Source: Haloarcula marismortui ATCC 43049
GTDB lineage: Archaea; Halobacteriota; Halobacteria; Halobacteriales; Haloarculaceae
Direction: 5' to 3'
NCBI RefSeq assembly: GCF_000011085.1
Contig: NC_006396.1
Coordinates: 1,364,001 to 1,428,000, forward strand
DNA: 64,000 nt
The translations under genes and the position numbers were made by a program. This document shows, in pieces, positions 1 through 64,000 of the stretch; within the stretch, counting starts at the first letter, position 1, and every line of letters starts with the position of its first letter. A model generated the notes under the pieces. It did no database searches. It saw nothing but the letters and a program-made list of their open reading frames with translations, and was not told the origin of the DNA.

Positions 1-335
1 CGATGAAGAAGTCACGGCCCGGTCACATCATCAAGGTCATCTGCAGACCGGAAGACGCTGAACGGGTCGCGCGCCGTCTCGCAGAAGCGACCGGGACGCT
101 CGGCGTGCGCGAATCCGGGGCCGGCCACCGCTGGGTCGCCGACCGGGAGTACGAGACAGTCGTACTCTCCGTTGACGGCGAGCAGTTCGAGGTCACGGTC
201 AAGATCGCAAGTGACACCGACGGCACGGTGTTCGATGTGAGCGCGGAATACGATGACGCCGCGGCTGTCGCGGACGTGACCGGACTCCCCGTCCGCGAGG
301 TGATGCACCGGGCCGAGCGGATGGTCCGGGAGTAA
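1..335 (+). CDS. larC: LarC-type nickel insertion protein, C-terminal part
   Basis: The reading frame is open from the window edge and ends at 335, so the gene begins upstream. The visible 110 residues match the conserved C-terminal domain of LarC: a GHIIKVICRPEDAERVARRL stretch, then TGTLGVRE and HRWVADRE. LarC is a CTP-dependent nickel chelatase that inserts nickel into the pyridinium bisthiocarboxylate cofactor of lactate racemase and related enzymes. The first Met in view is probably internal. The stop lies two bases from the end of the convergent gene at 338. The family call rests on recall of the motif, without a database search. Confidence 0.72.
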   Translation, partial: MKKSRPGHIIKVICRPEDAERVARRLAEATGTLGVRESGAGHRWVADREYETVVLSVDGEQFEVTVKIASDTDGTVFDVSAEYDDAAAVADVTGLPVREVMHRAERMVRE

Positions 336-337
336 CG

Positions 338-1102
338 CTATCCACTGTCGGGTTCACCCTCCTCGGTCGGACTATCGCTGTTGTGTTTGGCCAGCGCCTC
401 CTCGACGGTGAGTGCACCGGTCGCGACCTGCCGGGCGAGTTCCTCGCTGATCGCCCGGTTCGTATCGCTTGCCTCCCGCGAGCGGTCTTTGATCTTCTGG
501 AGTTCGCCGGCCGTGGGTTCGATGGTCCGGCTCTCGATTTCCTCGCCGTCGAGGCGAGCGATGTTGACCGCGGCCAGCACGTCGCCCATTCCGCGTGCGC
601 CGGAACCGAGATACGGCGTTGTCCCCGTTTCGTCGACCAGCTCCACCGGCACAGACTGGATCTCGTCGATGAGACGCGCACCGACGAGTCGCGCGCCGTC
701 GCCGATGCGAACGACCGGGTCGACCGCGTCTTCGACTTCTTCCCGAACGATTTCGGTGATGTCCGCTGCGGGCACCTGAAACGCCGCGACGACCATATCG
801 CCGTGGAGAATCGCGACGCCCGGCCGTTCGCCGGGGTCGATACCGATGACGGTGCGGCCGTCACCACCCCGAAGCGTCGAGATAACAGCTTCGACGGCTC
901 GACGCGGTGTGTCCGGGTCAGCCTGCACGAGGTCGACGCCGTCGGGGATTTCGACCGATTCCCCGGCCGCGATGACCGCGACCGCCGCCTCCTCGGGCCA
1001 TTCGTCGCCCGGTTCGATGGTTGTGAACGCCACGCCACGGTCGCGTAGCTCGTTGACGACACCGTGGTACACTTCGAAGTCCGCTGTGGCGACGACAATC
1101 AC
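338..1102 (-). CDS. RuvC-fold-like conserved hypothetical protein
   Basis: This 254-residue acidic protein is not one I can name. Residues about 89-98 read IGIDPGERPG, followed by a hydrophobic strand (VAIL), which resembles the first strand and catalytic Asp of the RNase H/RuvC/YqgF fold. The N-terminal 80 residues look like a separate alpha/beta domain (VVATADFEVYHGVVNELRDR). The tail contains ELARQVATGALTVEEALAKH, a short helical motif seen at the end of some haloarchaeal proteins. It converges on larC with almost no gap. A nuclease or resolvase role would be inference only; a second and third acidic residue of the fold cannot be assigned with confidence. Confidence 0.75.
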   Translation of the reverse strand: MIVVATADFEVYHGVVNELRDRGVAFTTIEPGDEWPEEAAVAVIAAGESVEIPDGVDLVQADPDTPRRAVEAVISTLRGGDGRTVIGIDPGERPGVAILHGDMVVAAFQVPAADITEIVREEVEDAVDPVVRIGDGARLVGARLIDEIQSVPVELVDETGTTPYLGSGARGMGDVLAAVNIARLDGEEIESRTIEPTAGELQKIKDRSREASDTNRAISEELARQVATGALTVEEALAKHNSDSPTEEGEPDSG

Positions 1103-1235
1103 GGCCGGATTTCGGTCGCCGATTACTTACAGATGTGGGAGTCCGTTGGTCCGCGTGTCTGTTGCAGATAATCGCTTGACGCGTGCTGATACATCTATGT
1201 AGAGATCTCTCTACTTCCGATTACGTTTGACTGGG

Positions 1236-1245
1236 TTTTTATAAC
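1236..1245 (+). promoter_or_regulatory. TATA box of the membrane protein gene at 1263
   Basis: TTTTTATAAC is centred about 25 bases before the start codon at 1263/1266. This is the spacing expected for a haloarchaeal leaderless transcript. Confidence 0.45.
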
Positions 1246-1262
1246 AGCTGAATGAACTGTTA

Positions 1263-2096
1263 GTGATGCGTCCGGCGGCCAGCACTGGCGGAGCGAGTAC
1301 GGCGTCCGACCCGCTGTTCGGTGGTATCAGCGGTGCCTATCTTGGCTTGCTTCTGGCACCGCCGGTGCTACCGGTTCTGGAGCGGGTCGGCGTCACCGAA
1401 GCCTGGGCGCTATACCTCGCGCTGGTCGGGACGTTCGCTGTCGTGACCACTGTAACGGGGTGGGTGCTCTCCGGTCGACCAACAGTGGCCGTCACACTCG
1501 GCGCGACTCGCGCGCGCTGGCCTCCGGTGGCGATAGCGGCCGTGTACGCCGCCGTCGGCTTTGCGTCGCTGGGGATGAGCGGTGTCAGTGGCGTGCTGGC
1601 GTTTTTCTTCGGCCTGCTGGCCTTTTTGTTCGGAGTGGCTGTCGCAGTTATGTCACAGACGCGGTACACCGCGGCAGTCACCGCAGGGGCGGAGGAGTTG
1701 ACTCGCTGGCGGGCGAGCTGGCCCGAGTCCGCACAGCGGCGGCGGTTGTACATCGGTGGGGCCATCGCGGGCGTCGCAACTGTCGGCTTCGCCATCGGCG
1801 CAGTGTTCGATATCGCCTTGCTCCAGTACACCAGTCAGGTGCTGTTCCCGTCCGGGTTCGTCCTCCTCTCGACGGGCGGAACCCGAACCGCCGTTGCGAC
1901 CGAGAACGGCCTCGAAATCAGATTGCCGGTCGCCAGACGGTTCTATGCCTGGGAAGAACTGGAATCCTACGACCTTGACGCCGAATCGCTCGTTATCACC
2001 CGCAAATGGGGGGCAGACCTGCGGTTTGCAACAGCCGAAATTGACGACGTGTCCCTCGCCGAATGGACGCTGGCCGAGCGGCTTTCGGACGACTGA
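1263..2096 (+). CDS. Predicted membrane protein, function unknown
   Basis: The 277-residue product starts at GTG 1263 or ATG 1266, directly behind a TATA-like box. The first 210 residues contain about six hydrophobic segments in pairs (for example near residues 18-35, 46-68, 75-95, 104-128, 163-190). The soluble C-terminus has a repeated W/D/E pattern (YAWEELESYDLDAESLVI) that resembles a PH-like domain often fused to membrane proteins. The protein is an integral membrane protein of unknown role. The next gene, radB, starts about 55 bases downstream but has its own promoter-like sequence, so an operon is not needed. Confidence 0.75.
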   Translation: MMRPAASTGGASTASDPLFGGISGAYLGLLLAPPVLPVLERVGVTEAWALYLALVGTFAVVTTVTGWVLSGRPTVAVTLGATRARWPPVAIAAVYAAVGFASLGMSGVSGVLAFFFGLLAFLFGVAVAVMSQTRYTAAVTAGAEELTRWRASWPESAQRRRLYIGGAIAGVATVGFAIGAVFDIALLQYTSQVLFPSGFVLLSTGGTRTAVATENGLEIRLPVARRFYAWEELESYDLDAESLVITRKWGADLRFATAEIDDVSLAEWTLAERLSDD

Positions 2097-2118
2097 CAGC
2101 AGTGCCGTCAGGTACCAG

Positions 2119-2128
2119 TGTTTTTACC
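2119..2128 (+). promoter_or_regulatory. TATA box of radB
   Basis: TGTTTTTACC lies about 27 bases before GTG 2151. It would place a leaderless start exactly at 2151 and argues against the upstream GTG at 2118, which lies inside this box. Confidence 0.45.
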
Positions 2129-2150
2129 CGAACCTGCCCAACCATTGCCC

Positions 2151-2861
2151 GTGAGTGAGTACGTCTCGACTGGGTGTGACGCGATTGACGACCTTCTGGG
2201 TGGTGGGCTGGAGCGCGGTGCGGTCACGCAGGTGTACGGCCCGCCAGCGGCCGGCAAGACAAACTTCGCCCTCTCGGCGGTGATGGAAGTCGCCGCCGCC
2301 GGCGACGCGGCGCTGTACATCGACACCGAAGGCCTCTCGGCAGACCGGATGGAGCAGGTCGCAAGGGGCCGCGCACGTGGGACGGCTCAGACTGTGGACG
2401 ACCTCGCCGGTCGACTCATCATTACGGAGGCACTGGACTACGACGAACAGACCGAGGCTGTCCAGGACGCCGCCGAGTTCGCCGCCGAAGTCGAACTCAT
2501 CGTACTGGACAGCGCGACCGGGTTCTACCGGCTCCGCCGGGACGACGAGGACGGCGGCGAGACACTACGGGACGTGGCCCGCCAGATTACTCACCTGCTC
2601 TCGCTGGCCCGCAAGCACGACATTGCCGTCCTGTACACCAATCAGGTGTTCACCGACCCGGACAGCGACCGCTCGACGGCGCTTGGCGGCCACACCCTGA
2701 ACCACTGGTCCGGCGCAATCGTCCGTCTGGACCGGTTCCGCGGCGGCAACCGTCGCGCCACGCTGGAGAAACACCGCGCCAAACCGGCCGGCGACACGGC
2801 CCAGTTCCGTATCACCGACTCGGGACTCGTGGGCGACGACACGCCCGAAACGCCGCAGTAG
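2151..2861 (+). CDS. radB: DNA repair and recombination protein RadB
   Basis: RadB is the RecA/Rad51 paralogue of euryarchaea and assists RadA in homologous recombination. The 236-residue protein has a Walker A at residues 30-37 (GPPAAGKT) and a Walker B-like VELIVLDSATG near residues 107-117. A LDSATGFYRLRR segment and ALGGHTLNHW are typical of RadB. It lacks the N-terminal helix-hairpin-helix domain of RadA, as expected. I chose GTG 2151 because a TATA box sits at 2119-2128 and the protein then begins SEYVSTG, which is the usual RadB start. Its GC content and codon use match the flanking core genes. Confidence 0.93.
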   Translation: MSEYVSTGCDAIDDLLGGGLERGAVTQVYGPPAAGKTNFALSAVMEVAAAGDAALYIDTEGLSADRMEQVARGRARGTAQTVDDLAGRLIITEALDYDEQTEAVQDAAEFAAEVELIVLDSATGFYRLRRDDEDGGETLRDVARQITHLLSLARKHDIAVLYTNQVFTDPDSDRSTALGGHTLNHWSGAIVRLDRFRGGNRRATLEKHRAKPAGDTAQFRITDSGLVGDDTPETPQ

Positions 2862-3171
2862 GTCGCTCGAATCTCGACACCGGGCTCGGGCGCGCGCCGT
2901 CGCGGCGACGGCCGCGTCGTAAGCGCGAGGGACGAGTCGCACAGGCGAGCGAAGCGAGCCGAGCAACGCAGTCGGCTGGGGAGGCGTGTGGTTGTCGCTG
3001 CTTCGTGGTGCTATGATTCAGGATGCATACCGCGCGAGCGGAGTGAGCGCGGTTTCACTCCGAGCGCGTTCGTAGAACGCGACTCGGAGGTCGTTTTTAG
3101 CGTAGATTTTTGCAAAGGGGGTTCCCACAGCGCCGCAGGCGCGAGGAAACCCCCTGCAGTAAAAAGGTACT
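2862..3171. other. Gene-free intergenic stretch with two strong hairpins
   Basis: No convincing gene lies between radB and the convergent phoU-like gene. Two inverted repeats stand out. CTCCGAG at 3058-3064 pairs with CTCGGAG at 3083-3089, with an inner CGCGTTC/GAACGCG stem. GGGGGTT at 3117-3123 pairs with AACCCCC at 3148-3154, with an inner GCGCC/GGCGC stem. T-rich stretches follow the first hairpin (3093-3096 and 3105-3110). They may be transcription terminators for the two converging genes or a structured RNA. Confidence 0.4.
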
Positions 3172-3852
3172 TCAGTAGATGAGGTCGTCGTCGTTCTCGA
3201 CCATGTACAGCGTCCGCGCGGCGATATTGACGGCGTGGTCCCCGACCCGCTCGATGTCACGAACCGTCAGCAGGAGCCGGGACACGTCGGCCATCAGTTG
3301 CTCGATTTCGGCTTCGCTGGAGTCGGCGTCGATTTCGCGCTCGATGAGGTCACGAACGACCATCTCGGAGGCGGCTTCACACCGTTCGTCCACCTCGTCG
3401 TCGATGTCGGCGATGGTATAGCACTGGTCGGCATCCTCGCTGCCGTAAGCATCCATGGCGTTCTCGACCATCTCTATCGTCACGTCGGCAACGTCCTGTA
3501 TGTCGACCTCGGGATACACATCGCGGTCGGCCTCAAGCGAGTACTCGCCGAGGTTCGTGGCGAGGTCACCGATCCGTTCGAGGTCGGTAATGATCTTGAA
3601 CGACGCGGCGATAAAGCGGAGATCGGACGCGACTGGCTGTTGCAGCGCCAGCAGGTCGATACAGTCCTGTTCGAGGTCGAGATACAGCTGATTGATCTCG
3701 TGGTCGCCCTCAATGACCTCCTGGGCCATCGCTTCGTCTTTCTGTTCGAGCGCATCCAGCCCAAGCCGGAGCCGCTCGAGGACGATCTCTGACATATAGA
3801 GGACATCCTCGCGGAGCGAGTTCAGCCCCTCCTGATAGGAATCGCGTGGCAT
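3172..3852 (-). CDS. phoU: PhoU family phosphate-signalling regulator
   Basis: The 226-residue protein has the two three-helix PhoU repeats. The first includes SDLRFIAASFKIITDLERIG and the second LLLTVRDIERVGDHAVNIA; each carries the E/D-rich metal-binding signature (ERIGDLATN and ERVGDHAVN). PhoU proteins modulate Pst phosphate transport and phosphate sensing in the cytoplasm. The ATG at 3852 gives the usual MPRDSYQ start; an in-frame ATG at 3879 would add nine residues. No pst genes are visible nearby, so this is a stand-alone PhoU-like regulator. Paralogues exist in haloarchaea, so the gene symbol names the family and not the exact orthologue. Confidence 0.9.
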   Translation of the reverse strand: MPRDSYQEGLNSLREDVLYMSEIVLERLRLGLDALEQKDEAMAQEVIEGDHEINQLYLDLEQDCIDLLALQQPVASDLRFIAASFKIITDLERIGDLATNLGEYSLEADRDVYPEVDIQDVADVTIEMVENAMDAYGSEDADQCYTIADIDDEVDERCEAASEMVVRDLIEREIDADSSEAEIEQLMADVSRLLLTVRDIERVGDHAVNIAARTLYMVENDDDLIY

Positions 3853-3980
3853 AGTCCGGAATGTGCTAGTGGTATGCATCAGCCTTTCCCTTCTCCCAAT
3901 ATCTCCCGATACCGGCCGGCGTCGCGGTGCGGCGGACGTGCTATGCAGGGACAGGCTCACTCGACGGCAAGAAACGATTA

Positions 3981-4289
3981 TTATGGCGCGGTCTCGGCGT
4001 CGTTACGGGGATGAATGGCAAGCGTCGTTGCGTCGCCGAGTGCCATCCCGCCCTCAATGCGTTCGACACGCAACACCACATCTTGCGGCGTTGCACAGCC
4101 ACAGCTCACGAACTCGGCCCACTCCTCGCCGACGGCCACCGGGCCGCCGTGGGCGCGTCGGAGGTACTGTTGATAGGTGTCCCCGCGAAGTTCGTCAACG
4201 ATCCACGCGGTATCGACGCCGGACCACGGGTCCCCATCGGCGGCGCTGGGGGCAAACGAGAGCACGATACGGTCCGCAACGGGAGCCAT
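3981..4289 (-). CDS. Conserved hypothetical protein, 102 aa
   Basis: I do not recognise this small protein. It is compact and slightly acidic, with a GVDTAWIVDELRGDTYQQYL segment and FVSCGCATPQDVVLRVERIEGG. The paired Cys (CGC) could bind metal. It lies between phoU and trkA on the same strand, with gaps of about 130 and 55 bases. Codon use and GC content match the core genes, which supports it being real. Confidence 0.6.
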   Translation of the reverse strand: MAPVADRIVLSFAPSAADGDPWSGVDTAWIVDELRGDTYQQYLRRAHGGPVAVGEEWAEFVSCGCATPQDVVLRVERIEGGMALGDATTLAIHPRNDAETAP

Positions 4290-4344
4290 ACACTAATTAC
4301 GGCGGGAGACAGGCTTAGTCCCTTGGGAGCCCCACTCAGAACGG

Positions 4345-5676
4345 TTACAATTTGTCGTTGACCGCTTCCAGACAATCGGCGTCAACGAACACTACGACGT
4401 GGTCGCCAGGTTCGATGACGGTATCACCACGGGGGATGACCAGTTCGCCGTCGCGGCTGATAGCCCCGATGACTACGCCGGTCGGCAGTTCCTGTACTGA
4501 TTCCTGAATTGGCCGCCCAGCGAGGACGCTGTCGGCGGCTATCTCGATTTCTAGCACCTCGGCGCGGTCGGATTCGATGATGGCGACCTTTGTCGCGTCG
4601 TACTCCCGGGTGAATCGCGTGATCTCTTCGGCGGTCGTCTCACGGGGATTGACAGCTACATCGACGCCGACAGCCTCAAACAGGTCGACGTACTCGCCAG
4701 AGTTGACGACGGCGACGGTTCGCTCCGCACCGAGTCGCTTGGCCAGCAGTGTCACCAGGAGGTTCTTTTCGTCGCTGTCGAGCGTCGCAACCACGGCGTC
4801 GGCGTCTGAGACGTGTTCCCGTTCGAGGAACTCGCTATCCGTTGCATCACTCTCTAGCACGGTTGTTCCCTGCAGGTCCTCCGCAAGCTCACGCGCCCTG
4901 TCGTGGTCTTGCTCGATGAGCCGTGGTTTGATCCCACGATCCTGCAGCAGTCGTGCGGTGTGATAGCCGACATCGCTTCCACCAACAATAACGACGTTCT
5001 GCGTCGTCTTTGACTCCGGTGTGATTTCAGACGCAAACAGACGAACGCTTTCACAACTACCGATAACGATGATGTCGTCTCCTTCCCTGATAACGGTCTC
5101 TCCGCGTGGGATAATGACTTCGTCACCGCGCAGCACGGCAGCGAAGGTTAGTGACTCGTAGCGGTCGGCCTCCGCGACGGTCTGGTCCGCGATCGGGCTC
5201 GATTCACGCACCTCGAACTCACCCATCTGGACCTGTCCGTCGACGAATGTTTCCACGTCGCGCGAGCCTGGAAGCCCGATTACTCGGGCGATATTCTCCG
5301 CAGTGAGCAGGTTTGTCGCAACCATGTGGTCCACACCGAAGGCGGCCCCTGACTTTTCCCACGTCCGGAGGAACTTCGCACTCTTGACGCGGGAAATGGT
5401 GAATGGGTCAGCGGCCGTTATCGCCGTCCCACAGGTGACGATATTCGTTTCGTCATCGTCGGTGCTGGCGATGAGTACGTCGGCTTTTTCGATACCGGCC
5501 TCCGAGAGCGTGTCGAGTTCCGCACCGTCCCCTTCGACACCGAGTACGTCAGCCTCGTACATCAAGGCCTCAACGCGGTCAGGGTCAATATCTACGACGG
5601 CGACTTCGTGGCTTTTCGCGAGGCTTTCAGCGATGTTCGAACCGACCTCGCCCGCACCGACGATTACGATATACAC
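4345..5676 (-). CDS. trkA: Trk potassium uptake system regulator TrkA
   Basis: TrkA is the cytoplasmic NAD(H)/nucleotide-binding ring subunit that gates the TrkH/KtrB potassium channel, which is central to the high-potassium cytoplasm of haloarchaea. The 443-residue protein holds two tandem RCK modules. The first Rossmann motif GAGEVG is at residues 7-12, followed by VVDIDPDRVEAL; the second starts near residue 230 with VVIVGGSDVGYH. Each N-domain is followed by an RCK_C domain, with similar endings IPRGETVIREGDDIIVIG and IPRGDTVIEPGDHVVVFV. I chose GTG 5676 because it gives the usual VYIVIVGAGEVG start; the longer frame to 5790 would add unlikely residues. No trkH gene is adjacent in this window. 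Confidence 0.93.
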   Translation of the reverse strand: MYIVIVGAGEVGSNIAESLAKSHEVAVVDIDPDRVEALMYEADVLGVEGDGAELDTLSEAGIEKADVLIASTDDDETNIVTCGTAITAADPFTISRVKSAKFLRTWEKSGAAFGVDHMVATNLLTAENIARVIGLPGSRDVETFVDGQVQMGEFEVRESSPIADQTVAEADRYESLTFAAVLRGDEVIIPRGETVIREGDDIIVIGSCESVRLFASEITPESKTTQNVVIVGGSDVGYHTARLLQDRGIKPRLIEQDHDRARELAEDLQGTTVLESDATDSEFLEREHVSDADAVVATLDSDEKNLLVTLLAKRLGAERTVAVVNSGEYVDLFEAVGVDVAVNPRETTAEEITRFTREYDATKVAIIESDRAEVLEIEIAADSVLAGRPIQESVQELPTGVVIGAISRDGELVIPRGDTVIEPGDHVVVFVDADCLEAVNDKL

Positions 5677-5829
5677 GGCTGCGCCTCCGCCTGATACATA
5701 TGCACCACCTTTCCACTGACACGTGAAGTGTATTTTCATCCGAGCGGCGAGCCCGGTCTTCCGGGGTAGACAAGCTACCAAACCCGGCACAGATGCTGCT
5801 CCGTCGGTGAGGTGTAGCCTTCGAGGCGC

Positions 5830-5958
5830 TTACGGCTCATCTCTGAGCGGCACGTCTAACCAGGGACAGAGGGCTGACCGACGTTGGAACCGTTCGACCG
5901 AATCGAACGACTCTTTCGTCTCTTCGATCGCCTTTCGCATACTGGCGTAGTCGGTCAT
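5830..5958 (-). CDS. Possible small protein, 42 aa
   Basis: A short ORF on the minus strand starts at ATG 5958 and ends with TAA at 5830-5832. The product begins MTDYASMRKAIEETKESFDS and ends PWLDVPLRDEP. It has an amphipathic, acidic helix and haloarchaeal codon use, and the flanking DNA is otherwise non-coding. It is unsupported beyond this and could be chance. Confidence 0.35.
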   Translation of the reverse strand: MTDYASMRKAIEETKESFDSVERFQRRSALCPWLDVPLRDEP

Positions 5959-6212
5959 ACGACACTCTCTCTGTCTCCCCACCGTTTGATTATATGCTTC
6001 TTTACGCCCGCTATCTCCCTAGTAGACGCGTACTTCTGCCGGCCAGTTCAGGGAACCAGCGTCAAAAACTGTGCCACAATAGCTACACGGGTCTTTCGTC
6101 GCGGCCCTGTCTAACACGCAGCGGCCGTCTGACGGACTGCTCAGTACAGTACCAGGTGGCTACTACCCCATCGCTGATCAGTATAGTGTTACTTCTGGCC
6201 GAACAGACAGGC

Positions 6213-6761
6213 TTAGTGACTAATTGCGGACGCAAGTATGAGGACGAGGCAGTGAACGGCGACGAGTCCGAGAAGCAGTACCGTTCTGGCCGCCGGTGGA
6301 CTCACGACCGCGGCTGCGCCTATCGCCACCGTCAGGACACGCACGACGGTCTCGGGTCGGAAGCTGTCGCTTGACTGCTCCTCGGTTGTGCGGGCCGCTT
6401 CGAACTGATCTCTGATAGCGCCGAATCTGGGGCCCTGACGGACCTGCTTTTGATCTTGCTTGTACTCGACCAGTCCGACAGCGTCGAGCTTGGGCAGGTG
6501 TGTCTGACAGAGTGAAATGTACACACTGTCGTAGAGCTCGTCACTATCGGTTTCTGCATCGGCGACAATGCTTGCGACCTGCTGGCCCAGTGCACTGACG
6601 GATAGCGCTGTCTCGTGTTCGGCAAGACAGTGCAAGCATACGCGGCGGCGCTCGTTACCGAGAATATCGAACATCGTCGCATCATCAAGGCCGGTCTGGT
6701 CTGGCGGCTCCGTCGTTTTCCCGGTCGCAAGGACAGCGTCGAGTCCCACTGTCGGTCGCAT
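6213..6761 (-). CDS. DUF7344-type winged-helix protein with membrane segment
   Basis: The 182-residue protein has an N-terminal winged-helix-like domain (TMFDILGNERRRVCLHCL, then VYISLCQTHLPKLDAVGLVEY). These are the hallmarks of the haloarchaeal DUF7344 family. The C-terminus carries one or two hydrophobic segments (VVRVLTVAIGAAAVV and TVLLLGLVAVHCLVLILA). It is therefore probably a membrane-tethered DNA-binding regulator. A paralogue lies just downstream at 6817-7530 in the same orientation, transcribed before it. The target is unknown. Confidence 0.8.
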   Translation of the reverse strand: MRPTVGLDAVLATGKTTEPPDQTGLDDATMFDILGNERRRVCLHCLAEHETALSVSALGQQVASIVADAETDSDELYDSVYISLCQTHLPKLDAVGLVEYKQDQKQVRQGPRFGAIRDQFEAARTTEEQSSDSFRPETVVRVLTVAIGAAAVVSPPAARTVLLLGLVAVHCLVLILASAISH

Positions 6762-6816
6762 ATATCATCCCCCCTCGGATGGACCGCTGTGTGCACACAT
6801 CTGTCCAGTACGTAGC

Positions 6817-7530
6817 TTACCGAACCGCATCGAGAGCGGCACGTAGCCGGTCAGCAACCGACTGCGGTGCTGACAGTGACAGCCGATGGCTCGCCGCCAG
6901 TGCTACAAACACCACACTCACGACGAGCGCGACTGCGACGCCTGACACTGTGGTCCCGCTGAGTGCGAGTCCACCGACCGCAATCAGTGTCGCACACGCG
7001 GTCCCGAGATACCGACCGGACCACCGCTCACCGGCCGATGTGTGGGCAGCTGTCCGAGCGTGCTCAGTGACTGACTCGGTCGACGGCGTCGACTCCGCAG
7101 CCGTCGTCGACAGAAGCGTTGGCTCCTCGTCGAGATATTTATCGAAGGAGTTCGCGAGCGCGGTCGCTTCGACGAGTCCCCGGTCCTGGTTGTAGTTGAT
7201 GACGCCCGCATCGTCCATCTTTGGGAGGTGGGACTGGTACAGCGCGATGTAGACGCGCTGGCGCTCTTTCGAGCGGAGCGAGTCGACCGTCGTGTCGTGT
7301 TCCAGCGCCGCGATGTGTTCTGCGATGTCGCTCATATCAGCCGGCTCATCGCCGGGGTGCTCGTGGAGGTACTTGAGGACCAGACGGCGACGGCGACACT
7401 GGAGAACGTGGAAGAGGTCGTCGCGGGTGAGTTCGTCGTCCGATGGGGAGTCCGCAGACGGTGACTCGTCTGTCACGGACTCCTCAGCCTCGGTTGCCGT
7501 GGGTTCGGAAGTCGTTTCAGCTATCGACAT
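6817..7530 (-). CDS. DUF7344-type winged-helix protein, paralogue
   Basis: The 237-residue protein repeats the architecture of the gene at 6213. A disordered acidic N-terminus (residues 1-38) precedes DDLFHVLQCRRRRLVLKYL and VYIALYQSHLPKMDDAGVINY, the winged-helix core. A C-terminal hydrophobic pair lies near residues 178-213 (YLGTACATLIAVGGLALSG, VSGVAVALVVSVVFVALA). The two genes lie in tandem 55 bases apart and may be co-transcribed from upstream of 7530. I infer a duplicated membrane-bound regulator. No cognate sensor or operator is visible. Confidence 0.8.
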   Translation of the reverse strand: MSIAETTSEPTATEAEESVTDESPSADSPSDDELTRDDLFHVLQCRRRRLVLKYLHEHPGDEPADMSDIAEHIAALEHDTTVDSLRSKERQRVYIALYQSHLPKMDDAGVINYNQDRGLVEATALANSFDKYLDEEPTLLSTTAAESTPSTESVTEHARTAAHTSAGERWSGRYLGTACATLIAVGGLALSGTTVSGVAVALVVSVVFVALAASHRLSLSAPQSVADRLRAALDAVR

Positions 7531-7999
7531 GTGCTCTCCTTATCCAGCACCCGACATATACCGGGTCGACTGTTCCGCCGATTGCGACTGTTTCATCGAT
7601 TTAGCGGGCCTGTAATGCTGACTTACCCCGGCAACGATACGATTGAAACGGCCGCTGAAGCCCCTATCAGCCCATATTTCGGTATTTCTGCACAGGTGTT
7701 ACTGTCTATTACTGTTTCACGCACCATACTGAATTGTTTCACCGTTTCGACGGTAGTTAGTGGATTCTATTTTACATATTTGAGATGTGTTAGGTGCTAA
7801 AATCAGGCTGGTTCTGCTGTTTTCCAGGCTTAGAAGGCCTAAAATCGGGAACGAAGCGTACGTTTATATCTGCCGGACGGTGTCGTAGGCCCATTCCGGA
7901 CCACCGTGGCAGCGGCGGACAGGTGTGTTCGGCGGAGACTCACCCCTCACTGTGCAGTGATGCCACTGGCAACCCAGCTACCCCGGTCTGTGAGCCGGC
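7531..7999. other. Intergenic region, no gene seen
   Basis: About 470 bases between the start of the DUF7344 gene and the end of the next minus-strand gene. It holds an AT-rich middle (7670-7800) that could serve as promoter for 6817-7530. A segment TTTAGCGGGCCTGTAATGCT at 7600-7619 has a near copy at 21859-21878. I see no coding frame. Confidence 0.4.
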
Positions 8000-9703
8000 T
8001 TACCCACCGGGCGTTGGCGGCTTAATGTCGCCCGCATGGGGCGAGTTTGCCGCTGCAGGCGTTGCCCGCTCCAGACAGATGAGGTTCTCCCTGCCGAGAC
8101 GTATCTTGACGACTTCGTCCTCGTCGACCATCCGCGAAAGGAGACGGCTAACCTTCGCTTTCGACCAGTCTGTTGCCTCAACGATGTCGGTCTGGTGCAG
8201 ACGGCCATTCTCGACTTGCAGCATCAGCTTCACGAGTTGCGCGTCAGGGGTGAGTTCCCGGTCGGCGTGTTCGAAGGCTTCAGCTGCGGTGCCCACGTCG
8301 ATGTCTGGACCGTCAGCTTCGGCCACCCTGTCTGTCGCCTCGATTTCACGATTGACCTCGATTATCTCCCGGTCCAGTTCGAGGCGGCGATAGATGAACA
8401 GTCTGGCCGCCGCGGAGAGTCCCGTGACCCAGTCACGCCTGATCGCCGCGACTGTCAGCCCGATCCCGATCAAGAACCCAAGAAGCGAACTCGTCACCCA
8501 GGCTGGCGTCAGCACGCTGTTTGGGTTCGTTCCCCAGGCGACTTCCTGGGGGTCGGTCAGGAAGTCACCGTCCGAATCGACCGCGAGCGGGTCCGTTCCA
8601 AGGTCCGAAACTTCCTGTCCATCGTTGAGACCGTCGCCGTCCGTATCGACGGTGGTCGGGGACGTGCCAGCCGCCAGTTCCTTTCCGTCGCTGAGACCGT
8701 CACTATCTGTGTCACTCTCGGTGGGTTCGGTCCCCGCCTCAAGTTCTGTCCCATCTGCTATCCCATCACCGTCAGTGTCAGCGACCGTCGGGTCGGTGCC
8801 CAGGGCCAGCTCCCTGCCGTCAGCGACCTCATCAGCGTCGGTGTCGGCCTGTACCGGGTTCGTACCGATCTCCAGCTCCCGACCGTCGACGACGCCGTCG
8901 TCGTCCGTGTCTGCGTCGGTCGGATCGGTCTCGCCAGACGCCTCTCGCTGGTCGGACAGCCCATCGCCGTCAGTATCGGCGACGGTCGGATTCGTTCCGA
9001 GTGCCAGTTCGCGTTCGTCCGAGAGCCCGTCGCCGTCCGTGTCGCCCTGTCGCGGGTCGGTACCCTCTTGAATCTCAGCCCTGTCACTGACACCATCTTC
9101 GTCAGTGTCTGTGGCCGTTGGGTCTGTCCCGTGCTGGTGGACCTCTGACCCGTCCAACAGCCCGTCACCGTCAGTGTCGGTGTCAGTGAGGTTCGTCCCT
9201 CGGGCCACCTCGTTGCTGTTGTTGAGCCCGTCATCGTCAATATCACCGGCACGCTGAATCGGCTGCAAAGGCACCGACCGCGTATCCAGCGTGGCGTTAG
9301 AACTCGTGTTGCGCAGAGAGATAGAGAGATCATCGAGTCCCGCCCTTCCGGGGGTCGTGAGAGCTGCAGTTCCGTTCGGGCCGACCGACGTACAGGTCGT
9401 CGACCCGTTCGCACGCGCACAGACTGTGAGATTTTCCTGCGGCGACGTAACTGTGACCGCGATCCGATACCCGCTGGCCCGCTCGCCATCTATTTGTTCC
9501 CAGACGAACGCACCCCCATTCGGTCCGTCTGCGGTAGCCTGTGTTGGCTCCACCGACTGTATCGCTGGCGCCGTTTCGTTGCCCGCCACTGTGTATTCAG
9601 CATACTGCCCGGCGTCCGCTGCGGCAGCGACACCTACGGAGACAGACGCGACTGTCAAGAGGAGGAGTAAAGCGCAGATCCCGCTCACGATCCGGTGTCT
9701 CAT
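8000..9703 (-). CDS. Membrane-spanning protein: eleven Ca-type repeats outside, winged helix inside
   Basis: This 567-residue protein has a Sec-type signal peptide at residues 1-28, with a hydrophobic core ICALLLLLTVASVSVGVA. A beta-rich domain follows to about residue 150. Then come eleven thrombospondin type 3-like units of about 22-23 residues (DTDGDGLSD pattern, with GTDP/GTNP between) up to about residue 400. One transmembrane helix (VTSSLLGFLIGIGLTVAAI) is followed by a basic stretch. The cytoplasmic tail ends in a MarR-like winged helix (TDIVEATDWSKAKVSRLLSR, then VVKIRLGRENLICL). The order is consistent with a one-component transmembrane regulator whose outer part binds calcium. The inferred ligand and targets are not shown by the sequence. 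A Bat-type regulator gene lies directly upstream. Confidence 0.85.
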   Translation of the reverse strand: MRHRIVSGICALLLLLTVASVSVGVAAAADAGQYAEYTVAGNETAPAIQSVEPTQATADGPNGGAFVWEQIDGERASGYRIAVTVTSPQENLTVCARANGSTTCTSVGPNGTAALTTPGRAGLDDLSISLRNTSSNATLDTRSVPLQPIQRAGDIDDDGLNNSNEVARGTNLTDTDTDGDGLLDGSEVHQHGTDPTATDTDEDGVSDRAEIQEGTDPRQGDTDGDGLSDERELALGTNPTVADTDGDGLSDQREASGETDPTDADTDDDGVVDGRELEIGTNPVQADTDADEVADGRELALGTDPTVADTDGDGIADGTELEAGTEPTESDTDSDGLSDGKELAAGTSPTTVDTDGDGLNDGQEVSDLGTDPLAVDSDGDFLTDPQEVAWGTNPNSVLTPAWVTSSLLGFLIGIGLTVAAIRRDWVTGLSAAARLFIYRRLELDREIIEVNREIEATDRVAEADGPDIDVGTAAEAFEHADRELTPDAQLVKLMLQVENGRLHQTDIVEATDWSKAKVSRLLSRMVDEDEVVKIRLGRENLICLERATPAAANSPHAGDIKPPTPGG

Positions 9704-9811
9704 ACAGTACGGGTGTCACAGCGCGACAATATCCTTTTTGGCACATAGCCTCTTTGTCACTTCTGACCACACCTGATAATTCAGCGATAATTTGTGGCGC
9801 GCCCCGACTAC

Positions 9812-10570
9812 TTACTCTTCGGACAGTCCGAGCTCCGACCCAACGACCTGATCCATACCGCGCCGAATCCGTTGTGACATCGCTGATGGTGAAATACCGA
9901 GTTTGTCCGCCAGCTCAGCCTGTGAGATGCCACGAGGCACGTCGAAGTACCCCTCTCTGTGTGCCGTCTCAAGTGCGACCTGCTGGTCTGCGGTCAGTCC
10001 GCATACGTCGGCATTTGCCTCTCCAGAGGTCCAGTACAGCCGATCAAGTCTAAATGTGATGTTCCGTTCAGAACACTCGGATCGGAACTGCGACAGTGCC
10101 GCTTGTGACCGAAACTGTGCGTGCACTAGCCACTGCCCACCCGTCCCTTCCATGCCGAGCGCCCGGCCACCAGCCTGGACGAGTGAAGGCGTGACCTGAA
10201 CGGCACTGTCGGCCACCTCGATTCGATAGATGCGGTTCGTCTCCGTCCAGTCTAATACGAGGGACCCACACACCGTGTTATCCCTCCCCAGTTCTGTTTC
10301 GAACTGGTCAAGGCTCTCACCCGCGACCTCAATCACCAGAAAATTTGACGTGCCGTCGTTAACCATCTGCTCCGGATGGACTGTTATGTCTGAACTGCTC
10401 TCGGTTGCATCCGTCAGAATCAGTTCTGGATGACTCAGGCATAGATCGACGCCGAGGCTCTTCTCCCGTGGTGTTTCATCCGTCTCCGATGGACTTGCCG
10501 GCCCGTAGCCAGCGCCATTGACTGGCTGGTCCGCCTCGGTTGCTGACCCCTGGTCGCCGGTGTTGCGCAT
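9812..10570 (-). CDS. Bat-type helix-turn-helix regulator
   Basis: The 252-residue product ends in an HTH_10 domain of the bacterio-opsin activator type (LTADQQVALETAHREGYFDV, then ISQAELADKLGISPSAMSQR). The middle is a beta-rich domain of the kind that precedes this HTH in haloarchaea. No PAS or GAF domain is present. ATG 10570 is preferred over the GTG at 10594. It is transcribed in the same direction as the membrane winged-helix gene at 8000-9703 and is divergent from the DUF4330-type gene; the shared upstream region 10571-10798 probably holds both promoters. Target genes are unknown. Confidence 0.85.
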   Translation of the reverse strand: MRNTGDQGSATEADQPVNGAGYGPASPSETDETPREKSLGVDLCLSHPELILTDATESSSDITVHPEQMVNDGTSNFLVIEVAGESLDQFETELGRDNTVCGSLVLDWTETNRIYRIEVADSAVQVTPSLVQAGGRALGMEGTGGQWLVHAQFRSQAALSQFRSECSERNITFRLDRLYWTSGEANADVCGLTADQQVALETAHREGYFDVPRGISQAELADKLGISPSAMSQRIRRGMDQVVGSELGLSEE

Positions 10571-10798
10571 ATGAACACCAGACGAATTGCGCACAAGGGT
10601 ATTGCCACTATACAGATAGTGTCTGCGAGGCGAGATGCTATACTGATAGCCGGGCGTGGGCCGGGTAGCCGCCTCCGTTTGCTCACCTTGCGGTGTCGGA
10701 AGATCGGCAGGTCACCGGCCTTCGGAGGGATGACTCTCGCCGACGCGGGACAGTCAGACAACGAAACACCCAAACCACTCGGAAGAAATGACTACCGC

Positions 10799-12214
10799 AT
10801 GGCAGATAGTCGTTCGTCGGCCCTCCTCGACGAGGATGGAAACCTCTTCGGCCTCGTCAACGTCGTCGATGCACTGGCCGCCCTGCTCGTCATTGCGGTC
10901 GTTGTGGCAGGCGCCGCACTTGTCCTCCAACCGGAGCCAGAGCCACCTGATCCAAATACTACCAACGTCACCCTCGATCTCGGGACGCAACCGTCGTACA
11001 TCGTCACAGAGATCACTGAAGGCGATACGTACAGTCCCGGCGGCGATTCGAAGCTCACCATCACAGACGTTCACCTGACGCCGCAGGACAATCAGACACG
11101 TGTCATCTTACGCGCTACGCTTCAGGGACCGCCTGACGGGGACAGTCTCACATATGTGAATGCCCCCGCGCGCCTCGGGCGACCGCTAACCATCGCGACG
11201 AGTCGATACGAAGTAGACGGCCAGATTCGTGCAGTGGGTGGTGACAACAGTTTCACTCAGGAAGACACGACGGTGGTTCTCAGAGACACCATGGCCACCG
11301 CCGAAGCGCGAGACGTCACCCCCGGTGATGAGATCCGACTCAGCGGACGCACTGTCGCGACTATCGAAGACGTAGCTGCATACACAACCGAGAATTCAAC
11401 CGAACAGACCGTCTTCGTCGAAGCAGAACTCGACACACACAGACAGCGGTCTGACCGCCGGTTCGGCGGCACACAGATCCGGCGCGGACAGACGGTCACG
11501 CTCCCGGCCGAAGACTACACCTTCGATGGTCGCATTGAAAAGGTGGATAGCGGCCTCCAGCCAACGACTACCGATGTGCTCCTTGAGACAACCGTCGATG
11601 CAGAAACGGCTGGCCGTATCGCTGCCGGCGACATCACTACCGTCGGCGGGTACGAGGCAGCCGAAGTACGAACGGTTACCACGTACGCGACACAGAACCC
11701 CGACCGCAAACGCGTGCTCGTGGGGCTCTCGTTGGCCACTCTCGAAAACGCCGGTCGTCAGCAGTTCGGTAGCGTCGCCGTCCAGCGTGGGAACAACATC
11801 ACTATTTCGACTGAAAGCTACGCGCTCTCCGGCACCATCGAACGTGTTGGCGCACTCGAACCGCGTGGAACGCTCACCAATCGGACGGTAACCCTGTGGA
11901 TGACCGACATTCGTGCGGACATGGCCGATACGATCGAACCCGGCATGACCGAAGCTAGTGGTGGCGAAACAATCGCTCGCGTCAGCCGCGTCAATACTGA
12001 GCCATCTGTCATCATTACGACGGGCGATAACGGCACGGTAAACATCGCTGATCATCCGTACTTGCGTGATGTTACCATCACGACTGAACTCCGGGTCCGC
12101 GAGTCGACAAGCGGTGTCCAGTTCAAAAGCGAGTCTCTCCAGCAGGGTTCGACAGTCGTGATCAATTTAGGGACAATCACGATTGAGGCCACAGTCGTCA
12201 GTGTCGGCCTCTGA
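10799..12214 (+). CDS. DUF4330-type membrane-anchored protein
   Basis: The 471-residue protein starts at ATG 10799 with ADSRSSALLDEDGNLFGLVN, followed by a single transmembrane helix (VVDALAALLVIAVVVAGAALV). This matches the start of DUF4330 proteins. The rest is extracytoplasmic beta-rich sequence with at least three repeats of about 110 residues; each has a pattern like V-RG-T-T---Y---G-I--V and E--TV-A--A--I--GD. The role is unknown; a cell-envelope function is inferred from the anchor and topology. The frame is open upstream to 10571, but the extension is Arg-rich and overlaps the Bat-type gene start, so I rejected it. The next gene follows after 49 bases and is probably co-transcribed. 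Confidence 0.82.
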   Translation: MADSRSSALLDEDGNLFGLVNVVDALAALLVIAVVVAGAALVLQPEPEPPDPNTTNVTLDLGTQPSYIVTEITEGDTYSPGGDSKLTITDVHLTPQDNQTRVILRATLQGPPDGDSLTYVNAPARLGRPLTIATSRYEVDGQIRAVGGDNSFTQEDTTVVLRDTMATAEARDVTPGDEIRLSGRTVATIEDVAAYTTENSTEQTVFVEAELDTHRQRSDRRFGGTQIRRGQTVTLPAEDYTFDGRIEKVDSGLQPTTTDVLLETTVDAETAGRIAAGDITTVGGYEAAEVRTVTTYATQNPDRKRVLVGLSLATLENAGRQQFGSVAVQRGNNITISTESYALSGTIERVGALEPRGTLTNRTVTLWMTDIRADMADTIEPGMTEASGGETIARVSRVNTEPSVIITTGDNGTVNIADHPYLRDVTITTELRVRESTSGVQFKSESLQQGSTVVINLGTITIEATVVSVGL

Positions 12215-12263
12215 ATTACATCAAAAACGGTATACCGGGCCACTCAAACCAGTATGTAATCGG

Positions 12264-12713
12264 ATGTCCGAGGAATCCGGGTCGCTAAGCCCTATTGAAG
12301 CGGTCGGGGAGAAAATCAGCGCGATTACTGACGGGTCACGGGTCATTACCACTGTACGAACGCTCGGTGCTCGAATGAGTGGTTTTGTTCAGGAGTCGTA
12401 TTGCTATCGCTGGCTCACCAAGGAGCCCGACCCGGAAGTCATCGTTATCGACCTTCGGGAGACGTACACTATCGGTCCATTCATTGCACTACTGGATAGG
12501 ATCATCCCACACGTCGAGCACACATGGCAGCACTCACGTGTGGGCTCGGTCGTGAAGCGTGTGTTCGAACGGCTCAGTGAGGAAGTGTTCGACCCACTTG
12601 CTGAGACACGTGGCTACAAATTCGCAGTTTCGGTTTTGGCGCCACCGGAGCCTCCGGAACGAGAACGCACCACAGGTGACGATCCGGGGTCTAACGAAGA
12701 CGAGCCGTTCTAG
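12264..12713 (+). CDS. Conserved hypothetical protein, 149 aa
   Basis: The product begins SEESGSLSPIEAVGEKISAI. It contains VIVIDLRETYTIGPFIALLD, a strand-helix pattern, and an acidic disordered tail. A paired hydrophobic segment near residues 72-82 is too short for a membrane helix. I do not recognise the family. It follows the DUF4330-type gene on the same strand with a gap of 49 bases, so it is likely in the same operon and may act with it. Confidence 0.68.
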   Translation: MSEESGSLSPIEAVGEKISAITDGSRVITTVRTLGARMSGFVQESYCYRWLTKEPDPEVIVIDLRETYTIGPFIALLDRIIPHVEHTWQHSRVGSVVKRVFERLSEEVFDPLAETRGYKFAVSVLAPPEPPERERTTGDDPGSNEDEPF

Positions 12714-13076
12714 TCTTTCTACGGTCACACTCTTTGCGAGATTCTATGGTTCATCGATGCTCGGTCACAGGAGTGACACAACGTGGTGTGACACAAGTCA
12801 TATCTGCGTAATCGAGACGATCAGAGCATCCGTGCTTCGGCCCTTTTGATTTCATTTCGGTCCACAAAGCGATTGCCAGCGGCACGGAGTACGTACCGCC
12901 CAACAATATTTTAATCGTGTACGCAACGACTTACCCAGTCATTCGGTAAGTAGTCAACAGGGTCGCGATGACCTACGACGTCCAGTGGACACTTCGGATG
13001 CTGAACGATGCTCCAAGCCAACCACTACGACCTGGCCGACGGGGAATTCAAATAATACGGGGTGTAATACTCAGTT
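12714..13076. other. Intergenic region before the antitoxin gene
   Basis: No full gene is visible. From 12968 a short frame reads MTYDVQWTLRMLNDAPSQP and another near 13009 reads MLQANHYDLADGEFK, which look like decayed coding sequence. An AT-rich ATTCAAATAATACGG near 13046-13060 sits about 25 bases before the antitoxin start and probably contains its promoter. Confidence 0.4.
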
Positions 13077-13337
13077 ATGGGTGAAACGACGAAAGTCACG
13101 GAGAAGGGGCAAACGACGATTCCACGTGATCTCCGTGAGAAGTACGGTATCGAGCCGGGTGACAGCGTGGAGTGGGTCGAGACAGAAGATGGCGTCATGC
13201 TAACGAAGGCAGTCGACGGCGGCGGACGCGGAATGTTGGTGCCCGATGATACTGATGAGGACACGCGCGAAGAAATCGCACAGGAACTGACTCAGCGGAT
13301 ACACGACCGGCGGACGAAGGAGACGCCCGATACGTGA
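13077..13337 (+). CDS. AbrB/MazE-type antitoxin
   Basis: The 86-residue protein opens with a swapped-hairpin AbrB/SpoVT fold: TKVTEKGQTTIPRDLREKYG, then IEPGDSVEWVETEDGVML. This is the DNA-binding domain of many VapB and MazE antitoxins. The C-terminal 40 residues (DEDTREEIAQELTQRIHDRR) would be the toxin-binding tail. It overlaps the PIN toxin start by four bases (ATACGTGA), the usual arrangement of a translationally coupled toxin-antitoxin pair. The gene is intact although its toxin is split by an IS. Autoregulation of the operon is expected for the family but not shown. Confidence 0.85.
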   Translation: MGETTKVTEKGQTTIPRDLREKYGIEPGDSVEWVETEDGVMLTKAVDGGGRGMLVPDDTDEDTREEIAQELTQRIHDRRTKETPDT

Positions 13338-13634
13338 CGAAGTATGTCGTCGGTTCGATGGGGTATCTGCGATATCTGGTTGATAGTCTCCCAGAGGAGG
13401 CAAGCAATATCTTCGACCGAGCCGAGGCCGGATTGGACGTGCTGTACGCACCGGATGTCGTCGTTGGCGAGACGCTGTACGAGGTGGCGCTTGGCGGCGA
13501 AGTCGCAGGTGTGGCGCTTCAGGGAAACCCGAACGACGTGTATCGCCGAACTGTGACGAACGGCCCTATCGACGTGGTCGCTCTCGACGAGCACGCGATG
13601 GCGATCTACGCGAGCCTCGCCGAGTTCTACGATA

Positions 13635-14787
13635 GTACCTAGCGTAACTTCTGGAGATGCCCGCCAAGATACTCCTCAATCCACGAGGCCGCGAAGCTCA
13701 GTTGAGTCGTCAGTTGCTCAAAGAGTTGAGTGAGGAGAGCGCGGTATTCTGCCGCGCTCTCCACAATCAACGGTGATGCTTCCCATTTGAGGCTCTTCCA
13801 GACCTGCTCGATTGGGTTGAGATCTGGAGAGCCAACCGGGAGAAAGACGAGATCGATACCGAGTTGATGGGCTCGTCTACGCGTGTACTCGCACACGTGC
13901 GAGGAGAAGTTGTCTGGGACGAGCAGAATCCGCTGACCCGGATTCTGCTCGCGGATCCCCTCAAGACACTCGCAGATCCGTTCTTTCTCTTGATTGGCGG
14001 GAAACTGAACGACACTCTCACCAGAGAGGGCATAGAACCCGACCGCTGGTTCGTCTAACTTCACCAGCGGTCGGGTGATATGCGGATCATCTACGGTGTA
14101 GAGTCGCTGGGAGTTGTCCCACGGTTGTGGATGCGATGTATCGAGAAATCCAAGGACGGTTCCACCGTCCGTACGGATTTCTTCGTCAACAACCCAGCCT
14201 TCCTCGTCATCTCCCTCGCATTTGTTGTGGGGAATGTCGTCAGGCTCATCGTCGAACGCGTCGCCGACGCGTTCGTCGAGAATCTCTTCGGCGTTTTCCG
14301 GGCGTGATGGGCGCTTAGTTCGCGGAATTGCGTAGGAAAGACTGAGATTTTCGAGGAAGGTGCTTAAGTAGACCGGGTGAAACTCTACGTCGAATTCTTC
14401 GTTAATGAGGTGCTGTATTTCTTGTTTCTTCCACGGTTGCCCGTCACGAAGTAGGTCCAAGAGGCGTTGGCGTTGGTCCTCGCCGAGCTTCGGGGGCTTG
14501 CCGCCCCCGAAGTTCGGCATCAGAAGACCGAGGCCACCCTTGTTCCACCGGCGAGCCCAGCGTGTTCCCGTTCCAGAGGACCTGCCGACATCGTCGGCAG
14601 CGTCCTCCAGAGTTGCTCCCTTGTAGATCCGTTTGATAAAGATCAACCGCTCAGTGAGTTTCTCATCAGTAGATTCCGCAAGGAGTCGGTCGAGATCGTC
14701 CTCACTGAGGTGACGGACGATCTCTTTGCGGCGCTCTCCAGACATACTCTCATATCAGATGCTACCTCCATAACTTCCCCTAACCAC
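13635..14787 (-). mobile_element. IS630-family insertion sequence, complete
   Basis: The element is 1153 bp long and lies between two TA dinucleotides (13633-13634 and 14788-14789), the standard IS630 target duplication. Its ends are imperfect 22-bp inverted repeats: GTACCTAGCGTAACTTCTGG at the left and, reading inward from the right, GTGGTTAGGGGAAGTTATGG. About 15 of 22 positions agree. It carries one transposase gene, 13639-14745. It splits the PIN toxin gene. Confidence 0.85.
13639..14745 (-). CDS. IS630-family transposase
   Basis: The 368-residue protein has an N-terminal HTH pair (LEDAADDVGRSSGTGTRWAR, then a GLLMPNFGGGKPPKL linker and QEIQHLINEEFDVEFHPVYL). The DDE domain follows: first Asp in GTVLGFLDTSHPQP, second in RILLVPDNFSSH, and the Glu in PDLNPIEQVWKSLKW. 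All three acids are present, so it may be active. The stop codon lies four bases inside the element end, as usual for this family. Confidence 0.92.
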   Translation of the reverse strand: MSGERRKEIVRHLSEDDLDRLLAESTDEKLTERLIFIKRIYKGATLEDAADDVGRSSGTGTRWARRWNKGGLGLLMPNFGGGKPPKLGEDQRQRLLDLLRDGQPWKKQEIQHLINEEFDVEFHPVYLSTFLENLSLSYAIPRTKRPSRPENAEEILDERVGDAFDDEPDDIPHNKCEGDDEEGWVVDEEIRTDGGTVLGFLDTSHPQPWDNSQRLYTVDDPHITRPLVKLDEPAVGFYALSGESVVQFPANQEKERICECLEGIREQNPGQRILLVPDNFSSHVCEYTRRRAHQLGIDLVFLPVGSPDLNPIEQVWKSLKWEASPLIVESAAEYRALLTQLFEQLTTQLSFAASWIEEYLGGHLQKLR

Positions 14788-14954
14788 TAAAGTAGAACTC
14801 TACGACGGACTGATTCATGCTGCACACCGAACGCTCGACACCGAGGCGGTCATCTCCGACGATAGTCACCTGCGCCAGAACGAAGTCAAACTCGTCTGGG
14901 ACTGAGACAACGTCCGTGTTCTTGTATTAACAGCGGGCAACGGTATGTCGGGAT

Positions 14955-14987
14955 GACATTCTCCGCGCCGTGAACGGCGGGATTCTC
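14955..14987 (-). repeat. Solo TnpB-element right-end hairpin
   Basis: On the minus strand this reads GAGAATCCCGCCGTTCACGG followed by CGCGGAGAATGTC. It closely resembles the right ends of the TnpB elements at 34641 and 63313 (GGGATTCC, stem, loop, stem, GGAGGATGTCAA). No tnpB is attached, so it is a relic or an end fragment. Confidence 0.4.
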
Positions 14988-15107
14988 TCGCTGTATCGAG
15001 ATAGTTTCGCGGATGAAATATTTCTAACCCCATACTCGACCGAGCGAGAAGCGATAATAGCGGTGGCGGTGGACAACACCTACAATCCCGGCCCTAGAAT
15101 CGTTACC

Positions 15108-15668
15108 ATGGCGATTTACGTATTCCGGGTCTGGCTCCACCCGAATCCACCGCTGGGATTCGAGCCCGGCGAGGAAGTCTGGCGCGACATTGAGGTCGAC
15201 GGCTCGCACACGCTGGCAGAGTTTCACGAGGCAATTTTCGAAGCGTACGAGCGATGGGACAGCCACGCCTACGAGTTCATCACGCGCGACGAGGACGGGA
15301 TTGCGCTCCGGAGTTACGTCCACCCACAGCTCTACGACGGCGGGGCAAGTTGGCGACCTATGGACGTCGAGGAGATCGACCGCTTCATCGAACAGGCCGT
15401 GCCCGACGACGCGACCGAAGCGGCCAAAGAGCGGTTTCGTGACCTCCAGTCGAATCCGCCGCCCGAAGGCAACACCGCTGAGACAACAGTCGACGAACTC
15501 GATCTTGACGAGGTCGGCGCACTCTCCTATATCTTCGATATGGCCGACAACTGGGACCACTACATCGGACTCCAGGAGGCTCGCGAGGGGTCGCTGGATT
15601 GCGACCCGATCGTCGTCGACAAACAGGGCACGGCACCGTCCCAGTACCCCGACCTGGACGAACAGTAA
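15108..15668 (+). CDS. Plasmid pRiA4b ORF-3-like protein
   Basis: The 186-residue protein starts at ATG 15108 with AIYVFRVWLHPNPPLGFEPG. It continues with VWRDIEVDGSHTLAEFHEAI and SHAYEFITRD. This pattern (a beta-grasp-like domain with a D-G-S-x-T-L-x-x-L/F-H core) is the pRiA4b ORF-3/IS1096 passenger family. Its biochemical role is unknown; members often lie in mobile islands. The second half has DEVGALSYIFDMADNWDHYI, also typical of the family. The frame is open to 14970, but the extension includes a TnpB end repeat, so I chose the internal ATG. Confidence 0.78.
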   Translation: MAIYVFRVWLHPNPPLGFEPGEEVWRDIEVDGSHTLAEFHEAIFEAYERWDSHAYEFITRDEDGIALRSYVHPQLYDGGASWRPMDVEEIDRFIEQAVPDDATEAAKERFRDLQSNPPPEGNTAETTVDELDLDEVGALSYIFDMADNWDHYIGLQEAREGSLDCDPIVVDKQGTAPSQYPDLDEQ

Positions 15669-15895
15669 GCTATGCCACGCGACATCGCTCCACCGAACAG
15701 ACCAGACGGCCCGAGCGCTACCGGTGTGAGGAGTGTGGCGCGTGAACGGTGGCCTATCCTGCGGATGAGCGACCCGACCCCCTCGAACCGGGAACAAACC
15801 ACCTGGAGTGACCGCATCGCCACGCTTTCGCATTCCGTGGGGAGGGCCCCAAACACAAATACGTCTCCCCTCGCATATCTAGGCGAATACGAACG

Positions 15896-16885
15896 ATGCC
15901 ACACGAATGCGACGCCTGTGGCGAGACGTTCGACACGTTGAGCCGCCTTCGCCTGCACGACTGCCCGGCCGACGAGCCAGCCGATCGGGACCCGCTGTCG
16001 TCGTTCGACGCGTTCCTGGATTCGATTTCGGATGGGCTCGACGCCGACATGCAGCGACGGAACCGGGAGCGCGAGACACAGGGACTGGACGCCGCGAGCG
16101 ATACGTTGAAAACCAGTCTTGAGGAGGCTGCACAGGGTGACGTCGACGCTGCGTTCGGGTTGATCGCCCGGTACGAACGCGAACTCCGGGAGTACCGCGA
16201 CGCCGAGGACTACAAGACGTATCGCGGGATCTTCTGGGCGTTTTACGAACCGACCGCAGAGACCCTCGACGAGATTGCCATCCACGAGGGATGGGCCTTT
16301 CTCAGGGAGCTTATCGACGCCTATCCGCGCGAAAGCACCGACGACGAGCCCAACGTGAGCCCTGTCATCGAGAACGCTGTCGGACGGCACGTCATCCGGA
16401 CGCGGCTGCGCGACGGCGTTGCAGCGGTCCCCGTCGAGGCGCTTGCGTATCTCGGCTCGTTCTGGGAGTCGATGGGAGAAACCAGCGGCGAAGAATCGTT
16501 CACGTACGGCTGGGGGATCGGTCATCCCGAACACTCGGTTGCAGACCACGCCCAAGAGGTTGCCACCGAGGAACTGTTCTGGGTGCGTGGTGTGCTCCCA
16601 CATACGTTCTACGCCGACCAGGACGCTGCGGCCGACCTGCTTAACGCGTTGCTCACCGACGAGCGGATCGATTACGAAGATAGATACCTGCTGGCGTCGA
16701 TCCTAGCCACGGTCGACCGCGATTCATCGCTGCAAATCCCCCGGTACTGGGACCACCGCGAGGAACTGGACGACCGGTTCGAGTTCGACGAGGCAGTTCG
16801 GTCGCGGCTGCGAGAGACGATTGAAGCCGAGGGCTTTCACCGGCGACTGGGAGAAGACTGGACGTTCAGCGACATGGAAGTATGA
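15896..16885 (+). CDS. C2HC zinc-finger-like hypothetical protein
   Basis: The 329-residue protein opens with one short finger, ECDACGETFDTLSRLRLHDC, giving Cys-x2-Cys-x12-His-x-Cys. The remainder (residues 60-329) is helical and acidic, with repeated W/Y positions; there is no recognisable enzymatic motif. Its stop overlaps the ATG of the next frame (16882) by four bases, so it was once translationally coupled to the SWIM-like fragment that follows. I cannot name the function; nucleic-acid or protein binding through the finger is a guess. Confidence 0.78.
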   Translation: MPHECDACGETFDTLSRLRLHDCPADEPADRDPLSSFDAFLDSISDGLDADMQRRNRERETQGLDAASDTLKTSLEEAAQGDVDAAFGLIARYERELREYRDAEDYKTYRGIFWAFYEPTAETLDEIAIHEGWAFLRELIDAYPRESTDDEPNVSPVIENAVGRHVIRTRLRDGVAAVPVEALAYLGSFWESMGETSGEESFTYGWGIGHPEHSVADHAQEVATEELFWVRGVLPHTFYADQDAAADLLNALLTDERIDYEDRYLLASILATVDRDSSLQIPRYWDHREELDDRFEFDEAVRSRLRETIEAEGFHRRLGEDWTFSDMEV

Positions 16886-17081
16886 GTGACATCGAGGAGA
16901 AACTCGAAGAGACGCTACCGACGCGAGTCGACGCAAGTACTACCGACAGGTCGCCGAACACCTCCAGACGATACAGACGCTGGGACGTGACCGGCGGTTC
17001 GAAAACATAGTGTCGTTCCTGCGAGACGGGTACTCGAATCGGCCAGCGTTTCTTGACGAGCTGGAGGAAGCTGGGGTCTGA
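16882..17081 (+). pseudogene. Frameshifted remnant of a SWIM-protein C-terminus
   Basis: The frame from ATG 16882 reads SDIEEKLEETLPTRVDAS and is then lost. The adjacent frame continues as RRKYYRQVAEHLQTIQTLGR and ends YSNRPAFLDELEEAGV at 17081. To my recollection this ending is typical of large haloarchaeal SWIM zinc-finger proteins. The broken SWIM gene at 18222-20043, on the other strand, lacks such a tail, so the two pieces may be parts of one rearranged gene or of two copies. Confidence 0.5.
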
Positions 17082-17096
17082 GCCTCGACCCTACCC

Positions 17097-17585
17097 TCAT
17101 CCGAAATAATCCGGGAGGATGCCGTACGTTCTGGCAAGCGTCACGATTTGTTGCTTGAACTCCTCTGACTCTGTACCCTGCGATTCCGCGAGTGCTTCGA
17201 CCTCCGTGGAGTATGCCTCGCGAATTGCGCTCGCTTCGGCTCGTCCCTCGACTGTCGGCTCCCAGCGGGCTGTCGTCCCGTAGTCACCCGGTTCGAGCGG
17301 TGGTCCGAGCCGCTCTTGCTCTCCAACACGCTCGATCAGGCCCCGTTCCTCGAGTGACTCGAGTGTCGTCTCGACCTCTGGTTCGAGATTCATTTCCGCT
17401 GTAAAAAACTGGTCGATCGATGGTAGTCCAGGCTCATCTCCAGACGTGGCGAGATCGAGTTTCGCACAGGCTGCAACGAGGTCGTCAGTCGTTTTCTCGA
17501 CGCCACCGTAATCGTGTTTGTAACGCCTATTGTGGGTCGTGAGTTGGTCGATTATCGTTCGCTCGATCCACGTCTCCGTTTGCAT
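17097..17585 (-). CDS. Hypothetical protein, 162 aa
   Basis: I do not recognise this protein. Residues 1-40 are charged (TETWIERTIIDQLTTHNRRY). A later part, VETTLESLEERGLIERVGEQ, resembles the recognition helix and wing of a winged-helix domain. The C-terminus is helical. It lies between SWIM fragments on the minus strand, 73 bases after the gene at 17659. Codon use is normal for the organism. Confidence 0.62.
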   Translation of the reverse strand: MQTETWIERTIIDQLTTHNRRYKHDYGGVEKTTDDLVAACAKLDLATSGDEPGLPSIDQFFTAEMNLEPEVETTLESLEERGLIERVGEQERLGPPLEPGDYGTTARWEPTVEGRAEASAIREAYSTEVEALAESQGTESEEFKQQIVTLARTYGILPDYFG

Positions 17586-17658
17586 CAGCCGTACTATATC
17601 CGCGGAAACAGAGAAGCGTGTCGCACGAGTTGTCTGTCAGGAGCCAAGCGGAGACCAC

Positions 17659-18201
17659 TCAGTCGATCCCCGCTCGCTCTTCCAGCTCATCGACCAACAG
17701 CTCGACGATTGCGTCTTTGTCTTCTTCAGGAACGTCCCAGCCATCGAGTTCGTCGAACTTCTCCTCCCAGTGGTCGATCCACGACCCGAACACCTCTTCG
17801 AAGGTCGCTTCCGGGTCGTCAGCGGTCTTGACCTTCTCGATGCCCTCCTCGATGGCTCTTCCGACAGGCCCGTCCCGCAACTCGGCTTCGACCACCATCC
17901 ACGGCTCGTACTCGAAGGCCGAAGAGAGTTCTTCGATGTGCCAGGCGTCATCGGCTATGTCCAGTCGGTATTCGGTCGTCACGTGAAATCGAGCGGGTGA
18001 AGCATCGAGCCCCGGTACACCCGCGTCCGAGAGGTACATCGTCGGGTGTCGCTCAATTCGGAACGAGAGCATCTCGTCCGGTTCGAATTGGAATCCGAAT
18101 GCCCGTTCTCTGATCTTCTCCAGTGTTAGCCCATCGTCGGGAAGGCTGCCATCACGCTCGTCCAGCGCGGTGAGAACTCGGTCTCTGGTAGTACCAGGCA
18201 T
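17659..18201 (-). CDS. Hypothetical protein, 180 aa
   Basis: The acidic 180-residue product begins PGTTRDRVLTALDERDGSLP. It ends with a helical segment, EEDKDAIVELLVDELEERAG. No known motif stands out. It starts 20 bases after the end of the broken SWIM gene on the same strand, so it was probably expressed from the same transcript. Function unknown. Confidence 0.68.
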   Translation of the reverse strand: MPGTTRDRVLTALDERDGSLPDDGLTLEKIRERAFGFQFEPDEMLSFRIERHPTMYLSDAGVPGLDASPARFHVTTEYRLDIADDAWHIEELSSAFEYEPWMVVEAELRDGPVGRAIEEGIEKVKTADDPEATFEEVFGSWIDHWEEKFDELDGWDVPEEDKDAIVELLVDELEERAGID

Positions 18202-18221
18202 CTCTTCTCACGCAGTTTCGC

Positions 18222-20043
18222 TCATTCCGGGAACTCCCCCAACAGGTCTTCGAGCATTGGGCGGAGCTTGTATTTCCGGTAGTGGTCGTCTTTGATCGCT
18301 TCGACGTAGGCACGCCACTCGTCGAGGTTGCCAGACGCCTGTGCTGCCTTCCCCGCATACTCCAGCCAGTCCACGGCATGGCGATACCGCTGAGACTGTC
18401 CGTCCTCGATGATCGGCTCGGCCTGCTGCTTACAGGCGTCGATCGTCCAGTGGGGGTGCTCCTCCCAGACGGTCTCGACGACCGGCTCCACCACTTTGTA
18501 GTCCGGAAAGCGGTCTGCGATGGCGATGGCCTCGTCGTATCGCTCCGCGTACAGAAAGATTTCGACGTGCCGTTGCGCAGTCCGCTGTCTCGTGTCCTTG
18601 TCTGCAAGCGATTCCAGTAGCTCCTCGCGAACGGTCGGCCACTCCTCGCCGGCGAGTTCTTCCGTGGCCTGGTAGGCCGCAAGCGTCGACGAGGCGTCGA
18701 ACGCGGCGATGGCTGCCTCCAGCGCAATCTCGGATTCGCCCATGCTGCTGGCCCGGTCGCGGAGCCACTCGGCTAGCGCTGCTTGCCCGCTGTTGTCGTC
18801 CAAGGTTACTCCGTGCTGGGCGATTTCCAGGGCTGCTTCCGGTCAGTCGTGGTCCCGCAGGGCTTTGGCCAGCGTGAGTGCTTCGTCCGGCGAGTACAGA
18901 TTACGCCGGCCGTACTCGATCGCCTCGTCGATTCGACCCTCCTCGACGAGCGTGGCCACGTAGTCGTCGACCAGGTCCGAAGCCTCCGCCAGATTCAGGT
19001 ACTCCTCGATGCGGTCCTGGCGTTCGAGAACGTTGAGTCGGGCTCTGACGAAATTCTCGGCGTACCACGGCGGGTCGCCTTCCCAGAGGTCGGCATGAGT
19101 GATATCACCGTCCATCGCTCGCTGGACCGGCTCGAAGTCCCAGCCCCGCTGTGCCGCTTCGAGGGCGACGCTGTACGGTGGCTGGTGCGTATAGCCGCCC
19201 ATCTCCTGTTCCCACTGCCAGAGGCGACCTTCCCAGTCGGCGCGCTCGGCCTCCGAGAGGTCGACCGTGAGCAGCGCCTCGGCCAGCACTCGATCGACCT
19301 CGTCGAAAAACTCGAAGATCGCCTGCGAATCGTCGTACGAAAGAGCGAGCCACTCTTGCTCCATGAGTTCGTCGGCCAGCGGTTCGAGGATATCCAGTGC
19401 CGTCTCGCCGTCTCGGGCCTCGACGGCTGTCCGTGCCTGATCGAGCAAGTCTCGCAACGTCTCGACATCAGTTTCGACTGCCTCATACGGGTCATACGCG
19501 TGGGCGCTACGTCCCTCGGTGGGACGGAGAATGTACTGCACCTGCTGGCGGATCGACTCCCGGTTGATGTCGGGTGCGGTCGCGAGCGTCGTCGCCCTCA
19601 TCTCCTGGTTCGAGTGTTTCGAGCCGGGACTCAACCTGCTCAGCCAACCTCGGATGACTCTCGACGAGGTCGACGAGAACGTCACGGAGCTCTTCGGGGT
19701 CCGCGTCGGCGACCAGTTCGGAAACGGGCGGCCGCTGGTCGATTTCGTCGGAATCGCGGACGTATGTCAGGAGGACGGCGACACGGTGCTTGCAGATTCC
19801 ACCGTGATCGTACGGGCAGGAACACGCCGTGTCGACGACCCCGGTTTCGTCGAGTTCGATTCGTACCTGATAGGGCTTGTACTGGCTGCCTTCGACCGCT
19901 GCTCGGATCGTCTCACCGCGCCGGGCGATCTCGACGACGGCGCCCTTGTCGTAGTAGTTCTCTCCCCGGTCGTAGGACTGTGGGCGTGCCAGATCGCGAA
20001 CCGCTGCCTCCGTGAGTGTCGGGTCGGGACTCGCCATCCTCAT
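18222..20043 (-). pseudogene. SWIM zinc-finger protein gene, broken by a frameshift and a nonsense codon
   Basis: Three pieces form one gene read right to left. The first starts at ATG 20043 (or 20037) and contains the SWIM finger ACSCPYDHGGICKHRVAVLL (CxC-x6-CxH). Its frame is lost near 19590-19605, where the neighbouring frame takes over with ATTLATAPDINRESIRQQVQ. The second piece runs to an in-frame TGA at 18843-18845 (RDHD-stop-PEAALEIAQHG), consistent with CGA to TGA. The third piece continues in the same frame to 18222 (LRPMLEDLLGEFPE). The whole would be about 600 residues of a SWIM domain plus TPR-like helical repeats. The two independent lesions argue for a true pseudogene. Confidence 0.75.
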
Positions 20044-20108
20044 TACGCCTCTACGGCTTTGATTTGTAGTAATACTGGGGTGGACGGTCGCAGGTCGCTG
20101 CGGGCTTA

Positions 20109-20360
20109 TCAATCCGGGACCCAGACACCGTTCACAGGCCGGAACACCACGTAGGCGTCGACGGCCGATGTGTCGGCTGGATGGGCGGTGTGGAGTGTGA
20201 GTTGGCCCATACTCGCGTGGTTTCGGTTCTGTTCGGTCACCCACTCCTCCGCATCCGCTTTCGAGTCGAATGCAAGCCGGCGGTCGTCATCGAAATCCGC
20301 CTCCGCAAGTGGTGTCTCGCGAAAGACCGAGTCTTTGAGTTCCACAATGTAGTCTGCCAT
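20109..20360 (-). CDS. Small hypothetical protein, 83 aa
   Basis: The product begins ADYIVELKDSVFRETPLAEA and ends AYVVFRPVNGVWVPD. Alternating hydrophobic residues suggest a small beta-rich fold. It precedes the broken SWIM gene on the same strand. I do not recognise the family; codon use supports it moderately. Confidence 0.55.
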   Translation of the reverse strand: MADYIVELKDSVFRETPLAEADFDDDRRLAFDSKADAEEWVTEQNRNHASMGQLTLHTAHPADTSAVDAYVVFRPVNGVWVPD

Positions 20361-20411
20361 GGCTGTTCGTTCGCCATAGCCCTCCTTCAGGGTTTCCCGA
20401 GTCAGGGCGAC

Positions 20412-20624
20412 TCATGTCTCTGCCGCCCGTACGAACCGGATCCAGATTCGACTGGGAGCCCGACGGCTGAGTATCCGCTTCGGGATGACATACGACAGTC
20501 CACGCTGGCTGAGCATCTCTGGAATATGCTGGCTATCGAACTCACGGTCCATCAACACATAGCAGAAATAATTCAGTTTGCGATAGATATATACCAGTCT
20601 AAGTGGTAGCTCCCGTACGGAGGC
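20412..20624 (-). pseudogene. ISH3-like transposase remnant
   Basis: The frame reads FCYVLMDREFDSQHIPEMLS then QRGLSYVIPKR. This is the second-Asp region (DREFDS) of ISH3-type transposases. The first and last catalytic regions and both element ends are absent. It is a small relic left by deletion. Confidence 0.65.
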
Positions 20625-20631
20625 GTCACGA

Positions 20632-21201
20632 ATGGAGATCACTGACATTCCCGACGATGTGTACGCTGGCGACGAGTCACCGCCGGATCTCGATGATTTA
20701 GAATCGCCTGATTCGCTGCTCAAGAGTGGTCCGATCCGCGAGCGACTCCTCGATATCGTCACCGGGCTTCGAACCCCTACGAAAGTTTCCGACATCGCCG
20801 ATCTCGCTGACTGCGACACTGAGACTGCCCGCGACTACTTGGAGTGGTTCGACGGGATGGGATTGGTTCACCGTCACGACGGCCGCCCCGTCCGGTACGA
20901 GCGCAACGATGCGTACTTCCAGTGGCGACGTATCGACCGCATCCGCGAAAACTACTCCGACCAAGAGATCGTTGAGGCACTGTCAGACGCCATCGATCAG
21001 ATCGAGGAATACAGAGAACAGTTCGACGCAGACGATCCTGACGCCGTTTCTCTTGTCGAAGCCAGCCGCGAAATGGCAACTGAAGACGCGTGGGAAGCGC
21101 TCTCCGAGTGGAAAACGCTCGAACGCAGAGCTACCCTCCTCGATGCGGCGCGTCGTGATCACTCAACTTCTGGTAGTTCTCCCGGTCATATCGATGCCTG
21201 A
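20632..21201 (+). CDS. Winged-helix regulator, putative antitoxin partner
   Basis: The 189-residue protein has a winged-helix domain near residues 30-85 (SGPIRERLLDIVTGLRTPTK, DIADLADCDTETARDYLEWF, GLVHRHDGRPVRYERND). It looks like the haloarchaeal DUF7342-type regulator group. The C-terminal half is helical and acidic. Its end overlaps the start of the next gene by eight bases. With a TumE-like partner downstream it could be the antitoxin and autoregulator of a toxin-antitoxin pair; this role is inferred from the arrangement only. Confidence 0.78.
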   Translation: MEITDIPDDVYAGDESPPDLDDLESPDSLLKSGPIRERLLDIVTGLRTPTKVSDIADLADCDTETARDYLEWFDGMGLVHRHDGRPVRYERNDAYFQWRRIDRIRENYSDQEIVEALSDAIDQIEEYREQFDADDPDAVSLVEASREMATEDAWEALSEWKTLERRATLLDAARRDHSTSGSSPGHIDA

Positions 21202-21631
21202 CAATCAGGACGGGCCGTCCAGTACCGGCCCGATCGATGCTGAAATTCTCGACCGGATTGCCCCACACCTCTCCAGGAGCGCCCGCTTCGGCGATGTCCA
21301 AGCACGCCCTGAGTATGCACCGAACGCCGTCGTTGCTGACTACGACCTCGGGTACTTCCCAAGTGGGGTCACGCGGGCGTATCTTCGTATCCGATGGTTC
21401 GAAACCGATGATTTCAGCATCCACTACTCCGAGCAATACCGGACGGGGAACTCCTGGGAGTGCCGCTGGGACCGCCACCCCAATAATCATAATACCCGCG
21501 AGCACTTCCACCCGCCGCCGGATGCGCCGACGCCAGGCGAGGACGAAGACTATCCGGATGAGTGGCAGGACGTACTCGCCACTGTGCTCACTCGTCTTGA
21601 CGAACGAATCGAGGCATTCTGGAACGAATGA
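21194..21631 (+). CDS. TumE-like (DUF6516-type) putative toxin
   Basis: The 145-residue protein starts at ATG 21194, overlapping the upstream winged-helix gene by eight bases. The core GVTRAYLRIRWFETDDFSIH, then YSEQYRTGNSWECRWDRHPN and TREHFHPPP, resembles the pattern of DUF6516/TumE toxins: strand, Y-x-Y-R-x-x-W, RWDN-x-PHH and a final His-rich stretch. TumE family members are thought to be ribonuclease-like toxins. The assignment is by motif likeness and gene order; a search could place it elsewhere. Confidence 0.6.
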   Translation: MPDNQDGPSSTGPIDAEILDRIAPHLSRSARFGDVQARPEYAPNAVVADYDLGYFPSGVTRAYLRIRWFETDDFSIHYSEQYRTGNSWECRWDRHPNNHNTREHFHPPPDAPTPGEDEDYPDEWQDVLATVLTRLDERIEAFWNE

Positions 21632-21957
21632 CCAGCCAGGGTAGAAACGAGGTGTACGGTTCTACGGAACGTTGTCAGGCTGAATACGACTCGGGTCAAG
21701 GAAACTGGTTACTGGCGTCTCGGTGTATCGTCACATCGATGCCCCCGGTATTCGGGCTCTACTGTACAAACCCTGCCTGTGCCTTGTGGCATCGGACCGT
21801 ACGCATTGAGAAAGGCGGTCTCAATTCTGTTCGTGTGAGAGACGTTGAGATTCCACCGGGTTTAGCGGGGCTGTAATGCGTTGATTCAGCCGACTCAGTA
21901 AACTACCCTACCCTACTTCGCTCGGGGTCTAAGGACCCGCTCGCTCGTTGAGGGGAT
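21632..21957. other. Intergenic stretch, no gene supported
   Basis: No convincing frame is present. It includes TTTAGCGGGGCTGTAATGCG at 21859-21878, near-identical to a segment at 7600-7619, and a T-C rich run CCCTACCCTACTTCG at 21906-21920. It ends at the inverted repeat that flanks the tnpB copies. Confidence 0.35.
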
Positions 21958-21990
21958 GGCTTTCGCGTGGACTCCCGTTCTACGCCTCGG
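21958..21990 (+). repeat. Left copy of a 33-bp inverted repeat flanking tnpB remnants
   Basis: GGCTTTCGCGTGGACTCCCG and onward matches the reverse complement of 23756-23788 at 32 of 33 positions. In both copies it covers the last codons and downstream end of a tnpB gene. Confidence 0.7.
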
Positions 21991-22054
21991 ATGAGGCGGG
22001 AAGGTCGTACTCTCCACTCACGTTCACCGTCCCGCGATTCAGGCGCACGTCTAC
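21980..22054 (-). pseudogene. C-terminal remnant of a second tnpB
   Basis: On the minus strand this segment encodes VDVRLNRGTVNVSGEYDLPA followed by SSEA and a TAG. That is nearly the same ending as the tnpB at 22516-23766 (VDVRLNRGTLNVSGEYAHPA). Upstream of 22054 the similarity stops. A truncated copy in opposite orientation therefore lies about 460 bases from the other one. Confidence 0.7.
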
Positions 22055-22515
22055 AGGGTGACTGGTCAGAACACAGCACTGTTGGGCGACCACTCTATTG
22101 CTTCGAGCACGGGTCCAGCGAGATCTTCGCTCGGGTGGTCGAACGAACGCTGAGGGTATTCTCTCGTTCCGTGCTGTTCATCTAAAGCAAGCCGATACAC
22201 AAAAAGAAATTCGTGACCGCTACTGACCGCGTCACAGGTGTTGTGACGGTATGAATCGTTCCAACAAGGCCCTTTGTGTGAACTATTCCGGTATTAACTC
22301 TGTACCAAAGAGCCGTTCCCGACTGCTGGTGCTACCGACCGACGACAATGTTAGGCCGCCTACCCGTCGTCGAACGCTGTCCCCAGTATTCAGATTCCAT
22401 TCAGTCTCATTTTCACAGGCGGTACGAGGCGGATGCCCCGGCCCTTGAGGTCGGGGAGGAAGCCGACAACCGATGACACAAACCACGCTACGATGGCAGG
22501 CCGACTCCCAAACGT

Positions 22516-23766
22516 ATGAGTAACACCGTGTATATGTGTGAAAACACAGTGGAATACCGTCGTACCGCCGTCATCAAACTCGACACTCCCGAAGGAGCTG
22601 ACGCCCCCCTTTGAGAGACGGTCGAGCAGTTCAAACACTGCGCCAACACCGCGAGCGAATGGTGCTGGCACGGCAACGACGGCTACCACGTCACCTCAAA
22701 AGCCAAAGCCGAACGCGCCCTCTACGACCAACTCCGCGACCAAACCAACCTTACCGCGAATCTTGTCCAGAAAGGGATTCGCAGGGCGGTTGAGGCCGTC
22801 AAAAGTGGAGTCTCGCGTCTCGAACGTGGCGAGAACACGTCACAACCGCACTTTTCTGCCGATAGCGCGGTCTACGACAAGCGGAGCGCGACGTTCCACC
22901 GCGACCACGTTTCGCTTTCAACCGTAGACGGGCGCGTCGAGTGCGAATACATTCTTCCCGACGACTCGGAGACACCGCCGACCAAATACGTCTCCGACGA
23001 GGACTTCGAGTTTCGGATGGCGCACTTACAATATCGAGACGGTGACTGGTATCTCCATGCCTCAATGCGGAAAGTCGAAGCCGGCGAGGGAACGTCTGAA
23101 TCTGAGTCCAAGCACAGAACAGTCCTTGGTGTGGATTTGGGCGTGAACAACCTCGCCGTTGCTTCGACGGGGCGATTCTGGTCGGCAGGCGAGTTCAACC
23201 ACTGGCGTCGAGAGTATGAGAAGCGTCGTGCCTTGCTCCAGCAGTGTGGCTCTCGCCACGCCCACGAAAACATCGAGAGCGTCGGTCAGAAAGAGTACGG
23301 ACGGTTCGAGATATACCTGCACACGGTGGCGAACGAACTCATCGAGGAAGCCATCGAGAACGACTGTTCGCACATCGTGTTCGAGGACTTGACCCACATT
23401 CGGGAGAATATTCCCGAGGCGACGTGGCAACACGTTTGGGCGTTTCGACGCCTCTACGAGTACGTCGAATACAAAGCCAAAGAAAACGGCGTCGAAGCCG
23501 TGCAGGTTGACCCGCGCAACACCTCGAAGCGGTGTTTGACGTGTGGGTTTACCCATGACGATAACCGGAACGGGGAGTCGTTCAAGTGTCAGCAGTGCGG
23601 GTATGAGAACCATGCCGACTACAACGCTTCCAAGAACATCGGCTTGCAGTATCTCCGTCGTCGGCAAAACGCAGACGATGGAGGCGCACCCGTAGATGTG
23701 CGCTTGAATCGCGGGACGTTGAACGTGAGCGGGGAGTACGCACACCCTGCCTCTACCGAGGCATAG
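22516..23766 (+). pseudogene. TnpB gene (IS1341 type) with a premature stop
   Basis: The frame from ATG 22516 (or 22534) has an in-frame TGA at 22612-22614 (ADAPL-stop-ETVEQ), consistent with CGA to TGA. Past it the frame is open to 23766. The RuvC-like acids are all present: Asp in TVLGVDLGVNNLAVA, Glu in IVFEDLTHIREN, Asp in NHADYNASKNIG. The zinc ribbon is CLTCG and CQQCG. TnpB is an RNA-guided nuclease that helps keep its transposon. Without readthrough only a 32-residue peptide would be made; internal starts would lose the N-terminal recognition lobe. A right-end-like hairpin lies just upstream at 22433-22470. Confidence 0.85.
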
Positions 23767-23788
23767 AACGGGAGTCCACGCGAAAGCC
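23756..23788 (-). repeat. Right copy of the 33-bp inverted repeat
   Basis: Partner of 21958-21990 in inverted orientation; it spans the tnpB stop codon and the first bases after it. Confidence 0.7.
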
Positions 23789-24300
23789 TCGGGGTCGTTC
23801 GAGAGAGCTGCGCTCTCTCGTGATGACGAGACGCCCGGCGTCTCGAACCACTTGACCCCGAGGCGATTTACGGGGACGCTGCCGAAACACTTGCCCGACG
23901 GTTGAAGTCACTGGACGCGGTGACCCAACTATTCGACACCGCACCCGACGATTGCTACGCAACGGAAGATTGGGAGTCACAAATCGGGTCCATCGACTGT
24001 GTGGACGAAAACAGGAAGTAGACAATCGAGTGTTGCGAGTAGACGGGATGGTTACCCGCTCTTTTTGTTTATCCTCAATAGGTTGAATAGTGTACTCTCT
24101 GCCAGTTAGGACACTACTAATCAGATAATCTGCCGATCAATGCGTCGTCTGAATTATAAGACACATACCCATTGACGACCGATCGCTGTTCATATTCGAT
24201 AAGCCGAGTATGCGCGAACTCACGAGAGATCTCCAGCGGAAACTCACAGACACTCCCACAATCCAGTTCCTATGTCGGGCAGCTGTGAGCCACGGTGTGT
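23789..24300. other. Gene-poor stretch between tnpB and the IS5 element
   Basis: Just after tnpB lies a perfect-looking palindrome GAGAGAGCTGCGCTCTCTC (about 23800-23820) followed by GAGACGCCCGGCGTCTC (about 23829-23845); both would form hairpins and could be part of the transposon right end or a guide-RNA scaffold. A frame at 23870-24010 carries fragments such as YGDAAETLARRLKSLDAVTQ and NRK, which look like decayed coding sequence. No intact gene is supported. Confidence 0.4.
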
Positions 24301-24394
24301 GGCATCCAAATAACTGTGAAGCAACACTGCCAGAAACCGCGAGACGGCGGCGGCTGCAAGGCACCCACCACCGACTGATATAATACTAATACTC
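24301..24394 (-). repeat. Dispersed repeat, copy A
   Basis: Its reverse complement contains ATTAGTATTATATCAGTCGG continuing into TGGTGG, identical to 27311-27336. Similarity continues more weakly for about 60 bases (TGCCTTGCAG, GCCGTCT, CACAG). The TATA-like GATATAATACTAAT on the other strand could act as a promoter. Confidence 0.6.
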
Positions 24395-24593
24395 CCACTG
24401 TACTACTCTGCCGATGGCATGTGAATACTGATGCAGGAGGGACCCAGGAGTCGGTCGGAAATCTCCACTCACCTAGGGGAACCCAGAACATAGCGGCCGC
24501 CGGCGAACCCAGATTCGAAGACGGTTGCAAGGGACCAAACCGTCTCGACGGCGGATAACAAAACGACTCAACGGCGGGTAAAACAGTCAAATA

Positions 24594-25530
24594 GGCTCTG
24601 GTGAATCGCGGGACAGCGTCGGTTTCGACCGTCAGAACTAGGAAGATGAAGCGGGAAACCGTCGATGTCAATGTCGAAAATTTCCCGCTTCACAAGCAAA
24701 GTCGTTCAGTTAGCTAAAAATGCTGTTGGTGAGCGAGGCGAAGTCGCCGCCCCCGAAGGGGGTGGCGGCTTCGCCGAGTATGCGGTGGTGTCGCTACACT
24801 GTCTACGGGTTTACCTGAAAAAATCTTACCGAGAAGCACTTGATTTGCTGAACGAGATGCCACAAATACTCGGGGAGATCGGCCGCGTCAAGGCCGATCT
24901 CCCCGACCACTCGACACTGGTCAAGTGGTTTGACAGAATCAAGACAGCACTCTGGCGAGTGCTGCTGCGCCTCTCGGCGCAGCTGCACGGCCCAAGCGGC
25001 CATGCCGCTATCGACGCGACGTTTTTCGACCGAGAAAACGCTAGCAAGCACTACTGTCGCCGGACGAATTACCGTGTTCAAACGCTCAAAGCAACTGCTC
25101 TCGTCGACACAGAAAGCCGGGCTATTCTGGATGTTCACTGTACGACTGAGAAACGCCACGACACACAGCTCGGCTGGCAGGTCGCCCGCCGCAACGCGGG
25201 CGACCTCGCCAGCCTCGCTGCCGACAAAGGCTACGATTGGATGGATTTACGCGAGAAACTCCGAGAAGAAGGCGTGAGACCACTAATTAAACATCGTGAG
25301 TTCCGGCCCATCGATCACGCGCATAACGCGCGGATCGATGGGCCTCGATACCGTCAGCGAGCAATGTGTGAGACCGTTTTCTCGACGATCAAGCGCACGC
25401 TCGGCGACGCCGTGCGTGCGCGAACTTGGTACGGTGAATTTCGTGAACTCGTCCTGATGTGTACGGTTCACAACATCAAGCAGTCTCTGAAACCGTGAAA
25501 TAAAGCTACGTCTGGCGATTCACTACGGCC
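24594..25530 (+). mobile_element. IS5-family insertion sequence, complete
   Basis: The element is 937 bp and is flanked by a perfect 8-bp direct repeat GTCAAATA at 24586-24593 and 25531-25538. The ends are imperfect inverted repeats, GGCTCTGGTGAATCGCGGGA and, from the right, GGCCGTAGTGAATCGCCAGA. It carries one transposase gene. The intact duplication shows recent insertion into a gene-poor region. Confidence 0.88.
24665..25498 (+). CDS. IS5-family transposase
   Basis: The 277-residue protein (ATG 24665 or 24671) has the IS5 DDE pattern. The first Asp is in GHAAIDATFFDREN, the second in NAGDLASLAADKGYDWMDL, and the Glu in MCETVFSTIKRTLGDAVRAR with the Y-(2)-R-(3)-E-(6)-K-like spacing. Length and motifs are complete, so the enzyme may be active. 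Related but decayed copies lie at 48941, 52511 and 53261. Confidence 0.92.
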   Translation: MSMSKISRFTSKVVQLAKNAVGERGEVAAPEGGGGFAEYAVVSLHCLRVYLKKSYREALDLLNEMPQILGEIGRVKADLPDHSTLVKWFDRIKTALWRVLLRLSAQLHGPSGHAAIDATFFDRENASKHYCRRTNYRVQTLKATALVDTESRAILDVHCTTEKRHDTQLGWQVARRNAGDLASLAADKGYDWMDLREKLREEGVRPLIKHREFRPIDHAHNARIDGPRYRQRAMCETVFSTIKRTLGDAVRARTWYGEFRELVLMCTVHNIKQSLKP

Positions 25531-25588
25531 GTCAAATAATACCCCGTCCCGAGACAACAGATTTTAGAAAAGGGTTGAGAATAGTATC

Positions 25589-26149
25589 ATGCCAATGGGC
25601 GATGCAGTATCGGTAAAACGCTGGCTCTCCGAAGCGGAGTTAGACCACCAACTGAAAGCGGCCGATAGCGGTAAACGCGCCCGGCGACTGGGATTTATCA
25701 AGAATCTGTATCGGGGGGATTCGGTTACAGAAGCGATTGTTCGGGAGGGCCGCTCGGAATCAACCGGGTATCGATGGCTACACCGGTGGAACGATGGCGG
25801 TCTCGACGCCTTGCTCCCCGATTACGGGGGTGGGCGGCCACCAAAACTCTCAGAGTCAGAGCAGGAAGTGTTCCTCAAGCGGATTGCCAGCCAACAGCCG
25901 GTCTCGACAGAGACAGTCAAGTCGATCCTGCAAACCGAGTTTGACGTCGAGTACGCGACTACATATTTGCCCCGGAAACTCGAAGAAATGGGACTCACGT
26001 ATCGGCCGCCAGCCCGCGAAAGCGTAGACCAACAGGAAGTCCTCGAAGGAATTGAATGGGATGAAAAAACCCCAGTAGACAGCACACGGCGACACCCCTA
26101 CGACGGGCAGTCGAGTCGGCACAAAGCGGGCTGGGTCATAGCTGAGTAG
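25589..26149 (+). pseudogene. IS630-family transposase, N-terminal part only
   Basis: The 186 residues cover the HTH half: VTEAIVREGRSESTGYRWLH, the linker LLPDYGGGRPPKLSE and FDVEYATTYLPRKLEEMGLT. The frame stops at the point where the first catalytic Asp would be expected (QSSRHKAGWVIAE-stop). All DDE residues are therefore missing. No matching right end is seen. It might act as a DNA-binding inhibitor, but simple truncation is likelier. Confidence 0.8.
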
Positions 26150-27536
26150 CCACCACACTGAAGCGTTGTTAACTTAGACCTGGCCTCGGTACGGCTCGGT
26201 CGAGCCAAGCCATCAAAAACCGACACGGGAAAAATTCCCAACAGTTTTCTCTTGATAACAGTATTCTCGATTGAAAGGTGAAATAACAAATATGTTTCTA
26301 CCGGTGTCTTGGAGAGGCAACGATTCGGTCACGGGGGTTTGGCCATTGGCATAGCTGACTCAACACGAGTAACGGAACCGGATGCAAACAGCAGTGTATC
26401 TGATGGTCGCAGGAGATGACCGCGAGTCACATGGTAGATTGCTCACGACCGAAGTTCGATCGGCGTTGCCAGTCCTTCGATCCGAGTTGGAGACGCAAGC
26501 GGTGACAGTTGCCCCGCCCCCATCCTTCGCGCTCGGGGTCGGTTGAGCCACCCCGACCGCGAGAACAGGACTGGTCGCGAAACATCTGTTTCCACCGCGA
26601 CCCAGTGGGACACAGGGTACGCTTCGTTCGTCTCCGGATGTCACGATGGGTTTGGAATTGCGTGCACCTGTGTCAAGTCCATCGCTCACTCGCCTTGGGA
26701 CTGGCGACTACATCGACGCTGTCGGATGGGATCTTTTTGTGAATGTCTCACACGGTAACTACAGCGGCGATGAACTTGCGCCGAAGATACTGGCTAAACT
26801 GAACCGTGTCTATCTAAGAGAGGTCGACAGCAGTTTTGGATTCCGGGCGGCAGCGGAGTGCGGACTCACACAGGGGGAGTGAGAGTAGTGTCAAGTGGAG
26901 TGGTAGGTCGGATGTGGGTGGCCCCATTTGAGTGGTGTGACAACTTCTCTGAGAACGGCCCGGGTGTCGTCGGGTGCGAATGGCTGCGTTCGCTTGCCGC
27001 CGTCGCAACTGCGCTGTCTCTGGCGGGACAGACCTGCACTGCTGTGTGGACCGTCGGTCGACTGGCGCTTGATTGCGATCGGCTAGTTAGGGGCTGATAT
27101 CGGCTGGTGTCTGCGACCGTTGATACTGATGTCATCGCTGGGGTGTCTGCTGGGACCGTCTCTATAGCGGAATGCTGTTTTGAAATTGGGGGAATGTATC
27201 CGTGTCGGGGCCTCCTGGCTGGCGCTGAGATCGGCCCGGTTGTCCTTGCTCTCGGGTCCCCCCCTGAGGTGTTTGTGCTAGTCACCTGTGTACCTACCAA
27301 CGAGACATGCATATTAGTATTATATCAGTCGGTGGTGGATGCCTTGCAGTCGCTGCCGTCTTGCGATTGTGCCGGTCGGTCCCTCACAGCTCTGTCGGTG
27401 CCTTCCACCATGCCACACAGCTGGCTTTCAGTCGCCAGAGAGCCGTCCAGTACCGGTCAAAATATGGTCTGGTTTGACGATCCGGCTCGAGCCAGCGGTC
27501 GGTTCATGTCTTCCCGCCCGCGGTAAGCGGCGGTTA
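26150..27536. other. Gene-poor, G/T-rich stretch
   Basis: No frame is convincing on either strand. From about 26880 to 27300 the plus strand is visibly rich in G and T (for example GTCAAGTGGAGTGGTAGGTC). This is the opposite bias to the A/C-rich stretch that follows. Copy B of a dispersed repeat lies inside it at 27308-27401. Confidence 0.45.
27308..27401 (+). repeat. Dispersed repeat, copy B
   Basis: Contains TATTAGTATTATATCAGTCG and GTGGTGG, matching the reverse complement of 24301-24394. The two copies are inverted and about 3 kb apart. Confidence 0.6.
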
Positions 27537-27720
27537 CACGCCACACCGCCAGATGAGTGTCTCACGAAGCCACCAGCAAACCCATCGTCGTGTCACCAAC
27601 CACGCGGTGTACTTTCAGCACTGTTCAAGCACACTCTCGAGATGGCTTTGTTACTCTATTGGGGCCTGGTCACAGTTTCATCGAACGGCCAACGCTACTC
27701 CACAAAGGACAGCCACACAC

Positions 27721-27836
27721 ACAGCGAAGACTCAGCAAGGACTGACTACAGAAACAGCGAAGACTCAGCAAGGACTGACTACAGAAACAGCGAAAACTCA
27801 ACGAAGACTGACTACACAAACAGTGAAAACTCAACG
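27721..27836 (+). repeat. 33-bp tandem repeat, about 3.5 copies
   Basis: Each unit starts ACAGCGAAGACTCAGCAAGG and ends in CTGACTACAGAA. Copies 1 (27721-27753) and 2 (27754-27786) are identical; copy 3 and the partial fourth have diverged slightly. Confidence 0.85.
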
Positions 27837-28651
27837 CACAATCAGCATGACTCTCGCAAGCCACGATCACACGCTCTCCAACAATCCAGCATTCCCTACA
27901 CACCAGTAACAACACAGCAGAGCTCACGTACTCCGTCGCTTCGCAAAGGTAGTTCAGCACAGATACTCGTGCTAGCAGTATCGAGGACGGACTCAACCAT
28001 GACAGAGCCAAGCCCAAAGCGACGTGTCCGTGTCCCGACGCCATGATACGTCTATGCGACACGTTCAGTCCCAGCAGACAACAGCCAGCGCGAGACCATC
28101 CACAATCAAGGACAGAAACGGACAGCGCTAAGACACCAGTCAGTTGCGAGCCCAGCTAACGATCGGCTGAGACTGTGCGAAGACTATCGCAAGGTCGTCG
28201 GACACACACCGCGATCACGATCATGCGTAGTGGTTGCGACTACACGTCTTGAGGCACCTCAGGGATTGAACTGGGGTAAAGCACCCAAACGTCACCAGTT
28301 AGCCAGCAAGGAGCGAGGCACGACCTAAACACACTCAAGCACTCACTACAAACGCTGCTACAAACATTCTGTACTCTCCAGGGGCGCCGCGATGAAAGCA
28401 GCGACACTGCAGAGCCGCGTCGAGACACCCACAGATAACTCGCAGTGGATTGCTTGGCGAACACGAAGAGGAGTCTATCGCAAAATCTACCGACGTTCAT
28501 CCTGAGGACAGTACACGCTTGAGCACAGACAAAACTCGACGAGAAACCCACAGCTTCACAACCGAAACCGGCCGCTGAACCCACAACCCATGGGAAAGAC
28601 TAGCTGCTGAATCCCTCCTTTCCCACTGAAGAATACTCGAAGATCTGGTCC

Positions 28652-28706
28652 AAGAACAGTACAAGAACAGTACAAAAACAGTACAAAAACAGTACAAAAA
28701 CAGTAC
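28652..28706 (+). repeat. 11-bp tandem repeat, five copies (iteron-like)
   Basis: Five direct copies of AAGAACAGTAC or AAAAACAGTAC with no spacer. The 11-bp period is close to one helical turn, as in protein-binding iterons. They end about 155 bases before the gene at 28863. Confidence 0.85.
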
Positions 28707-28862
28707 AAGAACCCACCGCAGAATGAAAATACCGCAAGCATTGAGTTTTATTACAAATGATAGCAAATGTATTTTTATCATTGTTCGACAGACCACTGAC
28801 TCTAACAGCGATTTTTACATCTCCTATCGATGGTGTTCGTAGGGGGTCGACCCCACGAAACA

Positions 28863-29882
28863 ATGAGCAAGCACAATACACATTCGGCGATATCGACCGA
28901 CGTGGCCGACGCCTTAGCGGCAACACCACGCATTACTCACGTACGGGATGTGCGTACGGACAGCCACTCAGCCGTCCAGTTTCACTGTTATCTTGATGAT
29001 GAGCCGGCAGATGTGACTGTCATCAACGCGGGGAACAAACCTGAGCCGGCGATACAGGCGGCGTATAACGCCACACGACGCGACAGGGCCCACATAATCG
29101 TCACCCCTGACGAAGTGACCGGGACCTGCATCTACCAGTGGCTGCAAGCTCCCGTTATGAAGTGGACTGGCGACGGCATCCGGTTCTATAACCGGACGCA
29201 GGTCCTCAAACACGACGGCGCGGTAGTCGTCACCGCAGCCGACACCACCGCGCCGGCCTGGTGGGTCCGTGGCACTGGCGCTGACACAGATCGTGCTCGC
29301 GTCTGCGAGTTACGACACGAAGATCGCATCCTGGCCACCTACGACCTCGAAGAAGACACCGTTACACTCGAAGACGGCGTCTGGACCCACATCCAGCGCC
29401 AGGCCGGGGAGCAGGCATATCCAGCCATTACACCGCTCAAAGACCACCAGACGACCCCGCGGCCGACCACCTGGCATCCAGTCGGACTCCCCCTCACCGT
29501 CCCGTCGACAGCGCCACTCACACAGAGTACTGTGTACGCGCTCCCGGACGTGTCCGGCGATGGAGTAACGCCGGTGAAGGAACTGTCGCAAGAAGACGCC
29601 CGCGACGACCGAGCTAGATTCCAGCAGGTCACTGCGACCGTCAGCCGAATGCTGGCCCAGCGGACAGTCGAGTCCCCGACAGCAACGATTGGCTACGACG
29701 AGTTCACAGCGGTGTGTACTCACCAACTCCAAGCTGAGAGCGGGTTCAAGCCCTACAAAACGGCGCTAAACAAGGCACTGACTGCTGAAGACAGCGTCAC
29801 GATCCAGCGCACAGCCGTCGACGGCCAGCGAGAGCTCCGTGGCCGTGCTTGGGCCGTCCCACCGTCGCCGCCGGGCGACTAA
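28863..29882 (+). CDS. Hypothetical protein of a plasmid-like region, 339 aa
   Basis: I do not recognise this protein. It starts at ATG 28863. The N-terminal part has an alternating strand pattern (VQFHCYLDDEPADVTVINAG, then DRAHIIVTPDEVTG). The middle is beta-rich with many Trp. The C-terminal 80 residues (RFQQVTATVSRMLAQRTVES and FKPYKTALNKALTAEDSVTI) look like a winged-helix domain. It follows a repeat-rich non-coding stretch and precedes the 785-residue gene on the same strand with a 151-base gap. A role in plasmid replication or transfer is possible but unsupported by a named motif. Confidence 0.75.
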   Translation: MSKHNTHSAISTDVADALAATPRITHVRDVRTDSHSAVQFHCYLDDEPADVTVINAGNKPEPAIQAAYNATRRDRAHIIVTPDEVTGTCIYQWLQAPVMKWTGDGIRFYNRTQVLKHDGAVVVTAADTTAPAWWVRGTGADTDRARVCELRHEDRILATYDLEEDTVTLEDGVWTHIQRQAGEQAYPAITPLKDHQTTPRPTTWHPVGLPLTVPSTAPLTQSTVYALPDVSGDGVTPVKELSQEDARDDRARFQQVTATVSRMLAQRTVESPTATIGYDEFTAVCTHQLQAESGFKPYKTALNKALTAEDSVTIQRTAVDGQRELRGRAWAVPPSPPGD

Positions 29883-30033
29883 CGCTGCCCAAGTAGCCAC
29901 TCGATAATACCACCTGAGACTCAGCAAGACCAGCGGCTGGCACTGGCTGATCACGCCCCGTCACAAAGTTCGGTGCCGCTCGCTGAAACGCCAGCCAACG
30001 ACCAACCAGCCTCGAATCACTGAACCCACCACA

Positions 30034-32391
30034 ATGGCAACGACCCAAACAGACTCACAATCGGAGACAGAGTCCGACTCGGAGGGCCAATCACCCTCCT
30101 ATCGTCACAGTATTAGCATCCAACCATCAAAGCATGAAGCGCCCGAGTACGACCGCACAGAAGTCGTGTTCGTCAAAGTACCCGCATCAATGAGTGAGAC
30201 ATTCAATTCCGGTCCAGAGTGCGGTTCGACGGTGCTTCCTGATCTCTTTGATGACGCCGAACTCACCTTTGACGAAGTCGAGGAGTTTGGGTGGCCAGTC
30301 GCTGATGGGATGATGTTCGCTTTCAGAGCGTATACACCGTCCCGACAATCGTCGGTTCAGCGCAAAACCACAGATTTCTCGAGCGACATCGACTCACTCC
30401 CAGAACCGCTACACACAACATATCAGAAACTGAAGGCCGAACTCCCGGAGTCACTTGAGATCCGTACTGGTGTATTGCCGATGGGATCCTTCGGCTCGTC
30501 ACCGGCACTCGGAACACGGCTCGTGATGGAAAATCAGAATCAGAAGCCAGCAGGTCGTGAAAAAGTCGCCGATGCGGACGCAAACGCCCTTTTTGAGTCT
30601 CTCGCCGGTGAACCGTTCCTCTATCACGCGCTGTATCGCCGGTCAAGCCAGCTCCCGGAGAGTAACGAGTACCAAGTCACCGTTCGGATCTTCCTATTTA
30701 ATCCAGAATACAAGATAAGCACCGAGAGTGAGTACGCCGACTGTCTTCGATTCGGCCGAAAGTGTGACCCCGCCAACTCGTTTGCAAACCTCGGAGTCTC
30801 ATCGAGTCTCGCCGTTATCGATGACGGGTATAACGTCTCGTGGCTTGATCAGGAGGTAGTAATGCCCGCCCGTGACAGCGAACTACCCCATTTCAGTACG
30901 GGCCAATCGCTTATTACTGGCAAAGCAGAATTCGAGCAGATGCGGCGGGGACAGTATGGGGCCTCAGATGTGCTTGAAAATCGCTGTGCGTACACGAGTC
31001 TTCTCGCTCGTGAGATTGATCTCGAACACTACGTCGGACTTGGCACCGTGGATCCGGGCGTTGACCCATGGCAAAAGGCCCCACAATTGACTGGCCCTGA
31101 CATCGACGAAGTCGGGATCGACCCCGACGAGGTTCTCCCAGATGAAGTGACGATCAGCGTTGATGCACCGGTCGAAGACACAGCGTTCGATCAGGAGCCA
31201 ACAACCGCCAATGACGGTACAGAAGACCACTGGACAGCGATCAAGAACGTCGCTGTCGCCTTCGAAACCGAGGGGTACGATGTGGTTATCGTCACGCAAG
31301 ACACCGGATCGCGTCCGGACCTCTGGGTACGTCGTGACGACGGCGAAATCTTCGCTGTCGAAGTTGAGTATCGAACGCGATCTAAGGCCGGGAGTTTCTA
31401 CACGAATCTCATCCGCCAGGCGGTCTGGGGCTACAAAACGATTACTGTGATGGTACCCCAAACGGATGAAAACGGGCGTACCGAATCACTCGATACTCTT
31501 GGAAACTGGGCACTCAACAGTCTGGCTGTCCCGATGAAGAAGCGAGACCCCATCAAAACACGAGTACATAACTGCTCAGGGGAAATCGTCGTCAACGGGA
31601 AGACAATGCTGTTGCCCGACGGGGTCGCTGAAGCCAAATGGTGGCTCACCTGTGACAGCGAGTATCTCCTCATCCATGACGGCGAAATCCTTGCACGGGG
31701 AGACGCTACGGAGCCCTTTGAGGCGTTCGAGTTCAATGTCCCACGATATTACGAGGATGGCGACCACTACGTTGTCGAGAACAAGTACGGGAAGCCGGTA
31801 CAGACTTGCAGTGAGGAATCGGACATCGAGAACACGAAACTACGCCCGTGTAATCGGCCCGTTGATCTGAGCTATATTCAGTTCGTTGAGGCGCTTTACT
31901 GCTATGATCCAGAGGCACAAGAACTCGTTCAACAGGACATGACCGCCCACTGGGATGTCGAACAAGCGTCCACACGGAACGAACAGAGCCATCAGCAGGC
32001 CTTCGAAACGTTCCTCGTTGAACACGAGAACGACGATCCGATACTCGAACGCGAGTGCCGGCCGTTTATCAAAGACTGGATCGAGCAACTCAGCACGCAC
32101 GATCACCCTGGAAACCACATCTTCGGGGAGTACAGAAAGGATTACTACGCACGGAAGCGAATTTCAACGGAGTTAGGAATGGAGTATAGCTATCCCGGTG
32201 TTTCATTCCGCTATCCACGCGGGCTCGTCTCCCCGGACCTGCCCGGACTCGACACCAAGCCGGTGTTTCCTGAGGGGTGGAACATTGCTGCTGAAGATGT
32301 CCTCCGGGAGCCGCTAATTCACGGGCTTGACGATCGGAGTGAGATTGAATCGGGAGCCAAAACGGGAGCCAAACCAGAGAATGACGCGTAG
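30034..32391 (+). CDS. Large protein with a nuclease-like PD-(D/E)xK-type motif, 785 aa
   Basis: Residues 1-30 are disordered. Residues 40-345 are a large domain of unknown type. Near residues 398-475 there is a helix (HWTAIKNVAVAFETEGYDVV), then SRPDLWVRRDDGEIFAVEVE and the helix FYTNLIRQAVWG. This is the layout of a PD-(D/E)xK restriction-like fold with Asp429, Glu443 and Glu445 in the place of the usual Lys. In haloarchaeal plasmids such domains occur in transfer and restriction proteins. The C-terminal 300 residues contain several Cys and Trp residues but no motif I can name. The start follows the 339-aa gene on the same strand. Nuclease activity is inference from the motif. Confidence 0.8.
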   Translation: MATTQTDSQSETESDSEGQSPSYRHSISIQPSKHEAPEYDRTEVVFVKVPASMSETFNSGPECGSTVLPDLFDDAELTFDEVEEFGWPVADGMMFAFRAYTPSRQSSVQRKTTDFSSDIDSLPEPLHTTYQKLKAELPESLEIRTGVLPMGSFGSSPALGTRLVMENQNQKPAGREKVADADANALFESLAGEPFLYHALYRRSSQLPESNEYQVTVRIFLFNPEYKISTESEYADCLRFGRKCDPANSFANLGVSSSLAVIDDGYNVSWLDQEVVMPARDSELPHFSTGQSLITGKAEFEQMRRGQYGASDVLENRCAYTSLLAREIDLEHYVGLGTVDPGVDPWQKAPQLTGPDIDEVGIDPDEVLPDEVTISVDAPVEDTAFDQEPTTANDGTEDHWTAIKNVAVAFETEGYDVVIVTQDTGSRPDLWVRRDDGEIFAVEVEYRTRSKAGSFYTNLIRQAVWGYKTITVMVPQTDENGRTESLDTLGNWALNSLAVPMKKRDPIKTRVHNCSGEIVVNGKTMLLPDGVAEAKWWLTCDSEYLLIHDGEILARGDATEPFEAFEFNVPRYYEDGDHYVVENKYGKPVQTCSEESDIENTKLRPCNRPVDLSYIQFVEALYCYDPEAQELVQQDMTAHWDVEQASTRNEQSHQQAFETFLVEHENDDPILERECRPFIKDWIEQLSTHDHPGNHIFGEYRKDYYARKRISTELGMEYSYPGVSFRYPRGLVSPDLPGLDTKPVFPEGWNIAAEDVLREPLIHGLDDRSEIESGAKTGAKPENDA

Positions 32392-32514
32392 CAACGACGT
32401 TCAAGCGAATATTTGGGACCGACCACAACCCAATGATCGAGCAAAGCCCCTCCGGAGCACCGACCGCTGAAACGGTTACCATCTCTCAGGACGACGAGCT
32501 ACGGTTGAATTCAG

Positions 32515-32817
32515 GTGTTTATCAGCCACATTTTTAGTACAGTTGACTACGTCCGCCTCGGGACACATCGCGATTTGGATCTCATTTTTGTACGACCGAT
32601 CGACACTCCTGCTGAGAACTTATCTGGTGAGATTACAGACCGCGCCTACAAGATCGATGACACAGTGTATACCGGTGAAGTGAGTTGTCGACGGTTCCTC
32701 CAGCAACACAAGTATCATCACACGACCACGACGCGGTACGTTGCCGAATGGTGGCCGGATGCAGCCGTTCTGTGTGTTGATCTTACTGATCCAGTTGAGC
32801 CGACAGCAACTTCCTGA
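32515..32817 (+). CDS. Doubtful small hypothetical protein
   Basis: The frame begins with GTG 32515 and encodes 100 residues, including YVRLGTHRDLDLIFVRPIDT and YHHTTTTRYVAEWWPDAAVL. A second short frame from ATG 32433 (IEQSPSGAPTAETVTISQDD) overlaps its start. The two may be parts of one frameshifted gene. Codon use is less typical than in the neighbours. Confidence 0.4.
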   Translation: MFISHIFSTVDYVRLGTHRDLDLIFVRPIDTPAENLSGEITDRAYKIDDTVYTGEVSCRRFLQQHKYHHTTTTRYVAEWWPDAAVLCVDLTDPVEPTATS

Positions 32818-33119
32818 CTCAGTACCGAGCTCTTGAGTCTTCCTGTCCCGAAAATATGGGAATCCCGCCGGCAGCCGAGATATTATTATTCACGATGTGG
32901 CTGCACATCGAAATCCATAGCACGTGAGCCAGTCGAACTCAGAATAGCAGGTCCCCACAGCCTGCCTATATAGGAGCTAACTCGAGATGGGGATATCTTT
33001 TATTGGTATTCTTATATATCGCCTGCTGTGTGGTTTGCCACCGGATCTGTTTGTACCCCTCAATGTGGGTGAGAGGGACTCGGTGAAGGGGGTCACCCGC
33101 ACCGACCCCTCTCGGAACT
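32818..33119. other. Intergenic, no gene seen
   Basis: An AT-rich stretch (TTTATTGGTATTCTTATATA near 32998-33017) may hold the promoter of the operon starting at 33120. A short inverted repeat GGGGTCACCCGCACCGACCC at 33089-33108 lies before the first gene. Confidence 0.35.
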
Positions 33120-33326
33120 ATGGCGACGACAACAACCAACACGACACCCGTGGCTGCCGCCGATTCGACCGTCTCACGGTCGTTGTGGCGGGCAGTCACA
33201 GGTGGGATACGGACAGTCGTATTGACTCGATACAACCAACGTCTACAACTGGACGGCCAGCCAGTGAAGCTGATGCACCGCTACAGTGCTGGACGCTGGG
33301 CCAATCAAGAGGGGCAGTCCCAATGA
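33120..33326 (+). CDS. Small hypothetical protein coupled to the HNH gene
   Basis: The 68-residue product begins ATTTTNTTPVAAADSTVSRS. It continues LWRAVTGGIRTVVLTRYNQR and ends HRYSAGRWANQEGQSQ. Its stop (TGA, 33324-33326) overlaps the ATG of the HNH frame at 33323 by four bases. This coupling and the basic character suggest a partner of the HNH protein. The family is unknown to me. Confidence 0.62.
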   Translation: MATTTTNTTPVAAADSTVSRSLWRAVTGGIRTVVLTRYNQRLQLDGQPVKLMHRYSAGRWANQEGQSQ

Positions 33327-34051
33327 GCGATGATGACTTCCGGTAGGCAGTCCGCGATGCATGGGGCGGTGAGTGCCTCGTGTGCGGGCGCTCGCCTGAA
33401 GAGTGGCGCAACACCACCAAGGGCGAACGACGCCAGAACAAGTCCTCCTTGCACCACATCAACGGCGACGACACCGACGATTGCGTCGCGAACGTGATCC
33501 CGCTGTGTCAAAGCTGTCATGTCCATGTCCACAAGGTCGATGAACCGCCCTATCGGCAGTGGCACCGCCAACTCCTGATCGAACACCGCAACGCCTGGAA
33601 CGCCCACTACAAGGAGTACTACGAGGGTCCACGGCTGACCAGCGCCCAAGCCGAGTACTTCTTCGGTGACGGGAAGGGCACGCCAAAGAGCGTGAAGTAC
33701 CGTCGCCACGAACCCGAACCGACGGATGCTGGCGACGAGTCACGCAGTTCCGAGGACGTGTCGACAGCGGCGGACTCTGGGGACGCTGCCGGCGACGAGT
33801 CGGACGGTGTGTCAAACGAGAGCGGTAAGGACACAGACACGACGACAGCACGCCGCGGTGTTGACCCGGATCTCGATCCGGAAACAGTGAGCATCGAATA
33901 TGCCCCGGGCAACGCCGCCCGCCGGCGGATTCGGTTCGTCGACCGCGATGACGGCCACGGCTGGTGGAAGCTTGAGGAAGAGTGGACCGGCCATCGCTGG
34001 CGGCCGGTCGGGCGAGCGCCCGTCACCGACGTCGATATCACGACCTACTGA
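33323..34051 (+). pseudogene. HNH endonuclease gene with an early amber codon
   Basis: The frame from ATG 33323 reads SDDDFR, then TAG at 33344-33346, then AVRDAWGGECLVCGRSPEEW. The HNH core is intact: CLVCG, SLHHINGDDTDDCVANVIPL and CQSCHVHVHK, with two Cys pairs for zinc and the His-His-Asn-His residues. The C-terminal half is acidic and ends in a small conserved block (WWKLEEEWTGHRWRPVGR). CAG to TAG would explain the stop. Restarting at GTG 33380 would lose the first zinc Cys. The rest of the frame is undamaged, so the mutation is recent, or there is readthrough or a sequence error. Confidence 0.75.
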
Positions 34052-34321
34052 ATCGATCTCTGGTGTTGCGGGGGAATGAGAGTTCCCCTTTCGTCTGTTC
34101 TTGACTTATTAGCGGGTCGAAAATGACTCCGCCACTTTTTATCGTCGTTCGCACCGAAGTGCTTGTCTGGACGCCCCTGTTTCGGTGGAATCGGAACGCG
34201 TCTCGATTCACCTGTTTGTCACTGATCGTGCTATCGTCACCATTGTGATTAAGACGGCCCTTGTCTCAGGAGGCGACGTAGCGCAGAGCCGATAAGGAGT
34301 ACTCCTGTGCCCTCCACGACG
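34052..34321. other. Intergenic, no gene seen
   Basis: About 270 bases with no supported frame. GGGGGAATGAGAGTTCCCCT at 34069-34088 forms a hairpin just after the HNH gene and may be its terminator. Confidence 0.35.
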
Positions 34322-34640
34322 TCAGTCGGAGAGTGTCTCAAGCTTCTGTAGAATCTTTGTGTAGACAGCAGGCGCACAGTACCACCCCTCGTCGACCATC
34401 GCATCGATGATGGTGCGTGCATCGTCGCTGCTAATCGTGCCCTGTTTCGTGCATTTCAGGACGAGAAATGCTGTGCCCCGTGTGGTGATCCCCTCGGCGG
34501 CCGCAACGTCTCGCCCGTACGTCTCATCTATTACGGCAACACCATTGTGGTCGTCAGCGCAGGCGAGAACAGCGGCGTCAGCGTCACTTAGATTGCTATT
34601 TCCGTGGAGCCGCGAGTAGAGTGGGGTTGCCCCAACCGAG

Positions 34641-34711
34641 TTGACATCCTCCAGCGCCTGAAGGCGCGGGAATCCCACGGTACCGCTACCGCTGATTTGG
34701 GATATTAGGGT
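34641..34711 (-). ncRNA. Candidate guide-RNA (omega RNA) scaffold at the TnpB element right end
   Basis: On the minus strand the sequence after tnpB ends with GGGATTCCCGCGCCTTCAGG, CGCTGGAGGATGTCAA. The stem CGCGCC/GGCGC closes on a short loop. TnpB guide RNAs extend from the 3' end of tnpB across the right end into flanking DNA, where the guide lies. Here the guide would begin CTCGGTTGGGGCAACCCC, inside the PIN gene remnant. No transcript evidence is available. Confidence 0.4.
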
Positions 34712-35989
34712 TTACGACACTACCTGTTCTTGAGGTGCAAATACACCAGTTTCCTTGTCAAACAGGAGCGTTGATGGCTGTGCCAACCAGCCGTTACTCC
34801 TATCCTCGCTACGAGGATTCGGAGATACTTGTTGTCGAATGTTTTCAGCACCATTCACGTCAGCATTCGCAACCAGTTCACACTCATTGCACACGTACAA
34901 CCCACGCTCAACGCGATTCGTGTCACGCTCACAACCACACGAGGAACACGACTTTGAGGTGTTCTCTTCGGACACACGCTTGACAGAGATACCAACTTCT
35001 TCAGCCTTGTATTCAAGCATGTCTGTGAATCGGTCGAATGCCCACGAGTGCAAGTCCAAGTTCCCGTGCTTGCCCCAATCCTTCATTTCACCGTCTTCGT
35101 CCTCGCGGATGCCACTGAGGTCACCGATTGCAATCACACCAACGTTCTCGTCAACACATCTTTCCACGATGTGCTTTGAGAGCGTGTGGAAGTAGTGAGT
35201 GCGACGATTGGATTTCTTGGCGTGCAACCGTGTTGCCTCCTCAGAAGATGAATCATCACAGCGAGCAATATGCTTGCTGTAGTAGTAATCATCCTGTTTG
35301 AGGCAGTTCAACGGGTATAGCTCAGACTCCTGATTCTCAAAGGCAAGGGCGGCAAAGTTACAGATTCCAAGGTCGATACCGACGGTTTTCTCCGCGCTGT
35401 TCTCTGGAATATCAACTGTGACATTGCAGACGACGTGGAGTTCCCATTCGTTTCGTTGCTTATTCCAGACAGCACGAACCTGCTGGACGCTCTCAATCGC
35501 AGAGAGGTCAACGTCAGGTCGTATTTGGATGTCACAGAGAACGAAGTCCGACCAGTACTCTTTCAGGTTTTCACCTTTTGAGAGTCTGAGTCGACCGTTG
35601 GTAGTATCGAGCTTGAAACCAGCGCCTTTGAACGTGAGCGTTGAGCGTGGATGCTCGTCGTTGTGTTTGCGATATGCTGGTGGATTCGCTTTCGAGTCTC
35701 CGTTCCGGCGTTTCCCGTACCAACCAGTGAACGCTTCAGAGAGTTCTTCGAGAACTCGCTGACTTGACTGTGAATGCAGGTCACTATAGCGTTCGTGAGA
35801 TTTGAGGTACGATTTGAGTTCGCCATCCTCGGGGATGTGGCCAGTTTCGTTCCAGATACGACCGGTTGTCCAGCGGGCGACGTTCCAGAGTTTACTGGCG
35901 GCGAATCCAAGCGAATCAAGGTCGTCTTGCACTTGCTGGTGGTTCGTGATTGAACCAATTATAGTGCGTTTGACGACCTGTTTCGCCAT
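34712..35989 (-). CDS. TnpB with a non-canonical RuvC-II site
   Basis: The 425-residue protein has RuvC-I at residues 202-209 (TVGIDLGI, Asp206), RuvC-III near residue 377 (VANADVNGAENI) and a zinc ribbon CSSCGC/CNEC at about 348-370. The RuvC-II motif, which usually reads (I/V)xxEDL, here reads VIAIGDLSGIREDED, with Gly289 in the Glu position. Acidic residues 296-298 follow a few positions later. Haloarchaeal TnpBs with a displaced glutamate have been described in surveys of rearranged catalytic sites. The protein could thus use another acid or be a nuclease-dead RNA-guided binder. Otherwise the frame is complete. Confidence 0.9.
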   Translation of the reverse strand: MAKQVVKRTIIGSITNHQQVQDDLDSLGFAASKLWNVARWTTGRIWNETGHIPEDGELKSYLKSHERYSDLHSQSSQRVLEELSEAFTGWYGKRRNGDSKANPPAYRKHNDEHPRSTLTFKGAGFKLDTTNGRLRLSKGENLKEYWSDFVLCDIQIRPDVDLSAIESVQQVRAVWNKQRNEWELHVVCNVTVDIPENSAEKTVGIDLGICNFAALAFENQESELYPLNCLKQDDYYYSKHIARCDDSSSEEATRLHAKKSNRRTHYFHTLSKHIVERCVDENVGVIAIGDLSGIREDEDGEMKDWGKHGNLDLHSWAFDRFTDMLEYKAEEVGISVKRVSEENTSKSCSSCGCERDTNRVERGLYVCNECELVANADVNGAENIRQQVSPNPRSEDRSNGWLAQPSTLLFDKETGVFAPQEQVVS

Positions 35990-36276
35990 ACATAACCTAT
36001 GATAGTTAGATTATGTAATAGTGTTGATTTCCGTCAGCGTTGAATATCCAGCAATGCCGAACGTCGGTTATTGTATTAGCAGGTGACGGCGCGTATCCAC
36101 GCCGTGAACGACGTGGTATTGCGCCTGTTCAGCATATAACCCGCTTCGAGGCCGGTGGTAACGACTTCTTCATAGACGCGTTCGGGGAGGACACATGGTT
36201 CCGCAACCTGCTCGACGAGTGAGAGCTGGCTAACCTTCCCGAGGTAAATAAGCGGTGTCGCGTCGAAGACCCACAT

Positions 36277-36567
36277 TCACAGTGCCTCGAGATCGGCGTC
36301 GAGATGATCGTCTGCGACCCAGGTGATATCACGCTCCTTGGCGAGTTGAGCAAAGTCCCAGACGGACAGTCCTGCCATTTCAGCCGCCCTGCTGAACGTG
36401 ATGGACCCGGCTGCAAGCTGGTCGAGGGCCTGTTCGCGACGCCACTCGTCGAGTCCCTCCGAGAGGAGTTTTCGAACGGCTGTACTCCGGTCGAGGTTCT
36501 CCTCATCGAGATACGCGTCGAGTTCGGCTTCTAACTCGTCGGGTACTCGTGCAGAGATTGTTCCCAT
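36277..36567 (-). CDS. Antitoxin with RHH-like N-terminus and UPF0175-like tail
   Basis: The 96-residue protein begins GTISARVPDELEAELDAYLD then RSTAVRKLLSEGLDEWRR, a ribbon-helix-helix domain. The tail ITFSRAAEMAGLSVWDFAQL resembles UPF0175 family antitoxins. The stop is directly followed by the PIN toxin start. ATG 36567 is preferred; an AT-rich TTTACATTGTTTGCAACGTA at 36571-36590 upstream may be promoter and operator. The antitoxin remains intact while the toxin is broken. Confidence 0.82.
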   Translation of the reverse strand: MGTISARVPDELEAELDAYLDEENLDRSTAVRKLLSEGLDEWRREQALDQLAAGSITFSRAAEMAGLSVWDFAQLAKERDITWVADDHLDADLEAL

Positions 36568-36834
36568 ACTGTTTACATTGTTTGCAACGTATACAAGTGC
36601 TTTGGCGCGTCCACTGATGTGGGCGGCTTGTAATAGACGAAGAAAGCGGCTTGAGTTTCGACGACGATTTCGACGGTATCGTCTCCCAACTCGTTCCGGA
36701 CACACTTCAGTCACGCCGCTACTATGGTCCACGGGCGTTGGAGAGTCCATCGAGTGGTCTCAGGCGAATCAAGTTTCGGGTGTCATTCTGGTCGGCTCGG
36801 AGGCAGGCACGGAGGCCGAGATAATGCAGTGAGA

Positions 36835-36960
36835 GTACGTTTCGTATGCTTTCGACCGGTGAGGGAGTCGGAATACATCGAGAGTGGATTTCGTGTGCTT
36901 TCTACCCGGTGGTGATGGGGCAATCAGTCCAGAGTGAGAGAGTACGTTTCGTGTGCTTTC
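36835..36960 (+). repeat. Left set of outer origin boxes (family II), three copies
   Basis: Three direct copies of a 19-bp box: GTACGTTTCGTATGCTTTC at 36835, GTGGATTTCGTGTGCTTTC at 36884 and GTACGTTTCGTGTGCTTTC at 36942. The spacing is 49 and 58 bases. Inverted counterparts lie at 39416 and 39473. The arrangement resembles Orc1-binding boxes. Confidence 0.65.
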
Positions 36961-37040
36961 CCCCTCTTCCTTGGAGAGAGACGAGGATATAACCGATGAG
37001 CCAGCGGGTCGGTGGAGCAAACCGAGGTGAGTGCTCAACA

Positions 37041-37250
37041 CCCCACTGTGTCGAGTGTTCTTCGAGAGAGTCGAGGATAGGCCTCGTAACACACCCCACT
37101 CTGTCAAGTGTTCGGCGTGGGTAGCTGGATGTCTCCATGCCCCACCCCACCGTGTCGAGTGTTCTTCGAGAGAATCCAAGATAGGTCGCACAACACACCC
37201 CACCGTGTCAAGTGTTCGACGTGGGTAGCTGGATGTCTCCATGCCCCACC
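37041..37250 (+). repeat. Left set of inner origin boxes (family I), four copies
   Basis: The 20-bp box CCCCACYGTGTCRAGTGTTC occurs at 37041, 37094, 37145 and 37198. The spacing of 51-53 bases makes two near-copies of a 104-bp tandem unit, which also includes GTAGCTGGATGTCTCCATGC. The box is repeated in inverse orientation on the other side of the orc1 gene. Confidence 0.82.
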
Positions 37251-37377
37251 CCACTATTCCGAATATTACTCTTGATTGCTATCGGTGAAGAGTGATCAAA
37301 AGACACTCCACTACATCAAGTGCTAACCGGCAGACGTCGGCGAGCTGTATTTTCACACAATACACTTGACGCGGTGG

Positions 37378-37387
37378 TTTTATACAT
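37378..37387 (+). promoter_or_regulatory. TATA box of orc1
   Basis: TTTTATACAT lies 27-36 bases before the ATG at 37414. It is downstream of the left box set, so Orc1 binding there could also affect its own transcription. Confidence 0.45.
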
Positions 37388-37413
37388 GCGGGCCGAATCA
37401 AATGCACTAGAGG

Positions 37414-38625
37414 ATGGCTACGTTCACACGGGATACGGAGATCTTCCGCAACGAGGACATGCTCCGTGAGGATTACCAGCCGGATTCGATTACCGCTCGC
37501 GAAGACGAAATTTCGACGTACATGGCCGCGCTTCAGCCGATTGTCAACGGCGCACAACCTAGAAATATTTTCTTGTACGGAAAAACGGGTGTCGGAAAGA
37601 CGGCGGTGTCCCGCTATCTGTTGAAGCAACTACAGCGAGATACGGACCAGTACGACGATGTTGACCTCTCGTTGTGCTGGCTCAACTGTACGAATCTATC
37701 GTCATCCTATCAAGTTGCGGTCAACCTCGTGAATCAACTGCGACCCAGAGACGACCGGATTAGCACAACCGGGTATCCACAACAGCGCGTGTTCGACATC
37801 TTGTACGAGGAACTCGATCAGATCGGCGGGACGATTCTCCTCGTCCTTGACGAGATCGACCATATCGGCAGCGACGACGAGATCCTGTACGAGATTCCGC
37901 AAGCCCGGTCGAACGGCTACCTCTCGGAGGCGAAACCGGGCGTGATCGGCATCAGCAACGATTTCGGCTTTCGCGACAACCTCTCTCCGAAGGTGAAAGA
38001 CACCCTTTGTGAGGAAGAGATTCACTTCTCGCCGTACAACGCTCCAGAACTGCGTGCCATACTCGAAGAGCGAGTGACCGGTGCGATGTACGACGACGCG
38101 GTGGATGACGCCGTGATTGCGTTGTGCGCCGCTATCGCGGCGCAGGACACGGGCAGCGCCCGTCAGGCATTGGACATTCTTTATAAGTCCGGTGAGATTG
38201 CGCGGACGAACGGCGAGGAGCGACTGACGGAGGACCACGTTCATCAGGCTCGTGAAAAACTCGAGCAGAGCCAAGTCGAACACGGGATGCGTGAGCTGAC
38301 GAAACACGGGCATCTCGCGCTCGTGGCGATGTTACAGCTTGCATTCGAGCAGGAGACCCCGGCACGGATTCGCGACGTGTATCCGCTATATCGACGTATC
38401 GCAGAGGGCTCTAATGTCGACCCGCTCGTCCGTCGCCGCATGCACGACCATCTCGCGGACCTGGCGATGCTCGGCATCCTTGGGCGACAGATGAAAAATG
38501 AGGGGCGGGCAGGTGGGCACTACTACCAGTACGAGTTCGATGTTGGTTTGGATATCGTCGGTGACGTGGTCCGAGATTTCGACTCTATCGCGCTCCCAAC
38601 GAGCGTGGCGACACAGATCACGTAA
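37414..38625 (+). CDS. orc1: Orc1/Cdc6 replication initiator
   Basis: The 403-residue AAA+ protein has Walker A at residues 56-63 (GKTGVGKT), Walker B at 143-149 (LVLDEID), sensor-1 [12 protein letters not shown] and sensor-2 [19 protein letters not shown]-terminal winged helix follows (residues 310-395, including [20 protein letters not shown]). It begins [20 protein letters not shown], the usual haloarchaeal start. Orc1 binds origin boxes and loads the MCM helicase. The gene is flanked by inverted sets of 20-bp boxes (four left, three right), so it very likely defines a replication origin of its own. It is shorter than chromosomal oriC1 Orc1 proteins and matches the plasmid or accessory type. 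Confidence 0.94.
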
Positions 38626-38676
38626 CCTGGCGGATTCGGTCGAAGTCTGTTCGAGTAGCCCCGAATCATCCTGTTT

Positions 38677-38804
38677 GAACACTCGACACGGTTGGGTGTC
38701 GGAGGATATGGTTCCACCCCATCTTGGGATGAACACTCGACACGGTGGGGTGGGGGAGGATGTGGTTCCACCCTGCATTGGAAAGAACACTTGGCACGGT
38801 GGGG
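38677..38804 (-). repeat. Right set of inner origin boxes (family I), three copies
   Basis: GAACACTCGACACGGTTGGG at 38677, GAACACTCGACACGGTGGGG at 38731 and GAACACTTGGCACGGTGGGG at 38785 are inverted copies of the boxes at 37041-37217. The spacing is 54 bases. GGTGGGG runs follow them. Confidence 0.82.
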
Positions 38805-38820
38805 TGGGGGTGATAATGAA

Positions 38821-39417
38821 CGTAAGAGTGGCGCGGTCAATATTCAACCGGACAACGCCGCAGAACTGCGAACAATCTTAGAGCATCGTGCGAATCAAGC
38901 CTTCGTCGACGAAGCGTGTGACACATCAGTGATCGCGAAGGCAGCGGCGCTCGCCGCACAGGACATGGGGAACGCTCGACAGGCGCTCGATCTGCTCCGC
39001 GTCGGCGCGGAGTTAGCCGAACAGAACGGTGAAATACCGATGACGGACACACACATCGAGACTGCACGGGAACGAGTACAGCGCGGTCGAGTAACAAACA
39101 AGATCCGAGACCAAACCGAACACGCGCAGTATACTTTAGAAGCGATCGCAAACCTCCAGACCAGCGGTGAGGTCCCAGCGCGGTCGAAGGAGATCCAACA
39201 AACGTACGAACAGGTCGCTGACTCACATGCGGCCTCCCCGCTGTCGACGCTGAAGCACATCCAAGACCACCTCTCGGACCTCCACGTGCGGGGGTTCCTT
39301 CGACGCCACGAACAGAACAAGGGATTGAGCGGTGGGCAGCACGACGAGTATAAGTTGGATCTCGATCCGGCAATCGTCTTAGAGACGCGGACGGAGATCG
39401 CTGAACACACGCAGTGA
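38821..39417 (+). pseudogene. Truncated second Orc1/Cdc6, C-terminal part
   Basis: The frame from about 38821 encodes NIQPDNAAELRTILEHRANQ, then AAQDMGNARQALDLLRVGAE (sensor-2 region) and the winged-helix domain up to TRTEIAEHTQ. It aligns with residues about 210-400 of the intact neighbour but is a different paralogue. The ATPase core is missing. The upstream part of the open frame is made of origin-box sequence, so the truncation point lies at the right box set. Any product would lack ATPase activity but could still bind DNA. Confidence 0.8.
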
Positions 39418-39493
39418 ACGCACACGAAATGTACGCTGTCTCTCGGAGAGACTCTCGGTGGGACGCGAGCGGGAACGCACACGAAACGGACGC
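39416..39493 (-). repeat. Right set of outer origin boxes (family II), two copies
   Basis: GAACGCACACGAAATGTACG at 39416 and GAACGCACACGAAACGGACG at 39473 are inverted relatives of the boxes at 36835-36960 (shared core CGTTTCGTGTGC). They sit directly after the truncated orc1. Confidence 0.6.
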
Positions 39494-39646
39494 TCCATCT
39501 CATCGAGGTTGTGGTCGCGAAGGTGCTGAAGGAGATCCGGACGAGTGTGGCGAACGGCAGTCGTGAACGCGGGGCGGACACGGCGCACGGAACGAGACCG
39601 ACGACATTATTCGGGTCGCCGATAGAAATCGGTGTAACTCACCGCT

Positions 39647-41452
39647 ATGTCATCATCAGATCCCGAACCGGTCTCCAGACGCGAGAAACTCGACGCCCTC
39701 CGCGACGTCGCGCGGTACAATCCGACGTACACGGCGGCGGTCGTCGTACTCGGCGTCGTTGCCGCGGTACTCGAGGGTGTCGGGCTGAGCTTCATTCTCC
39801 CGATCGTCGAACTCGTCCAGCTCCAGGACCCCGCCGCGGAGGTGGACGGGCTGCTTGCGGTGTTCGTGACTGTGTATCAGACGCTCGGGATTCCCTTCAC
39901 GCTGGGTTACGTCGTGGTCGGTGTGTCGGCCGTGATGATCGCGCGGTACACGACAAGTTTCTCGGTGGCGTGGTTCCGGGAGGCGCTGCGGACCTACTAC
40001 ATTCGGGACCTCCAGACGCGAGCGTTCCAGAACGCTCTGAACGCGCGCGTGGAGTACTTCGATAAGGAGGGCTCCGACGACATCTTGAACGCGATCGTTA
40101 CGCAGACTAATTATGGGGGACGAGTGATCGATCAGGGGATCAAGTTCACTCAACAGCTCTTTCTCGCCGGCGTGTACTTCGCCGTCGCACTGGTGATCGC
40201 ACCGGTACTAACGATTATCACGGGGGTTGTCCTTGGTGGCTTCTCGGTTTTCTTTCGACGAGTCCTCGACTCGGGGTACGACGTTGGAGAGGAAGTCGCC
40301 GAGGCGAACGAACTCCGACAGGAGGCCGCACAGGCTGGGACACAGGGGATCCGCGACGTGCGGATATTCGGGCTTGCCGAGGAACTCTTCGAGGACTTCA
40401 CAGACGCGATAGAGCAGTTCACCGAGTCGCGGATCGTTCTCCGGCGCAACGAGGCCGCGATCAACAACTTCTACAACCTCGTCGTCGCGGTGTCGGTGTT
40501 CGTACTCATCTACCTCGCGTTGACGTTCGCAAGCCTCTCGATCGGCGAACTCGGCGTCTTCCTCTTCGCGATGTTCCGACTCGGACCGAGGGCGAGCCAG
40601 GTCAACACGCTGTACTACAGGACTGAGAACAATCTCCCACACCTCGTCCGCACCATCCAGTTCACCGACGAACTGGCGACGTACAACGAACCGACCGGAT
40701 CGAGCCGGGAGGTCCCCGAGGAGATCCGGGAGATCGAGTTCGACGACGTCCACTTCTCGTACGATGACGAAGAGGAGGTGCTCCGCGGGATCGACTTCAC
40801 CGTCGAGAAAGGCGAATTCGTCGGATTCGTCGGGCAGTCGGGCGCGGGCAAATCGACGATCGTCTCGCTTCTTGCCCGGCTGTATCCGGTCGATAAAGGT
40901 GAGATCAGAGCGAACGGGGTCCCGATCGACGAGATGGATATCGTGGAATGGCGCGACCGACTCTCGATGGTTAGACAGGACCCGTTCATCTTCAACGACA
41001 CGCTCCGGTACAATCTGACGCTCGGGAATCGAGAGGTTTCGGAGACGGAGCTCGACCGAGTGTGTGCGATCGCCAAGGTCGACGAGTTCATCGACGAACT
41101 TCCGGATGGATACGACTCGTTATTGGGCGACGACGGGGTTCGACTGTCGGGAGGACAGCAGCAACGCGTAGCGCTGGCGCGGGCCCTGTTAGAGGATGCC
41201 GACGTGTTGATCCTTGACGAGGCGACAAGCGACCTTGATTCTAATCTAGAAAAACAGGTCCAACAAGCGATCGAAAGAATGGACCGCGATTACGCAATCA
41301 TTACCATTGCACATCAGTTGTCGACAGTAAAGAATTCGGACCGAATCTACACTGTTGAGGAGGGTCAAGTTACAGAGACCGGACAGCACGGTGAACTCGT
41401 TAAAAAAGGTGGAAAGTACGCAGAACTCTATGGGATCCAGTCTAACACATAA
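39647..41452 (+). CDS. ABC exporter, fused membrane and ATPase domains
   Basis: The 601-residue half-transporter has about six transmembrane helices (residues 29-57, 82-104, 168-205, 275-310) and an ATPase domain: Walker A GQSGAGKST at 396-404, signature LSGGQ at 500-504, Walker B DVLILDE at 519-525 and an H-loop (IAHQLSTV). This is the MsbA/PglK type that flips lipid-linked glycans or other lipids. Its place at the head of a glycan island makes flipping of a lipid-linked oligosaccharide across the membrane the likeliest job. ATG 39647 gives a normal short N-terminus. Downstream genes follow in the same direction, with a low-GC gap of about 220 bases. Confidence 0.9.
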   Translation: MSSSDPEPVSRREKLDALRDVARYNPTYTAAVVVLGVVAAVLEGVGLSFILPIVELVQLQDPAAEVDGLLAVFVTVYQTLGIPFTLGYVVVGVSAVMIARYTTSFSVAWFREALRTYYIRDLQTRAFQNALNARVEYFDKEGSDDILNAIVTQTNYGGRVIDQGIKFTQQLFLAGVYFAVALVIAPVLTIITGVVLGGFSVFFRRVLDSGYDVGEEVAEANELRQEAAQAGTQGIRDVRIFGLAEELFEDFTDAIEQFTESRIVLRRNEAAINNFYNLVVAVSVFVLIYLALTFASLSIGELGVFLFAMFRLGPRASQVNTLYYRTENNLPHLVRTIQFTDELATYNEPTGSSREVPEEIREIEFDDVHFSYDDEEEVLRGIDFTVEKGEFVGFVGQSGAGKSTIVSLLARLYPVDKGEIRANGVPIDEMDIVEWRDRLSMVRQDPFIFNDTLRYNLTLGNREVSETELDRVCAIAKVDEFIDELPDGYDSLLGDDGVRLSGGQQQRVALARALLEDADVLILDEATSDLDSNLEKQVQQAIERMDRDYAIITIAHQLSTVKNSDRIYTVEEGQVTETGQHGELVKKGGKYAELYGIQSNT

Positions 41453-41675
41453 ATCATGAGGACGGCGTCAAGTCCGATCGAGCTATGATTCTATGTATTT
41501 TCATTCGTTCATTAAAGACATACATTCGCACATAATATGTAGATTTTATAACGGAGAAAACTATATTTACAGTACTTATTCTAACCACGAGAGAGTGATG
41601 AGGCAACCAAATGATAGCCGGGAGTTTTATTCTAAGAGAGTATCGATTAAGTGTATGAAAAATATAGATAGACGG

Positions 41676-42137
41676 ATGGATAAGAACTGGATTACCGAGG
41701 AAGATTGGGAGACGATCATCGCTAACGTTCCTATCGTTTCCGTGGATTTATTGGTTCGATATGACGAAGGACTCCTCTTCGGGAAACGGACAAATGAGCC
41801 CGCGAAGGGTTACTGGTTCTTGCCAGGAGGACGGGTGGAAAAAGGGGAAACCCGGACTGAAGCCGTCGATCGGATCGCCAAGCAGGAGCTCGGATTATCG
41901 GTGAAGATCGTTGAATCGCTCGGCGCGTTCGAGCACATCTACGAGACATCAGATGTCGCTGGTGTGAACACAAAACATTACCTCGCGAATGGATACGTAG
42001 TCAAGGTGGATAGCGGTCAACTCCGAACTGACGATCAACACGAAGATCTACAGGTATTCGAATCGATTCCGGATCCACTCCATCAAAATATTCGTGCGTA
42101 TCTCGACACATCGGAGAGTCTCACAAATTGGCCGTAA
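41676..42137 (+). CDS. Nudix hydrolase, GDP-mannose mannosyl hydrolase type
   Basis: The 153-residue protein (ATG 41676) has the modified Nudix box GGRVEKGETRTEAVDRIAKQ followed by ELGL. It also has YWFLPGGRV and an NTKHYLANGYVVK block, as in GDP-mannose mannosyl hydrolases. These enzymes hydrolyse GDP-mannose or GDP-glucose and may balance sugar-nucleotide pools. It sits directly before the GDP-mannose-to-GDP-fucose genes, which fits. The upstream open frame to 41493 is AT-rich and I rejected it. Confidence 0.85.
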   Translation: MDKNWITEEDWETIIANVPIVSVDLLVRYDEGLLFGKRTNEPAKGYWFLPGGRVEKGETRTEAVDRIAKQELGLSVKIVESLGAFEHIYETSDVAGVNTKHYLANGYVVKVDSGQLRTDDQHEDLQVFESIPDPLHQNIRAYLDTSESLTNWP

Positions 42138-42209
42138 CTCAAGGTAGAGTGTCTACCTCATCCCAGATCGAATAATACATACTCGGCGGATGAACAGGTA
42201 CCAATAGTA

Positions 42210-43271
42210 ATGAATCTCAAGTCGCGGTTCGCAGAGCGTCCGGTATTCGTGACCGGAGCAGACGGATTCGTTGGGTCTCATCTCACGGAACAGCTCGTGG
42301 AATTCGGAGCCGATGTCCACGTATTCGTTCGTGCCACATCCAGCGGAGAGTTACAGAACATCCGACACCTCCGCGACGAGATTACGATCCACCGGGGAGA
42401 TCTCCGTGACAAGCACTCTGTTGAACAGGCAATGAAGCACCTGACGGAATACTCGGACACGATCGTGTTTCACCTCGCTGCACAAGCACACGTTGGCGAG
42501 TCTTGGGATCGTCCCTACGAGACGATCGACACGAACGTCGTGGGAACTCTCAATCTCCTCCAGACGGTCGTCGATCTCGATCTGGACATCGCTAAGTTCG
42601 ACACTGCTGGCACCTCCGAGGAGTACGGCAACGTAGATGGACAGATGGAAGACAAGCATGAATACGACTCCGACGGTCGAGTACTCCTCAGCGAGCGGTC
42701 ACCCGTGAACCCGACGTCAGTCTACGCAACCTCGAAACTGGCGGCCGACTTCCTCACGATGAATTACCACGACGCCTACGGCCTCCCCGGCGTGACTACG
42801 CGGATGTTCAACAACTACGGACCGCGACAGAACCCCCGATACATCACCGGTACGATCGTTACGCAGGCGCTGGAGCGTGGCATCGTCGAACTGGGGAACC
42901 TCACACCCAGGCGCGACATGTGCTACGTTTCCGACGGCGTCCGAGGTCACATGCACGTGGCACTAGAGGGTAGTCCCGGCGAGGAGTACGTCTACGGCTA
43001 CGGCGAAAACATCTCGATGCGCGACTGGACGGAGTTGTTGCTGGAAGTCGGTAGTGAAGAAGGCTACTGGGAGGATCCCGAGATCGTCCAGCGGGACGAC
43101 CGGTATCGGCCCGGCGACAGCGACGTTGAAGAACTACTGGTCGGCTACGAGAAGCTCCACGAGGAGACTGGCTGGGAACCCGAGGTGTCTTGGCGCGAGG
43201 GTGCACGGCACACGATTGAGTGGTACGCCGCGAACAAAGAGAAGTGGTTCGGACGGGTCGACTGGCGATGA
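42210..43271 (+). CDS. gmd: GDP-mannose 4,6-dehydratase (probable)
   Basis: The 353-residue short-chain dehydrogenase has the Rossmann motif [10 protein letters not shown] near residue 15, TSEEYG at the Ser/Thr-Glu active site typical of 4,6-dehydratases, and the catalytic YATSK. The segment [20 protein letters not shown] is typical of haloarchaeal enzymes of this group. It would turn GDP-mannose into GDP-4-keto-6-deoxymannose. Motifs alone do not exclude dTDP- or UDP-sugar substrates, but the next gene is a clear GDP-fucose synthase. It overlaps that gene by four bases. Confidence 0.82.
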
Positions 43272-44236
43272 CTGACTGGCATCGCAAAACTGCGGATTAC
43301 TGGGACGGGAAGTCGGTGATGATTACTGGCGGAGCTGGTTTCCTTGGCAGCCACCTCATCGATGAACTCGAACGACGAAGTGAAGATGTCAATATTTTCG
43401 TCCCGCGAAGTGACGAGTACGACCTACGGAATCGACAAGAAATCAAGCGGGCTCTGGTCGACTCTAATCCAGACGTTGTGATCCACTTGGCAGCGACGGT
43501 CGGCGGGATCGGTGCTAATCGGAAGAACCCAGGGAAGTATTTTTACGAGAACGCCATTATGGGGATCGAGCTAATCGAACAGGCTCGTCAGTTCGGGGTC
43601 GAGAAGTTCACCATCCTCGGGACGATCTGCTCGTACCCCAAGCACACGCCTGTCCCCTTCAGCGAAAGAGATCTGTTCGAAGGCTACCCCGAGGAGACCA
43701 ACGCGCCTTACGGGATCGCCAAGAAGGCGCTGTTGACCCAGTCGCGGGCCTACCGCAAGCAATACGACTTCAACAGCATTTATCTCATGCCAGTAAATCT
43801 GTACGGGCCCCGCGACGACTTCGATCTGGAGACTTCACACGTGATCCCCGCGATCATCCGAAAGTGTGTTGAGGCCAATCGGCGTGGCGAGAACGCTATC
43901 ACTGCTTGGGGGACTGGTGAGCCGACCAGAGAGTTTCTCTACGTGAAAGATGCCGCCGACGGGATCCTTACTGCGACCGAGCGCTACGACGAATCCGACC
44001 CTATAAATCTTGGCAGTGGCATAGAGACATCCATTCAGGATCTCGTCGAGAAGATCGCTGATCTGACCGGATTCGAGGGCGAAATTGAGTGGGATACCTC
44101 CAAACCTGACGGGCAGCCCCGGCGGAAGCTGGACACCTCACAAGCGAAAGAGCGATTTGACTGGGAAGCGACGACATCGTTCGAGGATGGCCTTGAACGG
44201 ACGATCGAGTGGTTTGAAAAGAGCTTCGAGAAGTGA
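43268..44236 (+). CDS. fcl: GDP-L-fucose synthase
   Basis: The 322-residue protein starts at ATG 43268, overlapping the upstream stop (ATGA). It has [28 protein letters not shown] and the hallmark [20 protein letters not shown] of GDP-fucose synthases; the YGIAKK motif carries the catalytic Tyr and Lys. The enzyme epimerises and reduces GDP-4-keto-6-deoxymannose to GDP-L-fucose with NADPH. With gmd it completes the pathway and feeds the two fucosyltransferase genes downstream. Confidence 0.92.
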
Positions 44237-44647
44237 GGTGCGTGGATCAGACTGTTGTTCAATATTTATAAGGCTCAGTGACGGCCAACCTATAGTCAAC
44301 CCACGAGTTCAATGGACATCTGGCATCACCACCTTTTTTCAGGTGGTGCTACTTCTGTCCAATTTGATAAATACCGAGGGCCGACACTCAGGGATCTAAA
44401 CGATGGAAGTACAGATTGGTCTTTCAGTAACTATTATTTTTCTCAGGTATTAATTTTGAATATTATGTTGATCAAGTAGTAAGAGGGGGATAGAAGCGTA
44501 GTAACGAGGAAACTAACCGGGCGAAACAAACCCAAATAGTATACCGTGGTGTTCAGATAGGGATTAGGAGGTGAGACAGTGTGTTTTCAAAGTAATTTGT
44601 GCCTGAAAACACCCGCCTCAGCGATATCTATACGAGATCGTCTTATA
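44237..44647. other. AT-rich intergenic region, no gene
   Basis: A palindrome, ACCACCTTTTTTCAGGTGGT at 44328-44347, forms a hairpin about 100 bases after fcl. A second inverted repeat, GTGTTTTCAA at 44581 and CTGAAAACAC at 44602, lies near the IS630 end. No frame is convincing. Confidence 0.4.
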
Positions 44648-45763
44648 GTGTTTAGGTCGAATCTTTACCGGTAAGATATGGCCAAACGCTGGGTTCGCTG
44701 ATTGCGTTCACACCTCGGGAGATGTAGTCCTTCAGCGACGAGATATCAGGGACGAGTCGATACTTGAACCACTCTTGCAGCTGGTCCCAACATCCTTCGA
44801 CGGCGTTCAATTCGGGGAGTTTTGACGGGAAGTACCAGACTTCGAGATCGTCCCCACGCACGCACGAGACCGAACTGTCTCCGACAGTTTCGGTCTCGCG
44901 CTCACCACTCACGTGCTCCCAGAGATCCCTCGCGTAGAAGTAGCCCGCTCGGTCGAGGAACACCACTAACTCTTCACCGAACCGGTCTTTTAACGCCTCC
45001 AACAGCCGAATTCCATGATTTCGCGTGAGGTTCTCTTCTGTCCAGCAGAAGAAGCTGTCACCGTTGTCGGTGACAGCGCCCAGCACCGTCACTGAATCCC
45101 ACGACGTTGCAACCTCTATTGTCGGGTTTGAGCCAATTGGGTAGAAGCCACGTCGCTGAACAGTTCCGACGTGCTTGGTGAACTGATCGACAACAACGAC
45201 AGTTTTCTCGGTTAGTTCGGGTCGTTTTTTCGACTGTCTCCTGAAACTCGGCTTTCTCTTCAGGGTCGGCTTCATAGTGTTGAGGCCGTGCTGTCCGCAA
45301 GGACAGCCCGGCCTCTTCCAACAAGTCTACGCGTAGGTTTCGTGGTATTCGACGCCGTATTCCTCTTTGACGTAATGAAGCAAAAGTTTCGCTGACCACG
45401 CTTGCTGGTCGTATCCGAGTTCGGTCGGCAACTGTTGCAACTGTTCGAACAGTTGCTCACGATCTTCCCCCTCAATTTTCGCTGGACCTCCTGGTCGAGG
45501 AGCGTCGTAAGGTGCTTGCCCGATCGGTTCTTCCTCGAACCGATCGAGCCAGTTGCGAATCGTTTTCTCGACAACACCGTGGCGGTCAGCCAGTGTATCC
45601 AGTTGATCGCCCTTCTTGCGCCCGATCGCCGCGAGAACACGTTCTCGCGGCTTCCCTTCGTCGATCTGATCCTTGAGATCGTAGAGCTCTTCGAGCGTGA
45701 TATCGTCGAGCCGACCCATTACAAATACCAGCGTCTCTATCGGTAAAAAATTTCCCTAGACAC
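44648..45763 (-). mobile_element. IS630-family element, decayed
   Basis: The ends GTGTTTAGG and, from the right, GTGTCTAGGG are inverted repeats set between TA dinucleotides at 44646-44647 and 45764-45765. This fits the IS630 target. The element is 1116 bp and holds a frameshifted transposase gene. Confidence 0.72.
44652..45719 (-). pseudogene. IS630-family transposase, frameshifted
   Basis: Three frames must be joined. The N-terminal HTH part runs from ATG 45719 (GRLDDITLEELYDLKDQIDE) to about 45328. A second frame covers RVDLLEEAGLSLRTARPQHY to about 45250. The third ends at 44652 and holds VVVVDQFTKHVGTVQRRGFY, VVFLDRAGYF and LNAVEGCWDQL, the three DDE regions. Frameshifts near 45325 and 45250 inactivate it. 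It is a different IS630 subgroup from 13639. Confidence 0.82.
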
Positions 45764-45954
45764 TATTAGAGGTTGTTAAGCGAGAAGCAACACCCCAGCT
45801 GTTGATAAAGCTCAGTATTCAGCTGTAGTATTTAGCAGGTTTGTTGATTTCGAATGCTGTTTAGCTTCTCGAGATGTTTAGTGTTAATCGGGCTCGATCC
45901 ACTGATCAAAACTGAGTTCATAAGACCGATCTACAGCGAGAGTCAGGGCGGAGT

Positions 45955-46408
45955 ACAAATCACGTTGCGGTCAATAAAACTGTGATTCGACTAAGGAATG
46001 ATAAATATTGGCTGTACGCTGCTGTCGATCCGGAAACAAACGATTTGCTCCATGTACAGCTTGAGCCAACAACAGATGACGCTCTCGTAAATCGATTTTT
46101 CGCTACTTTCCGCGGTAAATATCACACAGATGATGAAGCTGTTTCCGTAGATGGGTCAACGCCACTCCAACGAGCCTGTCGCAAACACGACCTCGATTTC
46201 AGATAAGAACAACATGTATCGGAACAGCGGCGAACGTGTCGTTCGTGATATAACACGCCGAACTACCAGTTTCTTATATTGTTTCAGTAGTGCCGACGCT
46301 GAAACTGCTGATGAGTGGCTCAGGTCTTTCCCTTTCGGATGGGATCAACTTATCCTAACACAACTTGACAGAAGACGGAGGAACGAGCGTAATAAAAAAA
46401 TCAAATAA
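45955..46408 (+). pseudogene. IS6-like transposase remnant
   Basis: The frame reads HVAVNKTVIRLRNDKYWLYA, then AAVDPETNDLLHVQLEPTTD and LQRACRKHDLDFR before a TAA. Frameshifted pieces continue with RRTTSFLYCFSSADAETADE and WLRSFPFGWDQLI. This matches the catalytic half of haloarchaeal IS6-type transposases. The N-terminus is missing. Confidence 0.72.
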
Positions 46409-46533
46409 GTGTTCCTTTCTCGGCCTACTTGTTGGTGGAGGTGTGTTTCGTCTCGTTACGTCATCTCGGCTCGCTATTTCCTTACAATCGGCGCTTTCGG
46501 GAGGCTGGATACCTATCGAAACAACTATATCAA

Positions 46534-47418
46534 TTAGCTAACACTTATACTTTTCCATGAACTGGGAATGACATCAATATCGTCAATACAGTGTGAGTGC
46601 CAGGTTCCTGGAGCTAATACGATATTGTCATCTTTTTCATTCAACCAAGCACCCCACCAACTAAAGGTACTATTGGCTATGATATTGTGATCGCACTCTC
46701 TCATCAGACGAAGGTCCTTGGTTGGGTCGGACGTATTCCCATCAACTATCGTATATTCTATACGTGGAAATAATTTATTAATTCTTTCTAGAAAGCAATT
46801 TCTCACGTACTTCTTATCATCAGAGAAAATAAAGAAGTGTGGTTTTTCTACCATAGATTGTATCTTAGAGATGGCCCGTACGTAGTAATCTACTGAAAGT
46901 TGTTTACCAAGATCTTCATAATCTCCACGGCGAATATGTAGGCTTACCGAATTGGATTCGAGAATTGATCTATATAATTGATTGTTTCTTCTTTTTAGCG
47001 GAGTTCTGTGTATTAAATCTTTTTTGATTGTTTTGGATATATCGGCGAAATATTTATGGCTTTGCCAATATCCCTTTAAATAGGTATTACCTGGAAGATC
47101 GAAAAATCTGTCATCTAATTTAAATGGATGATTTTCAATATATATGTTAAACACACGCAGTCCTAAAAGTGGAGAATAGCTTCCGGTATTTTCTATCAGT
47201 CTTTTTTTACTTTTTTCTATACATGAAGTATCAAACGTAACTTCACCCGATATATTAAATTTATTAAGATGAAAACAGCGGCTGTGATCGGAATTAGGAC
47301 CTCTATAGTTAGATATGTCTAGAATTAAGTTTGAATTCGTGTTCAAAGACAGTCTCCTCGCTACAGCATACTGAAATAGCTGATTACCTAGCCCTCCTTT
47401 TATTTCTATTTTAACCAT
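46534..47418 (-). CDS. GT11 alpha-1,2-fucosyltransferase-like protein
   Basis: The 294-residue protein starts with KIEIKGGLGNQLFQYAVARR, the donor-loop motif of GT11, and has VSLHIRRGDY, the HxRRxD motif that binds GDP-fucose, and the C-terminal IIANSTFSWWGAWLN motif. GT11 enzymes add fucose in alpha-1,2 linkage, and some make other linkages. Its start overlaps the stop of the GT10 gene by one base. The gene is AT-rich (Lys, Asn, Ile), unlike core genes, which suggests acquisition. The acceptor glycan is unknown. Confidence 0.9.
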   Translation of the reverse strand: MVKIEIKGGLGNQLFQYAVARRLSLNTNSNLILDISNYRGPNSDHSRCFHLNKFNISGEVTFDTSCIEKSKKRLIENTGSYSPLLGLRVFNIYIENHPFKLDDRFFDLPGNTYLKGYWQSHKYFADISKTIKKDLIHRTPLKRRNNQLYRSILESNSVSLHIRRGDYEDLGKQLSVDYYVRAISKIQSMVEKPHFFIFSDDKKYVRNCFLERINKLFPRIEYTIVDGNTSDPTKDLRLMRECDHNIIANSTFSWWGAWLNEKDDNIVLAPGTWHSHCIDDIDVIPSSWKSISVS

Positions 47419-48350
47419 TATTTTGTCTGTATTTTATGATTTTCAATAGCATTCTGAACAGTTGGCCACACTTGATATCTATCTAATATACGCTCTCGCG
47501 CTTCGGCGATTGCATCAATATTCTTCTCACGGATATTACTTTGGACTATATCACTGATTTTTTTCGGGGCTGATGGATCTTCAATATCAATTCGGATGTA
47601 ACTATCCTCTGGCAAGAAGTCGCTAAGATTTGTACATCCCCAATATATTGGCATTGTCCAAGCCAACAGTGCATCTGAAATTTTTTCAGAGAAGTAATTT
47701 TTTCCTTTATAATTCTCTATTGCAAGCGTATAACGATATTGGGATAACCCCGACCATTTGTCTTTTATTTCTCCCCTATATTGATCTAAATTGAAATTTC
47801 CCCTTCCGTACAGGTCAAAATCTATTCCAGTTTTGGCCAACCAGTCTAAAAATCTCATCCGAAGCAAATGTCCATCGAGCGGTCCCCTTAAAATTTGTTT
47901 GGTCTCATGATTTTTGTATCCTAGCTTCCAAATAAACCATCTCAATACTCGATAGAGTTTATTTACTCTCTGGCCCTTGTTGGAGGTAATCCAAGATAGA
48001 TCCTTTGTTTTCTCTGGTGGACTAATGTTTTTCAATTCAGTGTATGATTTATTAATCTTCCAGTATTGCGGGAAATAAAACTCAGAGATTGGAAATGACT
48101 GATCAACATCTAATTTTTTCCAGTCTGAAATTTGTGGGTTGTTCGGTGGTTCCATGCTGAAAATGAGACTTTGTGTGTCTCCAAGTTTTATTGTTGGGTA
48201 ATTAAATATGACATGATAATCTGCCATTTCAATATCGTCGACAGCTTGGATGTTTCCCCAGGTGGGATTACCGGATGGTGTTTGCCTTTTTATTTTATTC
48301 ACAAATTTTTTGTTTTTAGTCCAATCAACATCAAAGTAGATATCTTTCAT
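47418..48350 (-). CDS. GT10 alpha-1,3/4-fucosyltransferase-like protein
   Basis: The 310-residue protein carries the GT10 signature near residues 205-265: YRYTLAIENYKGKNYFSEKI, then DALLAWTMPIYWGCTNLSDF and PEDSYIRIDI. It has an N-terminal Rossmann-like half with NYPTIKLGD and FSMEPP. GT10 enzymes transfer fucose from GDP-fucose to GlcNAc or Gal units. It is first of a two-gene unit with GT11. The gene is strongly AT-rich. Together with gmd and fcl it points to a fucosylated surface glycan. Confidence 0.9.
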   Translation of the reverse strand: MKDIYFDVDWTKNKKFVNKIKRQTPSGNPTWGNIQAVDDIEMADYHVIFNYPTIKLGDTQSLIFSMEPPNNPQISDWKKLDVDQSFPISEFYFPQYWKINKSYTELKNISPPEKTKDLSWITSNKGQRVNKLYRVLRWFIWKLGYKNHETKQILRGPLDGHLLRMRFLDWLAKTGIDFDLYGRGNFNLDQYRGEIKDKWSGLSQYRYTLAIENYKGKNYFSEKISDALLAWTMPIYWGCTNLSDFLPEDSYIRIDIEDPSAPKKISDIVQSNIREKNIDAIAEARERILDRYQVWPTVQNAIENHKIQTK

Positions 48351-48480
48351 GAGTTGTTATTTAAGTCCTGCCCGCGATATAACCCTTAGGCTCATATCAA
48401 GCTGTCGAATTTTCGCAAACAGGTTTTTATATAAGATGAGGGATAAGGCAGAGCACTCTGTGAGTGGTTAATGCCCGAAA

Positions 48481-48704
48481 CATTCGTCTTTAGCTAACAC
48501 CAGAAGTAATTCTTGGAGATACAATTATAACTATGAATATTAGCAGGATCAATTCCGTCGGTTGAGGTGCTTTTTCCCATGAAATCCTGCGATAAACAAT
48601 GATAACATCGGTAGCTTTCGGCGTTTTGGTGTGGTGTATGGGCGAAATTCGATCGAAAATCACGGTCTAACAGTATAACTGTGAGTATTAGCTAAAGACG
48701 AATG
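48481..48704. mobile_element. MITE-like element with a 10-bp target duplication
   Basis: The 224-bp element has perfect 17-bp terminal inverted repeats CATTCGTCTTTAGCTAA. It is flanked by identical direct repeats ATGCCCGAAA at 48471-48480 and 48705-48714. It has no gene. A 10-bp duplication is typical of the ISH8 group of IS4 elements, which may have mobilised it. Confidence 0.85.
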
Positions 48705-48916
48705 ATGCCCGAAATTACTTGTACCAATCGCGTCAGCAACTATTCCGAATTAGAATCTATAGAACGAGGAACAGCACCCGAACCGACAATAAATTTCAGT
48801 ATCAAATTCTATTTTTTGAGTCTACCCTTTCAAATATCATGTAGTCATAATATTTTGGTGTTGATCGACGTCGACCTACCGTTCGTCATTGAATTCAGAA
48901 AGCCGATTTACTGCTC

Positions 48917-49835
48917 TGTTGAATAGATGCTGAGTCACGGCTATAGAGGCTCACAAAGCGGTTCTATGTTTGAGATGGCGAACATGAGAACGATTTCACG
49001 GAACTGCCGATACCAGCCAAGCGCTCGCACGGCGTCGCCGAGCGAGCGCTTGATTGTCGAATACGAGGTTTCGGCCATCCAGCGCTGAGAGTAGACTTTT
49101 GACCGGATGAGGGTGTTATTCGCGGTGGCGTTCAGTGACGAACCACGGTAGTGAACCAGATAGTCGATATCTAGTGCAGCGATCTCGTACTCGGTGTTCC
49201 AGTCTTGGAAACCGTTGTCAGCGGCGACAGACAGCAGGTCGTCCGCGTTCCGCCGGCCGACCTGCGGTCCAGTCTTGGTGTCGTGTTGCCACCGTGCAGA
49301 GATGTGTACGTCAAGTACAGCAAGTGACTCCACATCCGTTAATGTCGTCACTTTCAGCGTCTGAACGCTGTTTCCGGAGCGTTGGCGGTAGTACGATGAA
49401 GAGATACGGCGGTCGAAGAACGTGCTGTCGAGTGCTACGTGTCCAGACTGCGGGTGTTGCTGCGCTGAAACGCGCAGCAACGCCCGCCAGACCCACATTT
49501 TCAGCCGGTCGAAAGACTTGTAGATTGTTGTGTAGTCCGGAAGTTCGTCCTGATCAAGATCAAAAATCTCACGGAGTTCAGCCATGTATTCCAGCCGATT
49601 CGGCGTTTCACGGTAGCTGTGCTCTTCTTCGACCCGGAAACAGTGCAAGACGACGTGGACCCAGCGGGCGAACGCGCCGCTGGCGGGCTCGCCCGCGTGC
49701 TTCCCTAACGCTTGTTTGACTAGACGCCGACACTGCTCAACGAAGTCGAGGATGTCGATCTCCATAGGTAGAGTCGATTTCCTCGGCTTCGTCCTTCTAC
49801 TCCGTGATATCAACTGATTAGACCGCTATTCAACA
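48917..49835 (-). mobile_element. IS5-family insertion sequence
   Basis: The left end TCTGTTGAATAGATGCTGAG and, from the right, CGTGTTGAATAGCGGTCTAA share TGTTGAATAG. No clear target duplication is visible. It abuts the transposase remnant at 49830, so it may have inserted into that older element. The end sequence also occurs in the two small elements at 50748 and 56299. Confidence 0.65.
48941..49765 (-). CDS. IS5-family transposase
   Basis: The 274-residue protein (ATG 49765, then EIDILDFVEQCRRLVKQALG) has the DDE core: VALDSTFFDRRIS, NADDLLSVAADNGFQDWN and MAETSYSTIKRSLGDAVRAL. All three acids are present and the length is normal, so it may be functional. It belongs to a different subgroup from 24665. 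Confidence 0.88.
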   Translation of the reverse strand: MEIDILDFVEQCRRLVKQALGKHAGEPASGAFARWVHVVLHCFRVEEEHSYRETPNRLEYMAELREIFDLDQDELPDYTTIYKSFDRLKMWVWRALLRVSAQQHPQSGHVALDSTFFDRRISSSYYRQRSGNSVQTLKVTTLTDVESLAVLDVHISARWQHDTKTGPQVGRRNADDLLSVAADNGFQDWNTEYEIAALDIDYLVHYRGSSLNATANNTLIRSKVYSQRWMAETSYSTIKRSLGDAVRALGWYRQFREIVLMFAISNIEPLCEPL

Positions 49836-50216
49836 CGGCACTTCGTTGGCGTAGTGATTGCCGTGATATGGGTTATCGATGAAGTCGATGGAGACGGTTC
49901 TCGACCGGTCAGGGTCGAGAATCGTCATCGCAAGGCGTCCGAGCAGAAGGTTTGCGACGAACTCAAGCCGCTGACGGTTGAGTGTATGCAGCCACGTCAG
50001 AACAGTGTCGTCGCACGGTGTTCCGTTGGTGTCGTTGCAGGTATCCCAAATCGAGTTCTGATTGACACAGGCCATGATAACGACAAGCCAGATGTCGCCG
50101 GGGTCGAGGGGACTCCCCCCGACACCCGGCAAGGGAAGGGACGTAATGACCTCTTCCGCTACGTCTTTTACATCTGACGCCGAAAGGAACCCGTCTGGAT
50201 CGGGGATAGTGAACAC
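49836..50216 (-). pseudogene. Transposase remnant of another ISH family
   Basis: The frame from 50216 encodes FTIPDPDGFLSASDVKDVAE, then DTVLTWLHTLNRQRLEFVAN and VSIDFIDNPYHGNHYANEVP. The last stretch is the first-Asp region of a haloarchaeal transposase group (IDFIDNPYHG). The rest of the gene is cut off by the IS5 element. The exact family is uncertain. Confidence 0.65.
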
Positions 50217-50277
50217 ATCCAGATCCAGACACTTTCGTGTGGTTAATTCAGCGATTCAATTCAGCTGATTACGCTGG

Positions 50278-50481
50278 TTGGGAAGTACCGACGTTGCGTC
50301 CGAAGAACTCCGAATGGGCTGCGCAAGAGTGCGCGGCGGGAAACGATTGGTCGAAAAGCGCGCGGACTTTAAAAGTCAAGTCTACGCTCACCCCGACAAA
50401 CACGGGATCAGCTACGGCTGGGATCCGTTCAGCGTGAACGGGCGAGAAATCCTCGCCGGCAAGGATTTCTCACTCGGTTAA
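50278..50481 (+). pseudogene. Short unknown coding fragment
   Basis: A 67-residue frame ends VYAHPDKHGISYGWDPFSVN then GREILAGKDFSLG. The codon use looks genuine (GC-rich, in contrast to the surroundings), so it is probably the C-terminal piece of a lost gene. I do not recognise it. Confidence 0.35.
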
Positions 50482-50747
50482 TTGGTGTTCAGCTAATGAA
50501 CTCGTTCCTCTCGATCATCGACGATTTAACCACTTTAAGCGTTGATCGAAGAAACATTTCGGCGTGCTAGATGGATCGCCTTCTCAGTAAGCCGGATAAT
50601 CTGCAACTTCGTGAGATCCTTCATCTCATGGAACGACAAGGCGAACAGGCAGCTCTCTAAGGATTTTATCAGAATCTATAGGGTATAATTGTCTGCCTCA
50701 GCTAAAGGTGAACGGTGATCCTGGTCCTAATGAATAGTGATCCCTGT
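50482..50747. other. Intergenic, no gene supported
   Basis: A 30-codon frame at 50571-50660 (DRLLSKPDNLQLREILHLME) is too short to support alone. GCCTCAGCTAAAGGTGAACG at 50696 resembles the inner part of the MITE end at 48481. Confidence 0.3.
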
Positions 50748-50950
50748 CCTATTGAATCCGATGACAGCATGGGGGTTACGATCTACAGAGAACCGATCGT
50801 CTCATTCTGCGTCGTCAGGGGGTTATCAATTCACTAATGATCTAAATCCTCACTCTCTACTGAGATTCTTTCTCTGAGCGCTCCCAACAGCGTCCCTGAG
50901 AAGGGTACAGAGTAACTCGATCCCGATGCATTCTGCGGGTTCAACGGAGC
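50748..50950. mobile_element. MITE-like element related to the IS5 ends, copy 1
   Basis: About 203 bp. The left end CTATTGAATCCGATGACAGC and right end TTCTGCGGGTTCAACGGAG are imperfect inverted repeats. The same outer sequences (GAATCCGATGACAGC, TTCTGCGG) occur in the element at 56299. No coding frame is present. Confidence 0.6.
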
Positions 50951-51099
50951 AGATTAATGGGAAAATCAAGGGCTGGTACTCGTGAATTTCATTGTCTGCT
51001 TACCGTTTCGATGACACGTTATCGGCAAGCAGACAACCAACTAACCAGTTTTATAAATCAGTGATCATGGGTTATACTCTGCGTTTATCCTAGTCTTTT

Positions 51100-51122
51100 T
51101 ATATATATATATATATATATTA
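51100..51122. repeat. AT dinucleotide run
   Basis: An uninterrupted alternation of A and T of about 23 bases just after the end of the GT2 gene, in very AT-rich DNA. Confidence 0.9.
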
Positions 51123-51144
51123 TTTGTTTTATTTTGTTCTTATT

Positions 51145-52158
51145 TTATATTGAAAGTGCTGTTCGTATTTTAGTTTTAATGTTAGCTATTTTGTAAGCTA
51201 TATTTTGAACTTTGTCTTGTGACTCTCTATCAATAAAGGTGAGAAAAATTTTATACAGGGGATATATATTAAATGGCCGCTTTTTTATGGATTTTATAAA
51301 ATTATGCCGGGCCGCATTACTCTTGTTGGCCCGGAAATAAGCATCACCAACTAAGTAATAGTACATGGAATCTCTCTCGTTCTTTGTGAGTTTTTTATTG
51401 GAAATTGAATTTGATTTCTTTGCTACTTCATCTATCGGCTCCGGTTCTCCCCTTTTTCTCTTATAATGTGCGTCTTTAGCATACTGTGAAACAACCCGTT
51501 GACGAGTACGCCGGGCCATTTTGTCTCCTGAAAGTCGGTGTTCATAGAGTACCTTTGGAATTATATGGAAACTATCTTCACCGTATCGTTCGGATAGTCT
51601 TAGCCAAAGATCTAGATCCTCGGCAGTATCGAATTGTTCCCGGTACCTTCCCACGGATTCTATCGCTTCTTTAGACATCATAACTGATCCATGCGCGAAA
51701 TCTTGTCCTTTTTTTATAATATCATGAGGACTATAGGAACGATTTGGGTCAAATTTGTTTTCACAAATATGTTCACTATCGCGTCCAATAAATCGGTACC
51801 AAGAGGACACCAATTTTATTTCTGGCTTTTGATTGATAATAGAGATTTGGCAGCTGATTCGCTCAGGAAGAGATATATCATCGGCATCCATTCTAGCAAC
51901 ATACTCTCCATTGGCTTCTCTTATGCCTTTATTCAAAGCACTGGAGATCCCCTGCCGCTTTTGTTCAACTATTAAATTTATTTTATTGCTATCTAGTTTA
52001 TTAATTTTATCTATAGTTCCATCCGTTGAACCTCCATCAACTATAATAAGTTCGAGATTGGCGTATGACTGATTTAAAATACTACTTATCGCTTCACGTA
52101 TATAATCGGACTCGTTATATGTCGGCATTACCACTGAAACTAGATCATCTTTACACAT
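51145..52158 (-). CDS. GT2 family glycosyltransferase
   Basis: The 337-residue protein has the GT-A fold N-terminal domain: SVVMPTYNESDYIREAISSI, LELIIVDGGSTDGT, ISSALNKGIREANGEYVARM with the DADD (DxD) metal motif, and AEDLDLWLRL as the ED acceptor motif. The C-terminus is Lys-rich and helical (residues 240-337). It transfers a sugar from a nucleotide donor to a glycan. The gene is AT-rich, like the other glycan genes of 46.5-57.8 kb. Donor and acceptor are unknown. Confidence 0.92.
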   Translation of the reverse strand: MCKDDLVSVVMPTYNESDYIREAISSILNQSYANLELIIVDGGSTDGTIDKINKLDSNKINLIVEQKRQGISSALNKGIREANGEYVARMDADDISLPERISCQISIINQKPEIKLVSSWYRFIGRDSEHICENKFDPNRSYSPHDIIKKGQDFAHGSVMMSKEAIESVGRYREQFDTAEDLDLWLRLSERYGEDSFHIIPKVLYEHRLSGDKMARRTRQRVVSQYAKDAHYKRKRGEPEPIDEVAKKSNSISNKKLTKNERDSMYYYLVGDAYFRANKSNAARHNFIKSIKKRPFNIYPLYKIFLTFIDRESQDKVQNIAYKIANIKTKIRTALSI

Positions 52159-52357
52159 GCTCCTAATTTATATCCCAAAGAAATAAATTCACCGGGAGCT
52201 CTGTACCAGTTTTCAAACAGGCTAGTTCCATACAAAGGCGAACGGTTTGAGCTACTCGTTTTCAGTTTCTGCGTCGGATTACTAGAACAGTTTAAGAAAC
52301 GGGTAGTCCAACGTGTTATATAACAAAGTACAGGTTCGACACTGTCGGAATTCTATG
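52159..52357. other. Intergenic, no gene seen
   Basis: AT-rich sequence upstream of the GT2 gene; it may hold its promoter. No frame is supported. Confidence 0.3.
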
Positions 52358-52465
52358 TCATTCGTATCTGAGGTCGAGGTCGTGTTTGCGATAGGTTCGC
52401 TGAAGTGAAACTGGTCCACCTACGAGAACCGTTATGTCATCCACGCCGTGTTTGATCTCGACGAC
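52358..52465 (-). pseudogene. IS6-like transposase scrap
   Basis: On the minus strand the frame reads EIKHGVDDITVLVGGPVSLQ then RTYRKHDLDLRYE. It matches the same part of the IS6-like remnant at 45955 (LQRACRKHDLDFR). The element is otherwise gone. Confidence 0.6.
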
Positions 52466-52510
52466 GCACCGCACTACAGTTCGTTTTGTCGGTAGGAAAA
52501 CAAGTACCGA

Positions 52511-53059
52511 ATGCGTGAACTCCGCCGCCTGCTCCGACGAAGCGCGGAGCAGGCGGGCTGGAGTGGTGAAGCTGCAATTGACGCAAGCGGCTTTCAACGC
52601 GATCAAACCAGCTACCACTACCGCGATCGCGCAAATTACTCGTTCCATTCGATGAAGACGACGATCTTGATCGACGTGAATTCGCTAGCGATCAAGGACG
52701 TTCATTTCACGACGCAGAAGGCGTGGGACGGTCATATTGGGATGCAGGTCTTCCGCCGGAACGCGGAAGACCTGCGCGTGTTGTCTGCTGACGCGAACTA
52801 CTCCTGGAGCGATCTCCGTGAGGAGTGTCGCTCCAACTCAACGCGACCACTGATCAAGCACAGAGAGCAAACACCGCTACAGAAGGCTCACAACGCCCGG
52901 ATGAATGAGGACTACAACCAGCGCTGAATGAGTGAAACCGGCTTCTCGCAGTTGAAGGAAGACGACGGCGAGAAGCTACGCTCCCGGAGCTGGCACGGCC
53001 AGTTCCGGGAGCTCACGCGGAAGTGCATCATACATAACCTAACGCAGGCGGCGAGTTAG
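52511..53059 (+). pseudogene. IS5-family transposase, 5'-truncated with a nonsense codon
   Basis: The frame starts inside the gene (LRRSAEQAGWSGEAAIDASG, first Asp), continues through NAEDLRVLSADANYSWSDLR and reaches TGA at 52925-52927 (DYNQR-stop-MSETGFSQLK). A TGG to TGA change would explain the stop. The rest runs to 53059 (GQFRELTRKCIIHNLTQAAS). The N-terminal third is missing. Confidence 0.78.
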
Positions 53060-53260
53060 GGCTCGCCGCCTGCTCCCCCTTCTCCGGACATATTTGGGAG
53101 AGGCATCGCCGTCGTCATTTGATCATGGGAGTAAGCTACAATAGTTTTGACCCTTTGACGACCACCGCCAGCGGCAGCTACTACATCTTCTGAGTGTAAG
53201 AACCGTGCTTTAACGCCGTGAAACCGTGAGTTACCGACCCTACCCCGAGCTGTCTTGCGT

Positions 53261-53812
53261 TCAACAAGGCAAGTAAGGGTCAAGGACGGCCTGCGACGTT
53301 TTATCGACCAGGTTCGTGACTTTAAGCTTCTGATCGCGGTAGCTGATTCGCTGGCAGTAGTGGCGGCTGGCTGGTGAGCGATCGCTTAACGTGACGTCGA
53401 TCGCGGCGTGTTTGGAAAGATCGTACAGCTGCGTCGACCGGCGCAGCAGCACTCGACACACGTTCATGCTGATCCAATCGAACGTCTTACACAACGTGGA
53501 CGGCGCGGGGAGGATCGGCCTCAGTGTGACCGATCCTCCCCATTATTTATCGTATCCCTCTGAGCAGGTCGATCGTTATGCGATACGACGTATCGAGGCA
53601 AATCCGACACAGTGGAGAGAAACGAGTGTGTAGTCGGCAAATCTCTCCCACCGTCCGGGGCGGCGGATTCACCTCTATCGTCAGTGACTCTTTGGGTAAC
53701 CGGTACAACCTCCTGATGAGGTGGGAGATCTGTGTCACAGGCAACTGAATCTTTTCGCTTCAACTCCTCAGATTTAGTGGCCTACATCGCTGCTGTATGG
53801 CGATTCAACACA
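53261..53812 (-). pseudogene. Decayed IS5-family element
   Basis: Fragments of an IS5 transposase occur in several frames. One is VLLRRSTQLYDLSKHAAIDV, TLSDRSPASRHYCQRISYRD and VTNLVDKTSQAVLDPYLPC (53261-53494). N-terminal scraps lie at 53521-53763. The right end GCTGTGTTGAATCGCC (minus strand, near 53812) matches the IS5 end at 48917. Many frameshifts make it inactive. Confidence 0.6.
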
Positions 53813-53866
53813 GCCCTTCGCATAAAATCACTTGTTCAAACACGATACCAGATATTGAGCCGGTAT

Positions 53867-55048
53867 TCATGAATGATAGAGACCACTCATTTTGTTTGAG
53901 GACTGTTGCTCTGCGAAGGCACAACAGATAGAACCAAATATAAGCATATGAATACTTGGGAATTGGGGATAAAATAAAAGTTCGATTATTACAGAACTGT
54001 ACATGGCTAGATGAATATAAATTATATGTTTGTTTTGCTTTCTCCCAATATTCTTGTAATTCAAAATGGTATAAAGTGGATAAATAAGGCATAGGGTGAA
54101 GACTAGCCCAGTTAGAAGTCCGCTCGCTACGAAGTAATTCAATGGCGTATTATGTAGATGTGTGCCATACTGTATAAAAAATTTGTCCCAACCTAAACCT
54201 ACGTATGGGTGATCAATAATAACTAATAACGCCTGCTCGTATTGATTTAATCTGGCAATAACAGTAGATAGACGTCCGATTATAAGGTATATCATTAGAG
54301 AAGAAATAATACAGACACCCGTCAATAAGGAAATTAATCGCTTATATGTAGTTGAGAAAATAAAAGCACCCAGTACCAATGGTAATATTATGGCCAATAT
54401 ACTTGATCTAGACTGTGATATTAATATAAACATGATTGTAGCAAAACAAATAGTATAATAGATGTAATTAGTTTTTTTAGCTGCTAATAGTCCAAGACTG
54501 GCAAAGAAGCTAGTAGCAAGGACGGTACCATGAGTCCCAAAGCTAACTGGAACACCAATCATTCCTAATTGTAAGAATGGAATTACACTTACTGAAGTGG
54601 CTCCAGGTCTTATAACTCCCAGTATAGAAAGTAAATCAGCAAATAATACTGGTAAAGCCGAAGTAGAAATAATAAATAACGTATATTCATAATCCACTGA
54701 TCTCAAAAATGGTGCTAAGCAGAAAATAAATCCAACTACGAGAGATTGCTTCAGAATCTCACTATAATTTAGCCTACCTGTGACTATCTCGATGGATACA
54801 ATTAAAAATAGAACTATTGAATAAGCAGATAAATATATTAGCAGACTCCGACCCATAATAATCTTTTTTGATTGTGTGAAAAAAATTATGCTGAATACGA
54901 TATAGATCGGAGCAAAGAGGTGGAATAGGCTTAATTTATAGCCAGCGACTTCAGCAAAAGGGAATAGAAATAGAACATTAGAAATTATTAGTCCAAAAGA
55001 CACAAATATTAACTGATAATTATATGTTGAGATTTTGTTAGGATACAT
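53867..55048 (-). CDS. O-antigen ligase/polymerase-like membrane protein
   Basis: The 393-residue protein is highly hydrophobic, with about ten to eleven transmembrane helices. A long external loop near residues 265-300 contains NQYEQALLVIIDHPYVGLGW and FFIQYGTHLHNTPLNYFVAS. The pattern GxGW...HN..L is characteristic of the O-antigen ligase/Wzy superfamily (Wzy_C). It could polymerise or ligate glycan units outside the membrane. The gene is very AT-rich. It follows the sulfatase-like gene after nine bases, so the two are co-transcribed. Confidence 0.85.
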   Translation of the reverse strand: MYPNKISTYNYQLIFVSFGLIISNVLFLFPFAEVAGYKLSLFHLFAPIYIVFSIIFFTQSKKIIMGRSLLIYLSAYSIVLFLIVSIEIVTGRLNYSEILKQSLVVGFIFCLAPFLRSVDYEYTLFIISTSALPVLFADLLSILGVIRPGATSVSVIPFLQLGMIGVPVSFGTHGTVLATSFFASLGLLAAKKTNYIYYTICFATIMFILISQSRSSILAIILPLVLGAFIFSTTYKRLISLLTGVCIISSLMIYLIIGRLSTVIARLNQYEQALLVIIDHPYVGLGWDKFFIQYGTHLHNTPLNYFVASGLLTGLVFTLCLIYPLYTILNYKNIGRKQNKHIIYIHLAMYSSVIIELLFYPQFPSIHMLIFGSICCAFAEQQSSNKMSGLYHS

Positions 55049-55057
55049 AATTTAAAT

Positions 55058-56047
55058 TTACTTGTATCCAAGGGCCTCCAACTGATCCGTGATATTTTTG
55101 TCATCATCTCTTGTAATTTGTGCTTTTTTAGGGGGTTCTGAAACAATCGTTCTACGATCGCTATGCCCATCAGTAATAAACCAAGGGACTTTGTTCAACT
55201 CTTTTGCTGGTAGTCCTCCGTGTTCGTACATTTGACTAATTAATGGGTACGGCTTTTCGCCAAACATTTCTCCGTGATCTGAAGTTATGATTGATTTTCC
55301 ACCAACATCATCCAAAAGCGTTTGAACTTCATCCAAAGCGATTAATAATGTCTCACGATAAGCCTCACGCGCATCTTCCACGGGTATCAACCCACTTTTG
55401 ACTGCGTTCATAATTCGCATGCCAGATTTGTCATTTTTCATCCCTATCGGTGAAGGTCCTTTAAAATCGATTATTTCTCTCAATTCTTCCCCTGTTTCAC
55501 CTAACGGTGGATCGTGAGGCTGCATATAGTGTATGATAAGCCGTTTGTTGGGATATTCTCTATAAGCCCTTAGAGCCGCTTCTGTGACGTCAGAAGGCTT
55601 TACACACTGTAATTTTGTATCCCAATTAGAAATTGGTTCATCCACAATCGCATGAAACGTTTCTTCTGGTAATTTCTTATAGTGGGGATTAGCTGTGATA
55701 TATACTGTGTCATGTATTTTTCTCCCACCAAAGTTCCTTAATAAAAATTGAGGACTATCAGTCCCGAGTGAAATTCGACTCTCTAGTTTACCCTCTAGTC
55801 TACAGAATTCTTTAAAATCATCGTACCGACAGGCGTCTAAGATAATTAAATTGTCCCAGTCCTCTTTAATTACTTCTGTTCCTACCCCATAATTATACCT
55901 AAAAACAGTTTCTTGCACTAGCCGTCTGATAGTACTACTGCTTCTATTTTTTATGTCTTGGTGTAATTGACGGGCTGCCAACCCAGCTGTTTTGGTTATT
56001 CCTTCGTCTCTTATAGAGTTAGAGAGTTTTCTAAGTTCATCCCTCAT
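55058..56047 (-). CDS. Sulfatase/alkaline-phosphatase-fold protein of glycan clusters
   Basis: The 329-residue protein shows DNLIILDACRYDDFKEFCRL (metal-binding Asp at the start of the fold), HYMQPHDPP and SIITSDHGEMFGEKP. The DHGE motif and the PHDPP histidine are typical of sulfatase-like proteins found in haloarchaeal glycan islands. A catalytic Cys or Ser for formylglycine is not obvious (DACRYD has Cys). It may be a hydrolase or transferase of phosphate- or sulfate-containing head groups. No signal peptide is seen. It precedes the polymerase-like gene. Confidence 0.82.
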   Translation of the reverse strand: MRDELRKLSNSIRDEGITKTAGLAARQLHQDIKNRSSSTIRRLVQETVFRYNYGVGTEVIKEDWDNLIILDACRYDDFKEFCRLEGKLESRISLGTDSPQFLLRNFGGRKIHDTVYITANPHYKKLPEETFHAIVDEPISNWDTKLQCVKPSDVTEAALRAYREYPNKRLIIHYMQPHDPPLGETGEELREIIDFKGPSPIGMKNDKSGMRIMNAVKSGLIPVEDAREAYRETLLIALDEVQTLLDDVGGKSIITSDHGEMFGEKPYPLISQMYEHGGLPAKELNKVPWFITDGHSDRRTIVSEPPKKAQITRDDDKNITDQLEALGYK

Positions 56048-56298
56048 AGGTAGTAATCATTAATACACGGTTATAAAGTGTCTGTATTTGGTTGAGAGAC
56101 AATATCTTACATTCTATGGCTTATTGGTGTATCTGAGAGATAGCAATCAATAAATGTACTTTCTTACTTTTGGATTGAAAGTTAACCAGGGATACTATCA
56201 ATCCATGGTTATATTTGTCGAGTGAATCAAAACAATAGTTACTGAGAGCGAGAGGGTCATGGAGAAGCTCACATGGCTCGCTGAATTAGGTTAGACTG
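56048..56298. other. Intergenic, no gene seen
   Basis: AT-rich upstream region of the sulfatase-like gene. It likely holds that gene's promoter near 56050-56080. Confidence 0.3.
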
Positions 56299-56504
56299 CT
56301 CTGTTGAATCCGATGACAGCACGGGGGTCCAATATCTGAAATCATAGATACTTCCCTTCTTCATCATCAAAGACTTGGATCGATCCACCTGGCGATCTCG
56401 ATCTTTAGTCTGGCTGTCAAGATTCCATCTCTGGGTTCTCACGCCAGCGACACTGAACTAAATATAAAGACCTGATCCCAACGCCTTCTGCGGATTCAAC
56501 AGAG
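56299..56504. mobile_element. MITE-like element related to the IS5 ends, copy 2
   Basis: The 206-bp element has perfect 14-bp terminal inverted repeats CTCTGTTGAATCCG (56299-56312 and 56491-56504). Its outer parts match the element at 50748 (GAATCCGATGACAGC, CTTCTGCGG). No gene is inside. Confidence 0.75.
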
Positions 56505-56699
56505 TAAATGGGACAGGTGGGTTCGTCGTAGTTTTTAAACACAGTCTTTGCGTGGTTTGTGGGTATGTAGGCAATGAGTGTTACCGAAGGATTTCTTGGG
56601 GCTCCCCAAATGGTGATGGTATAGTTACTTTAGCCCACCGCAACTTGTGTCCCAAGAGAAAGCGGGATCTGGGCGACAAATAGGCGACTACACAAAGAC
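56505..56699. other. Intergenic, no gene seen
   Basis: Lies between the MITE-like element and the end of the GT4 gene. No supported frame. Confidence 0.3.
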
Positions 56700-57842
56700 T
56701 TACTCTGTGATGACTCGGTTTGCGAACTCAGCCCATGTATGTCCGTGTTTATACCCTACACTTCGCACGCGGTCATATATCTCTGAACGTTTAGATTCCG
56801 GAATATTGTAAATTGCTTTTATCGCACCTGCTACAGCTTCAGTCGTAGGTTCTTCAATTAACACACCTACCTTTTCGCTTTTGATAAAGTCAAACTCATC
56901 ATCTGCTGTGGCAATAACGGGCGTTCCATTTGCAAGGTATTCATACACTTTCATTGGACTACCTGTGCGTTCCGGATCAATAACACCGTAAGAAGCGTCG
57001 GCCAAACAGATATATTCTGGAACTTTCGAGGGATCCACGAATCCGTGGAAAGTTGTAGCCGAACTGATTCCATGTTGCTCCACTGTTTTCCGAATTGAAT
57101 TGAGTTCTGGTCCGGTTCCAACAAGAGATAATCCAACATCATAATTATCCTCACGGAGCCGTGAGATTGCCTGAATCAGGGGCAGAAGGCAATGATAATC
57201 CTTGAAGCTCCCTACATAACACAGTATAAATGCGTGTTCAGAGGTGGATTCAATTGACTGTCCTGATTGACGAAGTAACTCTGGAACGTCGACACCGTGT
57301 GGTAGAATTTCGATCTGCGGTTTGCTGAACGGTAACGATGAGACCCATTCTTTAACATCGCGATTCACCGCATAACACCGCTCAGCGGTGCGAATGTTCC
57401 AGATAGAAACCAAATCGGAAACCATTGAAGCGAATGGGAGACTTGAGATAGTATCTACTTCGTTGCTGATGTTTCCTTCAATCAGAATCCGATATCGGAC
57501 ATGATGTCGACGAGCTAGATATGGGGGGACTAGTAACGATGGCCGAAGAGTTGAGAGGAGGAGGTCTGTGTCCTCAGAGCACAAAATACTGTTTAATTGG
57601 TAATACAATTCTTTCTGTATAGAAGTATGCCACAAAAGGGATCTAGATGATTTCTCTGGAAGGGTGATAACGCGTTCACAGGCTAGATTCAGCTCGTTTG
57701 GTAGTTTTCTTTTTGGGTCTGGGCAGATTAGGGTGAGCGAGACGTTTTTATGACCCGCAAGTGCACTCGCGACATTCCGAGAGTATACATTCTGTCCTGA
57801 TGTCCCTGTCAAATCAACTAATGTAACGAAGACAACGTCCAT
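56700..57842 (-). CDS. GT4 family glycosyltransferase
   Basis: The 380-residue GT-B enzyme has an N-terminal acceptor domain (GTSGQNVYSRNVASALAG) and a C-terminal donor domain: LCYVGSFKDYHCLLPLIQAI, SLVGTGPELNSI, then VIDPERTGSPMKVYEYLANG with the E-x7-E type motif. It transfers a sugar with retention of configuration. The gene is moderately AT-rich and lies 42 bases downstream of the next GT4 gene on the same strand, so the pair is co-transcribed. Confidence 0.9.
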   Translation of the reverse strand: MDVVFVTLVDLTGTSGQNVYSRNVASALAGHKNVSLTLICPDPKRKLPNELNLACERVITLPEKSSRSLLWHTSIQKELYYQLNSILCSEDTDLLLSTLRPSLLVPPYLARRHHVRYRILIEGNISNEVDTISSLPFASMVSDLVSIWNIRTAERCYAVNRDVKEWVSSLPFSKPQIEILPHGVDVPELLRQSGQSIESTSEHAFILCYVGSFKDYHCLLPLIQAISRLREDNYDVGLSLVGTGPELNSIRKTVEQHGISSATTFHGFVDPSKVPEYICLADASYGVIDPERTGSPMKVYEYLANGTPVIATADDEFDFIKSEKVGVLIEEPTTEAVAGAIKAIYNIPESKRSEIYDRVRSVGYKHGHTWAEFANRVITE

Positions 57843-57884
57843 AAGTAACTAAGTCGTTCTTAACGAACAAGGCATACTACCACT

Positions 57885-58997
57885 TTACTGTTGATGTTGA
57901 TTGATGATCGTACTCAGATGATCAGTTGTTACTTCGACTGTCGACTTCCATCGGTGATTTCTGACCACTCGATTTTCAGTACCCGCTGTTTCGTCAAGAA
58001 GCGAAATGATAGCTTTGGTTAATGCTTCTCCCGTAGTAGGTTCTACCGTTAGACCACCCGTCTTCACGATGTCATCGATCTGCTCAAGCTGACTCGTGAC
58101 GATAGCCGTGCTACTCGCCATCGCTTCCAACACCGTCCGCGGCACTCCCTCAGCCCGGCTCGGCAACACCAGCACGTCCCCGCTCCGGTACACATTCGGC
58201 ATCTCGTCATAAGGCACGTGTCCGAGGAACGTCACCGCCTCCTCAATCCCCAACTCGGCCACCTGCGACTCTAGGTCCTCGCGTAACGCCCCGTCCCCAC
58301 ACAGGTATAGCTCCGCGTCCGGATATTCCGCAAGCACCTCCGCGAACGCCTCGACCGCGAGCCACGGCCGCTTTCCCTCCGCAAAGCGCCCGACGAACAA
58401 CACGACCGGCCCCTCCGCGTTGATCAAATCACTCTCAGGGCCCTCCGGCGTGAACCGCTCCGTGTCGATTCCGTTCGCAACCACCTCGATCCGGGAGGTC
58501 ACGCCCAGATCCCGCACGCGCTGGCTGTCCACGTCGGTGTAACAGAACACCACGTCAGCCTGATTGAACGTCCACCGCCCGAGCGTCTTCAGGTACAGCG
58601 AGAACAGGCGCTCCGGCGCGTTCTGACTGTACAGGCCGTGATTCGTGATCGCCAGGGGAATATCGCCAAGCCGTCGCTTCAACGCCGCGAGGTTCGTCAC
58701 GAAGTAGCAGTGCGAGTGCGCGTGCATCACGTCGAAGTCGTCGCTATCCGCGTGCCAGAGGTACCGCGCCACCGCGGGCGAGACGTCGTTCCCGAGCAGG
58801 GGCACACCCGGAGAGACCCGGAGCACGGTGTATCCATTTGTTTCCTCAAGTCTCGGCAACGACTCATCCTCTCGCGTTGTGAGCACAGTCACGTCATGCC
58901 CCATTCTGGCCTGGTCTCGCGACATCGCATGGACATGGTAGTCGCCCCCTCCCTTGGTGTCAGGGTAGATCCACGGCGCGACCCGAAGGATTCGCAT
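57885..58997 (-). CDS. GT4 family glycosyltransferase
   Basis: The 370-residue protein starts at ATG 58997 with RILRVAPWIYPDTKGGGDYH, the donor-side glycine motif. The donor domain shows VVLFVGRFAEGKRPWLAVEA, LYLCGDGALREDLESQ and SRAEGVPRTVLEAMASSTAI, which hold the GT4 E-x7-E catalytic motif. Codon use is GC-rich in the N-terminal and middle parts and more AT-rich at the C-terminus. It may extend the same surface glycan. It is first in a two-gene unit with 56700. Confidence 0.92.
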   Translation of the reverse strand: MRILRVAPWIYPDTKGGGDYHVHAMSRDQARMGHDVTVLTTREDESLPRLEETNGYTVLRVSPGVPLLGNDVSPAVARYLWHADSDDFDVMHAHSHCYFVTNLAALKRRLGDIPLAITNHGLYSQNAPERLFSLYLKTLGRWTFNQADVVFCYTDVDSQRVRDLGVTSRIEVVANGIDTERFTPEGPESDLINAEGPVVLFVGRFAEGKRPWLAVEAFAEVLAEYPDAELYLCGDGALREDLESQVAELGIEEAVTFLGHVPYDEMPNVYRSGDVLVLPSRAEGVPRTVLEAMASSTAIVTSQLEQIDDIVKTGGLTVEPTTGEALTKAIISLLDETAGTENRVVRNHRWKSTVEVTTDHLSTIINQHQQ

Positions 58998-59282
58998 CAA
59001 CAGAGGCTACATCCTGCCGCTAAAGGAACGTTGCGATACGAGGTGTCTGAACGACCCCATCACATGCCGCCTGCACCGCCCGAGTTGCCGGGGATATGAC
59101 GCGGGATAGCCCGCCGCCGCGAGCTCAGCGTGTCTGCACAGTGTACTCTGCCATCGCACCGTCCGGACAGTGGAAAGGCTATTGAGAGCAGGCACATTCG
59201 TATATGATTTTTGATATTTTATGGCGATATTAACGATTGCGCCACAGTTGCTATGGCCTTGATATTCACAGTGCTTATTATT
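58998..59282. other. Intergenic, no gene seen
   Basis: No supported frame. A GC-rich half (59000-59160) abuts an AT-rich half, so a junction between DNA of different origins may lie near 59180. Confidence 0.3.
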
Positions 59283-59750
59283 ATGAATCGTTTCTGTCGA
59301 AGAACACATCGACGATGATTTCATGCTAATGCTCGGCGACAATCTCTCCAGGGGAAACCTACAAGATGTCGCCAACCGCCAACAGGAAGAGCGTGCTAAC
59401 GCTGCCTTCCTCGTCGAAAATATACCAGGGGTGAAATCAGTCAGTACGGCGTCTGTGACACCAACCAGTACGGCGAGATCACCGATGTCGTCGAGAAGCC
59501 CGACGACCCGCCGAGCAACCTTGTAATGACCAGCTTCTACACGTTCTTGCCCGACATCTTCCACGCCTGCCACCTCGTTCAGCCGTCGGACCGCAGCGAG
59601 TACGAGATCAGCGACGCGGTGGATCTGCTCATCCAGTCGGGCCGCACCATCGACGCCATCGGCCTCGACGGCTGGCGCATCGACGTCGGCTACCACGAGG
59701 ACCGCGACCAGGAAAAAGACGACTCCAAGACGAGATTGGCCCTAAAATAA
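59283..59750 (+). pseudogene. RmlA/AglF-type nucleotidyltransferase remnant
   Basis: The 5' end is missing. A frame reads HIDDDFMLMLGDNLSRGNLQ then RQQEERANAAFLVE; after a frameshift near 59430 it continues as YGEITDVVEKPDDPPSNLVM, then TSFYTFLPDIFHACHLVQPS and LDGWRIDVGYHED. These are the metal-binding GDN and EKP motifs of glucose-1-phosphate thymidylyl- or uridylyltransferases. The truncation and frameshift make it inactive. It may be a leftover of the glycan cluster's original precursor gene. Confidence 0.78.
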
Positions 59751-59954
59751 CTGGCGGAAGCATCGCCGCGGGCAAGTGAAACGGAGACGCCTGTACTGGT
59801 GTACTCGCTACGGTCGTCTCGGCTCTCAAGTTTCTTGTCGGCAACATTTGCTCTCACTACCGGCGGACATACGGAGCAGTGCGGCTGTGCCTCCGCGCGT
59901 ACTCAACTGAGGCCTGTGACGCAGGACTTATCACGGAACTCGGCAATCACATTC

Positions 59955-61367
59955 ATGATGGATAGTGGCTGGCGATACCGGATTGCAAGCGTGACCGGCG
60001 TCATCGTTCTGACAGCGGTTGCCGTCGCAGTTGTCAACAACGCGACCGTTCAGTCGGTAGTGACCACAATCCCGGTCCTCAGCCGGCTCCCGACCGACCC
60101 CCCGACAGGGTCGGAGTTCACGTTCGAACTCCTCGTCACAATTGGAGTCGCCGTCAGTGTGTTCTTCCCGCTGTATAAACCTCGCCCGCGCCGGATTCTT
60201 AACGCCGTCACACTGGCACAAAAACGGGTGCTCGTGGCGGCTCTCGTGCTCGCGACAATCGGTTATTTCGACTATACGTACCGACTGCCGCGCCTGACCG
60301 TCGTGTTGGTGACCCCGTTGTTGCTCGTCACACTGCCCGCGTGGTTCGTGTGGATCCGCGAACGGCCGCCGTCGAGCGGCGAGCGAACCATTGTCGTCGG
60401 CGATGACCTCCAAGTTATCGAAGAGGTCGCCAGTGAGGTCAACGAACCGCTCCTGGGATACCTCTGTCCGACGAATGCCGTCAGGACGCGGAACGGGACC
60501 GCCGAAGCTATCGCTGACGGTGGCACCAGCACGGGTGGGCTGGAACGGTTGGGCGGACTCTCACGGATCGAAGACGTCCTCGTGGAGTACGACGTCGATA
60601 CCGTGGTTTTGGCGTTCGAACATGCCGACAGAGCGGAGTTTTTCGGCGCGCTCGATGCCTGTTACGAGTACGGTGTCAGCGCCAAAGTCCACCGCGACCA
60701 CACTGACTCCGTGTTGACCGCCGACACGGACGTTGGGATGCTGGTCGACGTGGAAATCGAACCCTGGGACATCCAGGACTACATCCTGAAACGAGCGTTC
60801 GACGTTGTGTTTGCAACTGTCGGATTGATTCTCTTGTCACCCGTGATTATCGTGATTGCAGCCGCTATCAAGATAGATGACGGCGGGCCGATACTGTATA
60901 CACAGGAACGAACGGCGGTGTTCGGTGAAGCTTTCAATATCTACAAATTCAGAAGTATGTCTCCGGACGAGGAGTCAGCGACGCCAGTAGAAGACGACGA
61001 GAACAACCGTATTACTGATGTCGGGAGGGTGCTCCGCCGAACGCATCTGGACGAAACGCCACAGCTCTGGTCGATTCTCGTCGGTGATATGAGTGTAGTC
61101 GGACCACGGGCGGTCTGGACGGCGGAAGAGTCCTTATTGGAGGCCGATACCCGGTCCTGGCGCCAGCGGTGGTTCGTCAAACCCGGGCTGACGGGCTTGG
61201 CCCAAGTGAACGATATCAAGAGTACGAACCCCTCAGAAAAACTCCGCCTCGACCTGAAATACATCCGCAAGCAGTCCTTTGCGTTCGACCTGAAGCTAGT
61301 CATCCGGCAAGTCTGGAAAGTGCTCGGAGATGTACTGGTTGTGGTTCGGGCGGCGCTCTCTCGCTAG
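59955..61367 (+). CDS. Polyprenyl-phosphate sugar-1-phosphate transferase (WbaP-like)
   Basis: The 470-residue protein (ATG 59955 or 59958) has four N-terminal transmembrane helices, a Rossmann-like middle domain (IVVGDDLQVIEEV) and a C-terminal bacterial sugar-transferase domain: KRAFDVVFATVGLILLSPVI, DDGGPILYTQERTAVFGEAF, YKFRSM and DETPQLWSILVGDMSVVGPR. This is the PGPT family, which starts lipid-linked glycan synthesis by moving sugar-1-phosphate onto a polyprenyl phosphate. The extension to 59799 is unlikely. It is the probable first enzyme of the glycan pathway here. Confidence 0.9.
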   Translation: MMDSGWRYRIASVTGVIVLTAVAVAVVNNATVQSVVTTIPVLSRLPTDPPTGSEFTFELLVTIGVAVSVFFPLYKPRPRRILNAVTLAQKRVLVAALVLATIGYFDYTYRLPRLTVVLVTPLLLVTLPAWFVWIRERPPSSGERTIVVGDDLQVIEEVASEVNEPLLGYLCPTNAVRTRNGTAEAIADGGTSTGGLERLGGLSRIEDVLVEYDVDTVVLAFEHADRAEFFGALDACYEYGVSAKVHRDHTDSVLTADTDVGMLVDVEIEPWDIQDYILKRAFDVVFATVGLILLSPVIIVIAAAIKIDDGGPILYTQERTAVFGEAFNIYKFRSMSPDEESATPVEDDENNRITDVGRVLRRTHLDETPQLWSILVGDMSVVGPRAVWTAEESLLEADTRSWRQRWFVKPGLTGLAQVNDIKSTNPSEKLRLDLKYIRKQSFAFDLKLVIRQVWKVLGDVLVVVRAALSR

Positions 61368-61525
61368 AGGACATTATTTATAAAACCAGTCTACAACCCG
61401 ATATCCACTTGCAGGTGTGAGACGTTCTCCCCGAGGCGGGTTCTCCGACGCTACCAGACCTCTTCAGTGATGAAACAATCGACCCGGAGAGACACCGCAA
61501 TTACGATTCCGTCTGTCGGAGCTAC

Positions 61526-63312
61526 TCACTCCACCGTTACGCTTTTCGCCAGATTCCGGGGCTTGTCGATGTTTCGCCCGAGCAACGCGGCCGTGTGATA
61601 CGACACCAGCTGTAGATGTGTGTTCGCCAACACGGCGGCGGCTCGCGGATGGGTCGCCGGAATCTCGAGTACGTGGTCGGCATAGCGTTCGACGTCGTTT
61701 TGCCCGTCCGTAATCGCCACCACCGGGGCGTCCCGCGCTTCGACCTCTTTGACGTTCCCGATGGTCTTGTGGGCGCGTTCGTCGTCGCCGGTCACGATAG
61801 CGAACACCGGCGTGTTCTCGGTCACCAGCGCCAGCGGACCGTGTTTCAGTTCGCCGGACGCGAAGCCCTCGGCGTGCTTGTAGGTGATTTCTTTCATTTT
61901 CAGCGCGCCCTCCAGCGCCACGGGCTCCTGATAGCCGCGGCCGATGAAGAAGTAGGCGTCGGCGTCTTGGTACAGCTCGGCGATTTCCTGGGCGGCAGAT
62001 TCGTCGAGGACCTCCTGGACGTGGCCGGGCAGGTCACGGAGCGCGCTGATGACCTGCCGGGCGTCGCCGGTCGAGGACGTACCGAGTGCGAGCAGGTTCA
62101 GCGCCGCCAGCTGCGAGGCGAAGGTCTTGGTGGCGGCGACGCCAATCTCCGGGCCGGCGCGGATATACAGCGCGTGGTCGCATTCGCGGGCCGCAGTGGA
62201 GCCGACCACGTTGGTCACGGCCAGCGTGCGTGCACCGCAGCGGCGGGCCGCCCGGAGCGCCGAGAGCGTGTCTGCGGTTTCGCCGCTCTGGGTGACGCCG
62301 ACGACTAAGGCGTCGCCGATAGGCGGCGTCGCAGTCGCGTACTCGCTGGCGAGGAACGCCTGGGCGGGAATGCCCGCTTCGCGGAACAGTTGTGCGCCGT
62401 GGAGGGCGGCGTGATACGAGGTCCCACAGGCGACGAACTGGACGCCGGTCGGGGAGAGGTCCCCGAGGTCGCCGATGTCGACCGTCCCGGCGAGTTCGTC
62501 GACGCGGCCACGCAGGCACTGCCGGAGCGCGCGCGGTTGCTCGTGGATTTCCTTGAGCATGAAGTGGTCGTAGCCGCTCTTGCCGGTCTCCTCGGGGTCC
62601 CACTGAACGGTGTCGACGTCCTTCTCGATGACGGTGCCGTCGGTGTCAGTGACGGTCCAGCCGTCGCCGTTGAGGCGGGCGAACTCCCCGTCGGCGAGGT
62701 AGACGACCTTGTCGGTGAAGTCCCGGAATGCGGGCACGTCGCTCGCCAGGTAGGTCGCGCCGTCATCGATACCAAGGACGAGCGGCGAGTCGTTGCGCGC
62801 GGCGAACACCGAGTCACAGCCAGCGACGACGACGGCGACGGCGTAGCTCCCGTCCAGGCGGCTGATCGCCTCGCGGACGGCGTCCTCGGGGTCGGCCCCC
62901 GCTTCCAAGGCGTCCTCGATGAGGTGGGGGACGACCTCCGTGTCGGTATCGGAGGTGAAGGTGTGGCCGGCCCCGACGAGTTCGTCCCGCAGGGACTGGT
63001 AGTTCTCGATGATGCCGTTGTGGACGACGGCGACGTCGCCGGTACAGTCCTGGTGGGGGTGGGCGTTCTCGTCGGTCGGCGGCCCGTGGGTGCTCCAGCG
63101 GGTGTGGCCGATGCCGACCGAGCCAGAGAGGTGTGCTCGGAGAGTGCCTCGCGCAGGTCAGCGATTTTGCCTGAGTGTTTGCACATGTCGATATGACTGT
63201 TCGCCAGCACGACGCTGGCGGAGTCGTACCCGCGGTACTCCAGTTTCGAAAAGCCGTGGACCGACGTATCGAGCGTCTCGTCGCCGCGGGTAGCGCAGCT
63301 GATGATACCGCA
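61526..63312 (-). pseudogene. glmS: Glucosamine-fructose-6-phosphate aminotransferase, disrupted
   Basis: GlmS makes glucosamine-6-phosphate from fructose-6-phosphate and glutamine. The N-terminal amidotransferase frame begins at 63312 with CGIISCATRGDETLDTSVHG (catalytic Cys) but without its own Met; upstream lies the end of a TnpB element. That frame is lost near 63120-63130, where the sequence needs a shift to read SVGIGHTRWSTHG. The rest to 61526 is open and holds the two SIS domains (VACGTSYHAAL, GVTQSGETADTL, GRGYQEPVALEGALKMKEIT) and ends RNIDKPRNLAKSVTVE. Two separate lesions argue against a working enzyme from this copy, though the sugar-isomerase part could still be made from an internal start. 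Confidence 0.85.
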
Positions 63313-64000
63313 TTTGACCTCTTCCTCCGCGTGAACGCGGAGGAATCCCACCACGGGATTTCAGGCCGAGTGTAGCGACCTGTTGGTTTCAAGACGCATA
63401 CGTTCCACGCGTCTCCTGCTGGGTTCCAGCATCGGCGTGGCTGTCTTGTGGCCCGGTCAAAGAGGCCCCATCCGTAGCCGAGTCATCGTCACCGGCCTTC
63501 TGCCGGGAACTCCGGTCGCTTCGGCGGTGACTCTCTCCACTACGGTAGCGGTCTGCAATATTTATCGCCCCGTTCACGTCGGCTTGATACTCACCGAGCC
63601 AGCAGTCGTCGTTCGAGCATCTGAACGTCGCCTGTCGTGGCCGGGAGCCGTGTTCACCGCAGGCATGGAACGCCTTCGACGTGTTCCGGGGATTCACCGT
63701 CTCGACGGGAATCCCCTTCTCTGTGGCTTTGTAGCGAATCTGTGCGTGGAGCTTGGCAAACCCCCATCCGTGCAACCGGCGGTTCATGTACTCGCCGTAG
63801 TCCATGTTCTCGCGGATGTACGTCAGGTCTTCCAGCACCAACACTGGGTTCTCGACAGACTCGGCGTACTCCACGACCTCACGGGTTACACGGTGGAACA
63901 CGTCGTCAATCTGGTCCCACAGCGAGTCGCCGTAGGACTCCGCGATTCGCTCACTGCCGCGCTGCTGAAGCCGTCGCTTGGCGGTGAAGTAGGTTTTGCG
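63313..64000 (-). mobile_element. TnpB-type element, right part
   Basis: The right end hairpin (GGGATTCCTCCGCGTTCACG, then CGGAGGAAGAGGTCAA on the minus strand) ends at 63313, exactly at the glmS start codon. The rest of the element runs off the window. It resembles the ends at 34641 and 14955. Confidence 0.75.
63389..64000 (-). CDS. TnpB, C-terminal part, with altered zinc ribbon
   Basis: The frame is open to the window edge, so the N-terminus lies outside. It contains VLVLEDLTYIREN (RuvC-II Glu), QIRYKATEKGIPVETVNPRN and EYQADVNGAINIADRY (RuvC-III Asp). The first zinc pair, usually CxxC, reads AFHACGEHG, so one Cys is replaced by Phe; the second pair CSNDDC is intact. It also has a long Ser/Arg-rich tail. 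It may be damaged or just variable. Confidence 0.85.
   Translation of the reverse strand, partial: RKTYFTAKRRLQQRGSERIAESYGDSLWDQIDDVFHRVTREVVEYAESVENPVLVLEDLTYIRENMDYGEYMNRRLHGWGFAKLHAQIRYKATEKGIPVETVNPRNTSKAFHACGEHGSRPRQATFRCSNDDCWLGEYQADVNGAINIADRYRSGESHRRSDRSSRQKAGDDDSATDGASLTGPQDSHADAGTQQETRGTYAS

Follow-up and report, generated by a model that had tools for sequence, protein, structure and literature searches.

Predicted transmembrane transcription regulators with TSP3-type ectodomains and their recurrent DUF7344 neighbors in haloarchaea

In regulators of the ToxR/CadC type, the winged helix is N-terminal and cytoplasmic. Transmembrane transcription regulators, to which these proteins belong, are a common class, and single-pass proteins are their commonest form (Demey et al. 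2023; PMC10269533). Among archaea, ArnR and ArnR1 of Sulfolobus are membrane-bound one-component regulators of surface structures, and the ArnR layout consists of an N-terminal HTH and TM helices (PMC13286277). In haloarchaea, arCOG00381, assigned to pfam11748, is a membrane-bound transcriptional regulator of type IV pilus loci (PMC4858521). Extracellular DxDxDG loops with calcium-dependent surface behavior are found in the B domain of staphylococcal Bap (PMC7785521), which is a cell-wall adhesin without a DNA-binding domain.

We analyzed a stretch of 64,000 nucleotides of the Haloarcula marismortui ATCC 43049 genome (NC_006396.1, positions 1,364,001 to 1,428,000; hereafter, the window), in which one gene encodes, by its predicted architecture, a one-component type-I transmembrane transcription regulator (hereafter, TTR; Table 1). 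Like the ToxR/CadC-type proteins, the TTR combines a DNA-binding domain and a TM helix in one polypeptide with no phosphorelay, but its winged helix lies C-terminal of the TM helix, behind a signal peptide, and its ectodomain is an Ig-like domain on thrombospondin type 3 (TSP3) repeats. It is also archaeal and membrane-bound, as are ArnR and ArnR1, but has the opposite orientation and a large ectodomain; it is the DUF7344 partner described below that has an N-terminal HTH and TM helices in common with ArnR/ArnR1, a likeness by layout alone. Compared by description, arCOG00381 is likewise a haloarchaeal membrane-bound regulator tied to surface structures, although to pilins rather than to glycan loci. 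The same module of TM helix and C-terminal winged helix occurs without TSP3 repeats in other DUF7343 (PF24034) proteins, which have other ectodomains (three paralogues in the same genome) or none (Natrialbaceae). The regulator class is thus already known. The initial annotation had called the fusion of TSP3 repeats to a DNA-binding domain across the membrane an unusual combination; because transmembrane transcription regulators are common (PMC10269533), this holds only for the TSP3/Ig-like ectodomain and for the pairing with DUF7344. A literature search, with most subscription journals outside its scope, found no paper naming DUF7343 or DUF7344. Searches with COG2512, which we take to be a possible name for the family, returned unrelated papers only.

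Table 1. Features of the TTR locus (window coordinates)
Feature	Position	Strand	Details and basis
TSP3-DUF7343 transmembrane transcription regulator (TTR; predicted), 567 aa	8000..9703	-	ORF, Pfam, AlphaFold model, congener orthologues
Predicted signal peptide, residues 1-30	9614..9703	-	Hydropathy; hydrophobic N-terminal segment in homologues
Predicted N-terminal Ig-like beta-sandwich, residues 31-153	9245..9613	-	C95/C104 pair, 6 sequons, invariant W68
Eleven TSP3-type repeats with EF-hand-like ligand sets, residues 154-397	8513..9244	-	Pfam, ligand frequencies, model
Predicted transmembrane helix, residues 399-422	8438..8509	-	Hydropathy, AlphaFold model, homologue topology
Predicted juxtamembrane cytoplasmic helix, residues 426-455	8339..8428	-	End merges into low-confidence linker; AlphaFold model
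Winged helix DUF7343, residues 487-544	8072..8245	-	Recognition helix WSKAKVSRLLS, wing GREN; Pfam, conservation, model
DUF7344a, conserved partner	6817..7530	-	Putative N-terminal winged helix and two C-terminal TM helices
DUF7344b, second, tandem DUF7344 + TM protein	6213..6761	-	In most Haloarculaceae loci
Distal pair of candidate operator array, GTGAAACAATTCAGTATGGTGCGTGAAACAG	7712..7742	-	Unique in genome
Proximal pair of candidate operator array, ATGAAACAGTCGCAATCGGCGGAACAGTCG	7567..7596	-	Directly upstream of TATA-like GGTATATG and the DUF7344a start
Conserved block TGTGCCAAAAAGGATATT, core-promoter-like, before the TTR start	9727..9752 (approximate)	-	8 aligned Haloarcula upstream regions
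Bat-type neighbor gene	9812..10594	-	HTH_10 E 6.7e-15

Domain architecture and predicted topology

The TTR ORF begins with ATG, and its ends fall exactly at 8000 and 9703. Orthologues in congeners are 68-90% identical and evolve under purifying selection, which argues against a chance ORF. Constraint is strongest on the winged helix (dN/dS 0.084, 92% identity), followed by the repeats (0.117), the linker (0.299), and the N-domain (0.319). Pfam assigned nine stretches to TSP3_bac (PF18884, E 2e-54; 181 bits against a cut-off of 25) and residues 487-544 to DUF7343 (PF24034, E 5e-22; 77.9 bits against a curated cut-off of 27.6), with weaker MarR/IclR winged-helix matches. The NCBIfam equivalogs CglD (94.5 against 400 bits) and MtsD (59.7 against 800) both fell below their cut-offs and matched the repeat region. 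No histidine kinase or receiver domain was matched by Pfam in the TTR or its DUF7344 neighbors, in agreement with the initial proposal of a direct route without a phosphorelay, in which extracellular repeats and a winged helix share one polypeptide.

In an AlphaFold model built from a 73-sequence alignment (mean pLDDT 85), a beta-sandwich was followed by eleven short helices in the repeats (pLDDT about 97); residues 399-422 formed the TM helix, 426-455 a long juxtamembrane helix, and 487-543 a winged helix. The pLDDT dropped below 50 at 443-465, in the linker between the juxtamembrane helix and the winged helix. Hydropathy placed the single TM helix at about the same residues and the hydrophobic stretch of the signal peptide at residues 5-23, and a hydrophobic N-terminal segment was found in 70 of 74 homologues. 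The signal peptide, single membrane helix, and cytoplasmic winged helix of the initial annotation were therefore recovered by Pfam, hydropathy, and the model together. When the model was compared with the PDB using Foldseek, ArsR/MarR winged helices and the Bap B domain were retrieved, none passing E 0.001. The N-domain gave weak Ig-like matches (E about 6e-3 at best), including calcium-stabilized Ig-like modules of adhesins, and no significant sequence relative of the TTR was found in the PDB.

Three features of the 74 homologues predict that the winged helix is cytoplasmic, as initially proposed. The 17 residues flanking the TM helix contain on average 2.86 K+R on the C-terminal side vs 0.93 on the N-terminal side; exactly two cysteines occur in the ectodomain of 71 homologues; and sequon density is about eight times higher outside than inside (2.43 vs 0.29 per 100 aa). 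No homologue lacking the DNA-binding residues was encountered, with W513, S514, V518, S519, R520, G537, and R538 invariant in 73 homologues.

The eleven repeats begin at residues 154, 176, 199, 221, 243, 265, 287, 309, 331, 353, and 376. The count of eleven in the initial annotation is thus correct, but the strict DxDxDG motif is present in only nine, with repeat 7 (DTDADE) and repeat 11 (DSDGDF) deviating at position 6 only. When repeats were chosen by anchors other than the ligands (the TDP turn plus two hydrophobic positions; 165 segments), positions 1, 3, 5, and 9 were D and position 12 was E in 92-93%. At these positions, E replaced D in at most 1% and D never replaced E12, whereas neighboring positions varied freely. 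This 1-3-5-9-12 pattern is, as judged from sequence, the ligand set of an EF-hand/TSP3 calcium loop, which bears out the calcium-type repeats of the initial annotation, and the near absence of D/E swapping rules out mere halophilic acidity. Among homologues, the number of repeats ranges from about 1 to 12, as would suit a stalk more than a tuned sensor, and two relatives have DxSGNG/DxTGDG loops instead. A constitutive calcium-stiffened stalk is likelier than a calcium sensor on the sequence evidence.

Distribution and genomic neighborhood

The N-domain profile matched 94 of 391 haloarchaeal genomes, in 30 of 86 genera, and 115 of 116 matches (fetched ORFs, duplicates included) also carried the winged helix; the exception (L219) is apparently one gene broken into two ORFs. 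The domain order initially suggested for a search in other archaea thus recurs, and the TSP3-ectodomain plus winged-helix architecture, reported here as new, spans many haloarchaeal families as predicted from these sequences. Some related proteins differ in composition. Eight loci of one haloarchaeal family (L204, L205, L210, L217, L221, L225, L226, and L230) encode N-domain and TSP3 homologues without a winged helix. A uvrC-linked group, mostly with 2-5 repeats, has a uvrC/ligA neighborhood without DUF7344; L158-L174 are short-stalk regulators of this kind with 3-5 repeats, in a fixed neighborhood. Another group, mostly from Natrialbaceae (L059-L125), comprises ectodomain-less DUF7343 proteins of about 150-200 aa with a TM helix and a winged helix; their genes are often near DUF7344 and, at some loci, near DegT/Gfo/UDP-sugar dehydrogenase genes.

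In terms of neighboring genes, the initial annotation had pointed to a Bat-type regulator. The HTH_10 domain of that gene is present, but its BAT domain scored 22.0 bits, below the curated cut-off of 25.8, and the Bat, TrkA-like, and DUF4330 genes beside the TTR are conserved only in close Haloarcula, which rules out Bat as the partner. Instead, DUF7344 recurs. Of 73 loci outside the clade of Haloarcula orthologues, 38 have it within 1.6 kb of the TTR (37 of 53 when the uvrC-linked group is set aside), and in 37 of the 38 it is on the same strand. With 14 DUF7344 genes in the 4.27-Mb H. marismortui genome, we estimate chance adjacency to be of the order of 1-2%. Within the genus, the 18 genomes with a TTR are the same 18 that have an adjacent DUF7344a orthologue. 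In one congener without a TTR around it, a DUF7344a-like piece (L236 of G008, about 7065-7499) is interrupted by a stop codon. On the winged-helix tree, whose deep forks are unsure because of the few columns, DUF7344 linkage was clustered yet spread over several families.

In the window, DUF7344a and DUF7344b stand in tandem, each a putative winged-helix protein with two TM helices. The DUF7344 domain is N-terminal with two hydrophobic segments behind it, matching ArnR in layout only, and weak HTH matches and the appearance of the sequence hint at a winged helix. DUF7344 is often also found near the ectodomain-less DUF7343 genes of Natrialbaceae, indicating that the pairing does not need the stalk and ruling out that it is specific to the TSP3 forms. 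The promoter array described below, not the pairing, is the only part specific to these forms.

In many lineages, the genes around the TTR suggest that surface polysaccharides or glycoproteins are made there. Of 53 non-uvrC TTR loci, 29 had two or more glycan gene families within 5 kb (GlmS, UDP-sugar dehydrogenase, GT2, AsnB-like, DUF354, DegT, and Gfo/Idh were counted), compared with 1 of 57 DUF7343 loci without TSP3, a control set in which one lineage predominates. The TTR in the window has no glycan genes as immediate neighbors, and the closest GlmS-like match lies about 52 kb from it. A GlmS-like gene at about 61529-63312 (-) is read in two frames (query residues 64-605 and 2-62) and is thus possibly frameshifted or mis-assembled; another copy elsewhere in the genome has no break.

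A candidate operator array at DUF7344 promoters

Little of the 469-bp gap before DUF7344a is conserved apart from TGAAACA/GAACAGTC repeat blocks just upstream of the TATA-like element. The degenerate motif RAACRGT[CTA] was present in 30 of 45 DUF7344 promoters vs 63 of 408 other promoters (Fisher 1e-12), and in 17 of 17 genera it was commoner at DUF7344 promoters than at those of other genes; a reversed control motif was found in none of the 45. Because this motif was tuned partly on the same data, only a held-out test is free of circularity. That test used the clade in which the gene order is reversed: TGAAACR, the form seen in Haloarcula, was counted 20 times there vs 3.8 in random windows (300 draws, none above 9). 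At DUF7344 promoters of the Natrialbaceae type, the motif was at background.

In the H. marismortui genome, the tandem array is essentially unique to the DUF7344a promoter. It is absent from the promoters of unpartnered DUF7344 genes, and no RAACRGTY site lies upstream of the three DUF7343 paralogues. A genome-wide regulon controlled through the array was ruled out, as there are almost no other sites in this genome. Glycan genes are not supported as direct targets, as RAACRGTY-type motifs were not enriched upstream of them. At several L158-L174 loci, an inverted repeat, for example TACCGTTT-N8-AAACGGTA, precedes a nearby ABC gene. We infer from the motif distribution that the RAACRGTY array is a candidate operator on which the TTR may act, perhaps with DUF7344.

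Possible modes of action

Given the architecture, predicted topology, conservation, pairing, and motif enrichment, we consider it somewhat probable that the TTR is a type-I one-component regulator in which a calcium-loop rod presents the Ig-like domain and the winged helix controls the DUF7344 promoter. Here, calcium loading, the ligand, signaling through the membrane, the DNA target, and the effect on surface glycans are the inferred steps. In brine, the loops would be constitutively calcium-loaded, forming a stiff stalk that would keep the N-domain level with the S-layer or outside it. The event sensed at the surface could be a ligand, a glycan, contact, or the state of the envelope; it would alter how the TM and juxtamembrane helices dimerize, and this would change the DNA-binding state of the winged helix, which would act on the tandem RAACRGTY array at the adjacent DUF7344 promoter. 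The DUF7344 product would be a second, ArnR-like membrane-anchored winged-helix protein, and the pair may adjust cell-surface functions.

The identity of the protein at the array could differ from this. It is conceivable, though we lean against it, that the DUF7344 product binds the array in autoregulation and that the TTR acts only by contacting the DUF7344 protein. The position of the motif fits this variant, in that it occurs at DUF7344 promoters (30/45) and seldom upstream of linked TTR genes (7/40); however, the uvrC-linked group, which has no DUF7344 neighbor, carries copies upstream of the TTR (12/17) and of the nearby ABC gene (7/11), and the unpartnered DUF7344 genes of H. marismortui have no tandem array. 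A more elaborate scheme, which we regard as doubtful, would have the two membrane-anchored winged-helix proteins, a calcium-stiffened arm through the S-layer and an ArnR-like partner, act jointly at the tandem RAACRGTY array and adjust the glycan coat, as an archaeal counterpart of paired bacterial membrane regulators.

Other explanations concern the ectodomain and the linker. If the TSP3 loops bound calcium reversibly in the environmental range, their occupancy could alter the stalk and thereby the winged helix, making the TTR a calcium or salt sensor. The conserved EF-hand-like ligand set would suit such a role, as would the staphylococcal Bap DxDxDG EF-hand system, which senses about 10 mM calcium (PMC7785521) and whose B domain is a weak fold match of the model; but the drift in repeat number and the many redundant sites fit a structural rod better, and some relatives have DxSGNG/DxTGDG loops, so we judge a sensor to be unlikely. 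Cleavage at or near the membrane could instead free the winged helix as a soluble factor. This is suggested by the low-confidence, fast-evolving linker (pLDDT under 50 at 443-465, dN/dS 0.30), although flexible linkers are also usual in membrane-tethered regulators, and with no protease gene recognized among the annotated clusters of recurrent neighbors we think regulated proteolysis quite improbable. We give least credence to the TTR being primarily an adhesin or surface-structure protein with the winged helix as a passive anchor. The eight loci with related ectodomains lacking a winged helix, and the weak N-domain matches to calcium-stabilized adhesin modules, point in that direction, but no other part is as constrained as the winged helix (dN/dS 0.084, 92% identity), whose recognition residues are invariant, and a partner regulator gene and a promoter motif co-occur with the TTR.

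Four things are new in the one-component regulator favored here: the TSP3 ectodomain, a DUF7344 partner that recurs, the glycan setting, and a promoter array common to its relatives. To our knowledge, little is known of how archaea signal from outside the S-layer to their genes when no phosphorelay is involved. With its defined ectodomain, partner gene, recurrent glycan setting, and candidate DNA site, this family would make the question testable in the genetically tractable Haloarcula.
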